Shown here one piece after another: positions 1 to 64,000 of a DNA stretch of 64,000 bases (its first letter is position 1; each line of letters opens with the position of its first letter). The position numbers and the translations under genes were made by a program. Source of the DNA: Vampirovibrio chlorellavorus (lineage in GTDB: Bacteria > Cyanobacteriota > Vampirovibrionia > Vampirovibrionales > Vampirovibrionaceae); NCBI RefSeq assembly GCF_003149375.1, contig NZ_QFWH01000002.1:186001-250000 (forward strand), written 5' to 3'. The notes below the pieces were generated by a model, which was not told the DNA's origin, did not search any database, and saw nothing but the letters and a program-made list of their open reading frames with translations.

Positions 1-621
1 TCGGGTGTCCATCAGGCGTTTCAATTCCTCGATGGCGTTCACGGCTTTTAACAAGCGCACCCGTAGGATTTCATCGTCTTCCATCTGTTCCTTGGCCCCG
101 CCCCGGTGTACCTTGCGGAAACGGTTTGAAACCCGCCAGTATTCCGTGGCCGCTTCCAGATTGGTTAGGGCCTCCTGAATCAGCCGATAACTTTGAAATT
201 GGTCTTCACCGAGCTGGAAGGTGCTTTTAAACCGCAGGTTGGCCAGACTGACCTTTTGGCAAATGGCCCCCAGTTGTTGCAGGGAAATATCCTGACCTGC
301 CGTGTTGATTTTTTGATTGACCCTGAGCAGTTCCTGGCTCATGGAGGCTGCTTTGTCCAGATAGCGCCGGTAGATATCTCTGGCCCGGATTTCCTGCCCG
401 GCTACCACGGAGGCCTCTCCCACCAGTCCCTGACTGACCAAAGTGTCCAGTTTGTCCAAATCCTGCTTGAGTTGGGCCAGTTCGGCATCGCTGCTGATGC
501 GGGCCTTGGCGGTCATTGTTTTTTGAGCCACTGCCCACCCGGTGAATAGGCAAAGCAACAGGGATAAAAATATAATGATCCCGGTACATTTTTTTAGCCG
601 TAACTGCCGCAGACTCATCAT
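1..621 (-). CDS. Secreted coiled-coil protein of unknown function (partial)
   Basis: I do not recognise a family. The frame stays open from an ATG pair at 621 and 618 to the window edge, giving 207 codons without a stop, so the C-terminus is missing. A basic start (residues 4-11) is followed by a hydrophobic stretch ending in WAVAQ, a plausible signal peptide of about 34 residues. The remainder is polar and rich in Leu, Glu, Lys and Gln with heptad-like spacing, which suggests long helices or a coiled coil in the periplasm. No strong ribosome binding site precedes the ATG. It is divergent from the gene at 865. Confidence 0.6.
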   Translation of the reverse strand, partial: MMSLRQLRLKKCTGIIIFLSLLLCLFTGWAVAQKTMTAKARISSDAELAQLKQDLDKLDTLVSQGLVGEASVVAGQEIRARDIYRRYLDKAASMSQELLRVNQKINTAGQDISLQQLGAICQKVSLANLRFKSTFQLGEDQFQSYRLIQEALTNLEAATEYWRVSNRFRKVHRGGAKEQMEDDEILRVRLLKAVNAIEELKRLMDTR

Positions 622-864
622 TTCTTGTGATTCACCGTTTTATGCTCTCACTGGATTAGCCGTTAACCCATCAAACCTTGTCGCTTCCTTTTGAACGGTC
701 GGCTGGCATCCTGGTACTTTATTTTACGCCAATCGGACCGGCGTCAGGGGGGCTTGGCCTTGCACTGAGCAATTCCGTGCATTTGATTGTTTTTATATTT
801 AAATAATGCATCGATTCAAGCCCATTTTTCAATACGGGAAAAGACGGGTTTGGAAGGAGTTCGT

Positions 865-1266
865 ATGCCTGACGTTGACCGCAACTGGTTGTACTTGGCC
901 CACAATCGCACCGGCCTGCTGATTAAAAGCGGGAATCGGCTGCTGGCGGCAGTTTTGTTACTGGGGGGGCTGTTTGCGTTTGGCTGTACGGGTTTTCTAA
1001 ACTTTATGCAAAAACCGGAACACAGCTTGCAGCTTCAGGGTTTTCTGTTCAATCAGGCCGAGTTCGCTCAGGCGGAGCAAGGCCAGGCAGGGCTTCAAGG
1101 ACTTCGGAAGTCCCCGGTGCCCAAAGCGCTGGACCCCAATTGGGATGGCGCTGTTGCCGGAGCCAGTCTGGGAGCGTCCGCAGGACAGAGCATCCCAATG
1201 GTTGGTTGGATTGTAGGCCCGTTGGTGGGCGCCGCTGTCGGCTATCATCTGGATGCGCGGATTTAG
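865..1266 (+). CDS. Small membrane protein with C-terminal glycine zipper
   Basis: The gene encodes 133 residues. I chose the ATG at 865 because AAGGAG lies five bases upstream; the frame runs further up without such a site. One hydrophobic segment near residues 26-41 contains LLLGGLFAFGC. The Cys might be lipidated, but the -3 residue does not fit a good lipobox. The last 35 residues repeat small residues (GAVAGASLGASAG, then GPLVGAAVGY), a glycine-zipper pattern that usually inserts in or packs against a membrane. No named function can be assigned. It converges on the next gene with only three bases between stop codons. Confidence 0.55.
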   Translation: MPDVDRNWLYLAHNRTGLLIKSGNRLLAAVLLLGGLFAFGCTGFLNFMQKPEHSLQLQGFLFNQAEFAQAEQGQAGLQGLRKSPVPKALDPNWDGAVAGASLGASAGQSIPMVGWIVGPLVGAAVGYHLDARI

Positions 1267-1269
1267 GGC

Positions 1270-1923
1270 CTAGTCGTATCCTTCCGGGCGCTGGTGATTG
1301 TCCTCGTGCGCGTCTGGATCATCGCTTTCCTGCTGACCCGCTGAAGGCATGATGGTTGCTGGTGCAGTGGTGGGAATGGCGCTGGGCACAAAGCCAGCCG
1401 GAAAGGCTCTGAAGTCTTGTCCATCAATGGTGTCCAAATCCAGTATGCCTCCGGTCAGGCGCTTTAGCTGCTCGGTGCGATCGGTCAGTTCGTAATAAAA
1501 GCGGTAAGGCTGGGTGGGCCGCTGGATGCGAAACCCCAGGATTTCATTGACCTCCTTGTCACCGTCAAACACGTACGTCCCCTTCAGGCAGCGGCCGCCT
1601 TCAGTCATTTGCAACTGAACATTGGCCCCGTACAACTGCCCGGGATCTTCCCCCAGCCTGCCCTGTAGCAGGGGGCCGGTCTGGGTGCCCCGAATGTAGC
1701 CAGAAGCGCTACCGGGGCCCTCCACCCAGCTGGGCCCAAATTGCACCAGCCGCAGTAACCCGAAGGTGGTTTGCCAGTACCCGGCAAATTTGTCCCCCGG
1801 TATGCTGGCGTTGGAGCCTGCCATGCCGCATAATTCGGCTTGTGCGGGGGGAACCTGGCTGTTCAGAAACAAAAGTCCAGCCGCCAACAGGGTAAAAGCC
1901 TTTCCGCATACTGTTCGATTCAT
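1270..1923 (-). CDS. Secreted protein of unknown function
   Basis: The product is about 217 residues from the ATG at 1923. This start gives a clean signal peptide (MNRTVCGKAFTLLAAG, cleavage likely after PPAQA near residue 29). A GTG twelve bases upstream sits closer to the GGAGGAA site and is an alternative. The mature part has a Cys pair (about residues 32 and 109), many Gly and aromatic residues, and a polar Pro/Asp/His-rich tail from about residue 180. The pattern suggests a small beta-rich periplasmic domain plus a disordered tail. I recognise no family. Confidence 0.6.
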   Translation of the reverse strand: MNRTVCGKAFTLLAAGLLFLNSQVPPAQAELCGMAGSNASIPGDKFAGYWQTTFGLLRLVQFGPSWVEGPGSASGYIRGTQTGPLLQGRLGEDPGQLYGANVQLQMTEGGRCLKGTYVFDGDKEVNEILGFRIQRPTQPYRFYYELTDRTEQLKRLTGGILDLDTIDGQDFRAFPAGFVPSAIPTTAPATIMPSAGQQESDDPDAHEDNHQRPEGYD

Positions 1924-2543
1924 GGTGACATTCACTTCCTCCGCCAACTCCTAAACCCAATACTTTTTATTCAATATTACAAGGATTTAGGCATCCGGAC
2001 ACAAGGGAACTGCCCCATCCAGGATTTCTAGGCCGATCACTGTAGATCTCCGGTCGATGGGAAATTTAAATCGGTTGGTCGATGATGAGGGTCGGTTATT
2101 TGGTTAGTATGAAACGGTGTAGGCGGTTTCCCCAAGGGGAGTCCAGTAGGTAGTTGTACGCATGATGAATCTGAACGAAGAGTGCCTCTTGCAATTTCTC
2201 CAGAATGAGGCCAGCGGGGCCGCCCAAGAGCAACAGCAGCGGGGAAACAGACTGGAAGGTCCTCCGGGCAAGGCCGTACCCGCTCTCCTTCGGCGAAGCC
2301 CGCATGCCTCGTTGCCGCCGTTTTTGTCGTCAGGACTTGTGAACCATCCCTCTGTTTATCCCGGAACGCTGCCATAACGCAGCCTGAGAGGGGCGCAGGC
2401 CGATTTGTTAAGAATTGTTTCTGTTTTAGGGGTTTTTTCTGGAAAATGAGGGGTTTTTGAAGGGTGAAAGCCTTGGGGGACGGGCTTTAAGGTCGAAAAT
2501 TAAAGTTTTTGGCGCTCTTGTCTATATTAATAACATAAGATTT

Positions 2544-2667
2544 CGCTCCGTACTTGCACTTCGATTCTCCTCCTTCTGACTTTCAAAGATTCACTTCAAC
2601 TTGCACTTACAGTTAACTCCTCATAGCGCGCACAACGCCATTTTTTGGGTTGTGCTTTTTTCTTTTT
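2544..2667 (+). ncRNA. Candidate small RNA ending in a terminator
   Basis: A transcript of about 120 bases is inferred from two signals: a weak promoter (TTGGCG at 2509, TAACAT at 2531, spacer 16) and the strong terminator at 2630. The interval has no credible reading frame. It contains a pyrimidine-rich segment with CTCCTCCTTCT near 2566-2577 and AACTCCTC near 2616, both complementary to Shine-Dalgarno sequences. A trans-acting role in blocking ribosome binding is speculation. The terminator could instead end a transcript that begins elsewhere. Confidence 0.3.
2630..2667 (+). terminator. Factor-independent terminator
   Basis: GCACAAC (2630-2636) pairs perfectly with GTTGTGC (2649-2655), with extra CCA/TGG pairing possible in the loop. 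The stem is followed by six T, one C and five T. Confidence 0.75.
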
Positions 2668-2954
2668 CAGGGCAGCCTTCCCTGATTGAACGCCTGTTGC
2701 TGAGCAGTGGGGCTGATTCTGCCTGTTTGGGTAATAGACTTTCGGGCGGATAATCCATACAGTCTTATGTATTCGCTTTAACCACCTATTTTCTTGTTTT
2801 CATCCACAAGTAAACCCAGCCGCCTGACGCCAAAGGCTCTGTGAGCTGACGCTTCGGCTTTGTGCCGGTTAATGGGCCGGTGCAAATTTCATCAGGCTGC
2901 GAACCGGTTCAGTTGTAACTTTCAACGGCATCGCAACGGGAGACAATTACGGCC

Positions 2955-3188
2955 ATGGCATTGCGCACTGCATCCCCACACCATCATTCGGAGACTTTCT
3001 TTGTGTCCGCCAACGATTACGCCTTTGAAGCCCTGCGCCTGATGCGCCTGTACCGGCTGGATTCAATGCCCGTACTGGAAGGGCAGCAATGGTTGGGCTG
3101 CGTTTTTGAACAGGATATGCGGAACGCCCCCTCCGGCACCCTGAAAGAACAGGACGTGAAGGCCTTTGTCAGGGCCTGCCGCTGCTAG
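2955..3188 (+). CDS. Small protein with a single CBS-like motif
   Basis: The 77-residue product resembles one CBS half-domain: a helix with ALRLMRLYRLD (about residues 27-37), then SMPVLEG and WLGCVFEQDM, matching the usual pattern of helix, (L/M)PVV-D and LVG-hhT--D. CBS domains normally pair in tandem to bind adenine nucleotides, so this protein would have to dimerise or bind in trans. The ATG at 2955 has GGAG about 12 bases upstream. It converges on the gene at 3227. Function beyond possible ligand sensing is unknown. Confidence 0.5.
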   Translation: MALRTASPHHHSETFFVSANDYAFEALRLMRLYRLDSMPVLEGQQWLGCVFEQDMRNAPSGTLKEQDVKAFVRACRC

Positions 3189-3226
3189 CGACTGTCCTTG
3201 TTAGATTGATGAGCGCCGGTTTATGG

Positions 3227-3544
3227 CTAGGCATCATACTGGCACTGAAAGTCGGAGGCCCGTACTTCATGCACCCAACGGCTGAATTGCCAGTGATCGT
3301 AGCTGCGGCAGTACAGGGTGAGTGATCGCAGGAGTTCGCGTCCGGTTTTGCTGGTGCCTTCAAATAAAAATTGGCCGTTGTATTCGCTCATAGCAATTTC
3401 GGTGTGGATAACCCGCCCCACCTGATCACCTGGTGCTGGCGGCAAGAGTAGGATGCTGGTCAGCCATTCCATCAGAATGCGCTCCGGCGGTTTGTCCGGG
3501 ATGGTATTGGCTTTTAAGTGCGTACTGAACGCTTCCAGAATCAA
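3227..3544 (-). CDS. Hypothetical protein with uncertain start
   Basis: This 105-residue frame begins with TTG at 3544 and has no clear ribosome binding site there. The frame stays open upstream for 14 more codons to a TGA, and those codons (PYFEDPQSAK) look coding, so the true start may be a CTG or TTG in this stretch, or the 5' end may carry a frameshift. The body mixes Pro-rich and aromatic residues (SLTLYCRSYDHWQFSRW). I recognise no domain. It lies between two convergent or co-oriented genes of equally unknown role. Confidence 0.4.
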   Translation of the reverse strand: MILEAFSTHLKANTIPDKPPERILMEWLTSILLLPPAPGDQVGRVIHTEIAMSEYNGQFLFEGTSKTGRELLRSLTLYCRSYDHWQFSRWVHEVRASDFQCQYDA

Positions 3545-3682
3545 GGGAAACAGAACCTTTGCGCTTTGGGGATCCTCAAAATAGGGTCATCAAAAAGGAT
3601 GCACTGGCCTATTCTATCAGCCTATTCTATCAAATGTGCCGCAAAGCATATCCCACCACATTGTGGATTGACAATACCGGGG

Positions 3683-4363
3683 CTACTGAAAGTCCGTTTC
3701 ATACAGCCATTTTTTATAATAAAACTTGAGGACTGGGCGACGGTTCTCCCAAGCCACCCAGGCCAGGGCCCGCCGGGGGATTTTCGCATCCCGGGGCGGT
3801 TTGTAGGGCGTCATGCGATGCACGGGCACCACGCCCAGCACTTTGCCCTGTCGGATGATCACAAAGCTCTGGTAAAAGGCCACGCGCTTACTGAGGCTGG
3901 CCGGTCGATCGCCGGGCTGCGATGGGGCAGAGCTGTTTTCTGTGGGCGTTTGCAGGCTACCCATCGTAACCAGCGGAGAGCCGTCGTTAGCGTCTCCCGG
4001 TTTGATGAGGTAGTAGCCCTTGGGGAGGATGAAATTTTGATAGCGCAAGGCTTGTTCCACCCGGGCTAAGGCGTAGGGCACGTAATCCCGGTTTTTGCGC
4101 TTGTCGAAGTAGTCGTGCAGCTCCTCCGGGTCAACGTTGGCATGGTCCCGAGGATCGGCCTTCCAGAATTTTTGGGGCGGATCGGTACCGGCCTGACCAT
4201 CACTGCGGCCCGTGTCCTCGAAAATATCGTTGCCATAGCCGGAGCGGCCCTGCGTCCAGTCCCCATCCCAGGCCCACCCGACTGTGACCGTCAGGAGGGA
4301 GGTCAGCACCAGCCCCACCAGTAGGCTTGCCAGGCGATTGGTATTCTGTCGCGGTGTGGCCAT
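3683..4363 (-). CDS. Secreted protein of unknown function
   Basis: The product has 226 residues. The ATG at 4363 follows GGAG by five bases. Residues 12-31 form a signal peptide (LASLLVGLVLTSLLTVTVGW) with probable cleavage near WAWDG. The mature protein starts with an Asp/Gly-rich segment (residues 32-75), then a mixed region containing a Tyr-rich KGYYLIKPGD motif, and ends with a basic aromatic stretch (KFYYKKWLYE). The layout suggests an exported or envelope protein. I recognise no family. Confidence 0.6.
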   Translation of the reverse strand: MATPRQNTNRLASLLVGLVLTSLLTVTVGWAWDGDWTQGRSGYGNDIFEDTGRSDGQAGTDPPQKFWKADPRDHANVDPEELHDYFDKRKNRDYVPYALARVEQALRYQNFILPKGYYLIKPGDANDGSPLVTMGSLQTPTENSSAPSQPGDRPASLSKRVAFYQSFVIIRQGKVLGVVPVHRMTPYKPPRDAKIPRRALAWVAWENRRPVLKFYYKKWLYETDFQ

Positions 4364-4496
4364 TCAGACTCCGTGAACGCGGGTTGTTTTTCACTGTAAT
4401 CCGTTTCGGCCCAGAATCCATGAACTTTGATCCAGATGCTTTGATCCAGAAACGGGCAGGCCATCCTGAAAAATGAAGCGTTCCTGCGGGCAGTGG

Positions 4497-4516
4497 ATTC
4501 CCCCCTGCGTGGGAAT
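4497..4516. repeat. Short inverted repeat of a widespread interspersed type
   Basis: ATTCCC (4497-4502) and GGGAAT (4511-4516) flank a C-rich centre in the context GTGGATTCCC...GGGAATGACA. This resembles the short GGATTCCCGC...GCGGGAATGAC elements scattered between genes in many bacteria. It lies between the gene at 3683 and rpe. Whether it repeats elsewhere in this genome cannot be seen here. Confidence 0.4.
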
Positions 4517-4593
4517 GACAGGACGGCTCCAAGCGAAAGATGAGGGTGCGCTGCGTTAGATTGAATAGAACCCTGGCGTCGTCAATGGCCTGA

Positions 4594-5265
4594 TTACCCC
4601 TTCAGGGCCTGAATTGTGGCGGCCATATCCTCGGCTTTAAATACGGCGGAACCGGCCACAATCACGTTGGCCCCGGCGGATCGCACTTCAGCGGCGTTTT
4701 TAGGTGAAACCCCACCATCCACCTCCAGAAAAATCGGCCGATCGGCGATCAGCGTTTTTACCTGGGCCAGCTTCTTCAGGCTTTGGGGTATAAAGCTCTG
4801 TCCCCCAAAACCGGGATTAACCGACATCACCAGCACCAAATCCAGGGCGTCCAGCACGTTTTCGATAGCGGAAACGGGCGTGGCCGGGTTCAGGGAAACC
4901 CCCGCCTTACAGCCCAGCCGACGAATTTCGCTCAGGGTGCGGTGCAAGTGCGGGCAGGCTTCCGCATGCACGGTAATGATATCGGCCCCGGCATCCCGGA
5001 AGTCGGCCAAATAGCGGTCGGGTTGCTCAATCATCAGATGCACGTCAAACGGCAGGGCGCTGTGCTTGCGCAAGGCTTTGATAATCGGTGGGCCAAGGGT
5101 CAGGTTGGGCACAAACATGCCGTCCATTACATCCACGTGAATCCAGTCGGCCTGAGCCGCTTCCAGCCGGTGCAGTTCCTCTCCCAGCCGGGCAAAATCC
5201 GCCGAGAGAATGGAGGGGGCCACCAACGTCGGATGGGCTTGATAGCGGGGGCTGACTGCGCTCAT
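4594..5265 (-). CDS. rpe: Ribulose-phosphate 3-epimerase
   Basis: This enzyme interconverts ribulose 5-phosphate and xylulose 5-phosphate in the cytosolic pentose phosphate pathway. The 223-residue length is normal for the family. The TIM-barrel signatures are present: [12 protein letters not shown] (residues 17-28), HVDVMDG with metal ligands (43-49), FDVHLMI (about 73-79), VNPGFGGQ and the phosphate-binding VDGG and VAGSAVF near the C-terminus. The ATG at 5265 has AAGGAG ten bases upstream. It is divergent from the DUF374 gene about 100 bases away. Confidence 0.95.
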
Positions 5266-5367
5266 GGGGGAAGCACTCCTTGAGAGGACACAACGGTACG
5301 AAGCAACTTTCTCATCTAATCACAAATAGGCTATGATGGGACAGGTTCCGGTTAATGGCGTGAAGCG

Positions 5368-6066
5368 ATGGGCATAAAACTCAAAAACAGCCGCATTCTC
5401 AAGATCCTGTTGTCTCAGGTGGCAGGCCAGCCCTTGCGCTGGATTCGGGCCTCCTGGCGGCTAGAAGGCGTGGAAAGCGATCCGCAAGCCCAGACCATTC
5501 TGGACTCCGGCAAACCGGTGATTTATGCCCTGTGGCACGGGCGTATGTACTGCCTGTTCAAAGCCGTGCCGCTCGAAAAAGTGGCCATTTTGGTCAGCCC
5601 CAGTAACGATGGAGAATTTATCACCCGGTTGGCCCGCACCATTGGCTTTCGGCATTTTGTGCGGGGATCTCACAAACGGGGCGGCACGCAGGCTATTTTA
5701 GGATTGCGAAAAGCCCTGCTGGAAGATGATCTCTCCATTGCCTTTACCGTGGATGGCCCTCGGGGCCCTCGCTACAAAGTCAAACCGGGAATTATTCGTC
5801 TGGCCAGCCAGACCGGTGCGCCTATCATTCCGCTGGGTTCGGCCACCGAATGGCTGTTGAGCAAGTTTGATCGGGCATGGGACCATTATCACGCCCCCAT
5901 GCCCTTTACCAAAATGCGCCTGATGTATGGCAAGCCCCTGCAGGTGCCCGAAGCCCTCTCGGACGAGCAGATTCAGGCCTATTGCACGGAGTTGGAGTCG
6001 GAATTGCTGCGGGTGAATTTAGCGGCTGACAGCCAGTATGGCTTTCATCATCAGGAACGTCTTTAG
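5368..6066 (+). CDS. DUF374-family lysophospholipid acyltransferase-like protein
   Basis: The 232-residue protein matches the DUF374 branch of the acyltransferase superfamily, found near lipid A and envelope lipid genes in many bacteria. WHGRM (residues 56-60) stands in for the HxxxxD-type active site, and a VDGPRGPRYKVKPG block (128-141) is the family hallmark that binds the acceptor phosphate. It probably acts at the inner face of the cytoplasmic membrane. It is followed 41 bases later by the peptidase gene. The acyl acceptor cannot be deduced. Confidence 0.85.
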   Translation: MGIKLKNSRILKILLSQVAGQPLRWIRASWRLEGVESDPQAQTILDSGKPVIYALWHGRMYCLFKAVPLEKVAILVSPSNDGEFITRLARTIGFRHFVRGSHKRGGTQAILGLRKALLEDDLSIAFTVDGPRGPRYKVKPGIIRLASQTGAPIIPLGSATEWLLSKFDRAWDHYHAPMPFTKMRLMYGKPLQVPEALSDEQIQAYCTELESELLRVNLAADSQYGFHHQERL

Positions 6067-6107
6067 GGACGTGTCTCCAAACGGCGTTTCTCCCTTAAAA
6101 TAATAGT

Positions 6108-6833
6108 ATGAGTGTTCTGCTTCCCTCCCATCGCCAGATTCTGGCCCATTCGGTGCAAAACCGGCCTATTGAAGGCGTGTTTTTCGGCCCTCCACAGCCG
6201 GAGCGTCTGAATACCCTGATCGTGGGTGTTTTTCATGGAGATGAAACCATTAGTGGGGCGTTGGTGACTCATTTCGTGGAACAGTTGCAAGCCGGGCAGT
6301 TTGCGGGAGAACCCATCGATTTTAGGGCCCGGCCCACCCTCATCATTCCGGTACTCAACTCGGATGGGCTGGCCGCTGGCACTCGGGTAAACGCCAATGG
6401 CGTGGACTTGAACCGTAACTATCCCACTCCGGACTGGGCGGAGGACAACCGAGATACGCCTTATTATTCGGGCTTGGCGGCGGCCAGTGAGCCGGAAACC
6501 CGCCTGATGATTGAATTGATTGAACGTTACCAGCCTCAAAAAATCCTGACCGTCCATTCTCCCTATAAAGTGCTGAACTTTGACGGCCCTGCTCGAGCGT
6601 TTGCCGAGGCCATGTCTGAGGAGTCCGGGTATGCGGTGGTTGAGAGTATCGGTTACCCCACGCCGGGTTCCTTTGGCACCTATGCCGGTGTGATTCGGCA
6701 AATTCCGGTGGTGACTCTGGAACTGCCGCCCGGCCTGGATGAGCCCTTTGATCCGGAACTCCCCCCGGCGGAATCGCTGGAGCAAGTGTGGGCGGCCAAT
6801 CGCACTTCGCTGGAAGTAGCGATTCGGTTTTAA
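6108..6833 (+). CDS. M14-family zinc carboxypeptidase, murein peptide amidase-like
   Basis: The 241-residue protein carries the M14 zinc site: HGDE gives His43 and Glu46, and His150 in TVHS is the third ligand. NANGVDLNRNYP (95-106) is the substrate carboxylate-binding segment, and Glu205 in VTLELP is the expected general base. The short length and motif layout resemble MpaA, which cleaves the gamma-D-Glu-mDAP bond of released murein tripeptide in the cytosol; no signal peptide is visible. The ATG lacks a Shine-Dalgarno but has TAAAAT seven bases upstream of a possible start site at the ATG itself. Confidence 0.8.
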   Translation: MSVLLPSHRQILAHSVQNRPIEGVFFGPPQPERLNTLIVGVFHGDETISGALVTHFVEQLQAGQFAGEPIDFRARPTLIIPVLNSDGLAAGTRVNANGVDLNRNYPTPDWAEDNRDTPYYSGLAAASEPETRLMIELIERYQPQKILTVHSPYKVLNFDGPARAFAEAMSEESGYAVVESIGYPTPGSFGTYAGVIRQIPVVTLELPPGLDEPFDPELPPAESLEQVWAANRTSLEVAIRF

Positions 6834-6856
6834 GTTTTTAAAAAATCATCATTAAA

Positions 6857-6883
6857 AAAGCCCTGCTTTAACACAGGGCTTTT
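6857..6883. terminator. Bidirectional terminator between convergent genes
   Basis: AAAGCCCTG and CAGGGCTTT form a nine-pair stem with an A-rich left and T-rich right flank. It sits between the M14 peptidase and rpsA, which converge, and can serve both. Confidence 0.8.
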
Positions 6884-6906
6884 AAGTTTTGAGCTGATGT
6901 CAGCGC

Positions 6907-8016
6907 TTATTCTGCGTTGGCAGTGGCCGGAGCGTGGAAGCTCAAGCTGATACGCCGCTCGTCCGGGCTGAATTTGATGATGTAGGTTTTAATGGTTTGA
7001 CCCACATCCAGCTTCACGTTGTTGCGATGCTCGTATTCGGCAATGTCTTTGCTGGGCAACAGGGCTTCCACACCGGGATACACTTCCACGAAAGCGCCGA
7101 AGTGCTTCATGCGGGTAATGGTGCCTTCCACTTCATCGCCCATGCCCAGTTCCTTGGTGACTTCGTTCCAGGGATCGGCATGCTGGCCTTTGATGGAGAG
7201 GCTGACCCGTTGCTTGTCATGATCGATGCCAATGACTTCCACCTGAATCTTGTCGCCGATGCTGAGGATGTCGGAGGGATGCTCCACCCAGCGCCAGGAC
7301 ATTTGAGACAGGGGCAGCAAGCCATCCACACCACCCAAATCGACGAATGCGCCGAAGTCGGTAAGGCGGACCACTTCGCCCTGCACCAAAGCGCCTTCAT
7401 GCAGCTTGGAGAACAGGTCCTTGCGCTGCTCGGCCATTTGCTCGGCCATCATCTTGCGGTGAGACAGGATGATGTTGTTGCGTTGACGATCCAGGTTGAT
7501 AATTTTCGCGGGCAACTCGTTGCCCACTAATTCTTCCAGTTGCTGACGAACCCGCAGGTGGCTGGAAGGAATGAAGCCACGCAGGCCCATCACATCGACC
7601 AGTAAACCACCCTTGACCACGGCGGTGACTTTGCACTGCACCACGGTGTCGTTGTTCATCAACTCTTCCAGGGTGTTCCAGTTTTGGGCGGTTTGTACCC
7701 GACGCAGGGACAGGGTCAGCTGACCGTCTTCGTCTTCCTCAAAGAGGATGTAAAAATCAAAATCTTCGCCCGGTTTTACCACGGATTGGGCAGTGGCATA
7801 AGGCGAGGCAACTTCTTTATTCGGCAGGAACGCAGCGGTTTTTGCACCAATATCAACCAGGGCGCCGCTGGATTCCAAGGCGATAATCGTCCCCCGAACG
7901 ATCTCACCGCGCTTAAAGGCATAGTCATATTGCTGCAGTAACTTTTCAAACTCAAGTTTTTCAGGCGTCTGCATTTCCTCATCCCCAAGGGAGGGATTGA
8001 TTTTACGGGGGGACAT
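6907..8016 (-). CDS. rpsA: 30S ribosomal protein S1 (four S1 repeats)
   Basis: S1 helps bind mRNA to the 30S ribosome. I chose the ATG at 8016 because GGAGG lies eleven bases upstream; this gives 369 residues, close to the short S1 of Cyanobacteria. Four S1 OB-fold repeats are visible, beginning near GEIVRGTIIALESSG, VVQCKVTAVVKGG, GALVQGEVVRLTDFGAFV and GDEVEGTITRMKHFGAFV. Repeats 3 and 4 best match the consensus (GAFVDLGG-DGLLPLS). It has its own promoter upstream. A second S1 paralogue lies at 33954. Confidence 0.92.
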   Translation of the reverse strand: MSPRKINPSLGDEEMQTPEKLEFEKLLQQYDYAFKRGEIVRGTIIALESSGALVDIGAKTAAFLPNKEVASPYATAQSVVKPGEDFDFYILFEEDEDGQLTLSLRRVQTAQNWNTLEELMNNDTVVQCKVTAVVKGGLLVDVMGLRGFIPSSHLRVRQQLEELVGNELPAKIINLDRQRNNIILSHRKMMAEQMAEQRKDLFSKLHEGALVQGEVVRLTDFGAFVDLGGVDGLLPLSQMSWRWVEHPSDILSIGDKIQVEVIGIDHDKQRVSLSIKGQHADPWNEVTKELGMGDEVEGTITRMKHFGAFVEVYPGVEALLPSKDIAEYEHRNNVKLDVGQTIKTYIIKFSPDERRISLSFHAPATANAE

Positions 8017-8068
8017 AGGGTGAGATACCTCCAACAGAAACAAAAATAGAAGGGCTGGACTATAGCAG

Positions 8069-8097
8069 AGCATAGCCCAACCAATGAATTATATCAA
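8069..8097 (-). promoter_or_regulatory. Sigma-70 promoter of rpsA
   Basis: Reading the minus strand, TTGATA (8097-8092) and TATGCT (8074-8069) are 17 bases apart, placing the start site about 45 bases upstream of the rpsA ATG. Confidence 0.6.
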
Positions 8098-8121
8098 TAA
8101 TATCACGGGAAACCGAACTGT

Positions 8122-9111
8122 CTAATCGATTAATTGTTGTAAAAATGACGACGAACGAAGTTTGCGAATCGCTCGCAATTCCGTTTGACGAATACACTCC
8201 CGGGTTACCCCATAATGGCGTCCTATTTCCTCAAGGGTCAGGCGTTCGGGCGTCTTGAGGAGGGTGGTTTTCTGACTGGCTTCGATGCCAAAACGTTTAA
8301 ATAAGATATCACGTTCTCGGTCATCCAGGTGACTGTGCAAGGCCATTCTCAATAATTGTAAAGATTTATCTCGGTGCAATTTTTGTTCCGGTTCAGGCCA
8401 GCGATCATCCTCAATGGTTTCGCCCAACGGTTGGGTGTTGCCGTCCTTCAAGGTTAACTCGGATTCCAGGCTCATCATGCGGCCAGAGGCCCGGGTGAGC
8501 TGCTGGATTTTCCGCAGGGAAACACCCAGATGGGCGGCCAGTTCAGCATCCGTAGCCGGGCGATCCAGCTTGTCCTTCAGGGTTTGCCTGGCTTGGCGCA
8601 GTTTGATGACGCTGTCCATAACGTGTCCTGGCAGGCGGATGGGGCGATCCTGCTCGGAAAAGGCCTTGAACACCGATTGCTTGATCCACCAGGTGGCATA
8701 GGTGGAAAATCGGTATCCCAAGCGGTAGTTGAATTTTTCAATGGCCTTCATCAGCCCTAAATTTCCTTCCTGCACCAGATCCATAAAACTGACGCCACGG
8801 CCTCCGTAGCGTTTGGCGATGCTGATGACCAGCCGCAGGTTGGCCTGGGCCAGTTTTTGCTTGGCTAACTTGTCCCCCTGGGAGACGCGCTTGGCCAGTT
8901 CTAACTCTTCGGTCTTGTTCAGCAGGCTGGATTGCTGGGTCATGTGGCGAAGGTACCAGGCGGTGGTGTCTTCTCCGGATTCCTGTATTCCGTAGGGCCT
9001 GTCGCTGGCTTCTAAGGCATTATTGGCGTCATTTTCGCTCAGCGCCAGGCTCATGTCGTCATCTTCCAAATCGCTGTGCAGAGGAACGAAAGCATTGACC
9101 GGGTTTGCCAT
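8122..9111 (-). CDS. Group 2 RNA polymerase sigma-70 factor (RpoD-related)
   Basis: This sigma factor directs RNA polymerase to promoters. I chose the ATG at 9111 because GGAGGG lies seven bases upstream, giving 329 residues; the frame extends further without such a site. Region 1.2 (about 50-80, WYLRHM...ELELAKRV), region 2 with the -10 contacts (about 83-162, [29 protein letters not shown]), region 3, and region 4 with a helix-turn-helix ([21 protein letters not shown], about 285-315) are complete. The missing region 1.1 and small size point to a group 2 (alternative) factor, common in multiple copies in Cyanobacteria. Confidence 0.9.
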
Positions 9112-9240
9112 AGGTTCACCCTCCTGTGTTTTCGTGTGGGATGGCTCAAAGCGGGATTTCAACTTGCGGTTTGATATGGGGTCGGGTTCGGGGAGATTAT
9201 CGGATGGTAACAATCCGGGGTGGTCGCCGTTTGGGGCGGT

Positions 9241-9271
9241 AAAAAAAAGAGCCTTGTCAAATGGCAAGGCT
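9241..9271 (-). terminator. Terminator before the sigma factor gene
   Basis: AGCCTTG and CAAGGCT (9271-9265 with 9256-9250) form a seven-pair stem. On the minus strand it is followed by a C and eight T, a strong factor-independent terminator lying upstream, not downstream, of the sigma gene. Confidence 0.8.
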
Positions 9272-9390
9272 TTCCCTTCTAGCATGTAGTTTTGAGAGGA
9301 GTGCGAGAGTTAGGTTTAAAAACGGGCGCTTCCTGTTCGCGGAGAACAGGACGTGTTGACTGCGACCACAGGCTGAATGCTCAGCCATCG
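9241..9390 (-). ncRNA. Structured RNA or leader upstream of the group 2 sigma gene
   Basis: On the minus strand a promoter-like pair at 9426-9396 is followed by two perfect hairpins and a terminator. The hairpins are GGCTGA-N4-TCAGCC (9386-9371) and TCCTGTTC-N5-GAACAGGA (9351-9331). The transcript would be about 145-150 bases and would end 130 bases before the sigma ATG. It could be an independent small RNA or an attenuator/riboswitch leader. A frame covering 9257-9541 overlaps the terminator stem and looks non-coding. Confidence 0.5.
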
Positions 9391-9395
9391 GCAGC

Positions 9396-9426
9396 AAAAT
9401 ACGGGTTGCTTTGGGTAGTGCGTCAA
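9396..9426 (-). promoter_or_regulatory. Promoter candidate for the upstream RNA
   Basis: TTGACG (9426-9421) and TATTTT (9401-9396) on the minus strand are 19 bases apart. The -35 matches five of six consensus positions; the spacer is slightly long. Confidence 0.45.
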
Positions 9427-9696
9427 ACCGGGAGGCCAATCGGCAATGGATCAACAACCTGAGAACTGAATCATTGTCCCGGATTCTGTCTGTTTCCCTG
9501 TGTTTACCGGTGCTGTTTGCGTTCTGCGGGGCTTCTTGCAATGGGGTGCGGGCTGTTTATTTCCGGTAGGGGGGCGTTTGTATATTTAAATGTTATTCCA
9601 CTTGTATATACTTTTCAATCCTGAAATTGCCTTTTTGTAATTTTTCTTTACAAAAGGCTTGAAGAGTGGTGCGATTGGGTAAATGCCCGCCGAGAG

Positions 9697-10638
9697 TTAG
9701 CGCAATACCCTGCACTTGGCGCCTTGTCGGGTGCCGCGTCGGGCGAACTCCGCGTCGATCTCGTTCATCAGCTCCAGTTTGCGTTGTAGCCATAACGGGG
9801 CCACCACGTGCTGATGATGCCCATTTCCGGCCACCCGGTGAATGACACATTCAGGATGCAGCCGCTCGATAAAGTCGCAAATCAGGGAGACATAGGCCTC
9901 CTGATCCAGCGGGTTCCATTCGCCCCGCAGGTATTGAGCGGCCAGCGGGGTTTTCTCCATGGCGCAGAGCAAGTGGATTTTCACCCCGTTCACCCGTAGT
10001 TCCGCCAGCTTGTCGGCGGTTTGCATCTGATCTTCCCAGCTTTCGCCTGGCAAATCCAGAATCACGTGGATACAGTGATCCAGCTCGTACTGGCGGGTCA
10101 GCTCATAGGCGGTTAAAAAGTCCTCAAAGGTTTCCGCCCGGTTCAGCAAGTCCAGCGTGCGATTGTGGATGGTTTGCAGGCCGTACTCCACGGAGACGTA
10201 TTGCATGCGTTCCTTATAGCTGGCAATCAGGGCGATTTTTTCTTCGTCCACGCAGTCGGGGCGGGTGGAAATGGCCAGCCCGATAATATCCTCGTGCGCT
10301 GCACAGGCTTCGTCGTACAGCGCTTTCAGGCGACAAACCGAGTCGTACGTGTTGGTGAAGCTCTGGAAGTAGGCGATAAATTTATCGGCCTTGAAGCGTT
10401 TGCGCTGCTTCTCCATGTTTTTCAGCAGCTGTTCTGTAATGCTGTCCCGTCGGTCCTGGGCCCGGGAGGAAGAGCCGGTCTGATCGCAAAACGTGCAGCC
10501 GCCGTATGCCTTGGTGCCATCCCGGTTGGGGCAGGTAAAGCCAGCGTCCAGGGTCAGCTTGTAGGTTTTATACCCCAGCTTTTCTTTCAGGTAGGCGCTG
10601 TAGGGGCGGTATGGTTTTTGGGTTTCGGTGGTCGTCAT
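9697..10638 (-). CDS. YhcC-type radical SAM protein (TIGR01212 family)
   Basis: The 313-residue protein belongs to the YhcC/TIGR01212 radical SAM group. The 4Fe-4S ligands are Cys36, Cys48 and Cys51 in a segment reading TCPNRDGTKAYGGCTFC, with the long first spacing typical of this group. The SAM barrel continues with AYFQSFTNTY, STRPDC, VEYGLQT and HVILDLPGE. The reaction is not established for the family as a whole. The gene stands alone, with no close upstream partner. The ATG at 10638 is the first in frame; the ribosome binding site is weak. Confidence 0.88.
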   Translation of the reverse strand: MTTTETQKPYRPYSAYLKEKLGYKTYKLTLDAGFTCPNRDGTKAYGGCTFCDQTGSSSRAQDRRDSITEQLLKNMEKQRKRFKADKFIAYFQSFTNTYDSVCRLKALYDEACAAHEDIIGLAISTRPDCVDEEKIALIASYKERMQYVSVEYGLQTIHNRTLDLLNRAETFEDFLTAYELTRQYELDHCIHVILDLPGESWEDQMQTADKLAELRVNGVKIHLLCAMEKTPLAAQYLRGEWNPLDQEAYVSLICDFIERLHPECVIHRVAGNGHHQHVVAPLWLQRKLELMNEIDAEFARRGTRQGAKCRVLR

Positions 10639-11168
10639 GACAGCGGGCGCTCAGGCGATTGATTGGGTAATTGGTGGGCCAAGTATAGGAAACCTGACCG
10701 TATCCTACAAAAGTGGCAGGGGCTTCGCAAATGCTTTGGGCTTTTGTTAAGGACAGCGGTTGGCCGGTGGCAGCATGTGTTGCCTGTTAAGCTAAATGAA
10801 AACAGGGCCATTGCATCAATTGTGCGAAGAGCGATTGTGCGAAGAGTGATGCTCGCTGACGCCGGTTTTTGTGGCATTTGACCTTCGTGTTTCAGACACA
10901 TCTCTTTTCAAGTGTTTTTGCTTTTGCTAGATTCACAGGTGTTGAGTGTCCGCTTGCATCAGAGCGCCGCTACACTCAAAACAGGAACCGCGACACGGGT
11001 CACTAAATTGAACCGGTGAAAGCGGTGGGTAGAAAAAAGGTGGGTATTCTGACCAGAGGGGCTTTGACCCATTCAGTGGGCTTTTACAGAGACAATCAAT
11101 TGCGGGACATCCAACTGCGGTGAACCGTTATAAGTTAGGGACTTGAAAACGGGAAAGGAAAAGAGGGC
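10639..11168. other. Gene-free stretch with a short tandem repeat
   Basis: No gene is supported here. The one plus frame (10663-10881) lacks a ribosome binding site and family resemblance. A 15-base unit is tandemly duplicated at 10821-10835 and 10836-10850 (TGTGCGAAGAG then C/T then GAT), with one difference. The rest shows nothing notable before the TrkA-C gene. Confidence 0.5.
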
Positions 11169-11462
11169 ATGACAACCATTCTGAAAAATAACAACGGCCT
11201 TACGCCTCGGGATCTCAACAATGTCACCATTTTGAAGCGGCATGGCCTGTTTCTGGTGGAGGTAAAGATCTCCAAAGTGTCCTTTGCCAAGGGCTTGCTG
11301 CTGGACAACGTGCCCTTGCCGGAGAATACCCGGGTGGTGTGCGTGACCCGCAACGGGCGGGCCATTGTGGAGCTGGAGGCCGTTTTTCTGGAAGAAGGGG
11401 ACTCCTTGTATCTGGTGACTGAAAATGAGCAGGCGGTGCGGGCCGCATTTACGGTGCTGTAG
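11169..11462 (+). CDS. Stand-alone TrkA-C (RCK_C) domain protein
   Basis: The 97-residue product is one RCK_C/TrkA-C domain with a 25-residue lead. The pattern KGLLLDNVPLPENTRVVCVTRNG (about 41-63) followed by FLEEGDSLYLVTEN (72-85) matches the family core, in which the protein folds as a beta-alpha ligand-binding module. TrkA-C domains usually sit on K+ channel or transporter regulators and bind nucleotides such as c-di-AMP. Here no channel gene is near. It may act in trans on a transporter encoded elsewhere. Confidence 0.65.
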   Translation: MTTILKNNNGLTPRDLNNVTILKRHGLFLVEVKISKVSFAKGLLLDNVPLPENTRVVCVTRNGRAIVELEAVFLEEGDSLYLVTENEQAVRAAFTVL

Positions 11463-11704
11463 TCGTCTGACTCCATAAGGGGCGCATCGGTTGAGCTTGG
11501 GAAAGTGAGGCCGCTGATTTTGTCCGCTGCCTCTTGCGCAAGGGAGGGTTTTCGGCAATGATCAAGTTCAATCAAGCAGGATGCGCGGGGTGGGTGTCTC
11601 TGGCATTCCAGACGACCGCCGCGTGATATTTTGTTTGATGACTCATTTTGATTCTACTTGATACTCCGTTTCAGCTTCCCGAACAACCCTGAGGACTCAG
11701 CGCA

Positions 11705-13609
11705 ATGTGTGGCATCGTCGGCTATTTGGGCCAAAAATCTCCGGTTCCCTTGATTGTAGACAGTTTACGCACGTTGGAATATCGAGGCTACGATTCCGCC
11801 GGGGTGGCTTATCTGGACGATGAGAGCCTGTTGCACGTTTACAAGGCCTCCGGCAAGTTGCTGAATCTGGAAGGCATTTTGCCCAACGAATTGCGCCTGC
11901 CCACCCTGCCTGCGGAAGTGGTGAACGGGCATCGCAACATTGGCATTGGCCACATTCGCTGGGCGACTCATGGGGCGGCCACCAACGTGAACGCCCACCC
12001 TCACACCGGCTCCCGACAGGAAATCGCCCTGGTGCATAACGGCATCATTGAGAACTTCTACGAGCTGCGTCAGGAGTTGCAGGCCAAGGGTCATCAGTTT
12101 GTTTCCGAAACGGACACCGAAAGCGTGGTGCAGTTGCTGGAGCATATTGCGGAAACGGAAACGGATTTCTCCAAGGTGATTTTAAAGGCCTTGCAGAAAC
12201 TGCAAGGGGCCTATGCGCTGACCGTAATCTCCAAAAAATTCCCCAACCACCTGTATGCCGCCCGGCATCAGGCTCCCCTGGTGGTGGGTGTGGGCAAAGA
12301 CCAGCACGGAAACGATGAGTACATCGTGGCCAGCGACGCCGTGGCCATTGTCAACCATACCAACCGCCTGATTTACCTGAAAGACGGCGAGATTGTGGAG
12401 ATTTCCCCAGCGGGCTTGCGCATTATGAACCTGCAGGGTGAGCAGGTGGAGCCGGTCATTGAAACCATCAGCACCGATCCCTTGACCATTGATAAAAAAG
12501 GCTACAAGCACTTCATGCTCAAGGAGATTTACGAGCAGCCCGATGTGGTGCGCAACTCCCTGACCGGGCGACTGCAAAGTGTACACCAGCCCATCTGGAT
12601 TCTGGGGGATACCCCCGAGCAGGAGCAGCGTTTCGATAAGCATTTGAGCGCCATCAACCGCATTGTGATCATCGGCTGCGGCACTTCTTATAACGCCGGG
12701 CTGGTGGGTAAATACTTTATTGAGGAACTGGTGCAGTTGCCGGTGGAAGTGGAAGCCGCTGGCGAATTCCGCTACCGCAACCCGTTTATCAGCGATCGGG
12801 ATTTGGTCATTACCATGTCTCAGTCGGGCGAAACCGCTGATACCTTGGCTGCCTTGCGCTTGTCACATCAAAAAGGGGCCAAAGTCCTCACACTCACCAA
12901 CCGGGAAGACTCCAGCATGGCCCGGGAGGCGGATTTTGTAATGCCCGTGCGGGCCGGGGTGGAAGTCAGCGTGGCCGCCACCAAGAGCTTTACCGCCCAA
13001 ATTACCGCCTTGTACCTGTTGGGCTTGTCCTTGGCGGAAAAACGGCAGACCCTGTCCCCAGAGCAATTGGAGTCGCTTAAATCCGAACTGCTGAAAATGC
13101 CCGCCCGCATTGAAAGCGTGCTGCACAATACTGAGCCGCTGCAAGTGCTGGCCCGCAAATACGGTCAGGCCCGGGATGTCCTGTTCATTGCCCGGGGGGT
13201 CAACTTCCCGGTGGCGCTGGAAGGTGCCCTGAAGCTGAAGGAAATCAGCTACATCCATGCGGAAGGATACTCCGGCAGCGAACTGAAGCACGGCCCCATC
13301 GCCATGCTGGACAGCAATGTCCCGGTGGTCTCCGTGCTGACCAAAGGCCCGGTGTTTGAGAAGATGATTTCCAACTGTCAGGAGGCCAAGGCCCGTGAGG
13401 CTAGGCTGATTGGTATTACCAACACGCCCATTCCCAATGAATTGCGGGATACCTTTGAGGACATTCTGGAGATTCCAGAGTCGGCAGAGCATTTTTCGCC
13501 CATGCTGACCACCATTCCCCTGCAATTATTGGCCTATTACATGGCTGAATTTTTAGGCAAGGACGTGGATCAGCCCCGCAATCTGGCCAAAAGCGTAACG
13601 GTGGAGTAA
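11705..13609 (+). CDS. glmS: Glutamine-fructose-6-phosphate aminotransferase (isomerizing)
   Basis: GlmS makes glucosamine 6-phosphate from fructose 6-phosphate and glutamine, the first step towards UDP-GlcNAc for peptidoglycan. The 634-residue protein starts MCGIVGY, where Cys2 becomes the N-terminal glutaminase nucleophile. The class II amidotransferase domain (1-235: RGYDSAGVA, IGHIRWATHG, HNGIIENF) precedes two SIS isomerase domains (about 320-450, with IIGCGTSYNAG and SQSGETADT, and 480-620). The C-terminus NLAKSVTVE is typical. GAGGA precedes the ATG by nine bases. No glmS ribozyme is seen upstream. A small gene follows six bases after the stop. Confidence 0.96.
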   Translation: MCGIVGYLGQKSPVPLIVDSLRTLEYRGYDSAGVAYLDDESLLHVYKASGKLLNLEGILPNELRLPTLPAEVVNGHRNIGIGHIRWATHGAATNVNAHPHTGSRQEIALVHNGIIENFYELRQELQAKGHQFVSETDTESVVQLLEHIAETETDFSKVILKALQKLQGAYALTVISKKFPNHLYAARHQAPLVVGVGKDQHGNDEYIVASDAVAIVNHTNRLIYLKDGEIVEISPAGLRIMNLQGEQVEPVIETISTDPLTIDKKGYKHFMLKEIYEQPDVVRNSLTGRLQSVHQPIWILGDTPEQEQRFDKHLSAINRIVIIGCGTSYNAGLVGKYFIEELVQLPVEVEAAGEFRYRNPFISDRDLVITMSQSGETADTLAALRLSHQKGAKVLTLTNREDSSMAREADFVMPVRAGVEVSVAATKSFTAQITALYLLGLSLAEKRQTLSPEQLESLKSELLKMPARIESVLHNTEPLQVLARKYGQARDVLFIARGVNFPVALEGALKLKEISYIHAEGYSGSELKHGPIAMLDSNVPVVSVLTKGPVFEKMISNCQEAKAREARLIGITNTPIPNELRDTFEDILEIPESAEHFSPMLTTIPLQLLAYYMAEFLGKDVDQPRNLAKSVTVE

Positions 13610-13615
13610 GCAACG

Positions 13616-13837
13616 GTGCCACTGACCCATGCCCACGCTACTGTGGAGAGCTTTCAGATTCGCCTGGAAGGGTGGTCCAGCCTGCTCCAGGAAGCGGAGC
13701 CCTTGGCGGTGCTGGAAGAGCGTTTGCTGCACCAGTTGGAAACCCCTGCCCGCTTGCTGCGCTGGGCGGTGGTGCGGGTGGATTTGGCCGATCCGATGCA
13801 GCCCTTTTGGTGCGAAGGGGCTTACCTGAAAAACTAG
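13616..13837 (+). CDS. Small conserved-looking protein downstream of glmS
   Basis: This 73-residue frame starts with GTG six bases after the glmS stop, so it is probably translated from the same message. The sequence has a regular amphipathic helix (about 17-42: EGWSSLLQEAEPLAVLEERLLHQLE) and a strand-like ending (LLRWAVVRVDLAD, then FWCEGAYLK). It recalls small cyanobacterial proteins of unknown function that end in a similar RWA-V--VD pattern, but I cannot name the family. Its role with GlmS is unknown. Confidence 0.5.
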   Translation: MPLTHAHATVESFQIRLEGWSSLLQEAEPLAVLEERLLHQLETPARLLRWAVVRVDLADPMQPFWCEGAYLKN

Positions 13838-14030
13838 CGGGCACGTTGGCGCTTTTTTTGTTATCGTATTGCCCTGTCTATGGCGCACCCGCTCCAGCGT
13901 GATGCGGCCCGTTGTTCCGCTTTCCCTTGGTGCGCCCTTTTTTCTGGCTCCTCTGGTTTCTAGTGATATCCTCTACTTTCCAGTCTCTCTTCTTTCTAGC
14001 CCCTTTTTTGAAACGTGGTACCATCATCTT

Positions 14031-15290
14031 ATGACAACGACTTCTTCCCCGATTGAGATCAACCAGATTTTTCTAGAGCAGGCCCAAACCCTTTGCCGTG
14101 GCGGAGAACTGTTGCCGGGCGGGGTCATGGAATTGGCCCGCAAGCTGCAAAAGGCCGCGGATACGGCCACGCCCTTAAAAGTAAAACTGGGCCTGGATCC
14201 CACCCGCCCCGATCTGCATTTGGGCCACACTGTGGTGTTGCGCAAGCTGCGGGCCTTTCAGGACTTGGGCCATCAGGCTATTTTAATTATCGGGGATGCC
14301 ACGGCCATGATTGGCGATCCCTCCGGGCGAAGCGCCACTCGCCCGCCGCTGACCGATGCGGAAGTGCAGGTCAACGCTCAAACCTATCTGGATCAGGCCG
14401 GAAAAGTCATTGATGTGCGCAAGGCCCAGGTGGTGCGCAACAGTGAGTGGCTTAGCGGCATGAAACTGGAAGACTTTTTGAAGCTGGCCGCCAAAACCAC
14501 CGTGGCTCAAATCATCGCCCGGGAAGACTTTGCCAACCGCCTGAAAGAGAACCGCCCCATTTCCCTGCACGAGCTGTTTTACCCCCTGATGCAAGGCTAT
14601 GATTCCGTGGTGGTGGATGCCGACATTGAGCTGGGCGGTACGGATCAGCGCTTTAACAACCTGATGGGCCGAGAGCTGCAATTGGCCTACGGACGGGAGC
14701 GAGATCCGCAAATGGTGCTGCTGATGCCCCTGCTGGAAGGCACCGACGGCAAGGTCAAGATGTCCAAGTCCTATCCCGAGCATTGCATCAACCTGACCGA
14801 TGTTCCCGAGGATTTTTACGGCAAACTAATGTCCATCCCCGATGCCTTGCTGCCCCGCTACGAGTTGTTGCTGGACTTGTTGAACGAGCAACAACTGGAA
14901 GAACAGGCCCAGCAGTTTAAAGATGGGGTGTTGAACCCCCGGGACATTAAAATGTATCTGGCCAAGCATCTGGTGGGTCAGTATCATGGCCCGGAAGCGG
15001 CTGCCGCTGCCGAGCAGGCCTTTATTACCAAGTTTCAAAAGCGCGATATCCCCGAAGACATGCCGGAATTGGCGCTGTCGGCGGAGACTCCCTATGGGTT
15101 AACCGCCTTGTTGACCGATCAGCAGTTGGCCCCCAGCCGGAACGAGGCTCGGCGGCTCATTCAGGGGGGCGGCGTGAAGCTGGATGGTGAAAAGGTGGCG
15201 GATGTAGACGCCCAGATTGCCTATGCCACTGGTCAGTCCGTGGTCTTGCAGGTGGGCAAGCGTAAGTTCATCCGCCTGAATTTTCAGTAG
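14031..15290 (+). CDS. tyrS: Tyrosyl-tRNA synthetase
   Basis: TyrRS attaches tyrosine to tRNA-Tyr in the cytosol. I chose the ATG at 14031 (419 residues); the frame extends upstream but that part has no family resemblance. The HIGH motif is HLGH (63-66), KMSKS is at 243-247, and an S4 RNA-binding domain fills about 355-419 (SRNEARRLIQGGGVKLDGEKV). Tyrosine-pocket motifs DADIELGGTDQ are present. The layout matches the TyrZ-type bacterial TyrRS. No Shine-Dalgarno is seen; TACCAT lies six bases before the ATG, so a leaderless message is possible but weakly supported. Confidence 0.95.
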   Translation: MTTTSSPIEINQIFLEQAQTLCRGGELLPGGVMELARKLQKAADTATPLKVKLGLDPTRPDLHLGHTVVLRKLRAFQDLGHQAILIIGDATAMIGDPSGRSATRPPLTDAEVQVNAQTYLDQAGKVIDVRKAQVVRNSEWLSGMKLEDFLKLAAKTTVAQIIAREDFANRLKENRPISLHELFYPLMQGYDSVVVDADIELGGTDQRFNNLMGRELQLAYGRERDPQMVLLMPLLEGTDGKVKMSKSYPEHCINLTDVPEDFYGKLMSIPDALLPRYELLLDLLNEQQLEEQAQQFKDGVLNPRDIKMYLAKHLVGQYHGPEAAAAAEQAFITKFQKRDIPEDMPELALSAETPYGLTALLTDQQLAPSRNEARRLIQGGGVKLDGEKVADVDAQIAYATGQSVVLQVGKRKFIRLNFQ

Positions 15291-15381
15291 CCAACCGCAA
15301 TAACAACAACCCTGAGAAGCCAACAATCCGCTGTGAATTGCTGTTTGCTTGCCCGGTTTTGTACACTCCTGAATCGGTTGT

Positions 15382-15627
15382 TTACTGCCGATCGTACAGG
15401 TAGTTGACGAACTTCAGGATGCCTCTGGAGCGGGGGGTGCCATTCGTTGGCAGGGTACAAGCTGCTTGTGCCTGTTTCGGGGCTTGCGCTTGCCAACTGA
15501 AGGCTGTTGGAGCTACGGATGCCACATGAAAGGGACTGGTGTTGGCTGCGCTGGAAAACACAGGGGCGCTTTGCCAGGGGTTCTCTGAGGCGTTGGGTTT
15601 GCGGAGTTCGTGAATGGAAATGGCCAC
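15382..15627 (-). CDS. Small polar protein of unknown function
   Basis: The product has 81 residues and begins with GTG at 15627, eight bases after AGAGGT. It is rich in Ala, Ser, Pro, Gln and Asn (about residues 10-60), with one Cys, and ends with a hydrophobic, aromatic and basic tail (ILKFVNYLYDRQ). The composition suggests mostly disordered structure with a short terminal helix. It lies downstream of, and convergent with, tyrS. It resembles in style the orphan small proteins at 39410 and 39862, though I see no clear sequence homology. Confidence 0.5.
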   Translation of the reverse strand: MAISIHELRKPNASENPWQSAPVFSSAANTSPFHVASVAPTAFSWQAQAPKQAQAACTLPTNGTPRSRGILKFVNYLYDRQ

Positions 15628-15689
15628 GGTCGGGTACCTCTAAATCTCTGGGGAAATGGATCTGTTTTTTACTATGAATCTAGCAAATT

Positions 15690-15726
15690 AAAGCCCCTGA
15701 ACCCGAAAAGTTGCTCAGGGGCTTTT
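15690..15726 (-). terminator. Terminator of the PfpI-family gene
   Basis: AAGCCCCTGA and TCAGGGGCTT form a ten-pair stem with a 14-base loop and A/T flanks on both sides. It lies 44 bases past the stop of the minus-strand gene at 15770. Confidence 0.75.
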
Positions 15727-15769
15727 ATAAAGAGGTAAGGCGGCTTGGCTTGTATTGATTGAAATGACC

Positions 15770-16318
15770 TTACGCGCTGGGGGTTAAGGTCTTCAACTGG
15801 GTGAGAATGGCCTGGGCAAAGGCCTCAGCCGCCTCGGGGCCATTGGCGGTCACAAAGCGACCATCCACAGTCACGGGATCGCCTGTATAAGTCACCTGAT
15901 GCGATTTAAAGACTGCCAGAGCGTCCGGGCTCTCCCACACGGTGGCCTGTTTGCCGTTCAGCAATCCGGCTTTGGCCAATACCGCCCCGGACAGGCAAAT
16001 GGCCGCAATCAGCCGGTGTTGCTGGTTGAGGGTTTGCAGCAGTTGATGCACTGGGGCGTTCTCCCACAAATACTCGGGGGAACCCATGCCACCCACCACG
16101 ATGACGGCCTCATAGGCCTGTTTTTGAGCCTGATCCTGAGCGTGGGTCAGGTCAAAGTGGATCACTTCGGTGGCTCCCAGCATGCCCGTGGCCGTGCCCG
16201 TGCGGGTGCTGGCTGTCTCCACGCTCCAGCCTGCTTCGGTCAGGATTTTTCGGGGGACTAGTAACTCCTCATCCCGAAATTGGTCGGGGGCAATCAGCAT
16301 CAAAATCTTTTGGGCCAT
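15770..16318 (-). CDS. DJ-1/PfpI-family protein
   Basis: The 182-residue protein from the ATG at 16318 (GGAGAT seven bases upstream) has the PfpI fold. A conserved Glu near residue 17 (RDEELLVPR), the GGMGSPEYLW segment and the nucleophile elbow AAICLSG with Cys108 are present, followed by His residues typical of the family. Members act as glyoxalases, deglycases, chaperones or proteases; sequence alone does not decide which. The frame upstream of 16318 lacks family resemblance. It is divergent from the BcsB-like pair. Confidence 0.85.
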   Translation of the reverse strand: MAQKILMLIAPDQFRDEELLVPRKILTEAGWSVETASTRTGTATGMLGATEVIHFDLTHAQDQAQKQAYEAVIVVGGMGSPEYLWENAPVHQLLQTLNQQHRLIAAICLSGAVLAKAGLLNGKQATVWESPDALAVFKSHQVTYTGDPVTVDGRFVTANGPEAAEAFAQAILTQLKTLTPSA

Positions 16319-16551
16319 GGCCTGTATCTCCATTGATCGGGGAACGTAGTCTCTTGAGCCCTTATTTAAGCAAAGATGCCACGTTGCGGAAAGGGCCCGT
16401 TCGGGGATTTCGGTACTGGGGCCAAAGCAGACGTTTTGTAGGAGCCGGATCCGAAATCGGCCCCACAAACCCCGGTGGCATATTATAATCAGAACCATAT
16501 CCAGTTTTGAGTGATGTATTGGGACAACTTCTTTAAACTCAAGGAGTAACG

Positions 16552-18747
16552 GTGAGTAAAGCGGTTTTGAAGCGCACGTGGGCCGGTTTTCTGTTGGCCA
16601 TCAGCCTGGGGCTTGGCCCGAATAGCATGCCCACCTTGGCCGCTACGGAAGTGGTGCCGCTCAAGCGCCTGAAAGTCAACGATGTCATCCTGCTGCCCAC
16701 GGTCAGTTCTCAGTATCAGGCCAAATTTACCAAGCCCAAAACTTGGCAGGTCTCTCCTAAAAGTGCGGTTTACCTGGAGTTCCAGCATTCCATCGAATTG
16801 CAGCCCCATCGCTCCTGGTTGCAGGTCATGGTCAATGACAAGGTGATCAAGCACATTCCGCTGACCCCACAAAACGCCGAAGGCACCAAGATGACCATTC
16901 CCCTGCCGGTGGGCCTGTTGCAGGACTTTAATACGCTCAATTTTCGGGTGCAGCAGCATTACACCGATCATTGTGAAGATCCGCTGGATAAGTCCCTGTG
17001 GACGCAAATTCTGCCTGCCACCCGCATTGTGTTTGACTATCAGCCGGTGGTGCCCAAGGTGGATCTCGGCGCTTTCCCCTACCCCATCATCGATGAGTTG
17101 ACCTACAGTCCGGCCCGGGTGCAGTATGTGGTGGATCAATCGGCCTCAGATAAAGAATTGCAGGCCCTGGCCCTGGTCAATGTGCATTTGGCCCAGCAGG
17201 CTCAGGACCATGAGCTGAAGAGTCGGGTGGTGTTTGGACGTTCCTCGGCGGCCCCTGATGAGCATGCCGTCTGGATTGGCACCGCCTCGCACTTGTCTGG
17301 CGTACAGTCTGTGGCCGGGGCGGTGGGTAATTATGCCCTGCAAGGGGGACAATGGGTCAATAAGCAGTCCGGTCAGTCTTTAGGCCCGGATCAGGGATTG
17401 GTCTTGTTTTTTCAGGCCCCTGGCTCCCAGTCTCAAACCGTGTTGGTGGTCACTGGCAACACTGATGAAGCGGTACTTAAGGCTGCGGAAGCCTTAACCT
17501 TGCGCCCGAAGGCTTCCATGTTGGCTGGTGGTGCGGCGGAAGTCCCCAGTGGCTGGAATCCCCCCGGCACCCGCACGGCCAAGGTGCCTCGCTTTGTGGA
17601 AGGGCAGTCCCGCACCTTCCGGGAGTTGGGCTTTGACATTCAGGAAGTGCATAAAATCAACGCCCCGCCCATTACCTACAAAGTGCCGGTGGTCAGTAAG
17701 TTTCACAAGAGCGGCGGTAAATTGTGGCTGGATCTCAACTACAGCTACAGCCCCCAGCTCAACCCGGAATTCTCCTCGCTGGAGCTGCGCCTGAACGATG
17801 TGTCTATTGCCAATTTGCCCCTGACCAACCCGGCTGGGGAGCAACTGTTGCGGGCCAGCATTCCGGTGGCCAGCGAATTGATTCACCCGCGCAACGAGTT
17901 GGTGGCCCAGTTCCACCTGATGCCGGACAAGTACGGCTGGTGCGTGGACAATTACGAGGACAACGCCTGGGGCAAGATTCTGGATGATTCCCAGTTCCGG
18001 GTGGAAGGGGCGCCGGGGTCGTATTTGCCGGATGCGGGCTTGCTGAACAGCACCATGTACCCGTATTCCAAAGCGGACAATCTGGAAGGCGTTCATCTGG
18101 CCGTGCCCGCTTCGCCCAGTGCCGCCGTGCTGGATACCCTGCTGGGCTTTACCACCCGTTTGGGGCGCTCTACCCTGGCCGATACGGACTTGCGCCTGTC
18201 CCTGAGCAAAGGCTTCGCCAGTCTGCCCGGTGACCGGAATCTGGCTATTTTCCGGGAATCCACCGATGCGGCCGCCTTGCCCGCCGGGGCCAAGCTGGTG
18301 TGGCAGTTGTCCGGCAGTTCCCTGATGCAGGTGCTGAAGCTGGCTGACCCCAACGGAGGCACCATCAGCGGGGAGACCGCCGAGTTGGGGCAGGGGGCCT
18401 ATCTGGAACAATACGCCTTGGCCCCGGATCGGGTGGCCAGCGTGTTTACGGCCAGCAAACCCGCCGGGTTTTTGGCCCTGGGTGAGCTGTTTGAGTCGGA
18501 CGAGCAGTTTGAGACACTGGCCAGCGGCTTTGTGCAACAGGCGTCTACCTTGCAAAGCCAGCTCAACCCCATTACAGAAACCCGCTTCCATATCGAGGAA
18601 AAAAACGCCGTAACCGGCAATTGGTGGGATGCCGCCTTGAGCTGGGTGAAAGGGCTTTCCTGGAGTGTCATTATTTGGGGCTTGCTGGGCGCCTTTTTGG
18701 TACTGATTATTCTGCCCATGCTGGTTCGAGCCCTGTTCAGGCGCTAG
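16552..18747 (+). CDS. BcsB-like periplasmic glucan-synthase subunit (first of a pair)
   Basis: The 731-residue protein begins with GTG after AAGGAG (five-base spacing) and has a signal peptide (about 1-31). It matches the BcsB family (PF03170): repeated carbohydrate-binding-like and flavodoxin-like modules with conserved blocks LNFRVQQHYTDHCEDP, FPYPIIDEL, and KYGWCVDNYEDNAWGKI. A single C-terminal membrane helix (WSVIIWGLLGAFLVLIILP, about 706-724) anchors it in the inner membrane. BcsB normally partners with the synthase BcsA to guide cellulose across the periplasm; no BcsA is in this window. A second paralogue follows 54 bases later. Confidence 0.85.
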   Translation: MSKAVLKRTWAGFLLAISLGLGPNSMPTLAATEVVPLKRLKVNDVILLPTVSSQYQAKFTKPKTWQVSPKSAVYLEFQHSIELQPHRSWLQVMVNDKVIKHIPLTPQNAEGTKMTIPLPVGLLQDFNTLNFRVQQHYTDHCEDPLDKSLWTQILPATRIVFDYQPVVPKVDLGAFPYPIIDELTYSPARVQYVVDQSASDKELQALALVNVHLAQQAQDHELKSRVVFGRSSAAPDEHAVWIGTASHLSGVQSVAGAVGNYALQGGQWVNKQSGQSLGPDQGLVLFFQAPGSQSQTVLVVTGNTDEAVLKAAEALTLRPKASMLAGGAAEVPSGWNPPGTRTAKVPRFVEGQSRTFRELGFDIQEVHKINAPPITYKVPVVSKFHKSGGKLWLDLNYSYSPQLNPEFSSLELRLNDVSIANLPLTNPAGEQLLRASIPVASELIHPRNELVAQFHLMPDKYGWCVDNYEDNAWGKILDDSQFRVEGAPGSYLPDAGLLNSTMYPYSKADNLEGVHLAVPASPSAAVLDTLLGFTTRLGRSTLADTDLRLSLSKGFASLPGDRNLAIFRESTDAAALPAGAKLVWQLSGSSLMQVLKLADPNGGTISGETAELGQGAYLEQYALAPDRVASVFTASKPAGFLALGELFESDEQFETLASGFVQQASTLQSQLNPITETRFHIEEKNAVTGNWWDAALSWVKGLSWSVIIWGLLGAFLVLIILPMLVRALFRR

Positions 18748-18801
18748 GGCTAACCGGTTAAACAAGATTTAAAACGCTTTGAGCCATAAGGAACCCACGG
18801 G

Positions 18802-21015
18802 ATGAATCGTAAACCCAACCTGATGCAATGGACCACACTGGTGACCCTGTTGGGGCTAATTCTGGCCCCGTCTCTCAGCCTGCTGCCCGTGTCGCAAGCC
18901 CAGTCGGTAGCCCCGGCCCCGGCGGCCAAGCCCGCGGCGGGCTCCTCCCTGCGCATTGGCATGAAGGAACTGGGCGATCCGCAAGGCTATCGACTCAAAA
19001 CGGTGCGCACCCAGCGGGATTATCCCTTTACCCGACCCAAGGGCTGGAAAGTGCTGCCCTCCTCCAATATTCACCTGACCTTTCAGCATGGCAGCAACCT
19101 GCTGCCGGAGCGCTCCAGCCTGAACGTGCTGGTGAACAATCGCATCCTGAAATCCATTCCGCTGGGGAAAAACAATGTGACCCCCACCACGGTGAATATT
19201 TCGGTACCCCCGGAGCTGCTGAAAGACAACAACATGCTGTCGTTTCAGGTGGATCAGCACTACACCTACAAGTGCGAAGATCCCTTTAGCGAGGAACTGT
19301 GGACGGAAATTTTACCGGACAGCGCCCTGACCCTCAATTACAGTTGGGAGCGGGTACACCCGGATCTGGCCCAGTATCCTTTCCCTTTACTGGATCCCTT
19401 GAATAACTACACCCCTACCAGGGTTACCTATGTGCTGCCCAACGCCCCCTCCGATGAAGCGCTGGAAGCCTTCGGGGTGGTGGCGGCCCATCTGGGGCAA
19501 CAGGCTAAATGGCGGGACCTCAAGCCCTCCATGGGGGATGAAAGCGCCTTGCAGTCGAACCAGAATGTCATTCTGGTGGGTACGCCGCAGGAGAACAGCG
19601 CCATTGGCTCGGTGGCCAGTGGCCTGGATTTGCCCCTGTCCGACGGGCGGTTCTCCGATAAAAGCGGCACCACCCTGCCCGATGATTACGGGGTGCTGCA
19701 ACTGGTGCCCAACCCCTACAATCCCACCCGGGCGGTGCTGATTGTGAGCGGCAATGGCCCCGCCGGGGTGAAAAAAGCGGCCCATGTGCTGGCTCAGGGG
19801 AGCCTGAATAAAGTGCTGGTGGGGCGCTCCGCCATTGTGAAAGACTACCAGAAAGGGGCCGATTATCCGCATCGGGCCTGGGACGGCTTTATCTTGCAAT
19901 CCGGCGATAATTTTGACAATCTGGGCCTCAAAACCCAGACCTCTCGGGGCATTACGGCCCTGCCCATTTTTTATCAGCTGAAGCTGATGCCCGATATTTA
20001 CCTGCCCGGTCGGCAAAAAGTGAAGCTGCACACCATGTACAGCTACGCCTCGCAGTTGGATGCCACCCAGTCCAAGCTGGAAGTGCTGTTGAACGGCAAG
20101 GCCATTAAAAGTGTGCCGCTGGATGACAAAAACGGCAAAAGTCTGGCCGATTTAACCGTGGAAATTCCCACCGAGGAGTTCCACACCTTCAACGATCTGG
20201 AATATCGCTTTCACCTGTACCCGGAAAAGTACGACTTGTGTCGCTTTGTGACGGATGTGCATATTTGGGGCACGGTGCATAATACCTCTTACGTCGAATT
20301 CCCCGGGGAAATCAAAGCCCCCTTGCCGGATGTGGGCCTGATCAACGATGGCGGCTATCCATTTACGGCCTATCAGGATATGTCACGAACGGCCATTGTG
20401 TTGCCGGATACCATTAACCGAACTGATCTGGAAACCATGCTGCAGTTTGCCACCCGCATGGGGCGGGAGTCGGCCTCTCGCAAAGGCATCGAGCTGGCAG
20501 CCTATCACGCCTCCAAACTGCCGGATGACATTAAAAAAGATCGTCATCTGGTCATCATCGGTCAGCACAGCCAAAACAAGTTGTTTACCGAGTTGAAAGA
20601 CAAAACGGCCCTGCTGACCGAAGGTACCTGGAACACCTTGCAGGAAGACCAGAAAACCAAAGTGGCCCAACTGAACTATGCCCCGGGTCAGGGCATTGTG
20701 GAAGAAATGCTCTCCCCCTGGAATGACGCCCGGGTGGTTTTGCTGGTTACCGGGGAGAATGACACGGCCCTGGTGCGGGATGCCCAGTTGTTTGCCAACG
20801 ATGCCTGGTTTAAGGGCATTAATCAGGGAAACCTGACCGTGGTCAACGACAACGGCCCCCAAAGCGCCATTTTACTGAGCAAGGGAGAGGCGCGCTTTTT
20901 CTACCCGCAAGCGCAGCGGGGCGGCTTCCAGATGCCCACCTGGGGCTGGATTGCCATCGGCTTCTTCAGCTTGATGGGTGTAATCTCTGTGCTGCGCTTC
21001 CTGTTTGGACGATAG
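18802..21015 (+). CDS. BcsB-like periplasmic glucan-synthase subunit (second of a pair)
   Basis: The 737-residue paralogue shares the architecture of the preceding protein: signal peptide (about 1-34), the blocks LSFQVDQHYTYKCEDPFSEELW and PEKYDLCRFVTDVHIWGTV, and one C-terminal helix (about 713-731, TWGWIAIGFFSLMGVISVL). The Cys in CEDP and the Cys in the KYxxC block are kept in both copies. The two differ throughout, so the duplication is old. The short gap suggests one transcript. It probably acts on an exported polysaccharide whose synthase is encoded elsewhere. Confidence 0.85.
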   Translation: MNRKPNLMQWTTLVTLLGLILAPSLSLLPVSQAQSVAPAPAAKPAAGSSLRIGMKELGDPQGYRLKTVRTQRDYPFTRPKGWKVLPSSNIHLTFQHGSNLLPERSSLNVLVNNRILKSIPLGKNNVTPTTVNISVPPELLKDNNMLSFQVDQHYTYKCEDPFSEELWTEILPDSALTLNYSWERVHPDLAQYPFPLLDPLNNYTPTRVTYVLPNAPSDEALEAFGVVAAHLGQQAKWRDLKPSMGDESALQSNQNVILVGTPQENSAIGSVASGLDLPLSDGRFSDKSGTTLPDDYGVLQLVPNPYNPTRAVLIVSGNGPAGVKKAAHVLAQGSLNKVLVGRSAIVKDYQKGADYPHRAWDGFILQSGDNFDNLGLKTQTSRGITALPIFYQLKLMPDIYLPGRQKVKLHTMYSYASQLDATQSKLEVLLNGKAIKSVPLDDKNGKSLADLTVEIPTEEFHTFNDLEYRFHLYPEKYDLCRFVTDVHIWGTVHNTSYVEFPGEIKAPLPDVGLINDGGYPFTAYQDMSRTAIVLPDTINRTDLETMLQFATRMGRESASRKGIELAAYHASKLPDDIKKDRHLVIIGQHSQNKLFTELKDKTALLTEGTWNTLQEDQKTKVAQLNYAPGQGIVEEMLSPWNDARVVLLVTGENDTALVRDAQLFANDAWFKGINQGNLTVVNDNGPQSAILLSKGEARFFYPQAQRGGFQMPTWGWIAIGFFSLMGVISVLRFLFGR

Positions 21016-21500
21016 AGCTTTTCAAGGGGCTTTGCCCCTTGTACCCCACTGGAAGGGGGACAGAGTCCAGGGCACGCCCTGCCCCCCTCCAGACCTCCCC
21101 TTGCTGTAAGCCTTAATACCCCATTTTTTTAAAGGTAAGATATCTTGTTCATGAAAGATTTTTAAACGCCCGGATTGCTAGCTTTTGTAGTAAAGATACA
21201 CTGTAGCATTTCAAAAATGTGGGTTTTTAAAGTATGAATAGCATTTCTACAAAAAGCTTATTTTTCAGAGGGGTCCCAGCAAATTATTGGCTGTTCATGC
21301 GGCTGCAACAGGAAAAAGCGAAACAATCTCGGGAGCAGTTACTCCATTACCCATCAGATGCTTTTAATTATCACCCACAAAGCGCAACAAAAAGCTTATA
21401 CCCAACTTGTTCCCACCCCTCTCAACAGGCGGAAATTCACTGATCGAATTTTCCCAGAAAGCCTCCTCAGCAGGGGCAATCCACGTTTCTGAGAGCGGCG
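21016..21500. other. Gene-poor stretch with GC-rich inverted repeats
   Basis: After the second BcsB-like gene come the inverted repeats at 21023-21090. The rest, 21100-21500, is A/T-richer. A plus-strand frame at 21234-21443 could encode 69 residues but lacks a ribosome binding site and family resemblance, so I do not call it a gene. Confidence 0.4.
21023..21090. repeat. GC-rich composite inverted repeat
   Basis: CAAGGGGC-TTT-GCCCCTTG (21023-21041) is a perfect eight-pair hairpin. It is followed by a larger nested one, with GGAAGGGGG (21051-21059) facing CCCCCCTCC (21082-21090) and AGGGC-AC-GCCCT inside. The composite resembles interspersed palindromic elements found between genes and may also stop transcription of the BcsB-like pair. 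Confidence 0.5.
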
Positions 21501-22697
21501 TTAAACGGAGGATTCCAACTCCGCAATGTGCGCTTCCACGGCCAGCGTTTCGGCGTCCTTGTTGGCGGTTTGCCAATTGGCCGCCTGCTTGGGTTGATGC
21601 TTCTTGGCGTCCGGGTCGTATTCGGCGTAAGTCTTTTGCAACTCGGCCTTGAACTTCTCCAGCGCCTCGTGTTCTGGCACCCGCATCACTTTTTCTTCGC
21701 CTTTAAAAATGTAGTACTGCCCAATGCCGCCCGCAATGCCGATATCGGCGTGACCCGCTTCGCCGGGGCCATTCACAAAGCAGCCCATCACCGCTACATC
21801 CAGTGGCTTGCCCGGATTTTGACGATCCATATCGGCCATCAGGGCTTCCACGGAGTTAGCCAGTCCGTGCAAATCCACCTCACACCGTCCGCAGGAGGGG
21901 CAGCTAATGAGATTAGAGCCGGATTGGCGCAGGCCCATACCCCGTAAAATTTCGTGACCGGCAAACACTTCCTCAATCGAATCGGCGGTGAGCGACACCC
22001 GAATGGTGTCGCCAATCCCTTCCGATAGCAGCATGCCAAAGGCCATGGAGGTTTTAATCAGCCCCCGCTTTAAAGTACCGGCCTCCGTGACGCCCAGATG
22101 CAGGGGGTAATCCACCAGCTTGGCCAACCGGCGATAAGCCTCCACCATCTTCAGCGGATCGCTGGCTTTCACCGAGATTTTAAACTCAAAAAAATCCTCT
22201 TCTTCCAGAATGCGGGCATTCAGCAGGGCGCTTTCCACCAACTGGGTCACCAAATCATCGGGATAAGCGTCCTTGATGGGTTTTTCCACCGAGCCACTGT
22301 TCACCCCGATGCGGATGGGGATCTCCCGTTCCTTGCACTTGGCCACCACGGCCCGAATGAACTCCTTGCGAGGCTGGTTGCCCGGATTGATGCGGATGCA
22401 ATGCACCCCGTTGTCGGCGGCGGCCAGGGCCAGCCGGTAATCAAAGTGAATATCGGCCACCACCGGAATGGGCGATTGGGGCACGATGGCCTTCAGGGCT
22501 TCTGCCGCTTCCTTATCCGGCACGGCCAGGCGGATGATTTCGCACCCGGCGTCGGCCAGACGCTGGATTTGGTAGACGCTTTCTTTTACGTCACGGGTGT
22601 CGTTGGTCAGCATGGACTGTACCGAAATGGGAGCGTCTCCGCCCACTGCCACGTTCCCTACATTAATTTGGCGAGATCTGCGTCTTTGAATGTCCAT
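21501..22697 (-). CDS. ispG: 4-hydroxy-3-methylbut-2-enyl-diphosphate synthase
   Basis: IspG converts MEcPP to HMBPP, the sixth enzymatic step of the MEP isoprenoid pathway, using a 4Fe-4S cluster. The 398 residues fit the short bacterial form: a TIM barrel (about 1-240; GCEIIRLAVPDKEAAEAL, ADIHFDYRLAL, INPGN) and a C-terminal cluster domain with SCPSCGRCEVD (Cys266, Cys269) and GCFVNGPGE (Cys306, Glu313). The ATG at 22697 is the first in frame. About 45 residues after the cluster domain are Lys/Glu/Ala-rich and less conserved. Two more MEP genes (ispH, ispD) lie within 17 kb. Confidence 0.95.
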   Translation of the reverse strand: MDIQRRRSRQINVGNVAVGGDAPISVQSMLTNDTRDVKESVYQIQRLADAGCEIIRLAVPDKEAAEALKAIVPQSPIPVVADIHFDYRLALAAADNGVHCIRINPGNQPRKEFIRAVVAKCKEREIPIRIGVNSGSVEKPIKDAYPDDLVTQLVESALLNARILEEEDFFEFKISVKASDPLKMVEAYRRLAKLVDYPLHLGVTEAGTLKRGLIKTSMAFGMLLSEGIGDTIRVSLTADSIEEVFAGHEILRGMGLRQSGSNLISCPSCGRCEVDLHGLANSVEALMADMDRQNPGKPLDVAVMGCFVNGPGEAGHADIGIAGGIGQYYIFKGEEKVMRVPEHEALEKFKAELQKTYAEYDPDAKKHQPKQAANWQTANKDAETLAVEAHIAELESSV

Positions 22698-22803
22698 GGC
22701 CTGATACCTGTTTGATTGTTGATTGGTGACGTGCCCCTATTCTAGCGCCATCGCCCCCGGCATGAAAGACCAGGACCTTCTATCTCCAAGCACATTCAGG
22801 AAA

Positions 22804-22832
22804 TTGAGCGGCGGAGCTGGATTCGGTATAAT
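22804..22832 (+). promoter_or_regulatory. Sigma-70 promoter, near consensus
   Basis: TTGAGC (22804-22809) and TATAAT (22827-22832) have a 17-base spacer. Transcription would start near 22839, which argues that the start codon of the next gene lies downstream of this point. Confidence 0.65.
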
Positions 22833-22887
22833 GAGCCATTCGGCGGTGAACGCCGAGCTTGTTCATACCCAACTGATGCGGAAAGAA

Positions 22888-24006
22888 ATGATGGTTCAGA
22901 ACACATGGCTGGCTTGGCCTGCCCATAGACAGTCCTTTCCTGCGGAAACGCCTCAGGGGATACGGACATTTGGCAGGTCCCTGCCTTTACCCCCAGTGTC
23001 CTCCACGCCTTCGGGAGCCTTACCGCCTGTGGGGATGAGCGGTGGGATTTTCTCGGCCTTTCCCCGGTCGGCTTTGCCCTTCTCCGTTCTGGATTTTCAA
23101 CGGCAGCGTCATCAGGCTCATCAGCGGGAAAAGCAGGCCAAACTGCTGGCCAAGACATTTTGCCGGGCCACGGTGGAAGCCCGCTTCGGGACGGATGAAA
23201 AAAAGGTGCTACAGATTCTGGAGCGGGTGAACCGGAAAGCCCTGAAGCCAGAGTTTGAGCGGGCCGCTCTGGATGAGGCCCGCCGCCACGGAAAGCTATT
23301 CAGCAGTGTGTCGGAAATGATACAGGCGGAATTTGCCGGAAACCCCTTTGAGCGACGGTTTAAAAACGCCGCATACCAAGAGGCTATGGATTCCTGGATG
23401 TCAGGGCGTAATCACTATCGGGGCACCGGCTGGGATTATCGCCTGTACGGCATGTACCGCTCTGTGGCGGATTTTGTGGCTGTCTGTCGGCAGCATCCGG
23501 CCATGAGTGCTGGCATCATTGGGGCGGTGGCTTTTTTGGGGGCCAAGTACCCTTTTCTGGGAGGCTTGTCCGGCTTGGGGATTATGGGCTGGGGCACCGC
23601 CGCAGCCGTGAACAGCGAAGTCAAGGCCGCGCAGCACTCCCCTCGTATGAATGCGGCCAAGGCCGAACATTACACCGCCAGCGGGGAGAATCTGGCCGCC
23701 GTCTTGATCACGGCGTTAGGCATTCATGGCATTAAGGATGGCACCCTGCTGGGAAAAGCGGCCATTCAGGGCGTTCAGGCCTCCAATACCCAAAAGGTGA
23801 GTCCAGTAAAGGCGTTTTGGCAAAAAGCCGCCGCCGCCATTACCGCTACCGAGCAAAAGTATCCGGGGGTGGTTCCCCACGACCAGACCGGGGCTGGCAA
23901 GTGGGTGAAGACCACCCTGTTTGTCTCCGGGTTGCTGGACAATGTGCTACTGCCCTTCAATTGGGCCGCGGATAAATTGGGCGCAGCTAAAAATCCGCCC
24001 GATTAA
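22888..24006 (+). CDS. Unknown protein with hydrophobic glycine-rich centre
   Basis: I recognise no family. The open frame begins at 22723, but a strong promoter at 22804-22832 and GGAAAG at 22880 favour one of the ATGs at 22876, 22888 or 22891. From 22888 it has 372 residues. The first part is Pro/Ser-rich; a charged helical part follows (about 75-160, RQRHQAHQREKQAK and ILERVNRKALKPEFERA); a Gly/Ala-rich hydrophobic pair lies at about 205-245 (MSAGIIGAVAFLGAKYPFLGG, LSGLGIMGWGTAAAV). A hydrophobic C-terminal part ends the chain. No signal peptide is obvious. It converges on the radical SAM gene. Confidence 0.55.
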   Translation: MMVQNTWLAWPAHRQSFPAETPQGIRTFGRSLPLPPVSSTPSGALPPVGMSGGIFSAFPRSALPFSVLDFQRQRHQAHQREKQAKLLAKTFCRATVEARFGTDEKKVLQILERVNRKALKPEFERAALDEARRHGKLFSSVSEMIQAEFAGNPFERRFKNAAYQEAMDSWMSGRNHYRGTGWDYRLYGMYRSVADFVAVCRQHPAMSAGIIGAVAFLGAKYPFLGGLSGLGIMGWGTAAAVNSEVKAAQHSPRMNAAKAEHYTASGENLAAVLITALGIHGIKDGTLLGKAAIQGVQASNTQKVSPVKAFWQKAAAAITATEQKYPGVVPHDQTGAGKWVKTTLFVSGLLDNVLLPFNWAADKLGAAKNPPD

Positions 24007-24050
24007 ACACAGGACTTGAGCCTCAGAGCGTTAAAGCTGAAAATGCCAGA

Positions 24051-25763
24051 CTAGTTTTTAAATACGGCGTTTTCAAAGCCGGGCGGGGGCAGCCCTTCCT
24101 TGTACAGGATGTGTTTGGGCACGCCCAGACTAATCATCTCCCAGGGCAGGATCTCATGTTCGGGGCGCTCCCGCAGGGCGTACCAATCCAGATCCGGGAA
24201 GTCCACCAGGCCTTCCTTTTTCAGCTCCTTGTAAGCCCGATTAACCGAACCCAGACTGCCGCCCAACTGGTAGAAGCGCACGATCAGCTTGCTCAAACGG
24301 CGATCCCCTCGGGACAGAAAGGCCTGAAAGTAATCCCACTTGGCGCTGGAAGCCCGCACATCGGCCACTTTCAGCAGCTTTTTCCGCAGAATCTCAAAGC
24401 GATGATCCACGGTTTTGTTGTCGATCTTGGGTTGCCACTGGAAGGGCGTACCCGCCTTGGGCACAAAGGAGCTGCATCCCAAATGGATTTTCAGTTTGGG
24501 ATTCTCTTTGCGCACTTCTTTTAACAAGTCCGCCAGCAGCTCCACGTCATGATCAGTCTCATCGGGCAAGCCCACCATCCCGTAGAACTTCACGCCTTCC
24601 AGTCCGGCCTTGGCCAGGGTTCCTGCGGCTTGCAGAATCTGCTCATGGCGCAGGTTTTTATTCACCCGGCGACGCATGCGCTCTGAGCCGGTTTCAATGG
24701 CCAGGGTCAGTTGCTTTTGGCCGCCCTTTTTAAAGGTGTTGGCGATTTGCTCGGTAATGGTGTCCACCCGCAGGGAGGAGGAGGAAACGGTCAAGCCTTC
24801 CTTGCTGTCCAGGTAATCGCACAAGGCCGGGAACTCCGGGTGATCGGAGACCAAGGCGCCTAACAGGCCCACTTTATCAGTGTACTGAATGCCGTTTTCA
24901 ATGATTTGAATGACCTTCTCGATGGTGCCGCCTCGGGCTGCCGGTAGCCCGGACCCCATCGGGCCCAGCATGCTGTAGCTGGCCAGACAGAAGCGGCAAC
25001 GGTGGGCGCAACCCCGCATGACCTCTACCAGCAAGGTATTGGAGAAGATGGCCTTGTCGCTGAGAATGGGGGTGTGGGCGATGAAATCGTCCATGTTGGC
25101 CACAATCTGCTTTTGCACCAGGGCCGGAATATCGTCGTACTTGGGGACAATGGCGCTAATGGGGCCATCGGGGCTTTCATAATGCACCTCATACATCCCG
25201 GGTGCGTACAAACCGGGGACTTCGGCGGCCAACCGGTGAATCAGTTCCTCCCGATCGGTGAGGTGGCGGTATTGGCGATAAACGTTCATGAGGGTGTTCA
25301 TGACCTCTTCGCCTTCCCCAATCAGGAAAAAGTCGAAGAATTCGGCAAAGGGCTCCGGGTTGCTCATGGGCACCGGGCCGCCGGCAAAAATCAGGGGGTG
25401 GCTGCGATCCCGGTCTTTGGCGAACATGGGAATGTCGTATTCGGCGTAAATGTCCAGCACCTTCACAATATCCAGCTCAAAGGCGAAGGACAGGCCCATT
25501 AACTCCAGTTCCTTGGGGTTATGCTCCTGCAAGGTGTCCGCGTATATGCGGCGGGCGTCAATATCCGGATTGATATCCAGTTGCTTGAACAGAATCATAA
25601 AACCCAGAGAGGACATGGCGATTTGATACGGGGCCGGATATACCATGGCCACCCGCAAGGCGTCCGGGTTGGGGGCGACAGGTTGGTATAAATAAGCTTC
25701 TTCATGCGCATCCTGGCGATAGCTGGGGCGGTTATCAGGCTTTTTCAATTGCGTGGTGGGCAT
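24051..25763 (-). CDS. B12-binding-type radical SAM protein (TIGR03960 family)
   Basis: The 570-residue protein combines an N-terminal cobalamin-binding-like Rossmann part (about 35-160, LRVAMVYPAPYQIAMSSLG, LIFAGGPVPMSNPEP, FLIGEGE) with a radical SAM barrel whose cluster Cys are 252, 256 and 259 (GCAHRCRFC). It matches the conserved TIGR03960 family, which in many bacteria is fused or adjacent to a DUF2344 protein; here neither is seen. The substrate is unknown. It lies divergent from mqnC, another radical SAM enzyme, but no link is established. The ATG at 25763 is the first in frame. Confidence 0.88.
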   Translation of the reverse strand: MPTTQLKKPDNRPSYRQDAHEEAYLYQPVAPNPDALRVAMVYPAPYQIAMSSLGFMILFKQLDINPDIDARRIYADTLQEHNPKELELMGLSFAFELDIVKVLDIYAEYDIPMFAKDRDRSHPLIFAGGPVPMSNPEPFAEFFDFFLIGEGEEVMNTLMNVYRQYRHLTDREELIHRLAAEVPGLYAPGMYEVHYESPDGPISAIVPKYDDIPALVQKQIVANMDDFIAHTPILSDKAIFSNTLLVEVMRGCAHRCRFCLASYSMLGPMGSGLPAARGGTIEKVIQIIENGIQYTDKVGLLGALVSDHPEFPALCDYLDSKEGLTVSSSSLRVDTITEQIANTFKKGGQKQLTLAIETGSERMRRRVNKNLRHEQILQAAGTLAKAGLEGVKFYGMVGLPDETDHDVELLADLLKEVRKENPKLKIHLGCSSFVPKAGTPFQWQPKIDNKTVDHRFEILRKKLLKVADVRASSAKWDYFQAFLSRGDRRLSKLIVRFYQLGGSLGSVNRAYKELKKEGLVDFPDLDWYALRERPEHEILPWEMISLGVPKHILYKEGLPPPGFENAVFKN

Positions 25764-25954
25764 AAAACGGAAAAATGCTCCCTGGGTTCAAGCGGTGCTG
25801 ATTCGGATCAGTGGGTTTTAATTAAATGGTGGGCTAAATAGTGCGTTTTAACGGACGAGTGGTTACTTGTGTTGACGCCTTGGGCCCTGACGGGTTTTCT
25901 GCTATGGTATGCATTATATAGCGCCCGGAATCTATAGGATAGTAACACAGACCA

Positions 25955-27058
25955 ATGTCTACGATTGCCCAAAGTTCCACCTCACTCAACGCGGATTCCC
26001 ACCCCAGAATTGACGAAAACGAAGCCCTTCGCCTGCTGCGAGAGGCCAGTCTGTTTGAACTGGGCCTGATGGCCGAGGCGGTCAAGGAGCGCTTTCACCC
26101 CCCCGGTTCCCCGGTGACCTTTGTCATCGATCGCAATGTGAACTACACCAACGTGTGCAATGTGGACTGCCTGTTCTGCGCCTTTTACCGCCACAAGGAC
26201 GATGCCGACGCGTACACCCTGAATTACTTTCAGATCAAGGAAAAAACCCAGGAACTGGTCGATGCCGGCGGCACCCAACTGCTGCTGCAAGGCGGGGTCA
26301 ACCCCGATTTGCCGTTTGAATACTACCTGGATGTGGTGCGCAACCTGCGCAAGGACTTCCCCACCCTGACCATCCACTCTTTTTCTCCCACCGAAATCGC
26401 CTACATGACCCAGATCACCGGTAAAAGCCTGCAATGGGTGATTGAGCAACTGATTGAGGCGGGCATTTCCTCCATTCCGGGGGCCGGGGGCGAAATTTTG
26501 CACGATGACATCCGCCGTAAGGTCAGCCACAAAAAAGTCAGTACCCACGACTGGCTGGAAGTGATGGAAGTGGCCCATGGGCTGGGCCTGAAAACATCGG
26601 CCACCATGATGTTTGGCATGATGGAAGAGGACTGGCACATTGTGGATCACCTGTTCCAGATTCGGAATTTGCAGGATAAAACTGGTGGTTTCCTCAGCTT
26701 TATTCCCTGGACTTTCCAAAAGCTGAACACCAAGCTGGAAAAATTGCCCAATCCACCCGCTACTGGCGTGGAGTATCTCAAAGTCAGCGCCCTGGCCCGC
26801 ATTGTGCTGGATAATATTCCCAACATCGGGGCCTCCTGGATCACTCAGGGGCTCAAGATCGGCCAAACTGCCCTCAGAATGGGGGCCAACGATATGGGCG
26901 GCCTGTTGTTGGAAGAGAATGTGGTGACCCAGTGCGGCATTAACCCCACCCGCAAAAGCGTGGAAGAGATGGTCAAGGTCATTCATCGGGCCGGATTTGA
27001 CGCCGCCCAGCGGGATACGGCCTATAACATTTTGCAAACCTACCCACAGCAGGCCTGA
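25955..27058 (+). CDS. mqnC: Cyclic dehypoxanthine futalosine synthase
   Basis: MqnC is a radical SAM enzyme that cyclises dehypoxanthine futalosine, a step of the futalosine route to menaquinone. The 367-residue protein has the cluster motif NYTNVCNVDCLFCAFYR with Cys68, Cys72 and Cys75, then QGGVNPDLP, HSFSPTEI, and the family signature IPGAGGEIL. GANDMGG near the C-terminus is also typical. The ATG at 25955 has a weak AGGAT 15 bases upstream. The gene implies the organism uses menaquinone made through futalosine. No other mqn gene is nearby. Confidence 0.93.
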   Translation: MSTIAQSSTSLNADSHPRIDENEALRLLREASLFELGLMAEAVKERFHPPGSPVTFVIDRNVNYTNVCNVDCLFCAFYRHKDDADAYTLNYFQIKEKTQELVDAGGTQLLLQGGVNPDLPFEYYLDVVRNLRKDFPTLTIHSFSPTEIAYMTQITGKSLQWVIEQLIEAGISSIPGAGGEILHDDIRRKVSHKKVSTHDWLEVMEVAHGLGLKTSATMMFGMMEEDWHIVDHLFQIRNLQDKTGGFLSFIPWTFQKLNTKLEKLPNPPATGVEYLKVSALARIVLDNIPNIGASWITQGLKIGQTALRMGANDMGGLLLEENVVTQCGINPTRKSVEEMVKVIHRAGFDAAQRDTAYNILQTYPQQA

Positions 27059-27246
27059 TTTTAACCCCTGTGATGTGCCCATTTCCCGAATTCCTCTATT
27101 GAGAGGAACACCCGGCGCATGGTTTCAGGCTATGCTGGGGGGAAGCAGGTTTAGGCCTTGCTGTATTGAATGTTGAGAACGGGTTCTGGGTGCCGGTTTA
27201 CCAGAGATTGAACCTTCGATAAACGGGCACTCATCCCTTTTGAGCG

Positions 27247-28119
27247 ATGCTGCGAATCCTGTATATTTTTTGTGACGTGTTGGCTGCCCTGTTTGCGGTT
27301 ATTTCGCCAGTGGCCATTTTTCATTGGTTGTTGCTTGCGGTCAATAACAAGGCCCTAAACCCTTTTTTGGGGCCTTTGACCCAGTTGTTTGCCCCCTTGA
27401 ACGCGACAGTGCAGCTTTTTATCACCCCCCCGGTCCTGTATTTTAACCGGCAGGAGATTTCTACCACGCAGGGGATTGTGGCCTGCGTGTTTACGGTGTT
27501 GTTTTTTGGGTTGAGCATTCTGTCGGAATATTTCAAGACGATCGAGCAGCGCCGTGATCTGGAGCATCAGGCCGAATTGCAGCGGACTCGCTTGAAACGC
27601 TTGCATGCCTTACAGGAGACCCGGCAAAAAAAGCTGGTGACAAATCGTTGGTATCTGGTTCAGGTCAATTATGATTCGAGTCACTGCCCTGCCGGCGCCC
27701 AGTTGCTGGAGCAAGGGCCCGCCCGGCAGGCCGGAAAACCCCTGGATCGGGATTTTAGTGACTTCACCCTGGAATTTTCGTCACTGTCGCAATCTATCCA
27801 CTATGCCCTGACTGCTTCCCAAGCCGTGTTGAGTCATTACGCCTTGCTGCGTCCCAAGGATCCTCAGCCTCCCTTCCGTATTGGCATTCACGTCCTGGAT
27901 CGGGAAACCACTTTTGAGGCGGCCTTGCAGGAAATGCAGCGGCTGACTTCTTTTGCAGGATCTAACAGTATTGTGTTTTCCCAAAGTGTCCGGGAAACGC
28001 TGGAGGCGGAAGGGCAAAGCCTGGCCTACAAGTTTCAGTCAATGGGCCTGTACACTGTGGGTGGCCGGGAGCAGGAGCTTTACAGACTATTTAACGCCAA
28101 GCCTACCGCGTCTTTTTAG
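27247..28119 (+). CDS. Membrane protein with a decayed class III nucleotide cyclase domain
   Basis: The 290-residue protein has an N-terminal hydrophobic region with probably three helices (about 1-32, 45-60, 76-98), a basic coiled-coil linker (100-132, RRDLEHQAELQRTRLKRLHALQE) and a C-terminal domain from about 135. The last 75 residues follow the end of a class III cyclase: FRIGIHVLDR for RIGIHxG, a helix, then SIVFSQSVRETL and SMGLYTVGGREQELYRLF for the closing G-Y-LKG---V-LY. The GE(V/L)..G.VN catalytic core is replaced, so it is likely inactive and may sense or bind partners. No ribosome binding site is strong. Confidence 0.65.
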   Translation: MLRILYIFCDVLAALFAVISPVAIFHWLLLAVNNKALNPFLGPLTQLFAPLNATVQLFITPPVLYFNRQEISTTQGIVACVFTVLFFGLSILSEYFKTIEQRRDLEHQAELQRTRLKRLHALQETRQKKLVTNRWYLVQVNYDSSHCPAGAQLLEQGPARQAGKPLDRDFSDFTLEFSSLSQSIHYALTASQAVLSHYALLRPKDPQPPFRIGIHVLDRETTFEAALQEMQRLTSFAGSNSIVFSQSVRETLEAEGQSLAYKFQSMGLYTVGGREQELYRLFNAKPTASF

Positions 28120-28387
28120 GGGGCGGATCCGGGAAGGCGGCAGTGGGATGTCGCAAACGGGCTTCAAGGGGGGCAAGGGTTTTATCAGGCCGGGTTGTAA
28201 TAAGTTTGTTACACCATTTTTCGACCCGGGGGCAATTCTGTCTTTTTGATTGTTTTTATTATATTGGCTGAACTATATCTCAGGATTACCCGAGAGAGTA
28301 AATGTATGGATTGATGGCGAAATATAGTCAGCATTCGTTCATTCTTTTTTTAGGCTTATCAATCTGAATTTTTGGAGGACAACGGTA

Positions 28388-28657
28388 ATGTCAGTACCAG
28401 GCGGCTTTTTATTTCCCAATCCCTTTTTGACTCAAGGGGTTTTCCCCAACCTGCCCGGTGGTCAGCGGGCCGCATTTTCTCAAGATATTGGGGCTTTGCT
28501 CTTTTTCACCAGTGGTCAACCGTTAAACACGGTCTTCTATCCACAGTTTAACCCCTTCTCATTTAATACAAGTTTCCAAGGTTTATTTGATGGGCCTTTT
28601 CAGCAGCCAATATTGTTCCCAGGAAGTGGAACCAACCTGTTTCTGGGTGGCCGCTAG
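28388..28657 (+). CDS. Small Phe/Pro/Gly-rich protein of unknown function
   Basis: The 89-residue product follows a strong GGAGGA site nine bases from the ATG. It is built from Phe, Pro, Gly, Asn and Gln (FLFPNPFLTQGVFPN, then NPFSFNTSFQGLF and PGSGTNLFLGG), with almost no charged residues. No signal peptide, helix or known domain is evident. Such low-complexity aromatic composition is seen in structural or phase-separating proteins, which is only a suggestion here. A long 5' region and a downstream hairpin mark it as a single-gene transcript. Confidence 0.55.
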   Translation: MSVPGGFLFPNPFLTQGVFPNLPGGQRAAFSQDIGALLFFTSGQPLNTVFYPQFNPFSFNTSFQGLFDGPFQQPILFPGSGTNLFLGGR

Positions 28658-28683
28658 GCTTTATTATTTACAAAGTATTTGTA

Positions 28684-28708
28684 AAAACTGGTTTGAGAAA
28701 CCGGTTTT
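28684..28708. terminator. Hairpin after the small Phe-rich gene
   Basis: AAAACTGGTTT and AAACCGGTTTT (one G-U type pair) form an eleven-pair stem with a GAG loop. The T run is short (four bases), so termination is probable but not certain. Confidence 0.5.
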
Positions 28709-28808
28709 AGAGATTCGTCAACTGACAACAGACCCTTATTGTCCCCTTTTGGCAGCGTGCGTCCCTGACTACGCTGTTTTCTTTTTTCTTCGGTCATTGG
28801 GGTGGCTG

Positions 28809-29867
28809 TTAAAACAGTTTCATTAATTGTTTAACCTGCTGAAGCGTCTCCTGACAGCGGGCACGGGCCTGATCGCCGCCGGTTTTCAGCAGCGCTTCCA
28901 CCTGGGCCTTGTCGGATGCGTACAGGGCCCGGCGTTCCCGCATGGGAGCCATCTGCGCGTTAATCAGCTCGCCCAGCTGTTTTTTGCAATCCATACAACC
29001 CCGGGCTGCCGCACGGCACTCCTCAGCGGTCACCGCCTGAGCGCTGGCATCGGCAAAGGCCTGGTAGTACTTGTAAACCACTTCGCAGTTTTCCGGCGTC
29101 CCGGGGTCGGTGCGCTTGATTCGGGCTGGATCGGTAATGGCCGTTTTCACCTTGCTCCAGGTCTCTTCGGCGGAATCGCTCAGGTAAATGGCGTTGTTGA
29201 AGGATTTCCCCATTTTGCGGCCATCCAGCCCAATGAGCATGGGTGTTTTAGTCAGCAGGGGGCGAGGTTCGGCGAATAAGTCGGTTTGATAGAGGTGATT
29301 AAAGCGGCGGGCAATGTCTCTGGAAATCTCCAGATGGGCCAACTGGTCTTTGCCCACCGGCACCAACCCGGCCCGAACCGAGAGAATATCCACGGTTTGC
29401 AGCACCGGATACCCCAGCAGGCCGTAAGACAAATCTTCATGCAACATGGCCACCATGTCCTTCAGGGTGGGATCGGTCTGTACCCATTTGGCCGGGGTAA
29501 TCATGCTCAGCAGCAGGTGGAGTTCGGCAATTTCCGGGATGGAAGACTGCACAAACAGGGTGGCTTTTTGCGGATCAATGCCAGCGGCCAGCCAATCCAA
29601 AGCCATTTCCAGGATATTGTCTCTCAAGCTGGCCGTGTCATCGTACTTGGTGGTGAGGGCATGCCAGTCGGCAATGGAGAAAAAGCAGGGGTACTGGTCT
29701 TGCAGGGTAACCCAGTTTTTAAGAACGCCCATGTAGTGCCCCAGGTGGAGCTTACCGGTGGGGCGCATGCCGGACATGACCACTTTGGCCGATGCGGGCA
29801 GCTTTTCAATTTCTTTCAGGTTGAGAATTTCAGTGGGGGCGGGGGGGGATTGGTTTGGCTCAGTCAT
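28809..29867 (-). CDS. trpS: Tryptophanyl-tRNA synthetase
   Basis: TrpRS charges tRNA-Trp. The 352-residue protein has the HIGH-type HLGH motif at about 41-44 (RPTGKLHLGHYMG) and KMGKS near 220 in place of KMSKS, a variant known in TrpRS. SIADWHALT and GLLGYPVLQTVDIL are family blocks. The N-terminus is about 28 residues longer than usual. No Shine-Dalgarno precedes the ATG; a near-consensus promoter ends nine bases before it, so the message is probably leaderless. Its substrate tRNA-Trp lies at 58476 in this window. Confidence 0.95.
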   Translation of the reverse strand: MTEPNQSPPAPTEILNLKEIEKLPASAKVVMSGMRPTGKLHLGHYMGVLKNWVTLQDQYPCFFSIADWHALTTKYDDTASLRDNILEMALDWLAAGIDPQKATLFVQSSIPEIAELHLLLSMITPAKWVQTDPTLKDMVAMLHEDLSYGLLGYPVLQTVDILSVRAGLVPVGKDQLAHLEISRDIARRFNHLYQTDLFAEPRPLLTKTPMLIGLDGRKMGKSFNNAIYLSDSAEETWSKVKTAITDPARIKRTDPGTPENCEVVYKYYQAFADASAQAVTAEECRAAARGCMDCKKQLGELINAQMAPMRERRALYASDKAQVEALLKTGGDQARARCQETLQQVKQLMKLF

Positions 29868-29876
29868 AATGGCCCC

Positions 29877-29905
29877 ATTATAGGGGAAGCGCCGCCGCCT
29901 GTCAT
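29877..29905 (-). promoter_or_regulatory. Promoter of trpS directly before the start codon
   Basis: On the minus strand ATGACA (29905-29900) and TATAAT (29882-29877) are separated by 17 bases. The start site would fall near 29870, two to four bases before the ATG at 29867. Confidence 0.65.
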
Positions 29906-30030
29906 TGGCGCATTCTGAAACAGTTGCCGGACAGTAATCGCCAAGGGCAATGCCATGGCTTGCGGGCTGCGCCCAGCTTTACATGCGTTTGGGGAAGGGG
30001 TACGCGCCTGACTCAAAGGCTGCGCGGCCT

Positions 30031-30669
30031 TTAGTTTTGGGTGGAAATGGGGGCGCTGGCTTCCAGTTGGGCCAGTATTTCTGTGCGGGGCAAGGGCTTG
30101 GGGCCTTTTTCCATGGGGCGCGGTTTGCCACGCATATTTTTTAGAGCCCGTCGGGCCTTGCGAATCTCTAAATCCGGGACTTCCCACAGCTTCCCCAGAG
30201 AGTCCTTGACCCGAAAGCGGCCCAATAACTGGTTCAGGTCCGCTTCGTTTTCGGTGATGTTGTGGATGCGAATCAGTTCACGGGCGTTTAAGGCATGCGG
30301 TAAGGGAGACTCGGCTGTTTGTAGCCGAATAAACTCGCTGCCAATCAGGCGGGGTTTGCTGTAGCCAATATCCCGAACGACCACCGGTTCCCGACCCACA
30401 TTAGACACAATGGCGCACAGGGCAGGCTTACCCTCCGGGCTGGATTCCACGGTGAGTTCCACTTGCAGTCGCCCTTGCCGGGCCCGTTCCTTGTAGATGT
30501 CCCACATAAAATCCAGCAATTTAAAGCTCAGGGTGATCAGCAGACCAATGGAGGTCAGTAAAATACTGGTGGTGCCCACCGGCTCGGTGGCCCACATGTG
30601 GTTCAGGACTTCCAGACCGTAAACCGGATCGACCAGAATGCGGTGGTTCAGCAAATGAAAAGCAAGCAC
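30031..30669 (-). CDS. Membrane-anchored protein of unknown function
   Basis: I chose the GTG at 30669 because GGAG lies seven bases upstream; the frame runs on to 30780 without a better site. The product has about 212 residues. One membrane helix (about residues 35-55, ILLTSIGLLITLSFKLLDF) follows a short exterior segment, and the rest is a soluble domain with beta character (LQVELTVESSPEGKPALCAIVSNVG) ending in a basic tail with many Arg, Lys and Pro. I recognise no family. It is downstream of, and reads in the same direction as, the prepilin peptidase gene. Confidence 0.5.
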   Translation of the reverse strand: MLAFHLLNHRILVDPVYGLEVLNHMWATEPVGTTSILLTSIGLLITLSFKLLDFMWDIYKERARQGRLQVELTVESSPEGKPALCAIVSNVGREPVVVRDIGYSKPRLIGSEFIRLQTAESPLPHALNARELIRIHNITENEADLNQLLGRFRVKDSLGKLWEVPDLEIRKARRALKNMRGKPRPMEKGPKPLPRTEILAQLEASAPISTQN

Positions 30670-30816
30670 GGCACTTCTCCAACGTGAGGACGCAAGGGGG
30701 ATCTTGAGGAGGCTTACGAAAATTAAAACCGACCGTTGAAAATGATGAATCTCAATGAAGAGAGTAGCACAAAAACCCATCGGCTCGACAATAGGCTTTG
30801 GGCAAGGGTCGTTTTT

Positions 30817-31845
30817 CTAGTGCCGCAGCAAGTAGTGCTGGTACCAGCCAATCAGATCGTTTCCCCAGTACAGGGACACCAGAATGCCGATAATCAGGGC
30901 CGGGCCCAAGGGTAAATAGGTAAAGGTCTGGGCGGTGCGCACCTGCTTGAGGAAGACCAATAGCGAAATCAGCGAGAGTATGAGGCAACCCAGGCTGATC
31001 CAGACCGTCGTTTCCGCGGGAAGCCCCGAGTTCATCAGTAACAGGGGACTGGTGCCACACCCCAGAGCGACCGCCCCGGAGATGAGAGAAACATATTGTT
31101 TGTTTTGAATCCATTGAAGGATCAGTAAGGGGATGGCTGGAATGGTTTGGGCCAGAAAGCCCAAGCCCAGCGCCAAAACCGTCAGTGGCCAGCCTAGAAA
31201 GGCGCCGGCGCCCATCATCAAAAAGGTGTCTCCGTGGCCAAACCCTTCCGTGCCAAAGAAGAACAGGGAAAGCAGAATCATGCCCTCAAAGAAAATCAGT
31301 GAAATCAACATGGCCCATAAGGCCGATATCAGGGCCTCGGGCACATGTAGCACCAACGCGCCTAAATCCACAGTAAAGGCCGTTCCCTCCATCCCGCCCA
31401 GATTCAGCAGGCTGTAAAGCAATCCGACGGGGATGAGCATGTAGATGGAGTTGAAGTTAAAAATCAGGCTTTCCCGCAGGTCGGTGATGAAAATGACAAT
31501 GAGGTTGGCAATCATGAACATTAAAAAGGCCGATTGCCAGTTCAGGCCAAAAAACCACACGGTAAAACAGAACAGGGCCCCTGTGGCCAGCTCAATCAGC
31601 GGATACTGAATGCTAATAGGAGCCTTGCAATTGTGGCATTTGCCCCCCAGCAGCAGATAGCTAAGGACCGGAATGTTATCAACAGGGCGTAGTTTGGTAT
31701 CGCACTTAGGGCAGTGAGAGGGGGGTAGCACAATGGGCTCATCGGCCAGAAAGCGCAGGGCCATAACGTTCAAAAAGCTGCCCACGCACAGCCCAATCAC
31801 AAAAATAAAGGGAATCCAGAAGGCCTGCGTAACGGGGTCAAACAC
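30817..31845 (-). CDS. pilD: Type IV prepilin peptidase (A24 family)
   Basis: This inner-membrane aspartyl protease removes prepilin leaders and often methylates the new N-terminus. The 342-residue protein has the full PilD-type N-terminal domain with two CxxC pairs (Cys45, 48, 70, 73) and the two catalytic Asp residues in ITDLRES (Asp122) and FGHGD (Asp206). Eight or so hydrophobic segments are visible. The presence of the methyltransferase-type Cys domain separates it from the shorter TadV. It probably serves the pilins of the Tad locus at 42-52 kb. A SigF-like gene lies 56 bases upstream. Confidence 0.9.
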   Translation of the reverse strand: MFDPVTQAFWIPFIFVIGLCVGSFLNVMALRFLADEPIVLPPSHCPKCDTKLRPVDNIPVLSYLLLGGKCHNCKAPISIQYPLIELATGALFCFTVWFFGLNWQSAFLMFMIANLIVIFITDLRESLIFNFNSIYMLIPVGLLYSLLNLGGMEGTAFTVDLGALVLHVPEALISALWAMLISLIFFEGMILLSLFFFGTEGFGHGDTFLMMGAGAFLGWPLTVLALGLGFLAQTIPAIPLLILQWIQNKQYVSLISGAVALGCGTSPLLLMNSGLPAETTVWISLGCLILSLISLLVFLKQVRTAQTFTYLPLGPALIIGILVSLYWGNDLIGWYQHYLLRH

Positions 31846-31901
31846 GGGGTTTTCTTTCTATTCAGTTCACACGATGGCTTTTGTGAGTGGCGGAAAATTT
31901 T

Positions 31902-32792
31902 TTATGAAGAGGTCCCCTGATCCGCTTTCAGCGTTTGGGACAATAAATCCAGCGCTTTGCGCAACCGGCGGCTCACCTGCATTTGAGAGATACCCAGACG
32001 CTCGGCGATTTCGGTTTGGCTGAGGTCTTCGTAGTAGGTCATGGTGATGACATCCCGCAGATCGGGTTTCAGGTTGGCCATGGCCCGCTCAATGACCAGC
32101 CGGTTTTCATGGGTTTCCCGGAACTCGGTTTGGGCGTGGTCGACCAGTCGTTCCATGTAGACCGTTTCATTGCCGCCGTTGTCATTGACCAGATACTGAT
32201 CCAGCGAAACGGGCAGGCGGCGACGCTCAATGTCCTGGGCCTGGGTAATCTTGGTGACCGGGCATTGCAGTTCCTCGGCGATTTCCAGGTCGGTGGGGGT
32301 GCGCCCCAGATATTCGGTCAGCTTGTGGACAATCTGATTGATTCGGTAGTACAGCTCGTACATCTGCCGGGGGGCCTTGATCATGGCCGTTTTGTCCCGG
32401 AGGTAGTGGCGGATTTCCCCGGTAATGAAATAGGTGGCATAGGTTTTAAAGCTGGTGCCCACCAGGGGGTTGAATTTATCAATGGCTTTCAGCAGACCAA
32501 TATTGCCCACCTGAATCAGGTCTTCCACCGGATCGGAGCTGCGCCGGGCCAGTCCGTGGGCGATTTTTTTAACGTAAGGCATCACCCGGGCCACAATCTG
32601 GTCGCGCAATTTTTCTTTGCTTTGGGCGTCCAAATCGCAGCTGAGATAACTATGGAGCAAGTCTTCCAGATCGCTGGAGAAGATATCTTCCGAAGATGCT
32701 CTGGTAGGCGTACTGCTCACGAAGTCACCGTCCTCTAACTCACTCAGCTCTGGATAACATTCGCGGCTCTCCTGATGAAACGGGTCAAACAC
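31902..32792 (-). CDS. SigF/SigB-type group 3 RNA polymerase sigma factor
   Basis: The 296-residue protein is a group 3 sigma factor. A long acidic N-terminal part (1-65) precedes region 2 (about 70-150, VMPYVKKIAHGLARRS, DLIQVGNIGLLKAIDKFNP, SFKTYATYFITGEIRHYLRD), region 3 (about 155-225) and region 4 with a helix-turn-helix near the end (LSQTEIAERLGISQMQVSRRLRKAL). In Cyanobacteria the related SigF controls pili and motility, and here the neighbour is the prepilin peptidase. It has an extended -10 promoter. No anti-sigma gene is adjacent. Confidence 0.88.
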   Translation of the reverse strand: MFDPFHQESRECYPELSELEDGDFVSSTPTRASSEDIFSSDLEDLLHSYLSCDLDAQSKEKLRDQIVARVMPYVKKIAHGLARRSSDPVEDLIQVGNIGLLKAIDKFNPLVGTSFKTYATYFITGEIRHYLRDKTAMIKAPRQMYELYYRINQIVHKLTEYLGRTPTDLEIAEELQCPVTKITQAQDIERRRLPVSLDQYLVNDNGGNETVYMERLVDHAQTEFRETHENRLVIERAMANLKPDLRDVITMTYYEDLSQTEIAERLGISQMQVSRRLRKALDLLSQTLKADQGTSS

Positions 32793-32839
32793 GCTTTCAA
32801 GGTGCGGGGCCGGCGACGAAGTATAAAGATGCTTTCGGC

Positions 32840-32868
32840 ATTATAGCATCGCAAGGGCTGCGGCCCTT
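32840..32868 (-). promoter_or_regulatory. Extended -10 promoter with a palindrome at the -35 region
   Basis: On the minus strand TGC-TATAAT (32848-32840) is a perfect extended -10. No good -35 is present; instead AAGGGC-N4-GCCCTT (32868-32853) is a perfect inverted repeat that could be an operator or activator site for the SigF-like gene. Confidence 0.5.
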
Positions 32869-32944
32869 TCCTAAAGATGGTTGATTTTTTCGGGTGGATT
32901 GTAATACAAATTAAGGAACGAAACGGTGTCCCCTGTTATTCCAA

Positions 32945-33907
32945 ATGTTCGCATCGTTCAGATGCCTGGCATCAACAGGGATTTTAAACGAAAGGTTTGT
33001 AGTCCGCTTGGAACTCACCCACTCCGTAACCGAGTCCAAAAAGCCCAAAACCATACTGGTGGCAGAACATTCCGGTTTCTGTCACGGGGTTCAAAAAGCC
33101 GTGGATAAAACACTGGCGGTTGGGGAAAGCAGTGATAAGCCCGTTTATGTTCTAGGGCAGTTGATTCACAATCAGCAAGTGATTGATCACCTGGATGCCA
33201 AGCATATCAAAACCGTATCCTCCCTGGATGAAGTGCCGCCGGGAAGCGTTTGCGTCATTCGTACCCACGGGGCCCCGCCGGAGATGGTGGATGAAGCGCT
33301 GGCCAAGGGCGTGGAAGTCTCTGACGCCACCTGCCCCGATGTTCGCCTGGTGCAGAACAAGGCCATCCAGCTGGCTGAGGAAGGGTACACTGTGGTCATC
33401 GTGGGCAAGGAAGAGCATCCCGAGATTATCGGGATCAAGGCTTACTCTCAACGGGTACCGGGGGCCAAAATCGTGGCCATTAACAAGGTGAACGAGATCG
33501 CCGAGAAGCTGAAGGATGTACCTCGTCGCCGTATCGGGGTGGTGTCCCAAACCACCCAGATGGAAGAAAACTTTTTTGAGATGGTTAAAGAACTCTCCAA
33601 GGTAGCCAAAGAGCTGAAGGTGTTCAATACCATTTGCCCGGCCACTTATTTTCGGCAGAACTCCGCCCTGGAGTTGACCGGCAAAGTGGAGTTCATGGTG
33701 GTGATTGGTGGTAAAAATAGTGCCAATACCACGCATTTGGCTGAAATCTGCCGGGCGGAAGGCACGGATACCATCCACATTGAAACTTACAAGGAACTCG
33801 AAGGATGCGAGGCCCTGGAAAAGGCCAGCATCATCGGCGTCACCGCTGGGGCTTCCACCCCGGACTGGTTGATTCAGGAGGTTCTGGAGTACCTGCAAGC
33901 GCTTTAA
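32945..33907 (+). CDS. ispH: 4-hydroxy-3-methylbut-2-enyl diphosphate reductase
   Basis: IspH makes IPP and DMAPP from HMBPP, the last MEP step, with a 4Fe-4S cluster. The family begins at about residue 36 (KTILVAEHSGFCHGVQKAV), so the ATG at 32945 gives a 30-residue extension; a TTG at 33008 is a plausible true start. Cluster Cys lie in GFCHGV, DATCPDVR and TICPATYFRQ. The substrate blocks RTHGAPP, GKEEHPEIIG, VSQTTQ and GGKNSANTTHL are intact. It is divergent from the SigF-like gene and followed 46 bases later by the second S1 gene. Confidence 0.93.
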   Translation: MFASFRCLASTGILNERFVVRLELTHSVTESKKPKTILVAEHSGFCHGVQKAVDKTLAVGESSDKPVYVLGQLIHNQQVIDHLDAKHIKTVSSLDEVPPGSVCVIRTHGAPPEMVDEALAKGVEVSDATCPDVRLVQNKAIQLAEEGYTVVIVGKEEHPEIIGIKAYSQRVPGAKIVAINKVNEIAEKLKDVPRRRIGVVSQTTQMEENFFEMVKELSKVAKELKVFNTICPATYFRQNSALELTGKVEFMVVIGGKNSANTTHLAEICRAEGTDTIHIETYKELEGCEALEKASIIGVTAGASTPDWLIQEVLEYLQAL

Positions 33908-33953
33908 ACTCCAATCAACGTTACAGTTAGCAATCAAAAAGGAATTTTGATTA

Positions 33954-35033
33954 ATGGGAATGACCACATTATTAGAAACGTCGGATGAAATGCGCCAAAG
34001 CTTTGCCGACTTGCTGGAAAAGAGTTTTGAAACCGCTTTGAAGCCTGGCACCATTGTGGTGGGCGAGGTTTTGAAACTGGAAAAAGATGGCATGACGGTG
34101 GATATCGGCGGTAAGTCCGAAGGTGTCGTTCCCATGAAGGAAGTTCCGGGTTGCTACAGTCTGGATGACCTGAAAGCGCAGTACAAGCCCGGTCAGGTGC
34201 TGGAGTTGTTCCTGCTGAGCCAGCATGATGGCGCCGATGAAACCCGCGCCCACTATACTCTGTCCATCCGTCGGGTGGCCATGTGGAAAAACTGGGATCG
34301 TCTGATGGAACTGCGTGATTCCCGTGAAATCGTGGAAACCACCGTCAGCGGCACCACCAAGGGTGGTGTTATCGTCAATATTCTGGGCTTCAAGGGCTTT
34401 ATTCCCGCCAGTCAGTTGCGGGTGGCCAAAACCCTGCACGATTTGGTCGGTGATGCCTTGCCTGCCAAAATTCTGGAAGTGGACAAGCACAAAAACAAGC
34501 TCATCCTCAGCCACCGGGAAGCCGTGTTCGAGCAAAAGGCCAAAATGCGCGCCGAAACCATTGGCAAGCTGAATGAAGCCGACATCGTGGAAGGCGAAAT
34601 CGTGAAGATCACCGATTTCGGGGTGTTTGTGGATATCAACGGCATCGATGGTTTGCTGCCGTTGTCTGAAATTACCTGGCGCCGGATTCAGCACCCGTCC
34701 GAAGTGCTGACCCTAGGCGAGCGCCTGACGGTTCGTGTGTTGACCGTAGACCGCGATCTGCAGCGCATTAGCCTGAGCCTGAAACGTTTACAGCCCGATC
34801 CCTGGGTCTCCGTGAACGAGCAGTTCAAGGTGGGCGAAGTGTTGAACGGTCGTATTTCCAAGTTGCTCAACTCCGGTGTGCTGGCTGAGCTGGCCCCCGG
34901 TGTAGAAGCCTACTGCGCCTACGATAACAGCGGCCGTCAGTACTTCCTGACCGAAAGCTACAGCTTCCGCATCGTTTCCATCTTTGCCGGTGAGCGCAAA
35001 ATCACTTTGGAGTTCCAAGGTCCTGCCCAGTAG
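33954..35033 (+). CDS. Second S1-domain ribosomal protein paralogue
   Basis: The 359-residue protein has three clear S1 repeats plus a weaker fourth: GTIVVGEVLKLEKDGMTVDIGG (about 32-53), a second from ETTVSGTTKGGVIVNILG, and a third from ADIVEGEIVKITDFGVFVDING that fits best. It resembles rpsA at 6907 but differs throughout, like the Rps1A/Rps1B pair of Cyanobacteria. AAGGA precedes the ATG by ten bases. It may bind mRNA in a ribosome-linked or stress role; which paralogue is the main S1 is not decided by sequence. Confidence 0.85.
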   Translation: MGMTTLLETSDEMRQSFADLLEKSFETALKPGTIVVGEVLKLEKDGMTVDIGGKSEGVVPMKEVPGCYSLDDLKAQYKPGQVLELFLLSQHDGADETRAHYTLSIRRVAMWKNWDRLMELRDSREIVETTVSGTTKGGVIVNILGFKGFIPASQLRVAKTLHDLVGDALPAKILEVDKHKNKLILSHREAVFEQKAKMRAETIGKLNEADIVEGEIVKITDFGVFVDINGIDGLLPLSEITWRRIQHPSEVLTLGERLTVRVLTVDRDLQRISLSLKRLQPDPWVSVNEQFKVGEVLNGRISKLLNSGVLAELAPGVEAYCAYDNSGRQYFLTESYSFRIVSIFAGERKITLEFQGPAQ

Positions 35034-35072
35034 GGTAGGCCTTGGGCCTCTGGCTCTGAAATTCTCACTCAT

Positions 35073-35101
35073 TTGACACGGTTTTTTGGTGTTGGTATAT
35101 T
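35073..35101 (+). promoter_or_regulatory. Consensus sigma-70 promoter of rplU-rpmA
   Basis: TTGACA (35073-35078) and TATATT (35096-35101) have a 17-base spacer. Transcription would begin near 35108, leaving a 77-base leader before rplU. Confidence 0.75.
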
Positions 35102-35184
35102 GATTCCTCACTTCAGCCGTCACCATCGAGATCTGTGTCCCGCAATTGTACGGTTAGATTCCCCTCAACAAAGGTATTAAACAC

Positions 35185-35502
35185 ATGTTAGCTATTGTGG
35201 ATTTGAACGGAAAACAATATCAGGTTCAAGAAGGTCGTTACATCGATGTGGATTTGTTGCCCAAAGATGTGGATGAGACTTTTGAAATCGGCAACGTTTT
35301 AATGGTCGTTGACGGCGAAAAATCTCTGGTGGGCGCTCCTTACGTGAGCGGTGCCACTGTGAAGGCCAAAGTGTTGCGTCACTTCCGTGGCCCCAAAGTG
35401 TTGGTTTACAAAATGCGCTGCAAAAAAGGTTACCGCCGCAAAAATGGCCATCGTCAGAGCTACACCCAAATTCAGATCGAAGGGTTGAATCTGCCGAAGT
35501 AA
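35185..35502 (+). CDS. rplU: 50S ribosomal protein L21
   Basis: bL21 is a 23S rRNA-binding protein of the large subunit. The 105 residues have the normal length and signatures: AIVDLNGKQYQVQEG at the start and KVLVYKMRCKKGYRRKNGHRQSYTQIQI near the end. It lies upstream of rpmA with a 64-base gap, the near-universal order. No strong Shine-Dalgarno is present; AAAGG lies about 12 bases upstream of the ATG. Confidence 0.96.
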   Translation: MLAIVDLNGKQYQVQEGRYIDVDLLPKDVDETFEIGNVLMVVDGEKSLVGAPYVSGATVKAKVLRHFRGPKVLVYKMRCKKGYRRKNGHRQSYTQIQIEGLNLPK

Positions 35503-35566
35503 TTTTGACCGCCTGCCTGATGGCGGGTATTTGTCGCAGCAAGTTTAAATCTGGAGAAAACAAGCA

Positions 35567-35827
35567 ATGGCATCAAAAAAAGGTGTAGGATCGACAAAGA
35601 ACGGACGCGATAGCGAGTCTAAACGGCTGGGCGTCAAGCGGTTTGGTGGTCAAGCGGTCAATGCCGGCGAAATTTTGGTTCGTCAGCGTGGCACCAAGTT
35701 CCACCCCGGTACCAACGTAGGCCGTGGCGGGGATGACACCCTGTTCGCTCTTGTGGCTGGCGCCGTCAAGTTTGAGCGTCACCGCAAGACCTCCCAAAAG
35801 GTCAGCATCATCCCGGTACTCTCTTAA
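35567..35827 (+). CDS. rpmA: 50S ribosomal protein L27
   Basis: bL27 lines the peptidyl-transferase centre with its N-terminus. The 86-residue chain begins [19 protein letters not shown], without the cleaved leader found in Firmicutes, and continues with the family core [23 protein letters not shown] and [21 protein letters not shown] lies ten bases before the ATG. It ends the rplU-rpmA transcript at the terminator 24 bases downstream. Confidence 0.96.
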
Positions 35828-35850
35828 TCGATCTTCTTCAAAACCATTCA

Positions 35851-35883
35851 AAAACCCGAGCCCTTTTTGCGGTTCGGGTTTTT
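35851..35883 (+). terminator. Terminator of rplU-rpmA
   Basis: AAACCCGA and TCGGGTTT pair over eight bases with a 14-base loop, followed by a run of six T. Confidence 0.85.
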
Positions 35884-35910
35884 TGTCGTAGGAGTTAGCA
35901 GAGAACGGGC

Positions 35911-36471
35911 TTATTGATTGGCCGATTTGCCCCGCTGAAAGCCAAAATGTTTTAAAGGGCTGTTGGGAGACGATGATGAGATGTTCAGCAATTCCCTTAA
36001 ATCGTTCACTTCATGGGCCAAATCCCGATCATTGACAGACAGGATACTCAGCAACTGCTCGGTTTCCTCCCGGCTTTGCTCCGGGTCGATACATTCTGCC
36101 GGCGTGGGGTTTGCGGTCAGCAGGGGAGACTCCGAGGCATTCTCCGAATCTTCCGGCCTGCCCGTGGTGAGGGGCTGGCTGGGGTCGGGAGGCCCCTCCG
36201 TTGCTGGAATGGATAATTCTGGAAGTTCCCCGAAATGGGCTTTATAGCGGGCCAATTCGTCAACCACGGCTTGATATTTGGCGATTGAAACCACTGCCGG
36301 GTCAGACGGGACGGTGGCACTGGTCAAGGGAGCATCGGCTTCCGGGGAAGACACCGACAGTCCGCCGCTCTTGGCATCGGCCTTTGAGAAGGACAAGTCT
36401 GGAGGGCGCTCTGGATTTCCGGGGGCAACGGTTTCAGGGTGTTGAGAGGTTTGGGCGGGATGGGCAGTCAT
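35911..36471 (-). CDS. Pro/Ser-rich, largely disordered protein
   Basis: The 186-residue product starts at the ATG at 36471, with no strong ribosome binding site. Residues 1-60 and 90-125 are rich in Pro, Ser, Thr, Ala and Glu and look disordered. Two short helices stand out: VVSIAKYQAVVDELARYKAHFG (about 59-80) and an acidic one near the end (EETEQLLSILSVNDRDLAHEVNDLRELL, about 133-160). A basic tail closes it. No signal peptide or membrane helix is visible. I recognise no family; a partner-binding role is only a guess. Confidence 0.5.
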   Translation of the reverse strand: MTAHPAQTSQHPETVAPGNPERPPDLSFSKADAKSGGLSVSSPEADAPLTSATVPSDPAVVSIAKYQAVVDELARYKAHFGELPELSIPATEGPPDPSQPLTTGRPEDSENASESPLLTANPTPAECIDPEQSREETEQLLSILSVNDRDLAHEVNDLRELLNISSSSPNSPLKHFGFQRGKSANQ

Positions 36472-36544
36472 CGATACAGGCTCATTTTTCTATAAGCTGT
36501 TTATCGACCGGTTGTTTTAAAAGTTTAGGGTTTTATTCCGAACA

Positions 36545-36803
36545 TCGTGGAATCCCCGTTCACCCTTCAAAGGGAGTGGCAGGGTGAAAGTGACTTTTCT
36601 CCCAGTGGTACGCCAGAAATTGAGAGGAAGTTCCTAGAATCAGCCATCCGACTGCTTGTTTTAATACAAGCACAGCCGGGCTCCCCGGCACAGGCTTTTC
36701 ACTGCTCTCTCTTCTTTCTCTCTGCCGGAGATGCTGAAGGCTCTGGTTCAGAATTCATCATCTCCTCCCCTGCTTGACCCACGAGCAGGGGTTTCTTTTC
36801 TTT
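36545..36803 (+). ncRNA. Candidate structured RNA with an H-type pseudoknot
   Basis: This gene-free 260-base interval folds strongly. TTCACCCT (36559-36566) pairs with AGGGTGAA (36581-36588). Its loop holds GGGAG (36572-36576), which pairs with CTCCC (36599-36603), forming an H-type pseudoknot with loops of 5, 4 and 10 bases. Further hairpins are TGCTTGT/ACAAGCA (36653-36672), GCCGGG/CCCGGC (36675-36689) and GGAGATG/CATCTCC (36727-36765, with CTGAA/TTCAG inside). A terminator closes it. A promoter may be TTGTTT-16-TATTCC near 36510. I could not match it to 6S, tmRNA, RNase P, SRP or riboswitch signatures known to me. A 76-codon frame here looks non-coding. Confidence 0.6.
36767..36803 (+). 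terminator. Terminator of the structured RNA
   Basis: CCCCTGC (36767-36773) and GCAGGGG (36785-36791) form seven G-C-rich pairs, followed by TTTCTTTTCTTTT. Confidence 0.8.
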
Positions 36804-36899
36804 TGACAGTCACCCATCCATAGCAAAGCACCCGCCAGCAGATGGGAACGGATTTCTCTCAATGCGGGGCGGGAGGCAGGCTGGTCTTGACTGCTTGGC

Positions 36900-37529
36900 C
36901 TACACGGAATGCGCTAGCCAGCGCAGCGATTCACGCAGGATGAGTTCCGAAGAATCGGGCGATGACTCGGCGGCGATGGCCTTGAAGCTGCGCTGGATTT
37001 CCTCGGGCTGATATCCCAGCGATAGCAGAACCGATTCCGCCTCCACGAATGCCTCAGAGGCGCCCTGAAACGTTTCGGCGCTGAGCTGGTTGGCAAAGTC
37101 CACCGTGCGCCAGTTCATCATCTTTTCCTTCAGCTCCAGGGTCATTTTTTGGGCCAGCTTGTTGCCCACCCCTTTGGCTTTGGTCAGGAGGTTGAAGTTG
37201 TTGGACACCACTGCCTGGGCGATTTCGGAAACGGACAAGGCGGACAGTAGAGAGAGCGCCACCTTGGTGCCGATGCCGGAGGCGCTTTGCAGAATATTGA
37301 AGAGATCCCGCTCTTCCTTGCTGTTGAAACCGACCAGAAACAGTGCGTCTTCCCGCACCACCAGGGTGGTAAACAATTGAACGGCCTGTCCGACGGGAGG
37401 GCTGCTCTCCACGGAACGCTGACTGGTCAGCACTTCAAAGCCCATGCCGTGCATATCCACCAGAAAATAAGCGCCCCGTGGGGATTCCAACGCTTTGCCA
37501 ACCAATTCGCCCTTGAGATACGACAGCAT
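36900..37529 (-). CDS. ruvA: Holliday junction branch migration protein RuvA
   Basis: RuvA binds four-way DNA junctions and recruits the RuvB motor. I chose the ATG at 37529 (MLSYLKGEL), which follows AGGAAG and matches the family start; an upstream TTG adds six residues. The 209-residue protein has an OB-fold domain (1-63), helix-hairpin-helix motifs (about 70-135, SGIGTKVALSLLS and KGVGNKLAQKMTLELK) and a C-terminal RuvB-contact domain (about 160-205, EAESVLLSLGYQPEEIQRSF). ruvB and ruvC are not nearby. Confidence 0.94.
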   Translation of the reverse strand: MLSYLKGELVGKALESPRGAYFLVDMHGMGFEVLTSQRSVESSPPVGQAVQLFTTLVVREDALFLVGFNSKEERDLFNILQSASGIGTKVALSLLSALSVSEIAQAVVSNNFNLLTKAKGVGNKLAQKMTLELKEKMMNWRTVDFANQLSAETFQGASEAFVEAESVLLSLGYQPEEIQRSFKAIAAESSPDSSELILRESLRWLAHSV

Positions 37530-37609
37530 GCTTTGCTTCCTGTTCAATTGATGTTGCCCATTATAGCGCCTATATTGCGCGCAAAGAAATCAGAGCGCAG
37601 GGATATTGG

Positions 37610-38341
37610 TTATTGGCGATTGTATGCTGCCCGCTGCAAATACCATTCGGCCAGGGTGATGTCTTCCGGGGTGGTGATTTTGAGGTTGCTGACCTCTCCC
37701 GGCACAATGTGCAGGGGCCCGAGATTCAGCAGCTCCAGGAGTTGGGCGTCATCCGTGACCACTGCCTCTTGGGGAACCTGTTCATGGGCCTGCCGTAAGG
37801 TTTCAAGCTGAAATACTTGCGGGGTTTGAGCCCGCCAAAAGCAACTGCGATCCACGGTTTGGGTGATGGTCAGTGGTTCGCCTTGTGAATTGCCTTGCGG
37901 AGCCACCGTTTTGAGGGTGTCCACCACCGGGATGGCCACCACACTGCCCAGGGCCCCCTGCTGCACGGCCTGCAGGGCTTGCGCTATGGTTTGTGCCTGG
38001 ATGAGCGGACGAGCCGCATCGTGGATCAGGGCAATCGTGGCGTGATTCGGTAAGGCCAGTAGCCCTTGATAGACGGAGGCCCTGCGGGAGCTGCCGCCCG
38101 TGGTAAAGCGCAGATTCCGCGCCGGAAATTCTCGTTCCAGCAAATGGCGATAGGTTTCCAAATGGTCAGCGCTAGCCGTGACCACTATGCCTTCAATGTC
38201 GGGGACGCCTAGCAGGGCGGCCACGGTGCGGCAAAGCACGGGTTTCCCGGCCAGTGGGGCCAGTAGTTTGTTCTGGGTGGATGAAAATCGGCTGCCCGTG
38301 CCGCCCGCCGGAATCACGGCCCAGCACGCAGAGGGACTCAC
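37610..38341 (-). CDS. ispD: 2-C-methyl-D-erythritol 4-phosphate cytidylyltransferase
   Basis: IspD adds CMP to MEP, the third MEP-pathway step. The 243-residue nucleotidyltransferase has the CTP-binding loop IPAGGTGSRF (10-19), a Lys in QNKLLAPLAGKPV, IHDAARPLI (about 107-115) and the C-terminal VTDDAQLLE and ITTPEDI blocks. The GTG start overlaps the thiL stop by four bases (GTGA), so the two are translationally coupled. The pairing of thiL with ispD is not a pathway link I know of; both use nucleotides and phosphorylated substrates. Confidence 0.95.
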   Translation of the reverse strand: MSPSACWAVIPAGGTGSRFSSTQNKLLAPLAGKPVLCRTVAALLGVPDIEGIVVTASADHLETYRHLLEREFPARNLRFTTGGSSRRASVYQGLLALPNHATIALIHDAARPLIQAQTIAQALQAVQQGALGSVVAIPVVDTLKTVAPQGNSQGEPLTITQTVDRSCFWRAQTPQVFQLETLRQAHEQVPQEAVVTDDAQLLELLNLGPLHIVPGEVSNLKITTPEDITLAEWYLQRAAYNRQ

Positions 38342-39321
38342 GGGGATTCCCCCTGAAAATGTTGATAGGCCTGATCCAGTTGCAGGGAAACGGGAGGGAG
38401 AGAGGGCTCCGTGGTCAGATAGGCTCCCGGTGTCAATGATGCTGCGCCGACCCGGCCAATCACGTGGAAGTGGGCCAATATATCAGCGTCCACCGCCGGC
38501 ACTGTGGCCACCAGCTGGAAGTCTTCCCCGCCGTATAGCACGGTGTCCAGCGCTACCTGTTCAGCATTTAACACAGTATTCCGGGTGACCTCCTGCTGGG
38601 CGTAAGCCCTCACTTCCGGGTGAATGGGTAATTTGCGCTGCTCCACCACCACAGCTTGCTTGCTGCTGTGGCCGATTTTGATGAGGGCGTCGGCCAGCCC
38701 GTCGCTGCTGTCCATCAGGGCGTAGCGTTCAAACTGGCTGGCTAGCACTTGACCAGCCTGTATCTGGGGCAGTGGGTGTAAGTGAGCCTGCTTGCTGGTG
38801 TGGTAGTCCGGCCATTGGTGGGTCAGGGCTTCCAACCCCACTTTACTCAGGCCATGAAAGCCTGTGGCAATCACCCAGTCACCGGGTTGGGCGGCAAAAC
38901 GGCGACCGGGGTGGCTTCCCTGGGGGCAGGTGCCGATGGCGGTCACGTTGAGGGTCAGGGTGGGGCTGCCGACGGTATCCCCGCCAGCGATGAATCCGCC
39001 GAATTGCTGGCAGGCGCTTTGGAAGCCCTGATAAAGGTCGCTGACAAAGGCCAGAGGCAGATGCTCCGGCAAGCCCAGCGAGATGAGAACACATTTCAGT
39101 TGCGCGCCCATACCCGCCAAATCGCTGATATTGACCGCCGCCGCTTTCCAGCCCAAATCCTGGGGCGTAAAGTAGTCCAGGCTGAAATGACGGTTCTCTA
39201 CCAGCATGTCAGTGGTATAGACCAGTCGGGCGGGCTCGTCCCAGTAGGCGTCATCGGCCAAAGCTTCTGTTTGCCCGGATAATTGGGCGATGAGATCAAT
39301 AATGGCAAGTTCTTTGGACAT
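38338..39321 (-). CDS. thiL: Thiamine-monophosphate kinase
   Basis: ThiL phosphorylates thiamine monophosphate to the active cofactor thiamine diphosphate, using ATP. The 327 residues match the AIR-synthase-like fold: the Mg-binding ADDAYW segment (GDDA in most homologues, here with Ala in place of Gly), YTTDMLVENRHF, AAVNISDLAGMGA, FIAGGDTV, MDSSDGLADAL and VLYGGEDFQL. The ATG at 39321 is the first in frame. It is first in a two-gene unit with ispD. Confidence 0.93.
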   Translation of the reverse strand: MSKELAIIDLIAQLSGQTEALADDAYWDEPARLVYTTDMLVENRHFSLDYFTPQDLGWKAAAVNISDLAGMGAQLKCVLISLGLPEHLPLAFVSDLYQGFQSACQQFGGFIAGGDTVGSPTLTLNVTAIGTCPQGSHPGRRFAAQPGDWVIATGFHGLSKVGLEALTHQWPDYHTSKQAHLHPLPQIQAGQVLASQFERYALMDSSDGLADALIKIGHSSKQAVVVEQRKLPIHPEVRAYAQQEVTRNTVLNAEQVALDTVLYGGEDFQLVATVPAVDADILAHFHVIGRVGAASLTPGAYLTTEPSLPPVSLQLDQAYQHFQGESP

Positions 39322-39356
39322 GGTGGCAAGACTTTGAAAAACGGGGCTTAAACGCT

Positions 39357-39383
39357 AAAAGAGAGGCCAACTAAGCCTCTCTT
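39357..39383 (-). terminator. Terminator of the small gene at 39410
   Basis: AAGAGAGGC and GCCTCTCTT form a nine-pair stem with a seven-base loop; the minus strand continues with TTTT. Confidence 0.75.
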
Positions 39384-39409
39384 AGAAATCTTATCACGGT
39401 TGATCGTGC

Positions 39410-39634
39410 TTACGCCGACAAGTCCAACTTTTGACCTTGTCCTTCCGCCGCTCGCGGACGCTCCAGGTTGATGGGGCGTGATTGCAGTCCTTGCAGGAAT
39501 TGGCCAAACTGGTCAGTACCAGGGCCACTGGCGGCTACCGGAACAGGAGAGCCTGCCGAGCGGGTGCTGACAGCCGGTAATTTTCCTGCCAGTTGCAAGA
39601 AAGCATTTGGATTTTGTCCAAGTCGTTGAGACAT
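39410..39634 (-). CDS. Orphan small polar protein A
   Basis: The 74-residue product starts at the ATG at 39634, six bases after AAAGG. It is rich in Gln, Pro, Ser, Gly and Ala, starts MSQRLGQNPNAFLQLAGKLP and carries a Gln/Phe-rich helix (TDQFGQFLQGLQSRPIN, about 41-57) and a polar tail. No signal peptide or known domain is visible. It has its own terminator. The next small gene upstream (39862) has a similar size and composition. Confidence 0.5.
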   Translation of the reverse strand: MSQRLGQNPNAFLQLAGKLPAVSTRSAGSPVPVAASGPGTDQFGQFLQGLQSRPINLERPRAAEGQGQKLDLSA

Positions 39635-39784
39635 GAGCAACCTTTTCTCCTGATTACTTGCTAATGATATAAAAATAAAAACAAGTTATCATCCAAAGTT
39701 GCCATGCAAATTGTCGAAAAAATGAAAGTGGCCGTAATCAGGGCGATTTGGTAGGGCAAGAAACCCCGTGATTGGATAAAACCT

Positions 39785-39815
39785 AAAGCGAGGAAGCGTC
39801 ATGTTTCCTCGCTTT
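39785..39815 (-). terminator. Terminator of the small gene at 39862
   Basis: AAAGCGAGGAA and TTTCCTCGCTTT pair over eleven bases around a nine-base loop; the T tract on the minus strand is short and interrupted. Confidence 0.65.
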
Positions 39816-39861
39816 AATCTCTTTAAGTGAATAAAAAATACTGCCTTTCGGGCGGCTGGGT

Positions 39862-40071
39862 TTAGGCAACCCAGCTTTTGGTCGCCGTATACGGTAAGGC
39901 CGGTTGATTCAGGTTGGAGCGAATCTCCCCATTTTTCAGCATGGCGCTGAAACCGCTCAGGGCATCGATGGCCTTTTTTGCGCCACTGGCAGCAGGCTGT
40001 GACGGTTGACCCACCCTGGACTTGGCTGGCATCTGAATCATTTGGCTCAGCATTGCTTTGAGATCAGCCAT
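39862..40071 (-). CDS. Orphan small polar protein B
   Basis: The 69-residue product starts at the ATG at 40071, about six bases after AAAGGT. The N-terminus is an amphipathic, Met-rich helix (MADLKAMLSQMIQMP), followed by a basic Ser/Gln/Ala part and a middle helix (KKAIDALSGFSAMLKNGE, about 32-49), then an Asn/Pro/Thr tail. No known domain. It lies downstream of the globin chemoreceptor gene on the same strand but after 176 bases, with its own terminator. Confidence 0.5.
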   Translation of the reverse strand: MADLKAMLSQMIQMPAKSRVGQPSQPAASGAKKAIDALSGFSAMLKNGEIRSNLNQPALPYTATKSWVA

Positions 40072-40247
40072 AATAGTACCTTTTTAAATGCTTGCATGCT
40101 TGATTTTGACTGAATTTTTGAAACCGGCTTTCCGCAGATTGGAGCTGAAGAATACCAGAATCATCAATTCTGACAGGGCTATTAAAGCAGAAGCGGAGCC
40201 CTTTGTCTATGGGACAAGCGCACCTTCTCTGATCCGGCTGGGTGGGC

Positions 40248-41774
40248 TCAGGCCAGGGTGGTTTGTCCCGGGCGCACCGCCTCCTGGTATTCCGGGTGGG
40301 TGACCAGTTTGGGACGATTTTCCGAAGACGCGGCGTCGTTGATGGTGGCCTTGAGATCCTCGGTAATCTGGGAGGCCCGGACGGCAGAGTTGGCAGCGGC
40401 TTTGGCCATATCCTGAGCGCCATGATTTAATTCTTCCAGGTTTTGATTGATCTGGGCAAAGGCCACTTTGGACTCTGTCACGCTGGCCGCCACATCATTG
40501 GCCAGCGCTGTGGAAACACTGATGTTTTGGGCCACATCCTGTGCCGCTCTTGCGGTCTCTGTGATGTTTTTGGCGATTTCATTGGAGGTGGCGGTTTGCT
40601 CTTCAACCGCTCCGGCAATGGTGTGGTTAATTTCATTCATTTGTTCAATGATTTCGGTGATTTCATTAATGGCCTGAATCGAGGTTCGGGTGTTGCCCTG
40701 CATTTCCTCGACCTGGTTGCGGATGGTTTCAGAGGCTTGGGCGGATTGTTTGGCTAACGCCTTGACCTCGTTGGCCACCACGGCGAAGCCTTTTCCTGCC
40801 TCCCCGGCGCTGGCCGCCTCGATAGTGGCATTCAGGGCCAGCAGGTTGGTCTGGGAGGCAATGTCTTTAATGATGCCCACGATCTTGCCGATTTCATCGG
40901 CGGAAATACCCAGCTGTCCCACGGTGGATTTTGTGCCTTCCGCCTTGGATACGGCGCTACTGGCCACACTGGAGGCTTTGGCCGCGTTGCTGGAAACCTC
41001 TTTCAGGGAGGCCTCCATCTGCTCCATGGCTGCAGCCACGGTGTTGATGGCCATGGACATTTCTTCAGTCGCCGCAGACACGGTTTGCATGTTGTCTGAA
41101 ACCTGATTGGCGCTGTGGCCAACATCGTTCACGTTTTGCTCGACTTTTCCGCTGGATTCCAGTATCTGGCGGATGTTTGCGGTCGACTCTTCCACCGCGC
41201 TGGCCAGCGTGGTTACGTTTTCGTCTACTTCCGACACTTTGCCCAGTACTTCGTTGAGAGAGCTGGACAGCTTTTCGGCAGCGGTTTTCTTGACCGTATC
41301 GTTGTAAATGCTGATGGCCATGTCCATATCCAGAAAAGCCGCTTTCAGGATGCTTTGCATGGCGGGCAGAAAATCCTGCTGTTTTTTGCCTTTTTGGGAG
41401 TAATGGTCAAACACGGTGGCCATCAATTTGGTCAGGGCAAAGCAATACCCGCCCAAGTAGAAGCGAGGCTCAATGGCCTTTTGCTCGTGCGTTTTTCCAA
41501 CGACGGTGATTCGTTCCATATAAAGACTGTCGAAGCGCCCGGAAAAGAGCATTTTCCAGTGTTCCGCCTGCGCTTTTTTGGCATAGCTCACCCTGGCCTC
41601 ATTGGGAAATTTGGCCTTTAATTCAGGCCACTGGAAGATGTGATTGTAGAACTCGTCTAAAACTTGCTCTAACTGACCTTCCAGAACGGGAGAAATACCC
41701 TGGAGCGTTTGACAGGCTTGAGAGTCAATTCTTAAAAAGCTAAGGCGTGCTTCCCGATCGGTACTGGCTTGCAT
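40248..41774 (-). CDS. Globin-coupled methyl-accepting chemotaxis protein (HemAT-like)
   Basis: The 508-residue protein is soluble: no membrane helix is seen. Residues about 10-170 form a protoglobin sensor domain with the proximal haem ligand His96 ([23 protein letters not shown]). The rest is a chemoreceptor signalling coil with the hairpin tip reading [20 protein letters not shown] and [15 protein letters not shown] (about 308-343), the site that touches CheA and CheW. It likely senses oxygen or other gases for taxis. GAGGAAG lies seven bases before the ATG. No che gene is near. Confidence 0.9.
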
Positions 41775-42419
41775 TAATGGACTTCCTCAAATTTCACAAT
41801 AACTCCAATAAAAATTAATGGCGGGTATGGATATGTCCCACGCGCTGGTTTTGCCAGGTTGTTGGTGTTGCTTTAAAACACTTGTACGAGAACGAAAATG
41901 GCTGATTTTTAAGATTGGGATCTGGAATATGATGGATTGTAAAAATATATAAACAACATACAAGAAGTTTTAAATTTTGGCAATGCCTGACCCTACGTTC
42001 GATTTGTCAGGAAAAAGAAAAAGCGGGGTTTGAAGCCCGCCTTGTTTTTACCTCACTCGTCACCAATTGTTCCAAAGCACCTATTTTTCAACAGGTGGGG
42101 TTGGATATCTAATTAAACTGTTCCAAAATTAAGACCCACAAAACTCAGTCGATCCTGAATTTTGTTGCGCCTTGATGAACCATTTAAAATGGAAAGCCGC
42201 CAAGGGCTGGCTGCTATAAAAACCTGAATCCGAGAAGTCTTTAAGTTCGTGTAAATTCGTAACTCAAAGATGAGATTAATTTCCTATTATGATAATTAAA
42301 TTCATCCAAATTGTAAAGAAAAACTTTTTGGGCGCAAGTGCTGGAAAGTGTCAATCTTACACTCTTTTAAGGCTTTTGTTCGTGGAAACGCCCGGATGAC
42401 ACCTTTATAAAAGTCCCCT
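41775..42419. other. Gene-free stretch after the Tad locus
   Basis: I see no gene here. The minus-strand terminator at 42010-42040 lies about 380 bases past tadC, so the Tad transcript may carry a long untranslated tail or an unseen RNA. The part next to the chemoreceptor gene (41775-42000) must hold its promoter, but I could not fix one. Confidence 0.4.
42010..42040 (-). terminator. Terminator downstream of the Tad locus
   Basis: GCGGG and CCCGC (42040-42036 with 42027-42023) form a G-C-rich stem, followed on the minus strand by TTTTTCTTTTTC. Confidence 0.7.
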
Positions 42420-43385
42420 TTAGCCCTGCAGGCTGGCCCCCGCAAAAATCCCCTTCAGGGCGTCGATCATGACCATGCCAATGGGCCCAAAAATACACAC
42501 AAAGATGGCAGGAAACAGGAATACATAGATGGGGATAACCATTTTGACCGGGATCTTGTTCGCCTTTTCCTCGGCTTTGGTCAGGCGCTTTGTGCGGAGC
42601 GAATCGGCCTGCACCCGCAAGGTATGGGCCACGCTGGTTCCCATTTCGTAGGACTGGATTATGGCGTTGATAATGGCGTTCAAATCATCAACCCCGGTGC
42701 GTTCGGCCATGTCCAGCAAGGCGTCTTTACGGCTGCGTCCAAAGCCCACGTCCCGGGTGTAGCGGGTTAATTCCTCCCGCAGGTAGGTAGAGGTCTTTAC
42801 GGACTTCAGGCTGGTGATCTTGTTGATGGCCACATCCAGCCCCAGTCCTGCTTCCATGCAAATGACCAGCAAATCCAGAAAATCGGCCAGAGACTTCTGA
42901 ATGCCTTCTTGCCGTTTTTGGGCCTGCTGGGTCAACCACAACATGGGTAAACCATATCCGGCCAGCCCAAAGGCAGTGGCCACACTCAGGCCAATGGTGC
43001 CGCTGAAATTGCCAACCAGTGAAATCAGGCTGAAAAACAGGCCGAACAGAATGACGGTGCAGAGCAGTTGTATGCCGAGAAAGGTTTTTTGGTAGTGCGG
43101 TTTTTGGTAGCCTGCCTGAATGAGTTTGGACTTTACCCAGGATTTGCTGCTTAACGGAATAATGGCCTGTGTATTGTCAAACACCAGTTGCGCCAGCGGG
43201 AAAATGACCCGATGCGAGAAACTGTTTTCCAGTTGTTTGGCCCGGCTGGTTTTCTTTTTGGCCTCTCGCTGGCTGAGCGAGTTGATACGGGCCTGCACCT
43301 GTTCATCTTCTTTATTGGCCTTGAGTCCTAAAATCAGGAAGACGGCGGTTCCAAGCAAACACAAGATCATCAGCGCCAGTTGCAT
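42420..43385 (-). CDS. tadC: Tad pilus inner-membrane platform protein TadC
   Basis: TadC is one of two GspF-like (T2SSF) membrane proteins forming the assembly platform for Flp pili. The 321 residues contain an N-terminal helix (2-20), two central helices (about 105-150) and a C-terminal one (near 290-312), with the T2SSF core DFLDLLVICMEAGLGLDVAINKI (about 186-208) and YEMGTSVAHTLRVQADSLR. It starts three bases after tadB ends, so it is co-translated with it. It is the last gene of the locus. Confidence 0.88.
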   Translation of the reverse strand: MQLALMILCLLGTAVFLILGLKANKEDEQVQARINSLSQREAKKKTSRAKQLENSFSHRVIFPLAQLVFDNTQAIIPLSSKSWVKSKLIQAGYQKPHYQKTFLGIQLLCTVILFGLFFSLISLVGNFSGTIGLSVATAFGLAGYGLPMLWLTQQAQKRQEGIQKSLADFLDLLVICMEAGLGLDVAINKITSLKSVKTSTYLREELTRYTRDVGFGRSRKDALLDMAERTGVDDLNAIINAIIQSYEMGTSVAHTLRVQADSLRTKRLTKAEEKANKIPVKMVIPIYVFLFPAIFVCIFGPIGMVMIDALKGIFAGASLQG

Positions 43386-43388
43386 GGG

Positions 43389-44345
43389 TTACACCTCAAT
43401 TTGCACAATCTTGTAAAGCACCCCAATGCCGCAGCAGACCCAGAAGCCCGCCAGCACCAGAAGCACAATGCCAATGGGGTTGGTCACGAATTGGGTGGTG
43501 GCCTCCGGCAGGAACATGTACATAATGAGACAAAGCAGCAAGGGCACACAGCAGACAATCCCCGCGGACAGCTTACCCTGAGCGGAAATGGCGCCTACTT
43601 TCTGGAAGAGTTTGTAGCGATCCCGGATGGTGTGAGACAGATTGCCCAGCAGTTCGGCCATACTGCCCCCGGTTTCCTTTTGAATGAGCAGTGCGGTCAC
43701 AAACAGATCCACATCCGGGGAGGGCACCCGGCTGGAGAGGACGTAAAGGGCATCTTCCATGGTGGCGCCCAGGTTCATTTCAGCGGCCATCTTGCCGAAT
43801 TCGGTGCCCCACGGGTCGTCGTAATTGTCGGCAATCATTTGCACGGCCCGGCTAAAGCCAAAACCGGTTTTAAAGGCGTTCACCATGCTGTTTAAGACAT
43901 CGGCAAACTGGGCGGCGGCTTTTTTCATGCGCAGCATGCCTTTAAGGGTCATAAAGCCGTAAGGCAAGGCGCTGCAAGCGCCGCCCACGGGTAAGGCCAA
44001 AAGAAGGTTTTGTCCGGTAATCAGCCAGCCGAGAAGCCCACCGCCCAATGCCGTTCCTGCTGAAATCAGGTAAAACTCATTGGTGGTAATCAGCATGTTG
44101 GCCCGTTCCAGCTTAATTTCCAGCTCTTCGGTTCTGGTGGCTTTGCCGGTGGTGTTTTTCTTGCGGCGCTTGAGGATGTTTTCCTGCTCTTTGCCGGATT
44201 TTCCTTGCGCCGTAGTGGTGCTGAGCAGGTTTTGAATATGTTCCTGGGCCTGCACCTGTTTTTTGAAAAAGGTTTCGTAGGCCCACATGGCCAGGGAAAT
44301 CAGGGCAAGGCCCGGAATCAGGCTGGTTAACAGGTTGTTGTCCAT
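43389..44345 (-). CDS. tadB: Tad pilus inner-membrane platform protein TadB
   Basis: TadB pairs with TadC in the Flp pilus platform. The 318-residue protein has an N-terminal helix (5-22), a cytoplasmic basic part (about 45-80), two helices (about 90-130), the T2SSF core FADVLNSMVNAFKTGFGFSRA (about 141-161) with TALLIQKETGGSMAELLGNLS, and C-terminal helices ending CGIGVLYKIVQIEV. The ATG at 44345 is 24 bases after the cpaF stop. It acts with the ATPase CpaF next to it. Confidence 0.88.
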   Translation of the reverse strand: MDNNLLTSLIPGLALISLAMWAYETFFKKQVQAQEHIQNLLSTTTAQGKSGKEQENILKRRKKNTTGKATRTEELEIKLERANMLITTNEFYLISAGTALGGGLLGWLITGQNLLLALPVGGACSALPYGFMTLKGMLRMKKAAAQFADVLNSMVNAFKTGFGFSRAVQMIADNYDDPWGTEFGKMAAEMNLGATMEDALYVLSSRVPSPDVDLFVTALLIQKETGGSMAELLGNLSHTIRDRYKLFQKVGAISAQGKLSAGIVCCVPLLLCLIMYMFLPEATTQFVTNPIGIVLLVLAGFWVCCGIGVLYKIVQIEV

Positions 44346-44369
44346 GAGCGTGAGTCCTCAACGTAAGCT

Positions 44370-45818
44370 CTATAGCGCAAAGAGCGATTCGTCAATTTCA
44401 ATGCCTTCCGCTTTCAGAATATCCAGGAATTTGGGGCGGATGCCGGTGGGCTTGAAGGCGCCGATGATTTTGTTGTTTTCATCCACGCCCTGCTGCACAA
44501 AGTGGAAAATATCCTGTAGCAGCACCACTTCGCCTTCCATGCCCACTACTTCGGTGATGTTCATGACCCGGCGACTCCCATCGCTCAAGCGGCTGGCCTG
44601 AATGATGACATGCACGGCGGAGGCGATTTGTTCCCGAATGGCCTTTTGGGGCAGGTCGTAACCGGCCATCATGACCATGGTTTCCATGCGTCGGATGGCG
44701 TCCCGGGGGGTATTGGCGTGCAGGGTGGTCAGTGAGCCATCGTGGCCGGTGTTCATGGCTTGCAGCATATCCAGCGTTTCGCCGGAGCGACATTCTCCGA
44801 CCACAATGCGTTCCGGCCGCATCCGCAGTGAGTTTTTCACCAGATCCCGCATGGTGATTTCGCCCCGTCCTTCCAGGTTGGGCGGACGGGTTTCCATGCG
44901 GGCCACGTGCTTTTGTTGCAGCTGTAGTTCGGCGGTGTCCTCAATGGTCACAATCCGCTCATCATCCGGTATAAAGCTGGAAAGGACGTTTAACAGGGTG
45001 GTTTTACCGGAACCGGTACCACCTGAAATAACAATGTTCATGCGGCCTTGCACAAACCCTCGCAGCAATTCCGCTGACTCCGGGGTCAGGGAGCCAAAGT
45101 TGATCAGGTCCTGTACGGTCAGCGGATCTTTGGAGAACTTACGGATGGTCACCAAGGGGCCATCCAGGGCCAGGGGCGGAATCACGCAGTTAAACCGGGA
45201 GCCGTCTTTCAGGCGGGCGTCGCATAGGGGTTGGGTTTCATCCACTCGGCGACCCACGGCGGATACAATGCGATCAATAATTTGCAGCAAATGGCCATCG
45301 TCCTTAAAGCGCACCTTGGACTCGGTGAGTTTGCCATTGCGCTCCACATACACCAGATGCGGCCCTAAAATCATAATCTCGCTGATGGATTGATCGCGCA
45401 GCAATTGCTCCAACGGCCCTAAGCCCATGGCTTCGTTGACGATGTCCTCAATCAGGCGATCCCGCTCGGAGAGGGTCAGCAGGTTGCTTTCCTCCATCAG
45501 CAGGTGGCTGATGGCGTCCCGGATTTGATCGCGCAGCCCGGTACTGCCTTTTTCCATCAGTTGCTTTAAATCGATCTCTTCAATCAAGCGCCGGTGGATA
45601 TTGGATTTTAGCTCATAGTAAGGATCTTCAGGGGCCACTTCCTTTTTCGGCTTGGGGGCCGGGGATGGACTGGCGGGCTGGCTGAACTTTGGCGGAATGG
45701 CTCCACCGCCCACCGGGTTCACTTCTGCCGGTACGCCAGCCTGAAGACTTTCAGCCTCCGGGATGTTGGGGGTATCTTTCTTGCCAAACCCCCATCGGTT
45801 TTGCCTGGATAGAGACAT
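44370..45818 (-). CDS. cpaF: Tad pilus assembly ATPase CpaF/TadA
   Basis: CpaF is the GspE-type hexameric ATPase that powers assembly and possibly retraction of Flp pili. The 482 residues comprise a Pro-rich N-terminal part (1-65), a linker domain (70-130) and the ATPase core with Walker A SGGTGSGKTT (265-274), the Asp and His boxes (ERIVTIEDTAELQL, RMRPERIVVGECRSGE) and MNTGHDGSLTTLHANTPRDAI. The ATG at 45818 is preceded by AAAGGAT. It lies between cpaE and tadB in the expected order. Confidence 0.93.
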   Translation of the reverse strand: MSLSRQNRWGFGKKDTPNIPEAESLQAGVPAEVNPVGGGAIPPKFSQPASPSPAPKPKKEVAPEDPYYELKSNIHRRLIEEIDLKQLMEKGSTGLRDQIRDAISHLLMEESNLLTLSERDRLIEDIVNEAMGLGPLEQLLRDQSISEIMILGPHLVYVERNGKLTESKVRFKDDGHLLQIIDRIVSAVGRRVDETQPLCDARLKDGSRFNCVIPPLALDGPLVTIRKFSKDPLTVQDLINFGSLTPESAELLRGFVQGRMNIVISGGTGSGKTTLLNVLSSFIPDDERIVTIEDTAELQLQQKHVARMETRPPNLEGRGEITMRDLVKNSLRMRPERIVVGECRSGETLDMLQAMNTGHDGSLTTLHANTPRDAIRRMETMVMMAGYDLPQKAIREQIASAVHVIIQASRLSDGSRRVMNITEVVGMEGEVVLLQDIFHFVQQGVDENNKIIGAFKPTGIRPKFLDILKAEGIEIDESLFAL

Positions 45819-45898
45819 GGGTCATGGATCCTTTTTAATGGTGATATACCCGGTTTTTCAGGGGAAATACCAGATTGTGAATCAGTTTAAAGTTGTGG

Positions 45899-47179
45899 TT
45901 AGATGCGTTTGGGTTGGTTCGGCTCGGTCTTGGCGGTAAACAGTTTGCCCAGCAGTCCCTGCCCGTTGGCAGGCTTGCTGTTTTGCTCCACAGCCGGGGA
46001 TTCCCCCGTTAATTGCAGGGCCAGTTTCTGCAGGGCCTTCACCAGTTCGGACTTGGGATTGACCTTGCTCAGACTGGAGCCAAAGCTGTTGGCCTCCACG
46101 TTGAGTTCCCAGTCGTTGGGCAATCGGGCGAAAATCTCGTAGCGAAACTCACTTTCCACATCCTGATTGCTCATACGATAGGCGGCTTTCAGGTTGTAGC
46201 GGTTCAGTACCATCTTGACCTTGCGCATGTCCAGGTACTTCTGGGCCAGATCCAGATATTGACGCGTGCGGTACAGGCTGGGGATATCCGACGCTGAGAT
46301 GACCAGAATCTCATCCGCCCGCTCCACCACGTATTGGTGATAGGGGTCCAGAACGTGCGTGGGTAGGTCAATGATCACAAAGTGGTGCTTCAGGGTCAGG
46401 TAATCCAGCGCTTTTTCCAGCAGTTCGGCGGAAATCATTTCGTTGTCATCCAGTACGCTTTTGCTGCCCACCACCACGTGCAGCCCGGACTCATGCTTGA
46501 CGATGATTTTATTCAGCAGAGACTCGTCCACATCCTTGGGATCGTTTTCGGCGATATCGCCCAAGGAATAGCTGGGCTTGTGGTTCAGCATAATGGCGCT
46601 GTTGCAGAAGACCTGATCCAGATCCACAAAGGCCACGGATAAATGCTTCAGGGCGTGCAGTTCATGCGCCAGATTGACGGCCACCGTGGAGCATCCCACC
46701 CCGCCTTTGCTGGCGAAGCAGGCGATGATTTTTCCGTTGGCCGGAATCTCCTTGCTATCTTTGGCGCTGGCGTGATTTTTCTGGTTCTGGGACGACAAGC
46801 GGCTGAGGTAGTTAAAGTGCTTTTTGAGGGCCACTTCCAGGCCCGGCTTGTCCTCCGGGTACTGAATGAACTCCTTGGCCCCCTGACGGATGCTTTCCTT
46901 GAAGACGGTCAGATCCATTTCCCGGTGCAGGGCGAAAATGACACAGGGGGTTTCCGGGTTCATGCCAATGGCCTGAATAAACAGGCCTGCGTCCAGTTCT
47001 CTGGCGGTCAGATCCACCAGAATGACATCCGGCCCCACTTCCTGACATTCGCGAACCGCGTCGGATAACTCAATGTAAACGCCATTAAAGTCAATAAAAT
47101 CCAGTGCCTGCAACTGGTTGTACAGGCTTAGCCGAGTTTCCTCGGAACTGGCGACGGCAACGACTTTAATTGAATTCAT
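45899..47179 (-). CDS. cpaE: Tad pilus localisation ATPase CpaE/TadZ
   Basis: CpaE positions the Tad machine at the pole. The 426-residue protein joins a receiver-like N-terminal domain (about 1-125, DVILVDLTARELDAGLFIQ) and a ParA/MinD-type ATPase domain with deviant Walker A SKGGVGCST (157-165), VAFVDLDQVF and FVIIDLPTHV. A variable polar tail closes it. The receiver domain keeps an Asp in VDLTA, the usual phosphoacceptor place, but the acid triad near residue 10 is missing (VAVASSEETR), so phosphorylation is doubtful. A hairpin and G tract separate it from cpaC upstream. Confidence 0.88.
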   Translation of the reverse strand: MNSIKVVAVASSEETRLSLYNQLQALDFIDFNGVYIELSDAVRECQEVGPDVILVDLTARELDAGLFIQAIGMNPETPCVIFALHREMDLTVFKESIRQGAKEFIQYPEDKPGLEVALKKHFNYLSRLSSQNQKNHASAKDSKEIPANGKIIACFASKGGVGCSTVAVNLAHELHALKHLSVAFVDLDQVFCNSAIMLNHKPSYSLGDIAENDPKDVDESLLNKIIVKHESGLHVVVGSKSVLDDNEMISAELLEKALDYLTLKHHFVIIDLPTHVLDPYHQYVVERADEILVISASDIPSLYRTRQYLDLAQKYLDMRKVKMVLNRYNLKAAYRMSNQDVESEFRYEIFARLPNDWELNVEANSFGSSLSKVNPKSELVKALQKLALQLTGESPAVEQNSKPANGQGLLGKLFTAKTEPNQPKRI

Positions 47180-47250
47180 CGGTGAGCAGACTCATTCCAT
47201 TTCAGGACAACGCAGAATCGGAGGGGTGGAAAATCACTTCTGGTAATCGT

Positions 47251-47290
47251 GGGGGGGGGGGATGCCCATAGGGCAGGGCCCATGGGCATC
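47251..47290 (-). repeat. Hairpin and eleven-G tract between cpaC and cpaE
   Basis: GATGCCCAT (47261-47269) and ATGGGCATC (47282-47290) form a perfect nine-pair stem with a 12-base loop. Eleven G occupy 47251-47261 on the plus strand, so the minus-strand message carries the stem followed by a C run. It lacks a T tract, so it is not a standard terminator; it may pause polymerase or stabilise the mRNA. Confidence 0.7.
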
Positions 47291-47326
47291 ATGTCTATCA
47301 TCGGTTGGAACGGTGGGGACTTGAAT

Positions 47327-49990
47327 TTATTTTTTGGGTAGTTCCGACGGGGTGGCGTTCACCGGAAGAAAGCTGGCCTGAGGGCTGGCGCTGCCCGTGT
47401 TGCTGTAGATGATTTCCGGGCGGATGAGAACCACCATTTCGCTCTTGCTGCGGCTGTTCCAGCTGTTGCGGAAAAATGTGCCCAGCACCGGAATGGAGCC
47501 CAGTCCGGGGAAGCGACTCATGGAGTCCGTGTCCTGCTGGTTGTAAAGTCCAGCCAGAATGAAGCTCTGGCCCGGCTCCACCAGCAAGGTGGTGTTCATG
47601 CGGCGGGTAATAAAGGCGGGCACACTGACCGAGTTGGTGGAAACCCCATTGGCCTGATCCAGTGAGCTGACCTCGGGTGCCACCTGCATCTGGATTTTAC
47701 CGTCATCGGTTACGTTGGGCAGCAGGTTCAGGCGAATGCCGAATTCCTTATATTCAATACTGACCTGTCCCTGTCCGCCCACAAAGGCAATGGGGATTTC
47801 GCCACCGGCCAGGAAACTGCCCTGTTCTCCACTGAGCAGGGTTAAGGTGGGCTCGGCCAAAGTGCGCACCTGACGCCGTTCCTGCAGGGCTTGTATTGCG
47901 GCGGCCACCTGATTGTTGATGGTCAGCACCTGGGTGATGCCATTCTGGTAGACTTCGTTGAAGCGGCTCTGGATGATGTTGCTGCCCGTGAACCCGCTGT
48001 TGGCCCGATTGGCCGAGTTGCTGAAGGCAGAACCGGAGCGATCCTGGGTACTGAGCGCGGAGATGGATTTACCGGGCGCGGCCCCTTGAACCCCACTCCA
48101 GCTGGCAAAGCCGGTGTTGCCGCTCATGCCGCTGACACTGCCCCCCAGTGCGTTCAGGGAGGTTTTATTCAGTTCCAGAAATTTGATGCTGCATTTGATC
48201 TGCGGTTTCTGGGCGATTTCCAGCATGCTGATCACGTTGCCAGTGGCGTCCGTGACGACCGAGCCTTGCAGCAGGTTGGCGCCACCGGCGGCGCTGCCAC
48301 TTTGGGTGTTGGCGGTGCTTCCGCCGCCGCCAGAGGAGGAGCTGGAGGCGCTGTTGACCTGCATGCGGGTGAAATCGTTCCCACCCTGGGCCGTGATCAT
48401 TTTCATGCCGGGCTGGCCGTAAAACACACTGGCCAGGTTCAGGGCCTTGGAGGCCACGCTGGCCGTGGCCACGCGCCCGGTCAGGATGACTTTTTCATCC
48501 CCATCGGGACCGGGAACCACGTCAATGTGAATGTTTGGATCAATGTCCATCAGGCGCTGACGCACCAGCTCAATCTTGGTGGAGGGTTCCCCCTTGACTT
48601 TGAGCAGGTTGATCACGTTGGAGTTCAGTCCCGGCAGGGCGGAACCCGGTGCCTGCGAGTTGGGGCCGTTGCCGCCGCTGGGCGCGACCATGTTGGTGCT
48701 TTTCCCGAAAAAGGCCTTGGCCATTTCCACGGCCAGTTGGGCGGTTTCCCGGGTTTCCGCCTGCCCGGTCAGAATCACTGTATCTTCGGCGGCCAGGGGG
48801 ACGATTTGAATGCCGGGGTCGACGTAGCGTAACTGGTTGACCAGTACGGAGACGTCCTTGTGGACGTTGATGTCAACCACGGTATGATCCGGGGACACCA
48901 TATCTCCCCACACCAGCAAGTTGGCTACGCCAACCGCCTTCCCCACCAGCTGAATCTGGGTGGGGCTGATGATAACGGCGGTGGCCACCTCCGGGTTACT
49001 CACGGAGACCCGGGAGGCCGGACGGCTCAGGTAAATGACCTCGGCTTTACCGATGGTCAAATCCACGCTGGTCATTTTCTGGCTGATGCCCGATTTCAGG
49101 ACTCTCAGATTGCTGCGGTTGTTGTAGGTATCGTTGGCCGCACCGCTGGTATCCAAAGCTGGTGTGTAGACCAGATCGCTGGTCTTGGTACTCATGGCCA
49201 GCTGATCCAGTGCGCTGGTGGCCAGCATCTGGAAGGCCTCAAACTGCTTGCTTCTGGGCTTGCTGGCCATCTGATGCTCGGTGGGATCGTAGGTTTGGTA
49301 GATCGGGTGGAAAATCGGGTTAACCGCGATGGGCTTGGGCTGGGCTGGCGTCACCGGTTTTTGATCCTGCGCTTGGGGCAAGAAGACCTGTTTGTAAGTG
49401 ATTTTGACCGCACTCGGCTGGGGTTGCCTGTTCTGGCTGGCCGCCGTATCGGGCTCGATACGGTGATCCTGCCCCGGCTTTTCCGGTCCGCTGTTTGGGG
49501 TGTTGTTCCGGGTGAGGGCGGCATTGGGGGTGCTGGTGGCCTCAATCGGTTTGGCCGCCTGAACGATCGGTTTCAGGGACTTCTCCCGGCCCGGGTTTGA
49601 GGCGGGCAAGGGCTGTCCATTGGCCGTGTTTCCGGCCAACTGTCCTTTGGAAAGCGGCTTGGAAGCGGTCTTGGAAAAGGGCAAGGGGACGGCTGCCTGA
49701 TTAACGGATTGCAGCGGCGTGCTTTGGGCCATCAATGGCAAGGCGGTGCTGTGGAACAATCCCAGTGGGTTTTTCCACCAGTCCAGAATGCCGTGTTTTT
49801 GGCCCTTGGCGTGCCGGTTGCTCATGGGCATACTGCCGTACAACGGCCCTTGAATCATTTTTTGCAGTTGCGGATTGCCCTGCAGCTGACTGCTGGCCAT
49901 TAAGGGTAGGGCCTGCGCTTCGGGCAGGATCAGTTGACCGCTTAACAACAGGGTACTCAGTCCCAGTAAGGCGGTTTTTTTAAAGGTCAT
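47327..49990 (-). CDS. cpaC: Tad pilus outer-membrane secretin CpaC/RcpA
   Basis: CpaC forms the outer-membrane channel for Flp pili. I chose the ATG at 49990 (GGAGAG eight bases upstream), giving 887 residues and a signal peptide (about 1-28, ALLGLSTLLLSGQLILPEAQA). Residues 30-290 are an unusual Pro/Gln/Ala-rich extension. The pilus-secretin N-domain follows (about 305-385, VIYLSRPASRVSVSNPEVATA), then two BON-like parts (about 385-430 and 460-530) and the secretin core (about 690-865; ASWSGV, GGEIPIAFVGG, FGIRLNLLPNV, VEPGQSFILAGL, PVLGTFFRN). Typical homologues are much shorter. Confidence 0.92.
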   Translation of the reverse strand: MTFKKTALLGLSTLLLSGQLILPEAQALPLMASSQLQGNPQLQKMIQGPLYGSMPMSNRHAKGQKHGILDWWKNPLGLFHSTALPLMAQSTPLQSVNQAAVPLPFSKTASKPLSKGQLAGNTANGQPLPASNPGREKSLKPIVQAAKPIEATSTPNAALTRNNTPNSGPEKPGQDHRIEPDTAASQNRQPQPSAVKITYKQVFLPQAQDQKPVTPAQPKPIAVNPIFHPIYQTYDPTEHQMASKPRSKQFEAFQMLATSALDQLAMSTKTSDLVYTPALDTSGAANDTYNNRSNLRVLKSGISQKMTSVDLTIGKAEVIYLSRPASRVSVSNPEVATAVIISPTQIQLVGKAVGVANLLVWGDMVSPDHTVVDINVHKDVSVLVNQLRYVDPGIQIVPLAAEDTVILTGQAETRETAQLAVEMAKAFFGKSTNMVAPSGGNGPNSQAPGSALPGLNSNVINLLKVKGEPSTKIELVRQRLMDIDPNIHIDVVPGPDGDEKVILTGRVATASVASKALNLASVFYGQPGMKMITAQGGNDFTRMQVNSASSSSSGGGGSTANTQSGSAAGGANLLQGSVVTDATGNVISMLEIAQKPQIKCSIKFLELNKTSLNALGGSVSGMSGNTGFASWSGVQGAAPGKSISALSTQDRSGSAFSNSANRANSGFTGSNIIQSRFNEVYQNGITQVLTINNQVAAAIQALQERRQVRTLAEPTLTLLSGEQGSFLAGGEIPIAFVGGQGQVSIEYKEFGIRLNLLPNVTDDGKIQMQVAPEVSSLDQANGVSTNSVSVPAFITRRMNTTLLVEPGQSFILAGLYNQQDTDSMSRFPGLGSIPVLGTFFRNSWNSRSKSEMVVLIRPEIIYSNTGSASPQASFLPVNATPSELPKK

Positions 49991-50140
49991 AATTGGCTCT
50001 CTCCTCACCATAAGGCTGTTTGTTCAAACTCTCTGGAAGATGTAATACGGCGACTGTGGGACGGCAACGGGCTGCAAAGGGTTTTTTCCAGAATGCTGGA
50101 CTGGGTTTGCAGGAAGGCCGGGATAGCGATTGCGGGGCAA

Positions 50141-51187
50141 TTACTGATTGAAGTTGTAGAGGGTTTTGTCACTTCCCTGAATAAATTCCACCTGGGTGCC
50201 CAACGTGGGCGGGGGCAGCGTGGGGACGCCGGGCATGGGGCCGGGGGCGGGCATGCGGGTGCTTGGGGCCATAAAGTCAGGCTTGCCCTGAAGTTCATCG
50301 CTCCGCTTGCCAGAGAGGGTGGCAATGCTGTTGTCCGTTTCTGGGCGCAGGGAGAGGCGTATGTCACCGCTTTCCTCGGCCAGGGCCACCAGTTCCACTT
50401 CACTCGGGCTCAGGGCCAAGGTTACCGAGGAAACCAGCTTGGCCTCCTTGGCGGCTTCCTTGGCGGCCTTGCGCCGTTCCTTGATTTCTTTTTCAATGTC
50501 TTCCGGTTTGCGCTCTTTTTTCTCTTTGGCGGTGTCTTTGGCTTTTTCGTCTTTCTTGACGGTCAGGTCTGGAGTGGCAGCGGTACCGCGCTCGACGCCT
50601 TCCGGGGTTTCGATGTTGTAGTTTTCATCATTGACCATGGTTTGGGCGGATGCCAGAACCAGCACGTTTTGCAGAACGGTCTGCGTTTTTTTGACCGACT
50701 GATCCTGCCCTTGATCAATTTCAAGGGTGGATAAGATATCCACGTGATCGCCCGGCTTTACGAAGCCAGCCACGCCCTTGATTTCACTGACGGCGATGGT
50801 CACCGCTCTTTTTCCCGGGGGAATGAGGGCCGTTAAGCCACCGGCTGAGTTGCTGCCAGAGACTTTCTGCATAAAGATGGGCTCGCCCGGAAACAGGGTT
50901 TGCCTGGCCACCCGGCCTGAGACCATGTAGGGTTGATCAAAGGTTGCCTGCTTGGGGAGGAAGGCTTTGGGCCACTTGACCAGGGTAATATCGTTCAAGG
51001 AAAGCGTTTGTCCCTGATTGACCTGAACTACTGGCACCACCACATCGACCGTTTCAATTTTTTCTACCCTGGCCTGCTTGGCGGATGGTTTTCCGTTGCT
51101 GAACAGTCCCACCGTGGCAATGCCCAGAACCACGGCCACCACGATGTAGAGTTGTCCTGCTTTAATGGGCAAATTGGACGTTGGCAT
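50141..51187 (-). CDS. cpaB: Tad pilus protein CpaB/RcpC with a charged insertion
   Basis: CpaB/RcpC is a periplasmic SAF-domain protein needed for Tad assembly. From the ATG at 51187 (GAGGAAG six bases upstream) it has 348 residues: an N-terminal membrane helix (about 11-29, LYIVVAVVLGIATVGLF), a SAF domain (about 40-110, VNQGQTLSLNDITLVKWP, SGRVARQTLFPGEPI) and the RcpC core (about 120-170, PPGKRAVTIAVSEIKG, PGDHVDIL). An Ala/Lys/Glu-rich helix (about 205-250) interrupts the core before ALSPSEVELVALAEESGDIRLSLR. The C-terminus is Pro-rich. Confidence 0.88.
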   Translation of the reverse strand: MPTSNLPIKAGQLYIVVAVVLGIATVGLFSNGKPSAKQARVEKIETVDVVVPVVQVNQGQTLSLNDITLVKWPKAFLPKQATFDQPYMVSGRVARQTLFPGEPIFMQKVSGSNSAGGLTALIPPGKRAVTIAVSEIKGVAGFVKPGDHVDILSTLEIDQGQDQSVKKTQTVLQNVLVLASAQTMVNDENYNIETPEGVERGTAATPDLTVKKDEKAKDTAKEKKERKPEDIEKEIKERRKAAKEAAKEAKLVSSVTLALSPSEVELVALAEESGDIRLSLRPETDNSIATLSGKRSDELQGKPDFMAPSTRMPAPGPMPGVPTLPPPTLGTQVEFIQGSDKTLYNFNQ

Positions 51188-51435
51188 GAATGACTTCCTC
51201 TTGCGTTGAGCGTCTGCTGGCACGGGTGCATGGGCATAAAAATGCTGCCAGAATCCCTCTCTATTTATGCGGATTTTTCAGGCAAAGGAGATCCTCTGGA
51301 AAGATTATTCTTGTTGCCCAAAGGCTATGGCAGAGCTTGAAAAAATAGCCGCAATTCGGTAAAAGCCCAAGTCTGACGGGCGCTTGTGTTGCCTGTGGTG
51401 GGCAAAAGCCGAGTCAGGGCGATGTCGAAAGCTCG

Positions 51436-51930
51436 TTATTCTTCGTAGCGCATGGTGGCGCTGGCGGCCACCGGGAAAGTCCGGAAATTATCCCCGTCGG
51501 CACCCAGGGCATCTAAAAAGTTTGCCACCCCCAGAGGATTCGTCATGCGCCACTGGATGCTGACGGTCACGTTTCGATTTCCCGCGCTCTGGGAGGCGGA
51601 TGCTGAGGGGGGCACCACGGTGATGGTGGCCACCGAGGGGCTGACGGTCTGGCCCGTCAGGTTGCGGATGGCGGTGGTGACGTAGCTCTGAATTTCTGAA
51701 ATGCCGGTTCGCTCCGTGCTGGCGCTGCCCAGGTTGTTATTCAGGGAGGCGTGCCGGGCCCCTTCCCGGGCGGCAGTGACCAGCGCTTGCTGGAAGTAAA
51801 GGTACACGGATAAACTCATGACCATGGTCAGCAGGAGGGTGAAAATAATCATGCCCCCAATCATTTCAATAATGGCCTGGCCAGACTGCTTGCCATTTAC
51901 AGGCCACTGTTTCCCAAGAAATCGCTTCAC
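51436..51930 (-). CDS. tadE: TadE-like minor pseudopilin
   Basis: TadE/TadF are pseudopilins needed for Flp pilus biogenesis. I chose the GTG at 51930, five bases after GAGGT, giving 164 residues. The basic leader ends in KQSG and is followed by QAIIE, so a prepilin peptidase could cut before Gln with Glu at position +5. A long helix follows (about 21-47, IIEMIGGMIIFTLLLTMVMSL), then the TadE-family AAREGARHASL segment (about 54-64). The C-terminal part is Ser/Thr/Val-rich and extracytoplasmic. It lies between flp and cpaB. Confidence 0.8.
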   Translation of the reverse strand: MKRFLGKQWPVNGKQSGQAIIEMIGGMIIFTLLLTMVMSLSVYLYFQQALVTAAREGARHASLNNNLGSASTERTGISEIQSYVTTAIRNLTGQTVSPSVATITVVPPSASASQSAGNRNVTVSIQWRMTNPLGVANFLDALGADGDNFRTFPVAASATMRYEE

Positions 51931-52060
51931 GATACACCTCAACTCGCGCTCTGTATTTTTTAAATAGTGATTTGAAATGCAGAGGGAGCAAGGTGAAAAT
52001 GCCTTGCCCCCTCCGGGTTAACTGTTCTAACTGGCCTGTTACTGCAAGGCGGTTTAATCG

Positions 52061-52261
52061 TTACTGGTTCAGTGCCGCTGTAAAGTTGGCGGTTACCGTG
52101 TCCAGAATGGTGGTGAACAAATCCGACAGACCTTGAGGGCCAATCAACAGTACCCCTGCCACGATGGCCGCCGCGATTACCAGGGCGCCCGCGTACTCAA
52201 TAACGCCTTGGCCTTTTTTGGATTTATTGCTGGCCATCATTGCAATCAACATTTGATACAT
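52061..52261 (-). CDS. flp: Flp-type major pilin
   Basis: Flp subunits form the thin Tad pilus. I chose the ATG at 52261 (GGAGAC eight bases upstream), giving 66 residues, the usual tiny size; the frame runs 19 codons further without a site. The prepilin leader ends KSKKG at residue 17 and the mature chain starts QGVIEYAGALVIAAAIVAG, with Glu at +5 followed by Tyr, the type IVb signature. It is first in the Tad locus and the likely best-expressed gene. A GTGTAG/CTACAC hairpin lies in its leader (52326-52344). Confidence 0.9.
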   Translation of the reverse strand: MYQMLIAMMASNKSKKGQGVIEYAGALVIAAAIVAGVLLIGPQGLSDLFTTILDTVTANFTAALNQ

Positions 52262-52623
52262 AGGAACTTGTCTCCTTCGCTTGCCAATTCTGATTTCTAC
52301 TGCACAACTGACTTTCACTCTTTAAGGTGTAGAACCTTGCTACACCGGTATAATGCCAATCCACCCCCCGGTCTAAACCTGCTGGCCCTTTACTGGCAAC
52401 AACTCTTAATATACAAACGCTTTACACAGTCCAGAATCCTCTATTTATAGGGGCTTTCGCTGAAGAGAACCAGTCGGGTTCAAGGGCGCTGGCTGTTTAA
52501 AAAATCTTCATAAAAATACGGCGCCCCGCATTTAAATCCGGGCTGGGTAAGGATGTGACGGCTGATTGTGGTAAGATGCTGGACTGTTGAAAGCATAAAG
52601 CCCTGAATGGAGCGTTGTTTGTT

Positions 52624-53577
52624 ATGGCCGAAAATCATTACAAGGTCGTTATCATCGGATCGGGTCCCGCTGGCTGGACGGCGGCCATTTACGCGGCGCG
52701 GGCCAATCTGTCCCCGCTGGTTTTACAAGGCACGCAACCGGGCGGACAGCTGACCATTACCACGGATGTGGAGAACTTCCCCGGCTTTCCGGAAGGCATT
52801 ATGGGCCCTGAGCTGATGGAAAAATTTCAGGCCCAGGCCGAACGCTTTGGCACCAAGGTGGTCTATGACACCGTGACCGAGGTGGATTTCAGCAAGCGCC
52901 CCTTCACGGTCATGGCCGATGAGGGGACTTATACCGCTGATACCGTGATTGTGGCCACCGGCGCCTCCGCCAAGTGGATTGGCCTGGAATCCGAGAAAAA
53001 ACTGATGGGCCATGGGGTGTCCTCCTGCGCCACTTGCGACGGGGCCTTTTTCCGGGGCAAGGAAGTGATTGTGGTGGGCGGCGGCGACACGGCCATGGAA
53101 GAGGCCAACTTCCTGACCCGCTTTTGTGCCAAGGTGGTGGTGGTGCATCGCCGGGATAGCCTGCGGGCCAGCAAGATCATGCAGGATCGAGCCTTTGCCA
53201 ACCCCAAGATCGAATTCATCTGGGATACGGCCATTGAAGAGATTGTGGGCAGCAAGGAAACCGGCGTGACCGGGGTCAAGCTGAAAAACCTGAAAAGCGG
53301 TGAAGTCACTGACTTTGCCACCCAGGGCGTTTTTGTGGCCATTGGCCACCAGCCCAACACCGGCATTTTTGAGGGCAAGCTGGAGCTGCACCCCAACGGA
53401 TACCTGAAAGTGCAGCCCGGTACGGCCAGTACCAGCGTGGAAGGGGTGTTTGGTTGCGGCGATGTGACCGATCACCATTACCGCCAAGCCATTACCGCCG
53501 CTGGAACGGGCTGTATGGCCGCTATGGACGCTGAAAAATATCTGGAGGCGCTGGAAGCGTCGGCGACTCCGGTTTAG
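52624..53577 (+). CDS. trxB: Thioredoxin reductase
   Basis: TrxB transfers electrons from NADPH through FAD to thioredoxin. The ATG at 52624 follows GGAG and gives 317 residues, the family length. FAD-binding IGSGPAGWTAAIYAARA (about 12-28), the redox pair SSCATCDGAFF (Cys135, Cys138), NADPH-binding VVGGGDTAMEEA (about 148-159) and the C-terminal GVFGCGDVTDHHYRQAITAAGTG block are intact. It is a single gene closed by a terminator. Confidence 0.95.
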   Translation: MAENHYKVVIIGSGPAGWTAAIYAARANLSPLVLQGTQPGGQLTITTDVENFPGFPEGIMGPELMEKFQAQAERFGTKVVYDTVTEVDFSKRPFTVMADEGTYTADTVIVATGASAKWIGLESEKKLMGHGVSSCATCDGAFFRGKEVIVVGGGDTAMEEANFLTRFCAKVVVVHRRDSLRASKIMQDRAFANPKIEFIWDTAIEEIVGSKETGVTGVKLKNLKSGEVTDFATQGVFVAIGHQPNTGIFEGKLELHPNGYLKVQPGTASTSVEGVFGCGDVTDHHYRQAITAAGTGCMAAMDAEKYLEALEASATPV

Positions 53578-53598
53578 GCCCCTCTTTGGATCTCACAG

Positions 53599-53641
53599 AA
53601 GGCTCATCCGCGCTTGCGTGTGGTGAGCCTTTTTGTTTTTT
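53599..53641 (+). terminator. Terminator of trxB
   Basis: AAGGCTCA (53599-53606) and TGAGCCTT (53624-53631) form an eight-pair stem followed by TTTTTGTTTTT. Confidence 0.85.
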
Positions 53642-53721
53642 AAAAGGAGAGAATCTGCAACTTTTTAAATGCTTTGGGTTTAATTCGCCCAGACCATCCA
53701 TGTTTAATAGGAGTCTCCCGT

Positions 53722-54525
53722 ATGCCCGTTACCCTGAACCCAAACGCCAGCACTCGCCTTCAGACCGGAACCCTTCGCTTTGGAAACGGCGCAACCGTCA
53801 AGGAGTGCTTTCCGTCTAGGTTGTTGCCTGTGGTTCCTTTTGTGGATCACTTCCAGAAACGGGTCATCCATTTTCAAGCCGGGGATGAGCCTGAACTCGA
53901 TTTTTTGGTGAATCACTGGGAAACTTACGATAAGCATATGGGCTTACTGCAGGACAGCATCAAAAACAAGGAAGTGTATGACCAGAAAATAAAAGAGAAA
54001 TTGGCCTTGCTAGAGGAGCGGGGTCATCGGGTGTCGCAAAAGTACGCAGATGTTGCCGGTATCGTTTTTGATGGTGTTCATGAGGATTCGGTTCAACTGA
54101 GGGCCACTGCCCCTGCCACCCCAGCCGCTTCTGTTGAGCCGGGGGAAGAAGGCAAAGGAGAAGAGGGCGCAGAAGAACGCGCCAAGGATGACAAGGACTT
54201 CAAGAAGCAGGCGGCGGCCAACTGGACGCCCCGGAATAAGCGGACCCGATTCAAAGTGCTGACGGATCTGGGGAAGCAGTATGTCACCCGGGGGCCTTTG
54301 CTCGGTGATTCCTTGTGGAGCCTGGGCATTGGGGCCGTGTTGGCCATTGGCTCCCCGGTCATGGCCGTGACCATTCCCACCACCTTTGCCTTTTTTCTGG
54401 CCGGACGAGCCGCCCTGGCCCTGATTCATACGTGCCAGGATCCCAGGGGGGAGTCTATCAACGAAAAATATCAAAAATGGATCGAGAAGGACGCTGAAAA
54501 ACTGAAAAAACAGGAATCCACCTAA
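53722..54525 (+). CDS. Unknown protein with coiled coil, acidic linker and hydrophobic helices
   Basis: The ATG at 53722 follows TAGGAG by eight bases and gives 267 residues. An N-terminal domain (1-65) precedes a charged coiled coil (about 70-105, HMGLLQDSIKNKEVYDQKIKEKLALLEE), an Ala/Pro/Glu-rich linker (about 128-155), a basic part (about 160-195) and a hydrophobic pair of helices (about 200-238, LWSLGIGAVLAIGSPVMAVTI, FAFFLAGRAALALIH). A Lys/Glu tail closes it. I recognise no family. In layout (charged helices then a short hydrophobic region) it recalls the protein at 22888 without visible homology. Confidence 0.55.
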   Translation: MPVTLNPNASTRLQTGTLRFGNGATVKECFPSRLLPVVPFVDHFQKRVIHFQAGDEPELDFLVNHWETYDKHMGLLQDSIKNKEVYDQKIKEKLALLEERGHRVSQKYADVAGIVFDGVHEDSVQLRATAPATPAASVEPGEEGKGEEGAEERAKDDKDFKKQAAANWTPRNKRTRFKVLTDLGKQYVTRGPLLGDSLWSLGIGAVLAIGSPVMAVTIPTTFAFFLAGRAALALIHTCQDPRGESINEKYQKWIEKDAEKLKKQEST

Positions 54526-54667
54526 CCATCCGGTGAAGCCCCTTTTAGTGCGCCTTTTGCAAGGCCTGTTCTAAAGCGACCCGTGCCATCTTTGGGGTCA
54601 ATGCTTTTGTAAGCGCAGCGCATGTAATAGAATAGAGTTTCGTTTAGCGTGGATAAGGAAGTGCGAC

Positions 54668-56056
54668 TTGGGTGTTTTTTCGGAAGTGGCCGAGCGGTTC
54701 AGGGGCCCGGAAACCCCTCAGCGGGTCAGGCATAGTCAGGGGAAACTGCCCAGCATCAACGATTTGATGATCGCCACTTCCAAAGCCATGGATTTGCTTG
54801 AAGGACGCCCGTTAAGAACCGGCTTGAAGGTCGCGGTCATTGCCGGGTCAATTGCCAAAATCTTGATGCTGCCCGACCGGGAAGTGGCTTCCATTGTGTA
54901 TGCGGCGCTGCTGCACGATATCGGTCTGGTGCGTCTGGTGTCCGACTTGTTTCCGCATTTGCCGCCCGGGGTGACGGAGAAGCAGCTTTTCCAGAATCAT
55001 CAACTGGTCAACGCCCGCATTATCGGCTCTCCCCATGATCGCCCGTTTTCCAGTCAGTTTTACGAGACGTTTCACCAGCATCCGCTGACGGCGGCTGATT
55101 TTGTGTCCAAGGTTCACCTTTCCCAGGACATCGCCGAGATTATTGCCACCCACCACGAGCTGTGCGATGGCTCTGGTTATCCCTTCGGCCTTTCGGCCGA
55201 GCAAATCCCCATGGGGGGTAAAATTCTGGCCTTTGCCGATGTGGTAGAAGGTGTTCTGGAAGGCTGCTCCAAGGAGTTGTCGGGCCTGACCTCCCGTCGT
55301 CACGCATTGGAAAACTTCATGGACATCAAAACGCCGGGACGCTTTGATCCGGATGTGGTTCGGGTTTTCCGGGGACTGATTTCCGAGAATGAGGACTTCT
55401 TGCGCATGATTGCCTCTTTGGAGGTGGAAAACATGCTGCGCTGTCTGTTGCCTGAGCGTACCATGCTGATGAGCGGCCCGGTGCTGCTGAGCATTGTGGC
55501 GGCCATGGGTGGTTTATCCGATGGGCTGATGCCCCTGTATAAAACGGGCCGTTCCCGGCATGTGGCGGATTTAGCCACATCGCTGGCCGAATCGTTGGGA
55601 ATACACCGAGAGCAGTGTGGGGAGCTCGCCATGGCGGCCATGCTGATGGATATTGGTCATTTGGCCACACCGGCCCATATTTTGATGAAAAATGGCCCGC
55701 TGACTGCTGATGAGCGAAGCGTGATTCAGGATCATCCGCTGTTGGGGCAGGATGTTTTGAAGTTCATTCCCGGGTTTGATAATATCGCCCTATGGGTCAG
55801 CGAGCACCACGAGCGCATGAACGGCAAGGGGTATCCGGCTCACCGTAAGGGCTTTGAGATTTCCATTGGCGGGCGCATTCTGGCCCTGGCCGATGTGTTT
55901 GACGCCTTGACCTCGCATCGCCCCTATCGCTCCCATGCCCACGAGCCCATGGATGCCTTGCCGGTCATCGGGCAGGGCCGCATGACGCTGTATGACAATC
56001 AGTTGGTCAACCTGCTGCGCCGGGTGGTGCTGAGTAGCGAAATTCCCATCCGCTAG
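54668..56056 (+). CDS. Tandem HD-GYP domain protein, second domain degenerate
   Basis: HD-GYP domains hydrolyse cyclic di-GMP or related signals with a two- or three-metal site. The 462-residue protein starts with TTG six bases after AAGGAAG. The first domain (about 40-230) keeps HD (His83-Asp84), HH (162-163), Asp167 and GYP (171-173). The second (about 295-450) resembles the consensus closely (ADVFDALTSHRPYR) but has Met327-Asp328 in place of HD and Asn385 in place of the Asp before GYP. It is probably a sensor or regulatory copy. No receiver domain is fused. Confidence 0.85.
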   Translation: MGVFSEVAERFRGPETPQRVRHSQGKLPSINDLMIATSKAMDLLEGRPLRTGLKVAVIAGSIAKILMLPDREVASIVYAALLHDIGLVRLVSDLFPHLPPGVTEKQLFQNHQLVNARIIGSPHDRPFSSQFYETFHQHPLTAADFVSKVHLSQDIAEIIATHHELCDGSGYPFGLSAEQIPMGGKILAFADVVEGVLEGCSKELSGLTSRRHALENFMDIKTPGRFDPDVVRVFRGLISENEDFLRMIASLEVENMLRCLLPERTMLMSGPVLLSIVAAMGGLSDGLMPLYKTGRSRHVADLATSLAESLGIHREQCGELAMAAMLMDIGHLATPAHILMKNGPLTADERSVIQDHPLLGQDVLKFIPGFDNIALWVSEHHERMNGKGYPAHRKGFEISIGGRILALADVFDALTSHRPYRSHAHEPMDALPVIGQGRMTLYDNQLVNLLRRVVLSSEIPIR

Positions 56057-56135
56057 CGGACTTGGGTTGGCCCGACGACGAACGTCTGTCTAGAGGGATA
56101 AGGCGATGTGCAGGCTGTTGTGCTTTTCTTTAAAT

Positions 56136-56164
56136 AAAAAGCACTTTGATGGGAATCAAAGTGC
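56136..56164 (-). terminator. Terminator of the coaD transcript
   Basis: GCACTTTGA and TCAAAGTGC form a perfect nine-pair stem with a six-base loop; the minus strand continues with TTTTTATTT. Confidence 0.85.
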
Positions 56165-56225
56165 GCAGAAACGATGTAAGAAGAAAATGCTTCGTTGAAG
56201 TGGGGGACAAGCCCCCAATCATTCA

Positions 56226-56879
56226 TTACGAATTACTTAGCGTGGTTTGTTTCAAGAATTCCTGAGCGTAATCCATGGTGCTCTGATTGCCGGGGGCTTC
56301 CATGGCTTCTGCATAGGCTGCTTCCTGACGGTAGCCGCCGTGGCTGGCACTGATGGCCGGGGGCATTTGCTGGGCAGCGTCCATACGAACCTTCTTCAGG
56401 TGGCGTTGGCCGTTGCGAACCACGGTCTGAAATTCCACCAGGCTTTTGTCCAGACTGCCTAAAATGGCTTCCGCGTATTGGTCAGCACCCACCCGAACGG
56501 CAGCGGCTTCTTCATAAGCCTGAGCCCGTGCCGCTTCGGCCTCTTCAAAGGCCTTTTTGCGCATGGCTTCCAGTTCCATGGTAATTTGCTGACGAATCCG
56601 GTTGGCCTCTTCGTGCACGGCCCGCAGCAATTCAGATTCACTGAGCATGAACTCGGATTGCTTTTTGGCTTCTTGCAAAATCTGGTTGGCCTTCAGCTGG
56701 GCTTCGTTGACCACTTCATCCCGACGATCCAGCACCCGTTGGGCCTGCTGGATTTCGGAAGGCAGGTTTTCCCGGATGCGATCCAGGAGAGGCACCAGTT
56801 TTTCACCATTCACAATGGTAAAAGGCGTAAACGGAATGCCCATTCCTGTAAGAATGAAGTCTTCCATTCGCTCGATCAT
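56226..56879 (-). CDS. Long coiled-coil protein, paralogue of the preceding small gene
   Basis: From the ATG at 56879 the product has 217 residues; the frame runs upstream into the previous gene, so this start is likely. Residues about 12-45 (ILTGMGIPFTPFTIVNGEKLVPLLDRIRENLP) match the N-terminus of the 85-residue protein just upstream. A long helix follows (about 48-185), rich in Glu, Ala, Gln and Arg, with a DivIVA- or AtpF-like look. The tail is Gln/Ala-rich. A structural or membrane-associated role near the cell division or envelope machinery is possible; no family is certain. Confidence 0.6.
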   Translation of the reverse strand: MIERMEDFILTGMGIPFTPFTIVNGEKLVPLLDRIRENLPSEIQQAQRVLDRRDEVVNEAQLKANQILQEAKKQSEFMLSESELLRAVHEEANRIRQQITMELEAMRKKAFEEAEAARAQAYEEAAAVRVGADQYAEAILGSLDKSLVEFQTVVRNGQRHLKKVRMDAAQQMPPAISASHGGYRQEAAYAEAMEAPGNQSTMDYAQEFLKQTTLSNS

Positions 56880-56892
56880 TCTGGCAAAGGTA

Positions 56893-57150
56893 TTAATGGC
56901 TTCTCTCCTTTCCTTGGTTCTTCGGCTGCTTCTGATAAAGTATTTTTTCGGCTTCGCTGGCGTTGGAAAAGGCCTTGATAAAGCGGGCATCCATTTCATC
57001 CTGCAGACAAACCCGCAGTTGATCCAGTAACATGACCATCTTTTCGTGATCCACCAGGTAAAACGGAGTCAGTGGGATGGGCCAGCCCTTTTTCATCATC
57101 TGGGCTTCCAGTTCATCCATAATTTTCATGGCGTCGCTGCGTTCAATCAT
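56893..57150 (-). CDS. Small protein coupled to coaD
   Basis: The 85-residue product starts at 57150, where the ATG shares its A with the coaD stop codon (TGATG), so translation is coupled. The segment GWPIPLTPFYLVDHEKMVMLLDQLRVCLQDEM (about 22-53) aligns with the beginning of the following coiled-coil protein: MGIPFTPFTIVNGEKLVPLLDRIRENLPSEI. This shows a duplication of a short N-terminal module. The tail is Lys/Gln-rich. No family name is known to me. Confidence 0.65.
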   Translation of the reverse strand: MIERSDAMKIMDELEAQMMKKGWPIPLTPFYLVDHEKMVMLLDQLRVCLQDEMDARFIKAFSNASEAEKILYQKQPKNQGKERSH

Positions 57151-57647
57151 CAGGTTCCTGCCTTTTCAGCAGCCTGAGACTGAGACCTATAATACTCACG
57201 AACCTGCTCGGGCACCAGTCCTTCAATGCTACCGCCCAAGCGGGCCACTTCATTGGTCATGCTGGAGGATAAAAACTGATATTCCAGCCCGGCCATCATA
57301 AACAGGGTTTCTACGTTGGGGCACAGTCGCTTGTTCATTTGGGACATGGCAAATTCGAACTCAAAGTCTGATACGGCCCGAAGCCCACGAATTATGATTT
57401 TGGCTTGATGGGCTTTGGCTAAATCCACGGTCAGTCCTTCAAACGATTCCACCTGAATGTTGGGTAAGTGCTTCAGGCTTTGTTCCACCAGGCTGACCCG
57501 AGTGCTGAGTTCGATGTTGGCGCGCTTTTGCGGGTTCTTCACCACGGCCATAATGACGCGCTCAAACATCTGGCTGGCCCGAGTGACAATATCCACGTGG
57601 CCAAGCGTGATGGGGTCAAAGCTGCCTGGGTAAACCGCTATGGTCAC
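57150..57647 (-). CDS. coaD: Phosphopantetheine adenylyltransferase
   Basis: CoaD adenylates 4'-phosphopantetheine, the fourth step of coenzyme A synthesis. The 165 residues have the nucleotidyltransferase motif YPGSFDPITLGHVDIV (6-21; T-x-GH is TLGH), KIIIRGLRAVSDFEFE (about 84-99) and FLSSSMTNEVARLGG near the C-terminus. The GTG at 57647 has GAGG three bases upstream. It is followed by two coiled-coil genes, the first overlapping by one base. Confidence 0.95.
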   Translation of the reverse strand: MTIAVYPGSFDPITLGHVDIVTRASQMFERVIMAVVKNPQKRANIELSTRVSLVEQSLKHLPNIQVESFEGLTVDLAKAHQAKIIIRGLRAVSDFEFEFAMSQMNKRLCPNVETLFMMAGLEYQFLSSSMTNEVARLGGSIEGLVPEQVREYYRSQSQAAEKAGT

Positions 57648-57858
57648 TGCCTCGTAACTCTCCTGGAAAAGCCTTACCCTTTACTTGTAAAGGTGTTGGG
57701 CTAACTGTAGACAAGAATCAGTTTACTATATGGAAAAGTTAATAAACAACGAGTTGACTATATTTGTAAGAAAAGTTTACGACTGATCACGCAAAGCAAA
57801 AGGCCTGAGAGGCTTGCAGCGAGATCGCTTCGCTGGGATCTGCCTGAATGCTGATGAT

Positions 57859-57884
57859 CTTAAGGATGCTTAAGATTTCTTAAG
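57859..57884. promoter_or_regulatory. Three CTTAAG palindromes at ten-base spacing
   Basis: CTTAAG occurs at 57859-57864, 57869-57874 and 57879-57884. Each is palindromic and they fall on one face of the helix, about 58 bases before the rpmG -35. They may bind a regulator of the translation gene cluster. Confidence 0.45.
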
Positions 57885-57942
57885 ATATTGATACGCAAGA
57901 AGTTAAAGTCCGCAAAAGGTTCCCTTTGTGTCACAGGTTTCA

Positions 57943-57971
57943 TTGACAGTCTTTCCTATTGGGGCTATTAT
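57943..57971 (+). promoter_or_regulatory. Sigma-70 promoter of the rpmG cluster
   Basis: TTGACA (57943-57948) and TATTAT (57966-57971) have a 17-base spacer. Transcription would start near 57978, 31 bases before the rpmG ATG. Confidence 0.75.
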
Positions 57972-58008
57972 CACGATCCTCAAAAAACCATGATTGACAC
58001 AACAGACA

Positions 58009-58173
58009 ATGGGCAACGCCAAGAAAAAAAAGAAAGTGATTTTAGCCTGTGTGGACTGTTCTGAACGGAACTACTCTACGGAGAAGGGCTTGAATCAAAT
58101 CAACGAGCGGCTGGAGCTGAAGAAGTACTGCCCTCGTTGCACGAGTCATACCGTTCATCGCGAAACGCGCTAG
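58009..58173 (+). CDS. rpmG: 50S ribosomal protein L33
   Basis: bL33 sits near the E site of the 50S subunit. The 54-residue chain starts [17 protein letters not shown] and ends [14 protein letters not shown]. It keeps both Cys pairs (Cys14, Cys17, Cys41, Cys44), so it is the zinc-binding (C+) form. The ATG at 58009 lacks a strong Shine-Dalgarno. The position before tRNA-Trp, secE and nusG matches the conserved order in many bacteria. Confidence 0.93.
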
Positions 58174-58475
58174 TTTTTTGTGATTGGATATTGTGAGTCG
58201 ACTCTTGAAAATGGTATATGTTCTTCTCGAATGGTCTAAAAACGGATAAAGGGAGTTGAACGGATTCATTGAGAGAGTATTCTGTCAGATAAACCGATTC
58301 TTCTTTTCTTTTGGTTTTCAGACTACAATGTACCTGGGCTGACCCTGAAACCTTGCTCATCCAAGTTTAAAACCGTTCAATCAAGAGGTTATCCGGTTTA
58401 AATATCCAGTAATCTGGTGAGTATAGGTGCCACAAGCGTCTCCCAAGCAGTAAAGGCAATTCCTCTTTATGTTAT
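58174..58475. other. Leader between rpmG and tRNA-Trp
   Basis: No gene is seen. A plausible second promoter is TTGAAC (58256-58261) with TATTCT (58278-58283), spacer 16, which could drive tRNA-Trp, secE and nusG independently of rpmG. Confidence 0.4.
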
Positions 58476-58548
58476 GCGTCCTTAGTTCAGTTGGTAGAAC
58501 GTCGGTCTCCAAAACCGAATGTCGGGGGTTCGAGTCCTCCAGGGCGCG
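58476..58548 (+). tRNA. trnW: tRNA-Trp (anticodon CCA)
   Basis: The 73-base sequence folds as a standard tRNA. The acceptor stem pairs GCGTCCT with AGGGCGC (one G-U), the D arm is GTTC-AGTTGGTA-GAAC, the anticodon stem-loop is CGGTCTCCAAAACCG with CCA, and the T arm is GGGGGTTCGAGTCCTCC. The discriminator is G, as expected for Trp. The 3' CCA is not encoded. It lies between rpmG and secE, the conserved location. Confidence 0.97.
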
Positions 58549-58616
58549 ATTTTTGTTTTCTGTCTCGTTAAACAGTGATTGCTGGCTAGTCAGCTCGGGA
58601 GTTTAAGCGCTTTACT

Positions 58617-58895
58617 ATGACCACATTGCAGCAAGCGGACTCCAGGAAGACGCCCGGCCCCGCCGGAAAACAGTCCCGTCAACAAGAAGTATCAGGCTCA
58701 CCCATGGAACAACTGACCACCTACCTGAAAGGCGTGCGCGCCGAATGGACTAAAATCAGCTGGCCCACCACGCAGCAAATTATTGGGCAAACCATTGTGG
58801 TGCTAGCCGTTGTGAGTGTAATGACCCTGCTTTTACTGGTTATGGACTTCTCGTTCCACTCTATCGTTAACGCCATTACACCCCATCGCAGTTAA
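58617..58895 (+). CDS. secE: Preprotein translocase subunit SecE
   Basis: SecE is the essential small subunit that clamps SecY in the inner membrane. The 92-residue protein has a polar N-terminus, the amphipathic conserved helix (about 30-55, MEQLTTYLKGVRAEWTKISWPT) and one membrane helix (about 59-80, GQTIVVLAVVSVMTLLLLV). KISWPT is a family signature. The gene follows tRNA-Trp and precedes nusG by 23 bases. Confidence 0.93.
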   Translation: MTTLQQADSRKTPGPAGKQSRQQEVSGSPMEQLTTYLKGVRAEWTKISWPTTQQIIGQTIVVLAVVSVMTLLLLVMDFSFHSIVNAITPHRS

Positions 58896-58918
58896 AAGAG
58901 AACTTACAGGAAACTGAC

Positions 58919-59650
58919 ATGGAATTTTTAGAAGAACCGCAAATTCCCTCCGAAGAATTGGAAGCTGATGAATTCGCCCTGGATGATGAAGATCTTGAAG
59001 ATGAGGCGCCTGCTTCGTCGGGTGATCACCGGGTCAGCGTGCTGTCCGAGAAAAATTCCGACAAGGCCATCAGCGTCAGTGCCGAAGATTCCTTAACCGC
59101 TACCAAGCGCCCTCCCAAGCGTCGCTGGTATATTGTGCATACCTACTCCGGGCACGAAAACAAGGTGAAAGTGAACCTGGAGCGCCGGATTGAGTCCATG
59201 AACATGGGCGATAAGATCTTTCGGGTGGAAGTGCCTCAAAAATCCGTGACCAAAATTAAGGATGGTAAGCGGACTGAGAAGGAAGAGCGCATTTTCCCGG
59301 GTTATGTACTGGTGGAAATGCTGATGGATGATGATTCCTGGTACGTGGTTCGCCATACGCCCGGGGTTACCAAGTTCGTGGGCTCCCAGAAGAAGCCCAT
59401 TCCCGCCAAAGACGTTGAGATCAAGCGGATTCTGCTTAAGGATCAGCGTACCGGTACCACGGTGGCCAAGGTCGAAATCGACCTCAAGGTGGGCGAGATC
59501 GTCAAGATCGTCAGCGGGCCCTTTGCCGACTTTGAAGGTACTGTTACAGAAATCAACCCGGAAAAAGAGCGCCTGAAAGCCTCCGTTTCCATCTTCGGAC
59601 GCGAAACGCCGGTTGAGCTGGCCTTTAACCAGGTGCAAAAATCTCACTAA
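58919..59650 (+). CDS. nusG: Transcription termination/antitermination factor NusG
   Basis: NusG binds RNA polymerase and links it to Rho or the ribosome. The 243-residue protein has an acidic extension of about 65 residues (Glu/Asp-rich at 4-30), an NGN domain (about 68-175, KRRWYIVHTYSGHENKVKV, FPGYVLVEMLMDDDSWYVVRHTPGV) and a KOW domain (about 190-240, KVGEIVKIVSGPFADFEGTV). The extension is longer than in E. coli NusG and recalls those of some Cyanobacteria and Firmicutes. It precedes rplK. Confidence 0.94.
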   Translation: MEFLEEPQIPSEELEADEFALDDEDLEDEAPASSGDHRVSVLSEKNSDKAISVSAEDSLTATKRPPKRRWYIVHTYSGHENKVKVNLERRIESMNMGDKIFRVEVPQKSVTKIKDGKRTEKEERIFPGYVLVEMLMDDDSWYVVRHTPGVTKFVGSQKKPIPAKDVEIKRILLKDQRTGTTVAKVEIDLKVGEIVKIVSGPFADFEGTVTEINPEKERLKASVSIFGRETPVELAFNQVQKSH

Positions 59651-59668
59651 TTCCTCAACCCTCACGGC

Positions 59669-59700
59669 TTGCCGGACTTCTTGTCACAAAATTCCGGCAA
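59669..59700 (+). promoter_or_regulatory. Leader hairpin before rplK-rplA
   Basis: TTGCCGGA (59669-59676) and TCCGGCAA (59693-59700) form a perfect eight-pair stem with a 16-base loop, about 85 bases before rplK. It may be the L1 autoregulatory site known in L11 operon leaders, but the L1-binding loop motif is not verified. Confidence 0.4.
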
Positions 59701-59785
59701 AATCTACAAGTAGTGGATCGAAATTTTTTTTTGATCTACATTCATATTTAACTTTCCCAAACTATCGTTGGAGGTATATTTCCCC

Positions 59786-60211
59786 GTGGCTAAAAAGGTA
59801 ACCGGTAAAATCAAACTGCAATTGCCCGCAGGCAAAGCCAATCCGTCCCCCCCGGTGGGTCCCGCGCTCGGTCAGCACGGCGTCAATATTATGGAATTCT
59901 GCAAGCAGTACAACGCCCAGACTGCTGATAAAACCGGCCAAATCATTCCGGTTGAGATCTCCGTTTACGAAGATCGCTCTTTCACCTTCATCCTGAAGAC
60001 CCCTCCGACCGCCTTTTTGATCATTCAGGAAGCAGGCATCCCCAAAGGCTCAGGCAAGCCCAACACCGAGAAAAAAGGAACCCTGAGCGCTGAGCAGGTG
60101 ACCAAAATCGCCAGTATCAAACTGGCTGACATGAACTCTCACACCGTAGAATCCGCTGAGCAAATGGTGCGTGGTACCGCCCGCAGCATGGGCGTGACCT
60201 GCGAAGCCTAA
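59786..60211 (+). CDS. rplK: 50S ribosomal protein L11
   Basis: uL11 forms the base of the L7/L12 stalk and the GTPase centre. I chose the GTG at 59786, eleven bases after GGAGG, giving 141 residues from [18 protein letters not shown]. The frame extends six codons upstream without a site. The N-terminal ([25 protein letters not shown]) and C-terminal rRNA-binding ([22 protein letters not shown]) signatures are complete. rplA follows after 74 bases. Confidence 0.95.
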
Positions 60212-60285
60212 CTGTCCATTATTAACGTTGTAATGCAATGTGGGAGATTGCCCCGAGCAATTGCTTGACCACAAGGAGTAAAAAA

Positions 60286-61017
60286 ATGGCTAAATTAACC
60301 AAGCGTCAAAAACATTTCCAGGAGCTGATGGCTTCCGCCACCCAGCCTGTAGGCGTCAAGGATGGCGTTGCTCTGCTGAAAAAAGCGTTAGCGCATGCCA
60401 AGTTTGATGAGACCGTTGAAACCCACATTCGTTTGGGCATCAACGTTAAGCATGCCGATCAACAAGTCCGTAGCACCGTGGTGTTGCCTGAAGGCACCGG
60501 TAAAACCGTTCGTGTGGCTGTTATCGCCAAAGGCGAAAAAGTCAACGAAGCCAGAAATGCAGGTGCCGACTTCGCGGGTAGCGAAGACCTGGTCGAAAAA
60601 ATGGAAAAAGAAAACTGGCTCGACTTTGATGTCTTGATTGCCACCCCCGATGCCATGGCATTGCTGGGCAAACTGGGTAAAGTGCTGGGTCCCAAAGGCC
60701 TGATGCCCAATCCCAAGACCGGCACCGTTACCTTCGATGTGGCTCAGGCCATTAAAGAAGTGAAAGCCGGTAAAGTGGAGTTCCGTGCCGACAAGCAAGG
60801 GATTGTCCACACCGCCATTGGTAAAGGCAAAGCCTTCACTGAAGAGCAAATCCTGAAAAATTTCTCCACCCTGTATGACGCCATTCTGCGTGCCAAACCG
60901 GCCGCTGCCAAAGGCGCTTATGTAAAATCCGTTTACCTGACCTCGACGATGGGGCCCAGCATTAAGCTGGATGCTTCCAAGCTGAGTTCCGAGATTCGGG
61001 ATTATCTGGCCAACTAA
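60286..61017 (+). CDS. rplA: 50S ribosomal protein L1
   Basis: uL1 binds 23S rRNA at the mobile L1 stalk and often represses its own operon. The ATG at 60286 follows AAGGAG by seven bases and gives 243 residues. Family blocks include [49 protein letters not shown] and [11 protein letters not shown]. It ends the cluster: a terminator follows and rplJ and rplL are not next, unlike the usual order. Confidence 0.95.
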
Positions 61018-61035
61018 ATTTTATTCTCACCTGAG

Positions 61036-61072
61036 AGAAGCCTCTTCCGTCTGGAAGGGGCTTCTTCTTTGC
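61036..61072 (+). terminator. Terminator of the rplA cluster
   Basis: AGAAGCCTCTTCC and GGAAGGGGCTTCT pair over 13 positions with one G-U, around a four-base loop, followed by TCTTCTTT. Confidence 0.8.
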
Positions 61073-61198
61073 ATTGGGGACGGCGCTCTCTATTTGTTTT
61101 GGGATACACGCAGTTTTACGAATGTTATGTGAGGGCAGCCTCACCAATGTAAAATACCCACCGCAATTTTGGCTAAAGCAAAAAAGATCGCCCAAGGC

Positions 61199-61230
61199 AA
61201 AAGCCCGATAGAAGGCTCTACCGGGCTTTT
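61199..61230 (-). terminator. Terminator of the peroxiredoxin gene
   Basis: AAAAGCCCG and CGGGCTTTT pair over nine bases and extend with GTAGA/TCTAT inside the loop. It lies 24 bases past the stop at 61254. Confidence 0.8.
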
Positions 61231-61253
61231 GAAAGGGTTGAGGCTTACAAACC

Positions 61254-61778
61254 TTAAGCTTTGCCCAAGGTTTGAGCGCCGGGCTTCCAGCCAACCGGGC
61301 ACAGTTCGCCGGATTGGAAGGCTTGCAGCAAGCGGATGACTTCATCCACGTTACGGCCCACAGCCAGGTCGTTCACCAGGTAGCTACGCAGGTTGCCATC
61401 GGGATCGATCAGGAACAGACCACGCAGACTGATGCCCTTGTCTTCCAGCAACACACCATAGTCACGGCTGATGCGGTGGTTGATGTCGGAGACCATGGGG
61501 TAGTTCATTTGACCCAAAGCGCCTTCGCTCCAGGCTTTGTGGGAGTGAACGCTGTCTACGCTGGCGCCGATGATTTGGGCGTTCAGCTTGTCGAATTCGG
61601 CTTTTTTGTCGTTGAAGCCCTGGATTTCGGTGGGGCAGACAAAGGTGAAATCGAGCGGCCAGAAGAACAGGACCACCCATTTGCCACGGTAGTTTTTCAG
61701 GGACACTTCGGTGATTTTGCCTTCGTGGTAGGCGGCTGCTGTAAACTCAGGAGCCGGTTTGCCAATTTGTGCGACCAT
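61254..61778 (-). CDS. 2-Cys peroxiredoxin (AhpC/Tsa type)
   Basis: This enzyme reduces hydrogen peroxide and organic peroxides. The 174-residue protein has the peroxidatic Cys48 in FTFVCPTEI and the resolving Cys160 in [11 protein letters not shown], so it is a typical 2-Cys form that works as dimers or decamers with thioredoxin. trxB in this window is part of that electron route. Its promoter is TTGAAA-17-TACAAT (61854-61826, minus strand). The ATG follows GGAG by eight bases. Confidence 0.94.
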
Positions 61779-61825
61779 TGGTGTAATCTCCTATCAAAAA
61801 TAAACCAGACCATAACAATGGCCCT

Positions 61826-61854
61826 ATTGTATGCCTCAAGCCCCCTACTTTCAA
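61826..61854 (-). promoter_or_regulatory. Promoter of the 2-Cys peroxiredoxin gene
   Basis: On the minus strand TTGAAA (61854-61849) and TACAAT (61831-61826) are 17 bases apart, about 45 bases before the ATG. The rest of the 61779-62116 gap holds only a weaker TATGAT box near 62060 that could serve the divergent gene. Confidence 0.65.
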
Positions 61855-62116
61855 GCCGCACTTTTGATACATTGGCTGTAATTCAAGGTGGTCAAAGCCT
61901 TTCAGGGCTTTTAATTATCCGTATCAATTCAGGGATCCGGATTGGCCTGACAGATGGCGCTCTCTGAAAATCGTGGCGACAGCAACAGATTGGGAGAAAC
62001 GGGCCCATGGATAGCCATAGATTGAGAGATTGCTTGTATCCGGGCCGACTATTTTCGGTATGATGATGTCTGATCGGGAACCGTAAACCGTTATTTGAGT
62101 TGCTCCGAGTCTTGTC

Positions 62117-62575
62117 GTGCTAAATATCCTGTTGCCCGCTAAACTGTTATCTCTTGGCCAGACTGTGCCTGACTTTGCGCTGCTGGATCAGCAGGGCCAT
62201 CTGGTCTCACTGTGCGATTTTACGGATCAGCGCGGGGTGGTGTTGCTGTTTTTCGCCTCCGACTGGCTGCCGGGCGATGTGGCATTGCTGCAGGGCTTCC
62301 GGCATGCGTATGGTGCCCTGACTGAAGCTGGGTTGCAGGTGTTGGCGCTGTCCAGCATCAACTGGGAGATGCTGTTTCATCTGGCCAAGCGCCTGGATCT
62401 TCCGTTTCCCCTGCTGTTTGACCAGTGTTGCCGACAAGCGACTTTTTACCAGGCCGCCTGGATTCCTAAATTCGTGACTGGGCGGGCCGTCTACGTGCTG
62501 GATAATCAGCAGCGGGTTGTGTTTGCCCGAAGCCAGGCAAGTCCAGAACAGGTGCTGGCCGCCTTTAGTGGCTGA
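62117..62575 (+). CDS. Peroxiredoxin-like protein lacking the peroxidatic Cys
   Basis: The 152-residue protein has the AhpC/Tsa fold: GQTVPDFALLDQQGHLVSLCDF (about 14-35), RGVVLLFFASDWLPGDVALL (39-58), FPLLFD and VYVLDNQQRVVF. In active peroxiredoxins the segment DWxPxC carries the catalytic Cys; here the aligned residue is Asp (DWLPGDV). A CC pair follows in FDQCCRQA. It is probably not a peroxidase. The GTG start at 62117 has no strong ribosome binding site. Its end overlaps the convergent kinase gene by 11 bases. Confidence 0.7.
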   Translation: MLNILLPAKLLSLGQTVPDFALLDQQGHLVSLCDFTDQRGVVLLFFASDWLPGDVALLQGFRHAYGALTEAGLQVLALSSINWEMLFHLAKRLDLPFPLLFDQCCRQATFYQAAWIPKFVTGRAVYVLDNQQRVVFARSQASPEQVLAAFSG

Positions 62576-63530
62576 AGGCCCGGTTGTAAACGGCGTCTCT
62601 GTTGGGCATGGCAATGGCCGATCCCCGGTTGAGGACTTTCAGGCTGGCCGTGGTAATGCCCAGTTTGGCGCAGTTGATCAGGCTTTCCCCTTGGGCCAGC
62701 CCGTGCAGGAAGCCACCGTTGAAGGCATCTCCAGCGCCGGTGGTGTCAATGGCCTTGATGGACATGGAAGGAATCTGCTGAATTTCTCGCTTGTAGCCCA
62801 GATAGCACCCTTGGGCTCCCACTTTGACCACCACCAGCTTGACGCCCTTGAATAGGAAGTAGTCCACCACCTGCTGGGGTTTATTAAAGTTGATCATGCT
62901 GACCGTGTCATCGGGGAAAGAGGGCAGGAAAATATCCACCCACGGCAGTACTTCGTTGAAAGCGTCCACCATTTTCTCTTCGCTTTCCCACAGCGCTTCC
63001 CGGTAGTTGGGGTCAAAGGCGGTCATGACCCCGTTCTCACGGGCCAGGCGAAAGGCTTTCAGGGTGGCTTGCCGGGCCGAAGGGGAAATGGCCAGGGTAA
63101 TGCCTGAGGAGTACACGATCTTGCTCTGTTTAATCAAATCCACGGAAATGTCATCCGGGCCCAGTTGGGTGGCGGCTGAATGCTGGCGGTAATAGACAAA
63201 ATCCCGCTGCCCTTCGTGATCCACGGAGACAAAATAAAGCCCGGTGGGGCCTTTGCCGTTGCGCTTGGGGCTAATCTGGATGCCTTCCTTCAAAATCATT
63301 TCTTGCAGGGCCAGAGCAAAGGCATCGTTGCCCAAACGGGTGATGTAACCCACGTTGGAACCCAGCCGGGCCGCCGCCACCGCTGTATTGAGCGTATCGC
63401 CACCAAAACTGCGGTTAAAGACCCGGGCCTGTTTGAGATCGCCCTCACTGGACAGCTCCAGCATGGCTTCGCCTATGGAAATGATGTCGATAATCCGCCT
63501 CCTTCGCTCGCCGGCAAGGCGTAACGACAA
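62565..63530 (-). CDS. PfkB-family sugar kinase, KdgK-like
   Basis: The PfkB fold phosphorylates sugars or sugar acids. The 321 residues show IISIGEAMLELS near the start, SFGGDTLNTAVAAARLG, IDTTGAGDAFNGGFLHGL with the catalytic Asp, and NRGSAIAMP. Its closest look is 2-keto-3-deoxygluconate kinase. The upstream gene is a sugar-acid dehydratase-like enzyme, which fits a KDG route. The first standard start is a TTG at 63530, but AAGGAGG at 63498-63504 points to ATT 63494 or ATC 63491 as true start, overlapping the upstream gene by about 20 bases. Confidence 0.85.
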   Translation of the reverse strand: MSLRLAGERRRRIIDIISIGEAMLELSSEGDLKQARVFNRSFGGDTLNTAVAAARLGSNVGYITRLGNDAFALALQEMILKEGIQISPKRNGKGPTGLYFVSVDHEGQRDFVYYRQHSAATQLGPDDISVDLIKQSKIVYSSGITLAISPSARQATLKAFRLARENGVMTAFDPNYREALWESEEKMVDAFNEVLPWVDIFLPSFPDDTVSMINFNKPQQVVDYFLFKGVKLVVVKVGAQGCYLGYKREIQQIPSMSIKAIDTTGAGDAFNGGFLHGLAQGESLINCAKLGITTASLKVLNRGSAIAMPNRDAVYNRAFSH

Positions 63531-64000
63531 TAGATGCCCAGCAAGCCTTTGGTGTATTGGGGCTTGGGTTTATTAATGCCTGTCTCCAGTTGTGTTTGCC
63601 GTTGGCGCAGAATGCTTTCCAATTCAGCCGGGGCCAACCGTTGCCCGTTCACTCCTATTATATTCAAAGCGCTTTCGTCCAGATCAAATTCCAGTAAATC
63701 TCCATCGATCAGCGTAGCAATGGGGCCTCCCCGAGCGGCTTCCGGCGCCACGTGCCCAATGGCGGGCCCCCGGGTGGCTCCGGAAAAGCGACCATCAGTG
63801 ATTAGCATGGTGCTGCTGGCCAATAGTGGGCTGGAGGCAATGGCTTCCGTGATGTAATACTGTTCCGGCATGCCGGTGGCGGCGGGGCCTTCGTAGCGAA
63901 TGACCACGGCGTCGCCCGGCTGGATTTTGCCGCTCAGCACCGCTTCACGGGCGTCATCCTGATTGTTGAACACCTTGGCCCGGCCTTCAAAGCGGCGCAT
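63473..64000 (-). CDS. IlvD/Edd-family dehydratase (C-terminal part)
   Basis: Only the last 175 residues are in the window; the N-terminus with the Fe-S cluster lies beyond 64000. The segment VVIRYEGPAATGMPEQYYITEAI, LITDGRFSGATRGPAIGHVAPEAARGGPIATL and DLLEFD is the conserved C-terminal domain of dihydroxy-acid and sugar-acid dehydratases. Pairing with a KDG-kinase-like gene suggests a sugar acid (gluconate, xylonate or arabonate) rather than branched-chain amino acid synthesis, but this cannot be settled here. The tail after residue 150 is less conserved. Confidence 0.88.
   Translation of the reverse strand: MRRFEGRAKVFNNQDDAREAVLSGKIQPGDAVVIRYEGPAATGMPEQYYITEAIASSPLLASSTMLITDGRFSGATRGPAIGHVAPEAARGGPIATLIDGDLLEFDLDESALNIIGVNGQRLAPAELESILRQRQTQLETGINKPKPQYTKGLLGIYCRYALPASEGGGLSTSFP

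What the first reader, a model, noticed from the sequence alone, without database searches (positions are those of the whole stretch)
36545..36803. Candidate structured RNA with H-type pseudoknot
The 260-base gap holds an eight-pair stem whose loop pairs with a downstream CTCCC, three more hairpins and a strong terminator, all in order. The pseudoknot loops of 5, 4 and 10 bases are sterically reasonable. No signature of 6S, tmRNA, RNase P, SRP RNA or a known riboswitch was found by eye, and the next plus-strand gene is far. A free-standing regulatory RNA is the best reading.
Basis: partly seen in the sequence, partly recalled or inferred. Interest (0 to 1): 0.75.

Follow-up and report, generated by a model that had tools for sequence, protein, structure and literature searches.

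The report
Small RNA gene in Vampirovibrio
The stretch is most likely a real small regulatory RNA gene, found only in a few species of the algae-eating bacterium Vampirovibrio; its strictly conserved part is the 3' end, not the pseudoknot that first drew attention.

Summary
The intergenic stretch (36472-36899, Vampirovibrio genome) very probably encodes a free-standing + strand RNA ending at a strong terminator (36767-36804). Evidence is comparative only; no transcript data were available. Orthologues sit at the same place in two sister species, including V. chlorellavorus NCIMB 11383, and a diverged one in a third. The last ~90 bases are nearly invariant across the three close species, although neighbouring ruvA shows 30-39% change at four-fold sites. 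The remote species keeps the terminator stem through two compensatory pair changes and keeps a CCCAC loop. No Rfam family matches; no open reading frame is conserved; rplU-rpmA has its own terminator; 6S RNA has a candidate elsewhere.

The pseudoknot is present in this genome but is not what is conserved: it can be drawn in one relative with G-U pairs, not in another, and its arms lie in the fastest-evolving part.

Most likely action: a trans base-pairing sRNA using its C/U-rich linker (36700-36726) and terminator loop. A scan of 2,462 start regions found no target better than shuffles, so the mechanism is inferred. Lineage-restricted new member of a known kind.

The parts
36533..36804 (+). 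Proposed small RNA; the 3' end is set by the terminator, the 5' end is not determined (conserved upstream block starts about 36480)
   Evidence: Syntenic orthologues in G002 and G004 at 78-80% identity and a diverged one in G003; no Rfam match; no conserved reading frame
36715..36766 (+). 52-base stretch with no change in G000, G002 and G004: end of the C/U-rich linker plus the 3' hairpin
   Evidence: Longest invariant run of the alignment; ruvA four-fold sites differ by 30-39% between the same genomes
36727..36765 (+). 3' hairpin GGAGATG C TGAA GGC TCTG GTT CAGA A TTCA T CATCTCC
   Evidence: Same in the minimum-energy and centroid folds of all three close orthologues
36767..36804 (+). Intrinsic terminator: 10-pair stem, loop ACCCA, T-rich tail; C:G to A:U paired change at its base in G002/G004; G003 stem has two further compensatory changes with loop CCCCACU
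36700..36726 (+). Conserved C/U-rich stretch CACTGCTCTCTCTTCTTTCTCTCTGCC, candidate pairing (seed) region
   Evidence: Alignment A2/A3, one base change and a 2-base indel between species; unpaired in the centroid fold of G004 but largely paired in the centroid folds of G000 and G002
36653..36672 (+). Hairpin TGCTTGT-TTTAAT-ACAAGCA
   Evidence: 82% of cells paired across four species
36589..36635 (+).
   Evidence: RNAalifold on four species; 92% of cells paired, one change on both sides; low probability in single-sequence folds of G002, G003 and G004, so not settled
36559..36603 (+).
   Evidence: Present here, not conserved in G002
36501..36527 (-). SigF/sigma28-type promoter of the divergent gene: TAAACTTT-N11-GTCGATAA
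   Evidence: 16 of 16 consensus positions, 29 bases before the start codon; kept in G002, G004, G001 and roughly G003 (read)
35911..36471 (-). Divergent gene, 186 aa, no family match; only in G000, G002, G004 by sequence search
36900..37547 (-). ruvA, tail facing the RNA gene; used as synteny anchor

Best explanation
The locus encodes a free-standing small regulatory RNA of about 250-300 nt, transcribed on the + strand from the region shared with a divergently transcribed SigF-type gene and ended by the terminator at 36767-36804. Shown by sequence comparison: strong purifying selection on the RNA's 3' part, conserved 3' hairpin and terminator, conserved gene order, no coding. Inferred: that it is transcribed as a unit, and that it acts in trans by base-pairing with mRNAs through pyrimidine-rich elements (the C/U-rich linker 36700-36726 and the ACCCA terminator loop), probably near ribosome-binding sites. 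The variable 5' third would be a scaffold or species-specific part.
For: Orthologues only at the same place between rpmA and ruvA. Near-invariant 3' part against 30-39% four-fold-site change in ruvA. Paired C:G to A:U change at the terminator base and two compensatory stem changes with a kept CCCAC loop in G003. G003 middle part collinear with G004 beyond all 300 shuffles and all 130 window tiles. Upstream rplU-rpmA has its own terminator. No coding signal: 3 synonymous against 26 non-synonymous codon changes versus G002, 5 against 25 versus G004. Known sRNAs use C/U-rich linkers and terminator loops in this way: RepG (PMC8295292) and LhrC (PMC4132741).
Against: No transcript data. No convincing promoter on the + strand. 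No target in 2,462 start regions scores better than with shuffled RNA segments. The C/U-rich stretch is largely paired in the predicted folds of G000 and G002. No Hfq match in the family, although the same model did not ring in the cyanobacterial control either.
Confidence: 0.5

Rival explanations
1. The RNA is real but works by binding a protein (sequestering or guiding it), like 6S- or CsrB-type RNAs, rather than by pairing with mRNAs. Both arms of the 3' hairpin are fixed in sequence, as expected if a protein reads it.
For: Both strands of the 3' hairpin are invariant over 39 bases without any compensatory change; no mRNA target stands out.
Against: No Rfam match to any protein-binding RNA; a 6S candidate exists elsewhere; no repeated GGA loops of CsrB type are seen.
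Confidence: 0.25
2. The stretch is a 3' untranslated region, i.e. read-through of rplU-rpmA running antisense over the divergent gene to the terminator at 36791, or a 3'-end-derived sRNA of that transcript.
For: The terminator is the only plus-strand one that the scan found downstream of rpmA.
Against: A bidirectional terminator with long T runs lies directly after rpmA in G000, G002 and G004; the scan missed it because its loop is too long.
Confidence: 0.08
3. The stretch encodes a small protein (for example the 76-codon frame 36547-36777 or a 30-codon frame at 36731).
For: Open frames exist.
Against: Codon changes are almost all non-synonymous, gap lengths break the frame, and frames end differently in each species; the conserved block has no synonymous changes at all.
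Confidence: 0.04
4. The defining element is the H-type pseudoknot, making the 5' domain the functional core.
For: Watson-Crick pseudoknot of this size in only 21 of 2000 shuffles; G004 can form one at the same place with different bases (17 of 1000 shuffles).
Against: None in G002; per-pair conservation equals shuffles; the S2 strand competes with another helix; this is the fastest-changing part.
Confidence: 0.1

Closest known systems
Helicobacter pylori RepG sRNA
   Same: Free-standing intergenic sRNA with a pyrimidine-rich terminator loop that is the conserved, functional part (PMC8295292)
   Different: No sequence relation tested or expected; here the loop is only ACCCA/CCCCACU and no target is known
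Listeria LhrC sRNAs
   Same: C/U-rich motifs in a linker, a loop and the terminator loop; acts without needing Hfq (PMC4132741)
   Different: LhrC is about 111-114 nt and multicopy; this RNA is single-copy and about 250-300 nt, with no shown target
Cyanobacterial sRNA NsiR1 (RF02399)
   Same: Weak terminator resemblance (13.1 bits at 36744-36799)
   Different: Far below the gathering score of 39 bits and E 8.7; not a member
6S RNA (RF00013)
   Same: Widespread bacterial regulatory RNA of similar length
   Different: A 6S candidate lies elsewhere in this genome (contig C9, 30.7 bits, below cut-off); no match here

Membership tests
Any Rfam 15 family | Score at or above the curated gathering threshold | tested here: not met
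   Only a tRNA in the whole window; best matches in the region far below threshold
Trans-acting bacterial sRNA (generic class) | Intergenic, independent of flanking genes, with its own intrinsic terminator | tested here: met
Trans-acting bacterial sRNA (generic class) | Conserved as RNA, not as protein | tested here: met
Trans-acting bacterial sRNA (generic class) | Own promoter | tested here: inconclusive
   No sigma70 consensus found; the conserved upstream block is largely explained by the divergent gene's SigF-type promoter
Trans-acting bacterial sRNA (generic class) | Pairs with target mRNAs | tested here: inconclusive
   No target better than shuffles in 2,462 start regions
Trans-acting bacterial sRNA (generic class) | Transcribed as a discrete small RNA | not testable with these tools
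   No RNA-seq data available; no Vampirovibrio sRNA paper found
H-type pseudoknot RNA | Both stems kept in relatives through compensatory changes | tested here: not met
   69.2% cells paired vs 67.7% in shuffles; absent in G002; possible in G004 only with G-U pairs
6S RNA | Match to RF00013 | tested here: not met
   The only genome match is on contig C9, not here

The most novel reading that the evidence does not exclude
A new, genus-restricted riboregulator family of a predatory non-photosynthetic cyanobacterial lineage, with a sequence-fixed 3' hairpin read by a protein or by one essential target, divergently paired with a SigF-regulon gene and tied to the pilus/motility switch of the predatory life cycle.
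Probability: 0.1. Interest if true: 0.55.

Novelty: new member of a known kind. Interest (0 to 1): 0.33.

Why it matters
No small RNA of Vampirovibrio turned up in the papers searched. A single-copy RNA with a nearly invariant 3' domain in a cultured predator (V. chlorellavorus) gives a definite Northern, RNA-seq or deletion target. Its neighbour carries a SigF-type promoter of the kind that also precedes type-IV-pilin-like genes in this genome, so regulation of the predatory cycle is a testable, though unproven, link. The kind of element is ordinary: most bacteria have lineage-specific sRNAs.

Tried and rejected
Rfam at gathering and permissive thresholds: nothing relevant. Covariance model R1 over 382 genomes of the class: only the three close species; weak hits in G009 (17.2 bits, behind a pyrG-like gene) and G299 (14.5 bits, one hairpin) were judged chance. 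Model R2 including G003, over the order: only four species; a G008 hit near ruvA lies inside a coding gene and was rejected. G001 has the same gene order, but no detectable homologue there. Long-range helix GAGAGGAA/TTTCTCTC, favoured with three species, is not kept in G003 (read). The apparent excess of AGGAGATGATGAATTC sites over the reversed pattern agrees with the rough random expectation (about 21 per genome by my own estimate) and with codon bias. Target scan negative. Read-through from rpmA, coding, and 6S readings rejected.

Full report
What was checked. The pseudoknot arms are at 36559-36566/36581-36588 and 36572-36576/36599-36603; the terminator is at 36767-36791 with a T-rich tail; the 259-nt stretch folds better than 199 of 200 dinucleotide shuffles, z -3.0. 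The gap is truly intergenic: the divergent gene 35911-36471 and ruvA 36900-37547 are both on the minus strand. Rfam gives nothing at its own thresholds and only far-sub-threshold matches when relaxed.

Relatives. A search of 39 genomes found the DNA only in two of the same genus, G002 and G004, at 78-80% identity. In both it has the same neighbours, ruvA and the divergent gene. By contig match these are a Vampirovibrio sp. MAG and V. chlorellavorus NCIMB 11383. A covariance model built from the three found no further convincing member in 382 genomes of the class. Two other species, G001 and G003, keep the gene order. The G003 gap holds a diverged homologue: its middle part aligns collinearly with G004 better than all 300 shuffles and better than 130 tiles of the window, and it ends in a terminator. 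The G001 gap shows nothing. A second model that includes G003 again found only these four.

What selection holds. Across G000, G002 and G004 the run 36715-36766 (52 bases) and the run 36768-36790 (23 bases) do not change at all, while ruvA four-fold sites differ by 30-39% pairwise. Position 36767 and its partner change together from C:G to A:U. In G003 the terminator stem differs but still pairs; comparing stems from the loop outwards, two pairs change on both sides and the loop keeps CCCAC (pair comparison by eye). This is the signature of an RNA, read in the + direction, because the T run follows the hairpin on that strand only. The open frames overlapping it are not conserved: 3 synonymous against 26 non-synonymous codon changes versus G002, 5 against 25 versus G004, with frame-breaking gaps.

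The pseudoknot. A Watson-Crick pseudoknot of this size is uncommon in shuffles (21 of 2000), but with G-U pairs half of all shuffles have one. On the alignment its pairs are kept no better than in shuffles, though the alignment is uncertain in this fast-changing part. G004 can form a same-position pseudoknot with other bases and several G-U pairs (17 of 1000 shuffles do as well), G002 cannot. A different helix, 36589-36601 with 36622-36635, pairs in 92% of cells over four species with one change on both sides. It overlaps the S2 strand, so the two exclude each other; it is also weak in single-sequence folds of three species. The 5' two thirds therefore have no settled structure; the pseudoknot is possible in this genome but is not the family's hallmark.

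Context. rplU-rpmA upstream on the + strand has its own bidirectional terminator at 35850-35885 in G000 and the same in G002 and G004, so read-through is unlikely. The conserved block 36480-36532 is largely accounted for by the divergent gene's SigF/sigma28-type promoter, TAAACTTT-N11-GTCGATAA, a 16-of-16 match 29 bases before its start codon. No + strand promoter is evident, so the RNA's 5' end is unknown.

Mechanism. The most likely reading is a trans-acting sRNA that pairs through pyrimidine-rich elements: the linker 36700-36726 and the terminator loop. RepG and LhrC work that way. This step is inference. I assembled 2.72 Mb of the 2.79 Mb genome from stretches, called 2,462 genes with a simple ORF caller, and compared seven RNA segments with their start regions; no segment gave better best-hits than its shuffles. 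Hfq was not found, but the same model did not ring in the cyanobacterial control genome either, so this says little. In predicted folds of G000 and G002 the C/U-rich stretch is largely paired. A protein-binding role remains a serious rival because both arms of the 3' hairpin are fixed in sequence.

Verdict. A real, lineage-restricted small RNA is very likely (about 0.85, inference from comparison); the base-pairing mechanism is about even. It is a new member of a known kind, of modest interest.

Noticed in passing
window 36501-36527 (-), 31902-32792 (-), 30817-31845 (-): A perfect SigF/sigma28-type site precedes the divergent gene; genome-wide, other top-scoring sites precede type-IV-pilin-like genes (GFTLAELLISL...), and a SigF-like sigma factor gene and a prepilin peptidase gene lie side by side in this window, suggesting a SigF-pilus regulon.
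   Followed up: partly
L030 / L022 (G000 contig C9, 111270-111457): Probable divergent 6S RNA, 30.7 bits, below the Rfam cut-off but covering the whole model.
   Followed up: partly
   Followed up: yes
L028 1312-2076; similar proteins seen in L023 and L024: In relatives, the place next to ruvA carries a zinc-ribbon protein resembling the YvyF flagellar-region protein (30 bits, below cut-off); the window's divergent gene may be a shortened or unrelated replacement.
   Followed up: partly
L024 2030-2130: The G003 gap is longer upstream than in the other species; this extra part was not explained.
   Followed up: no
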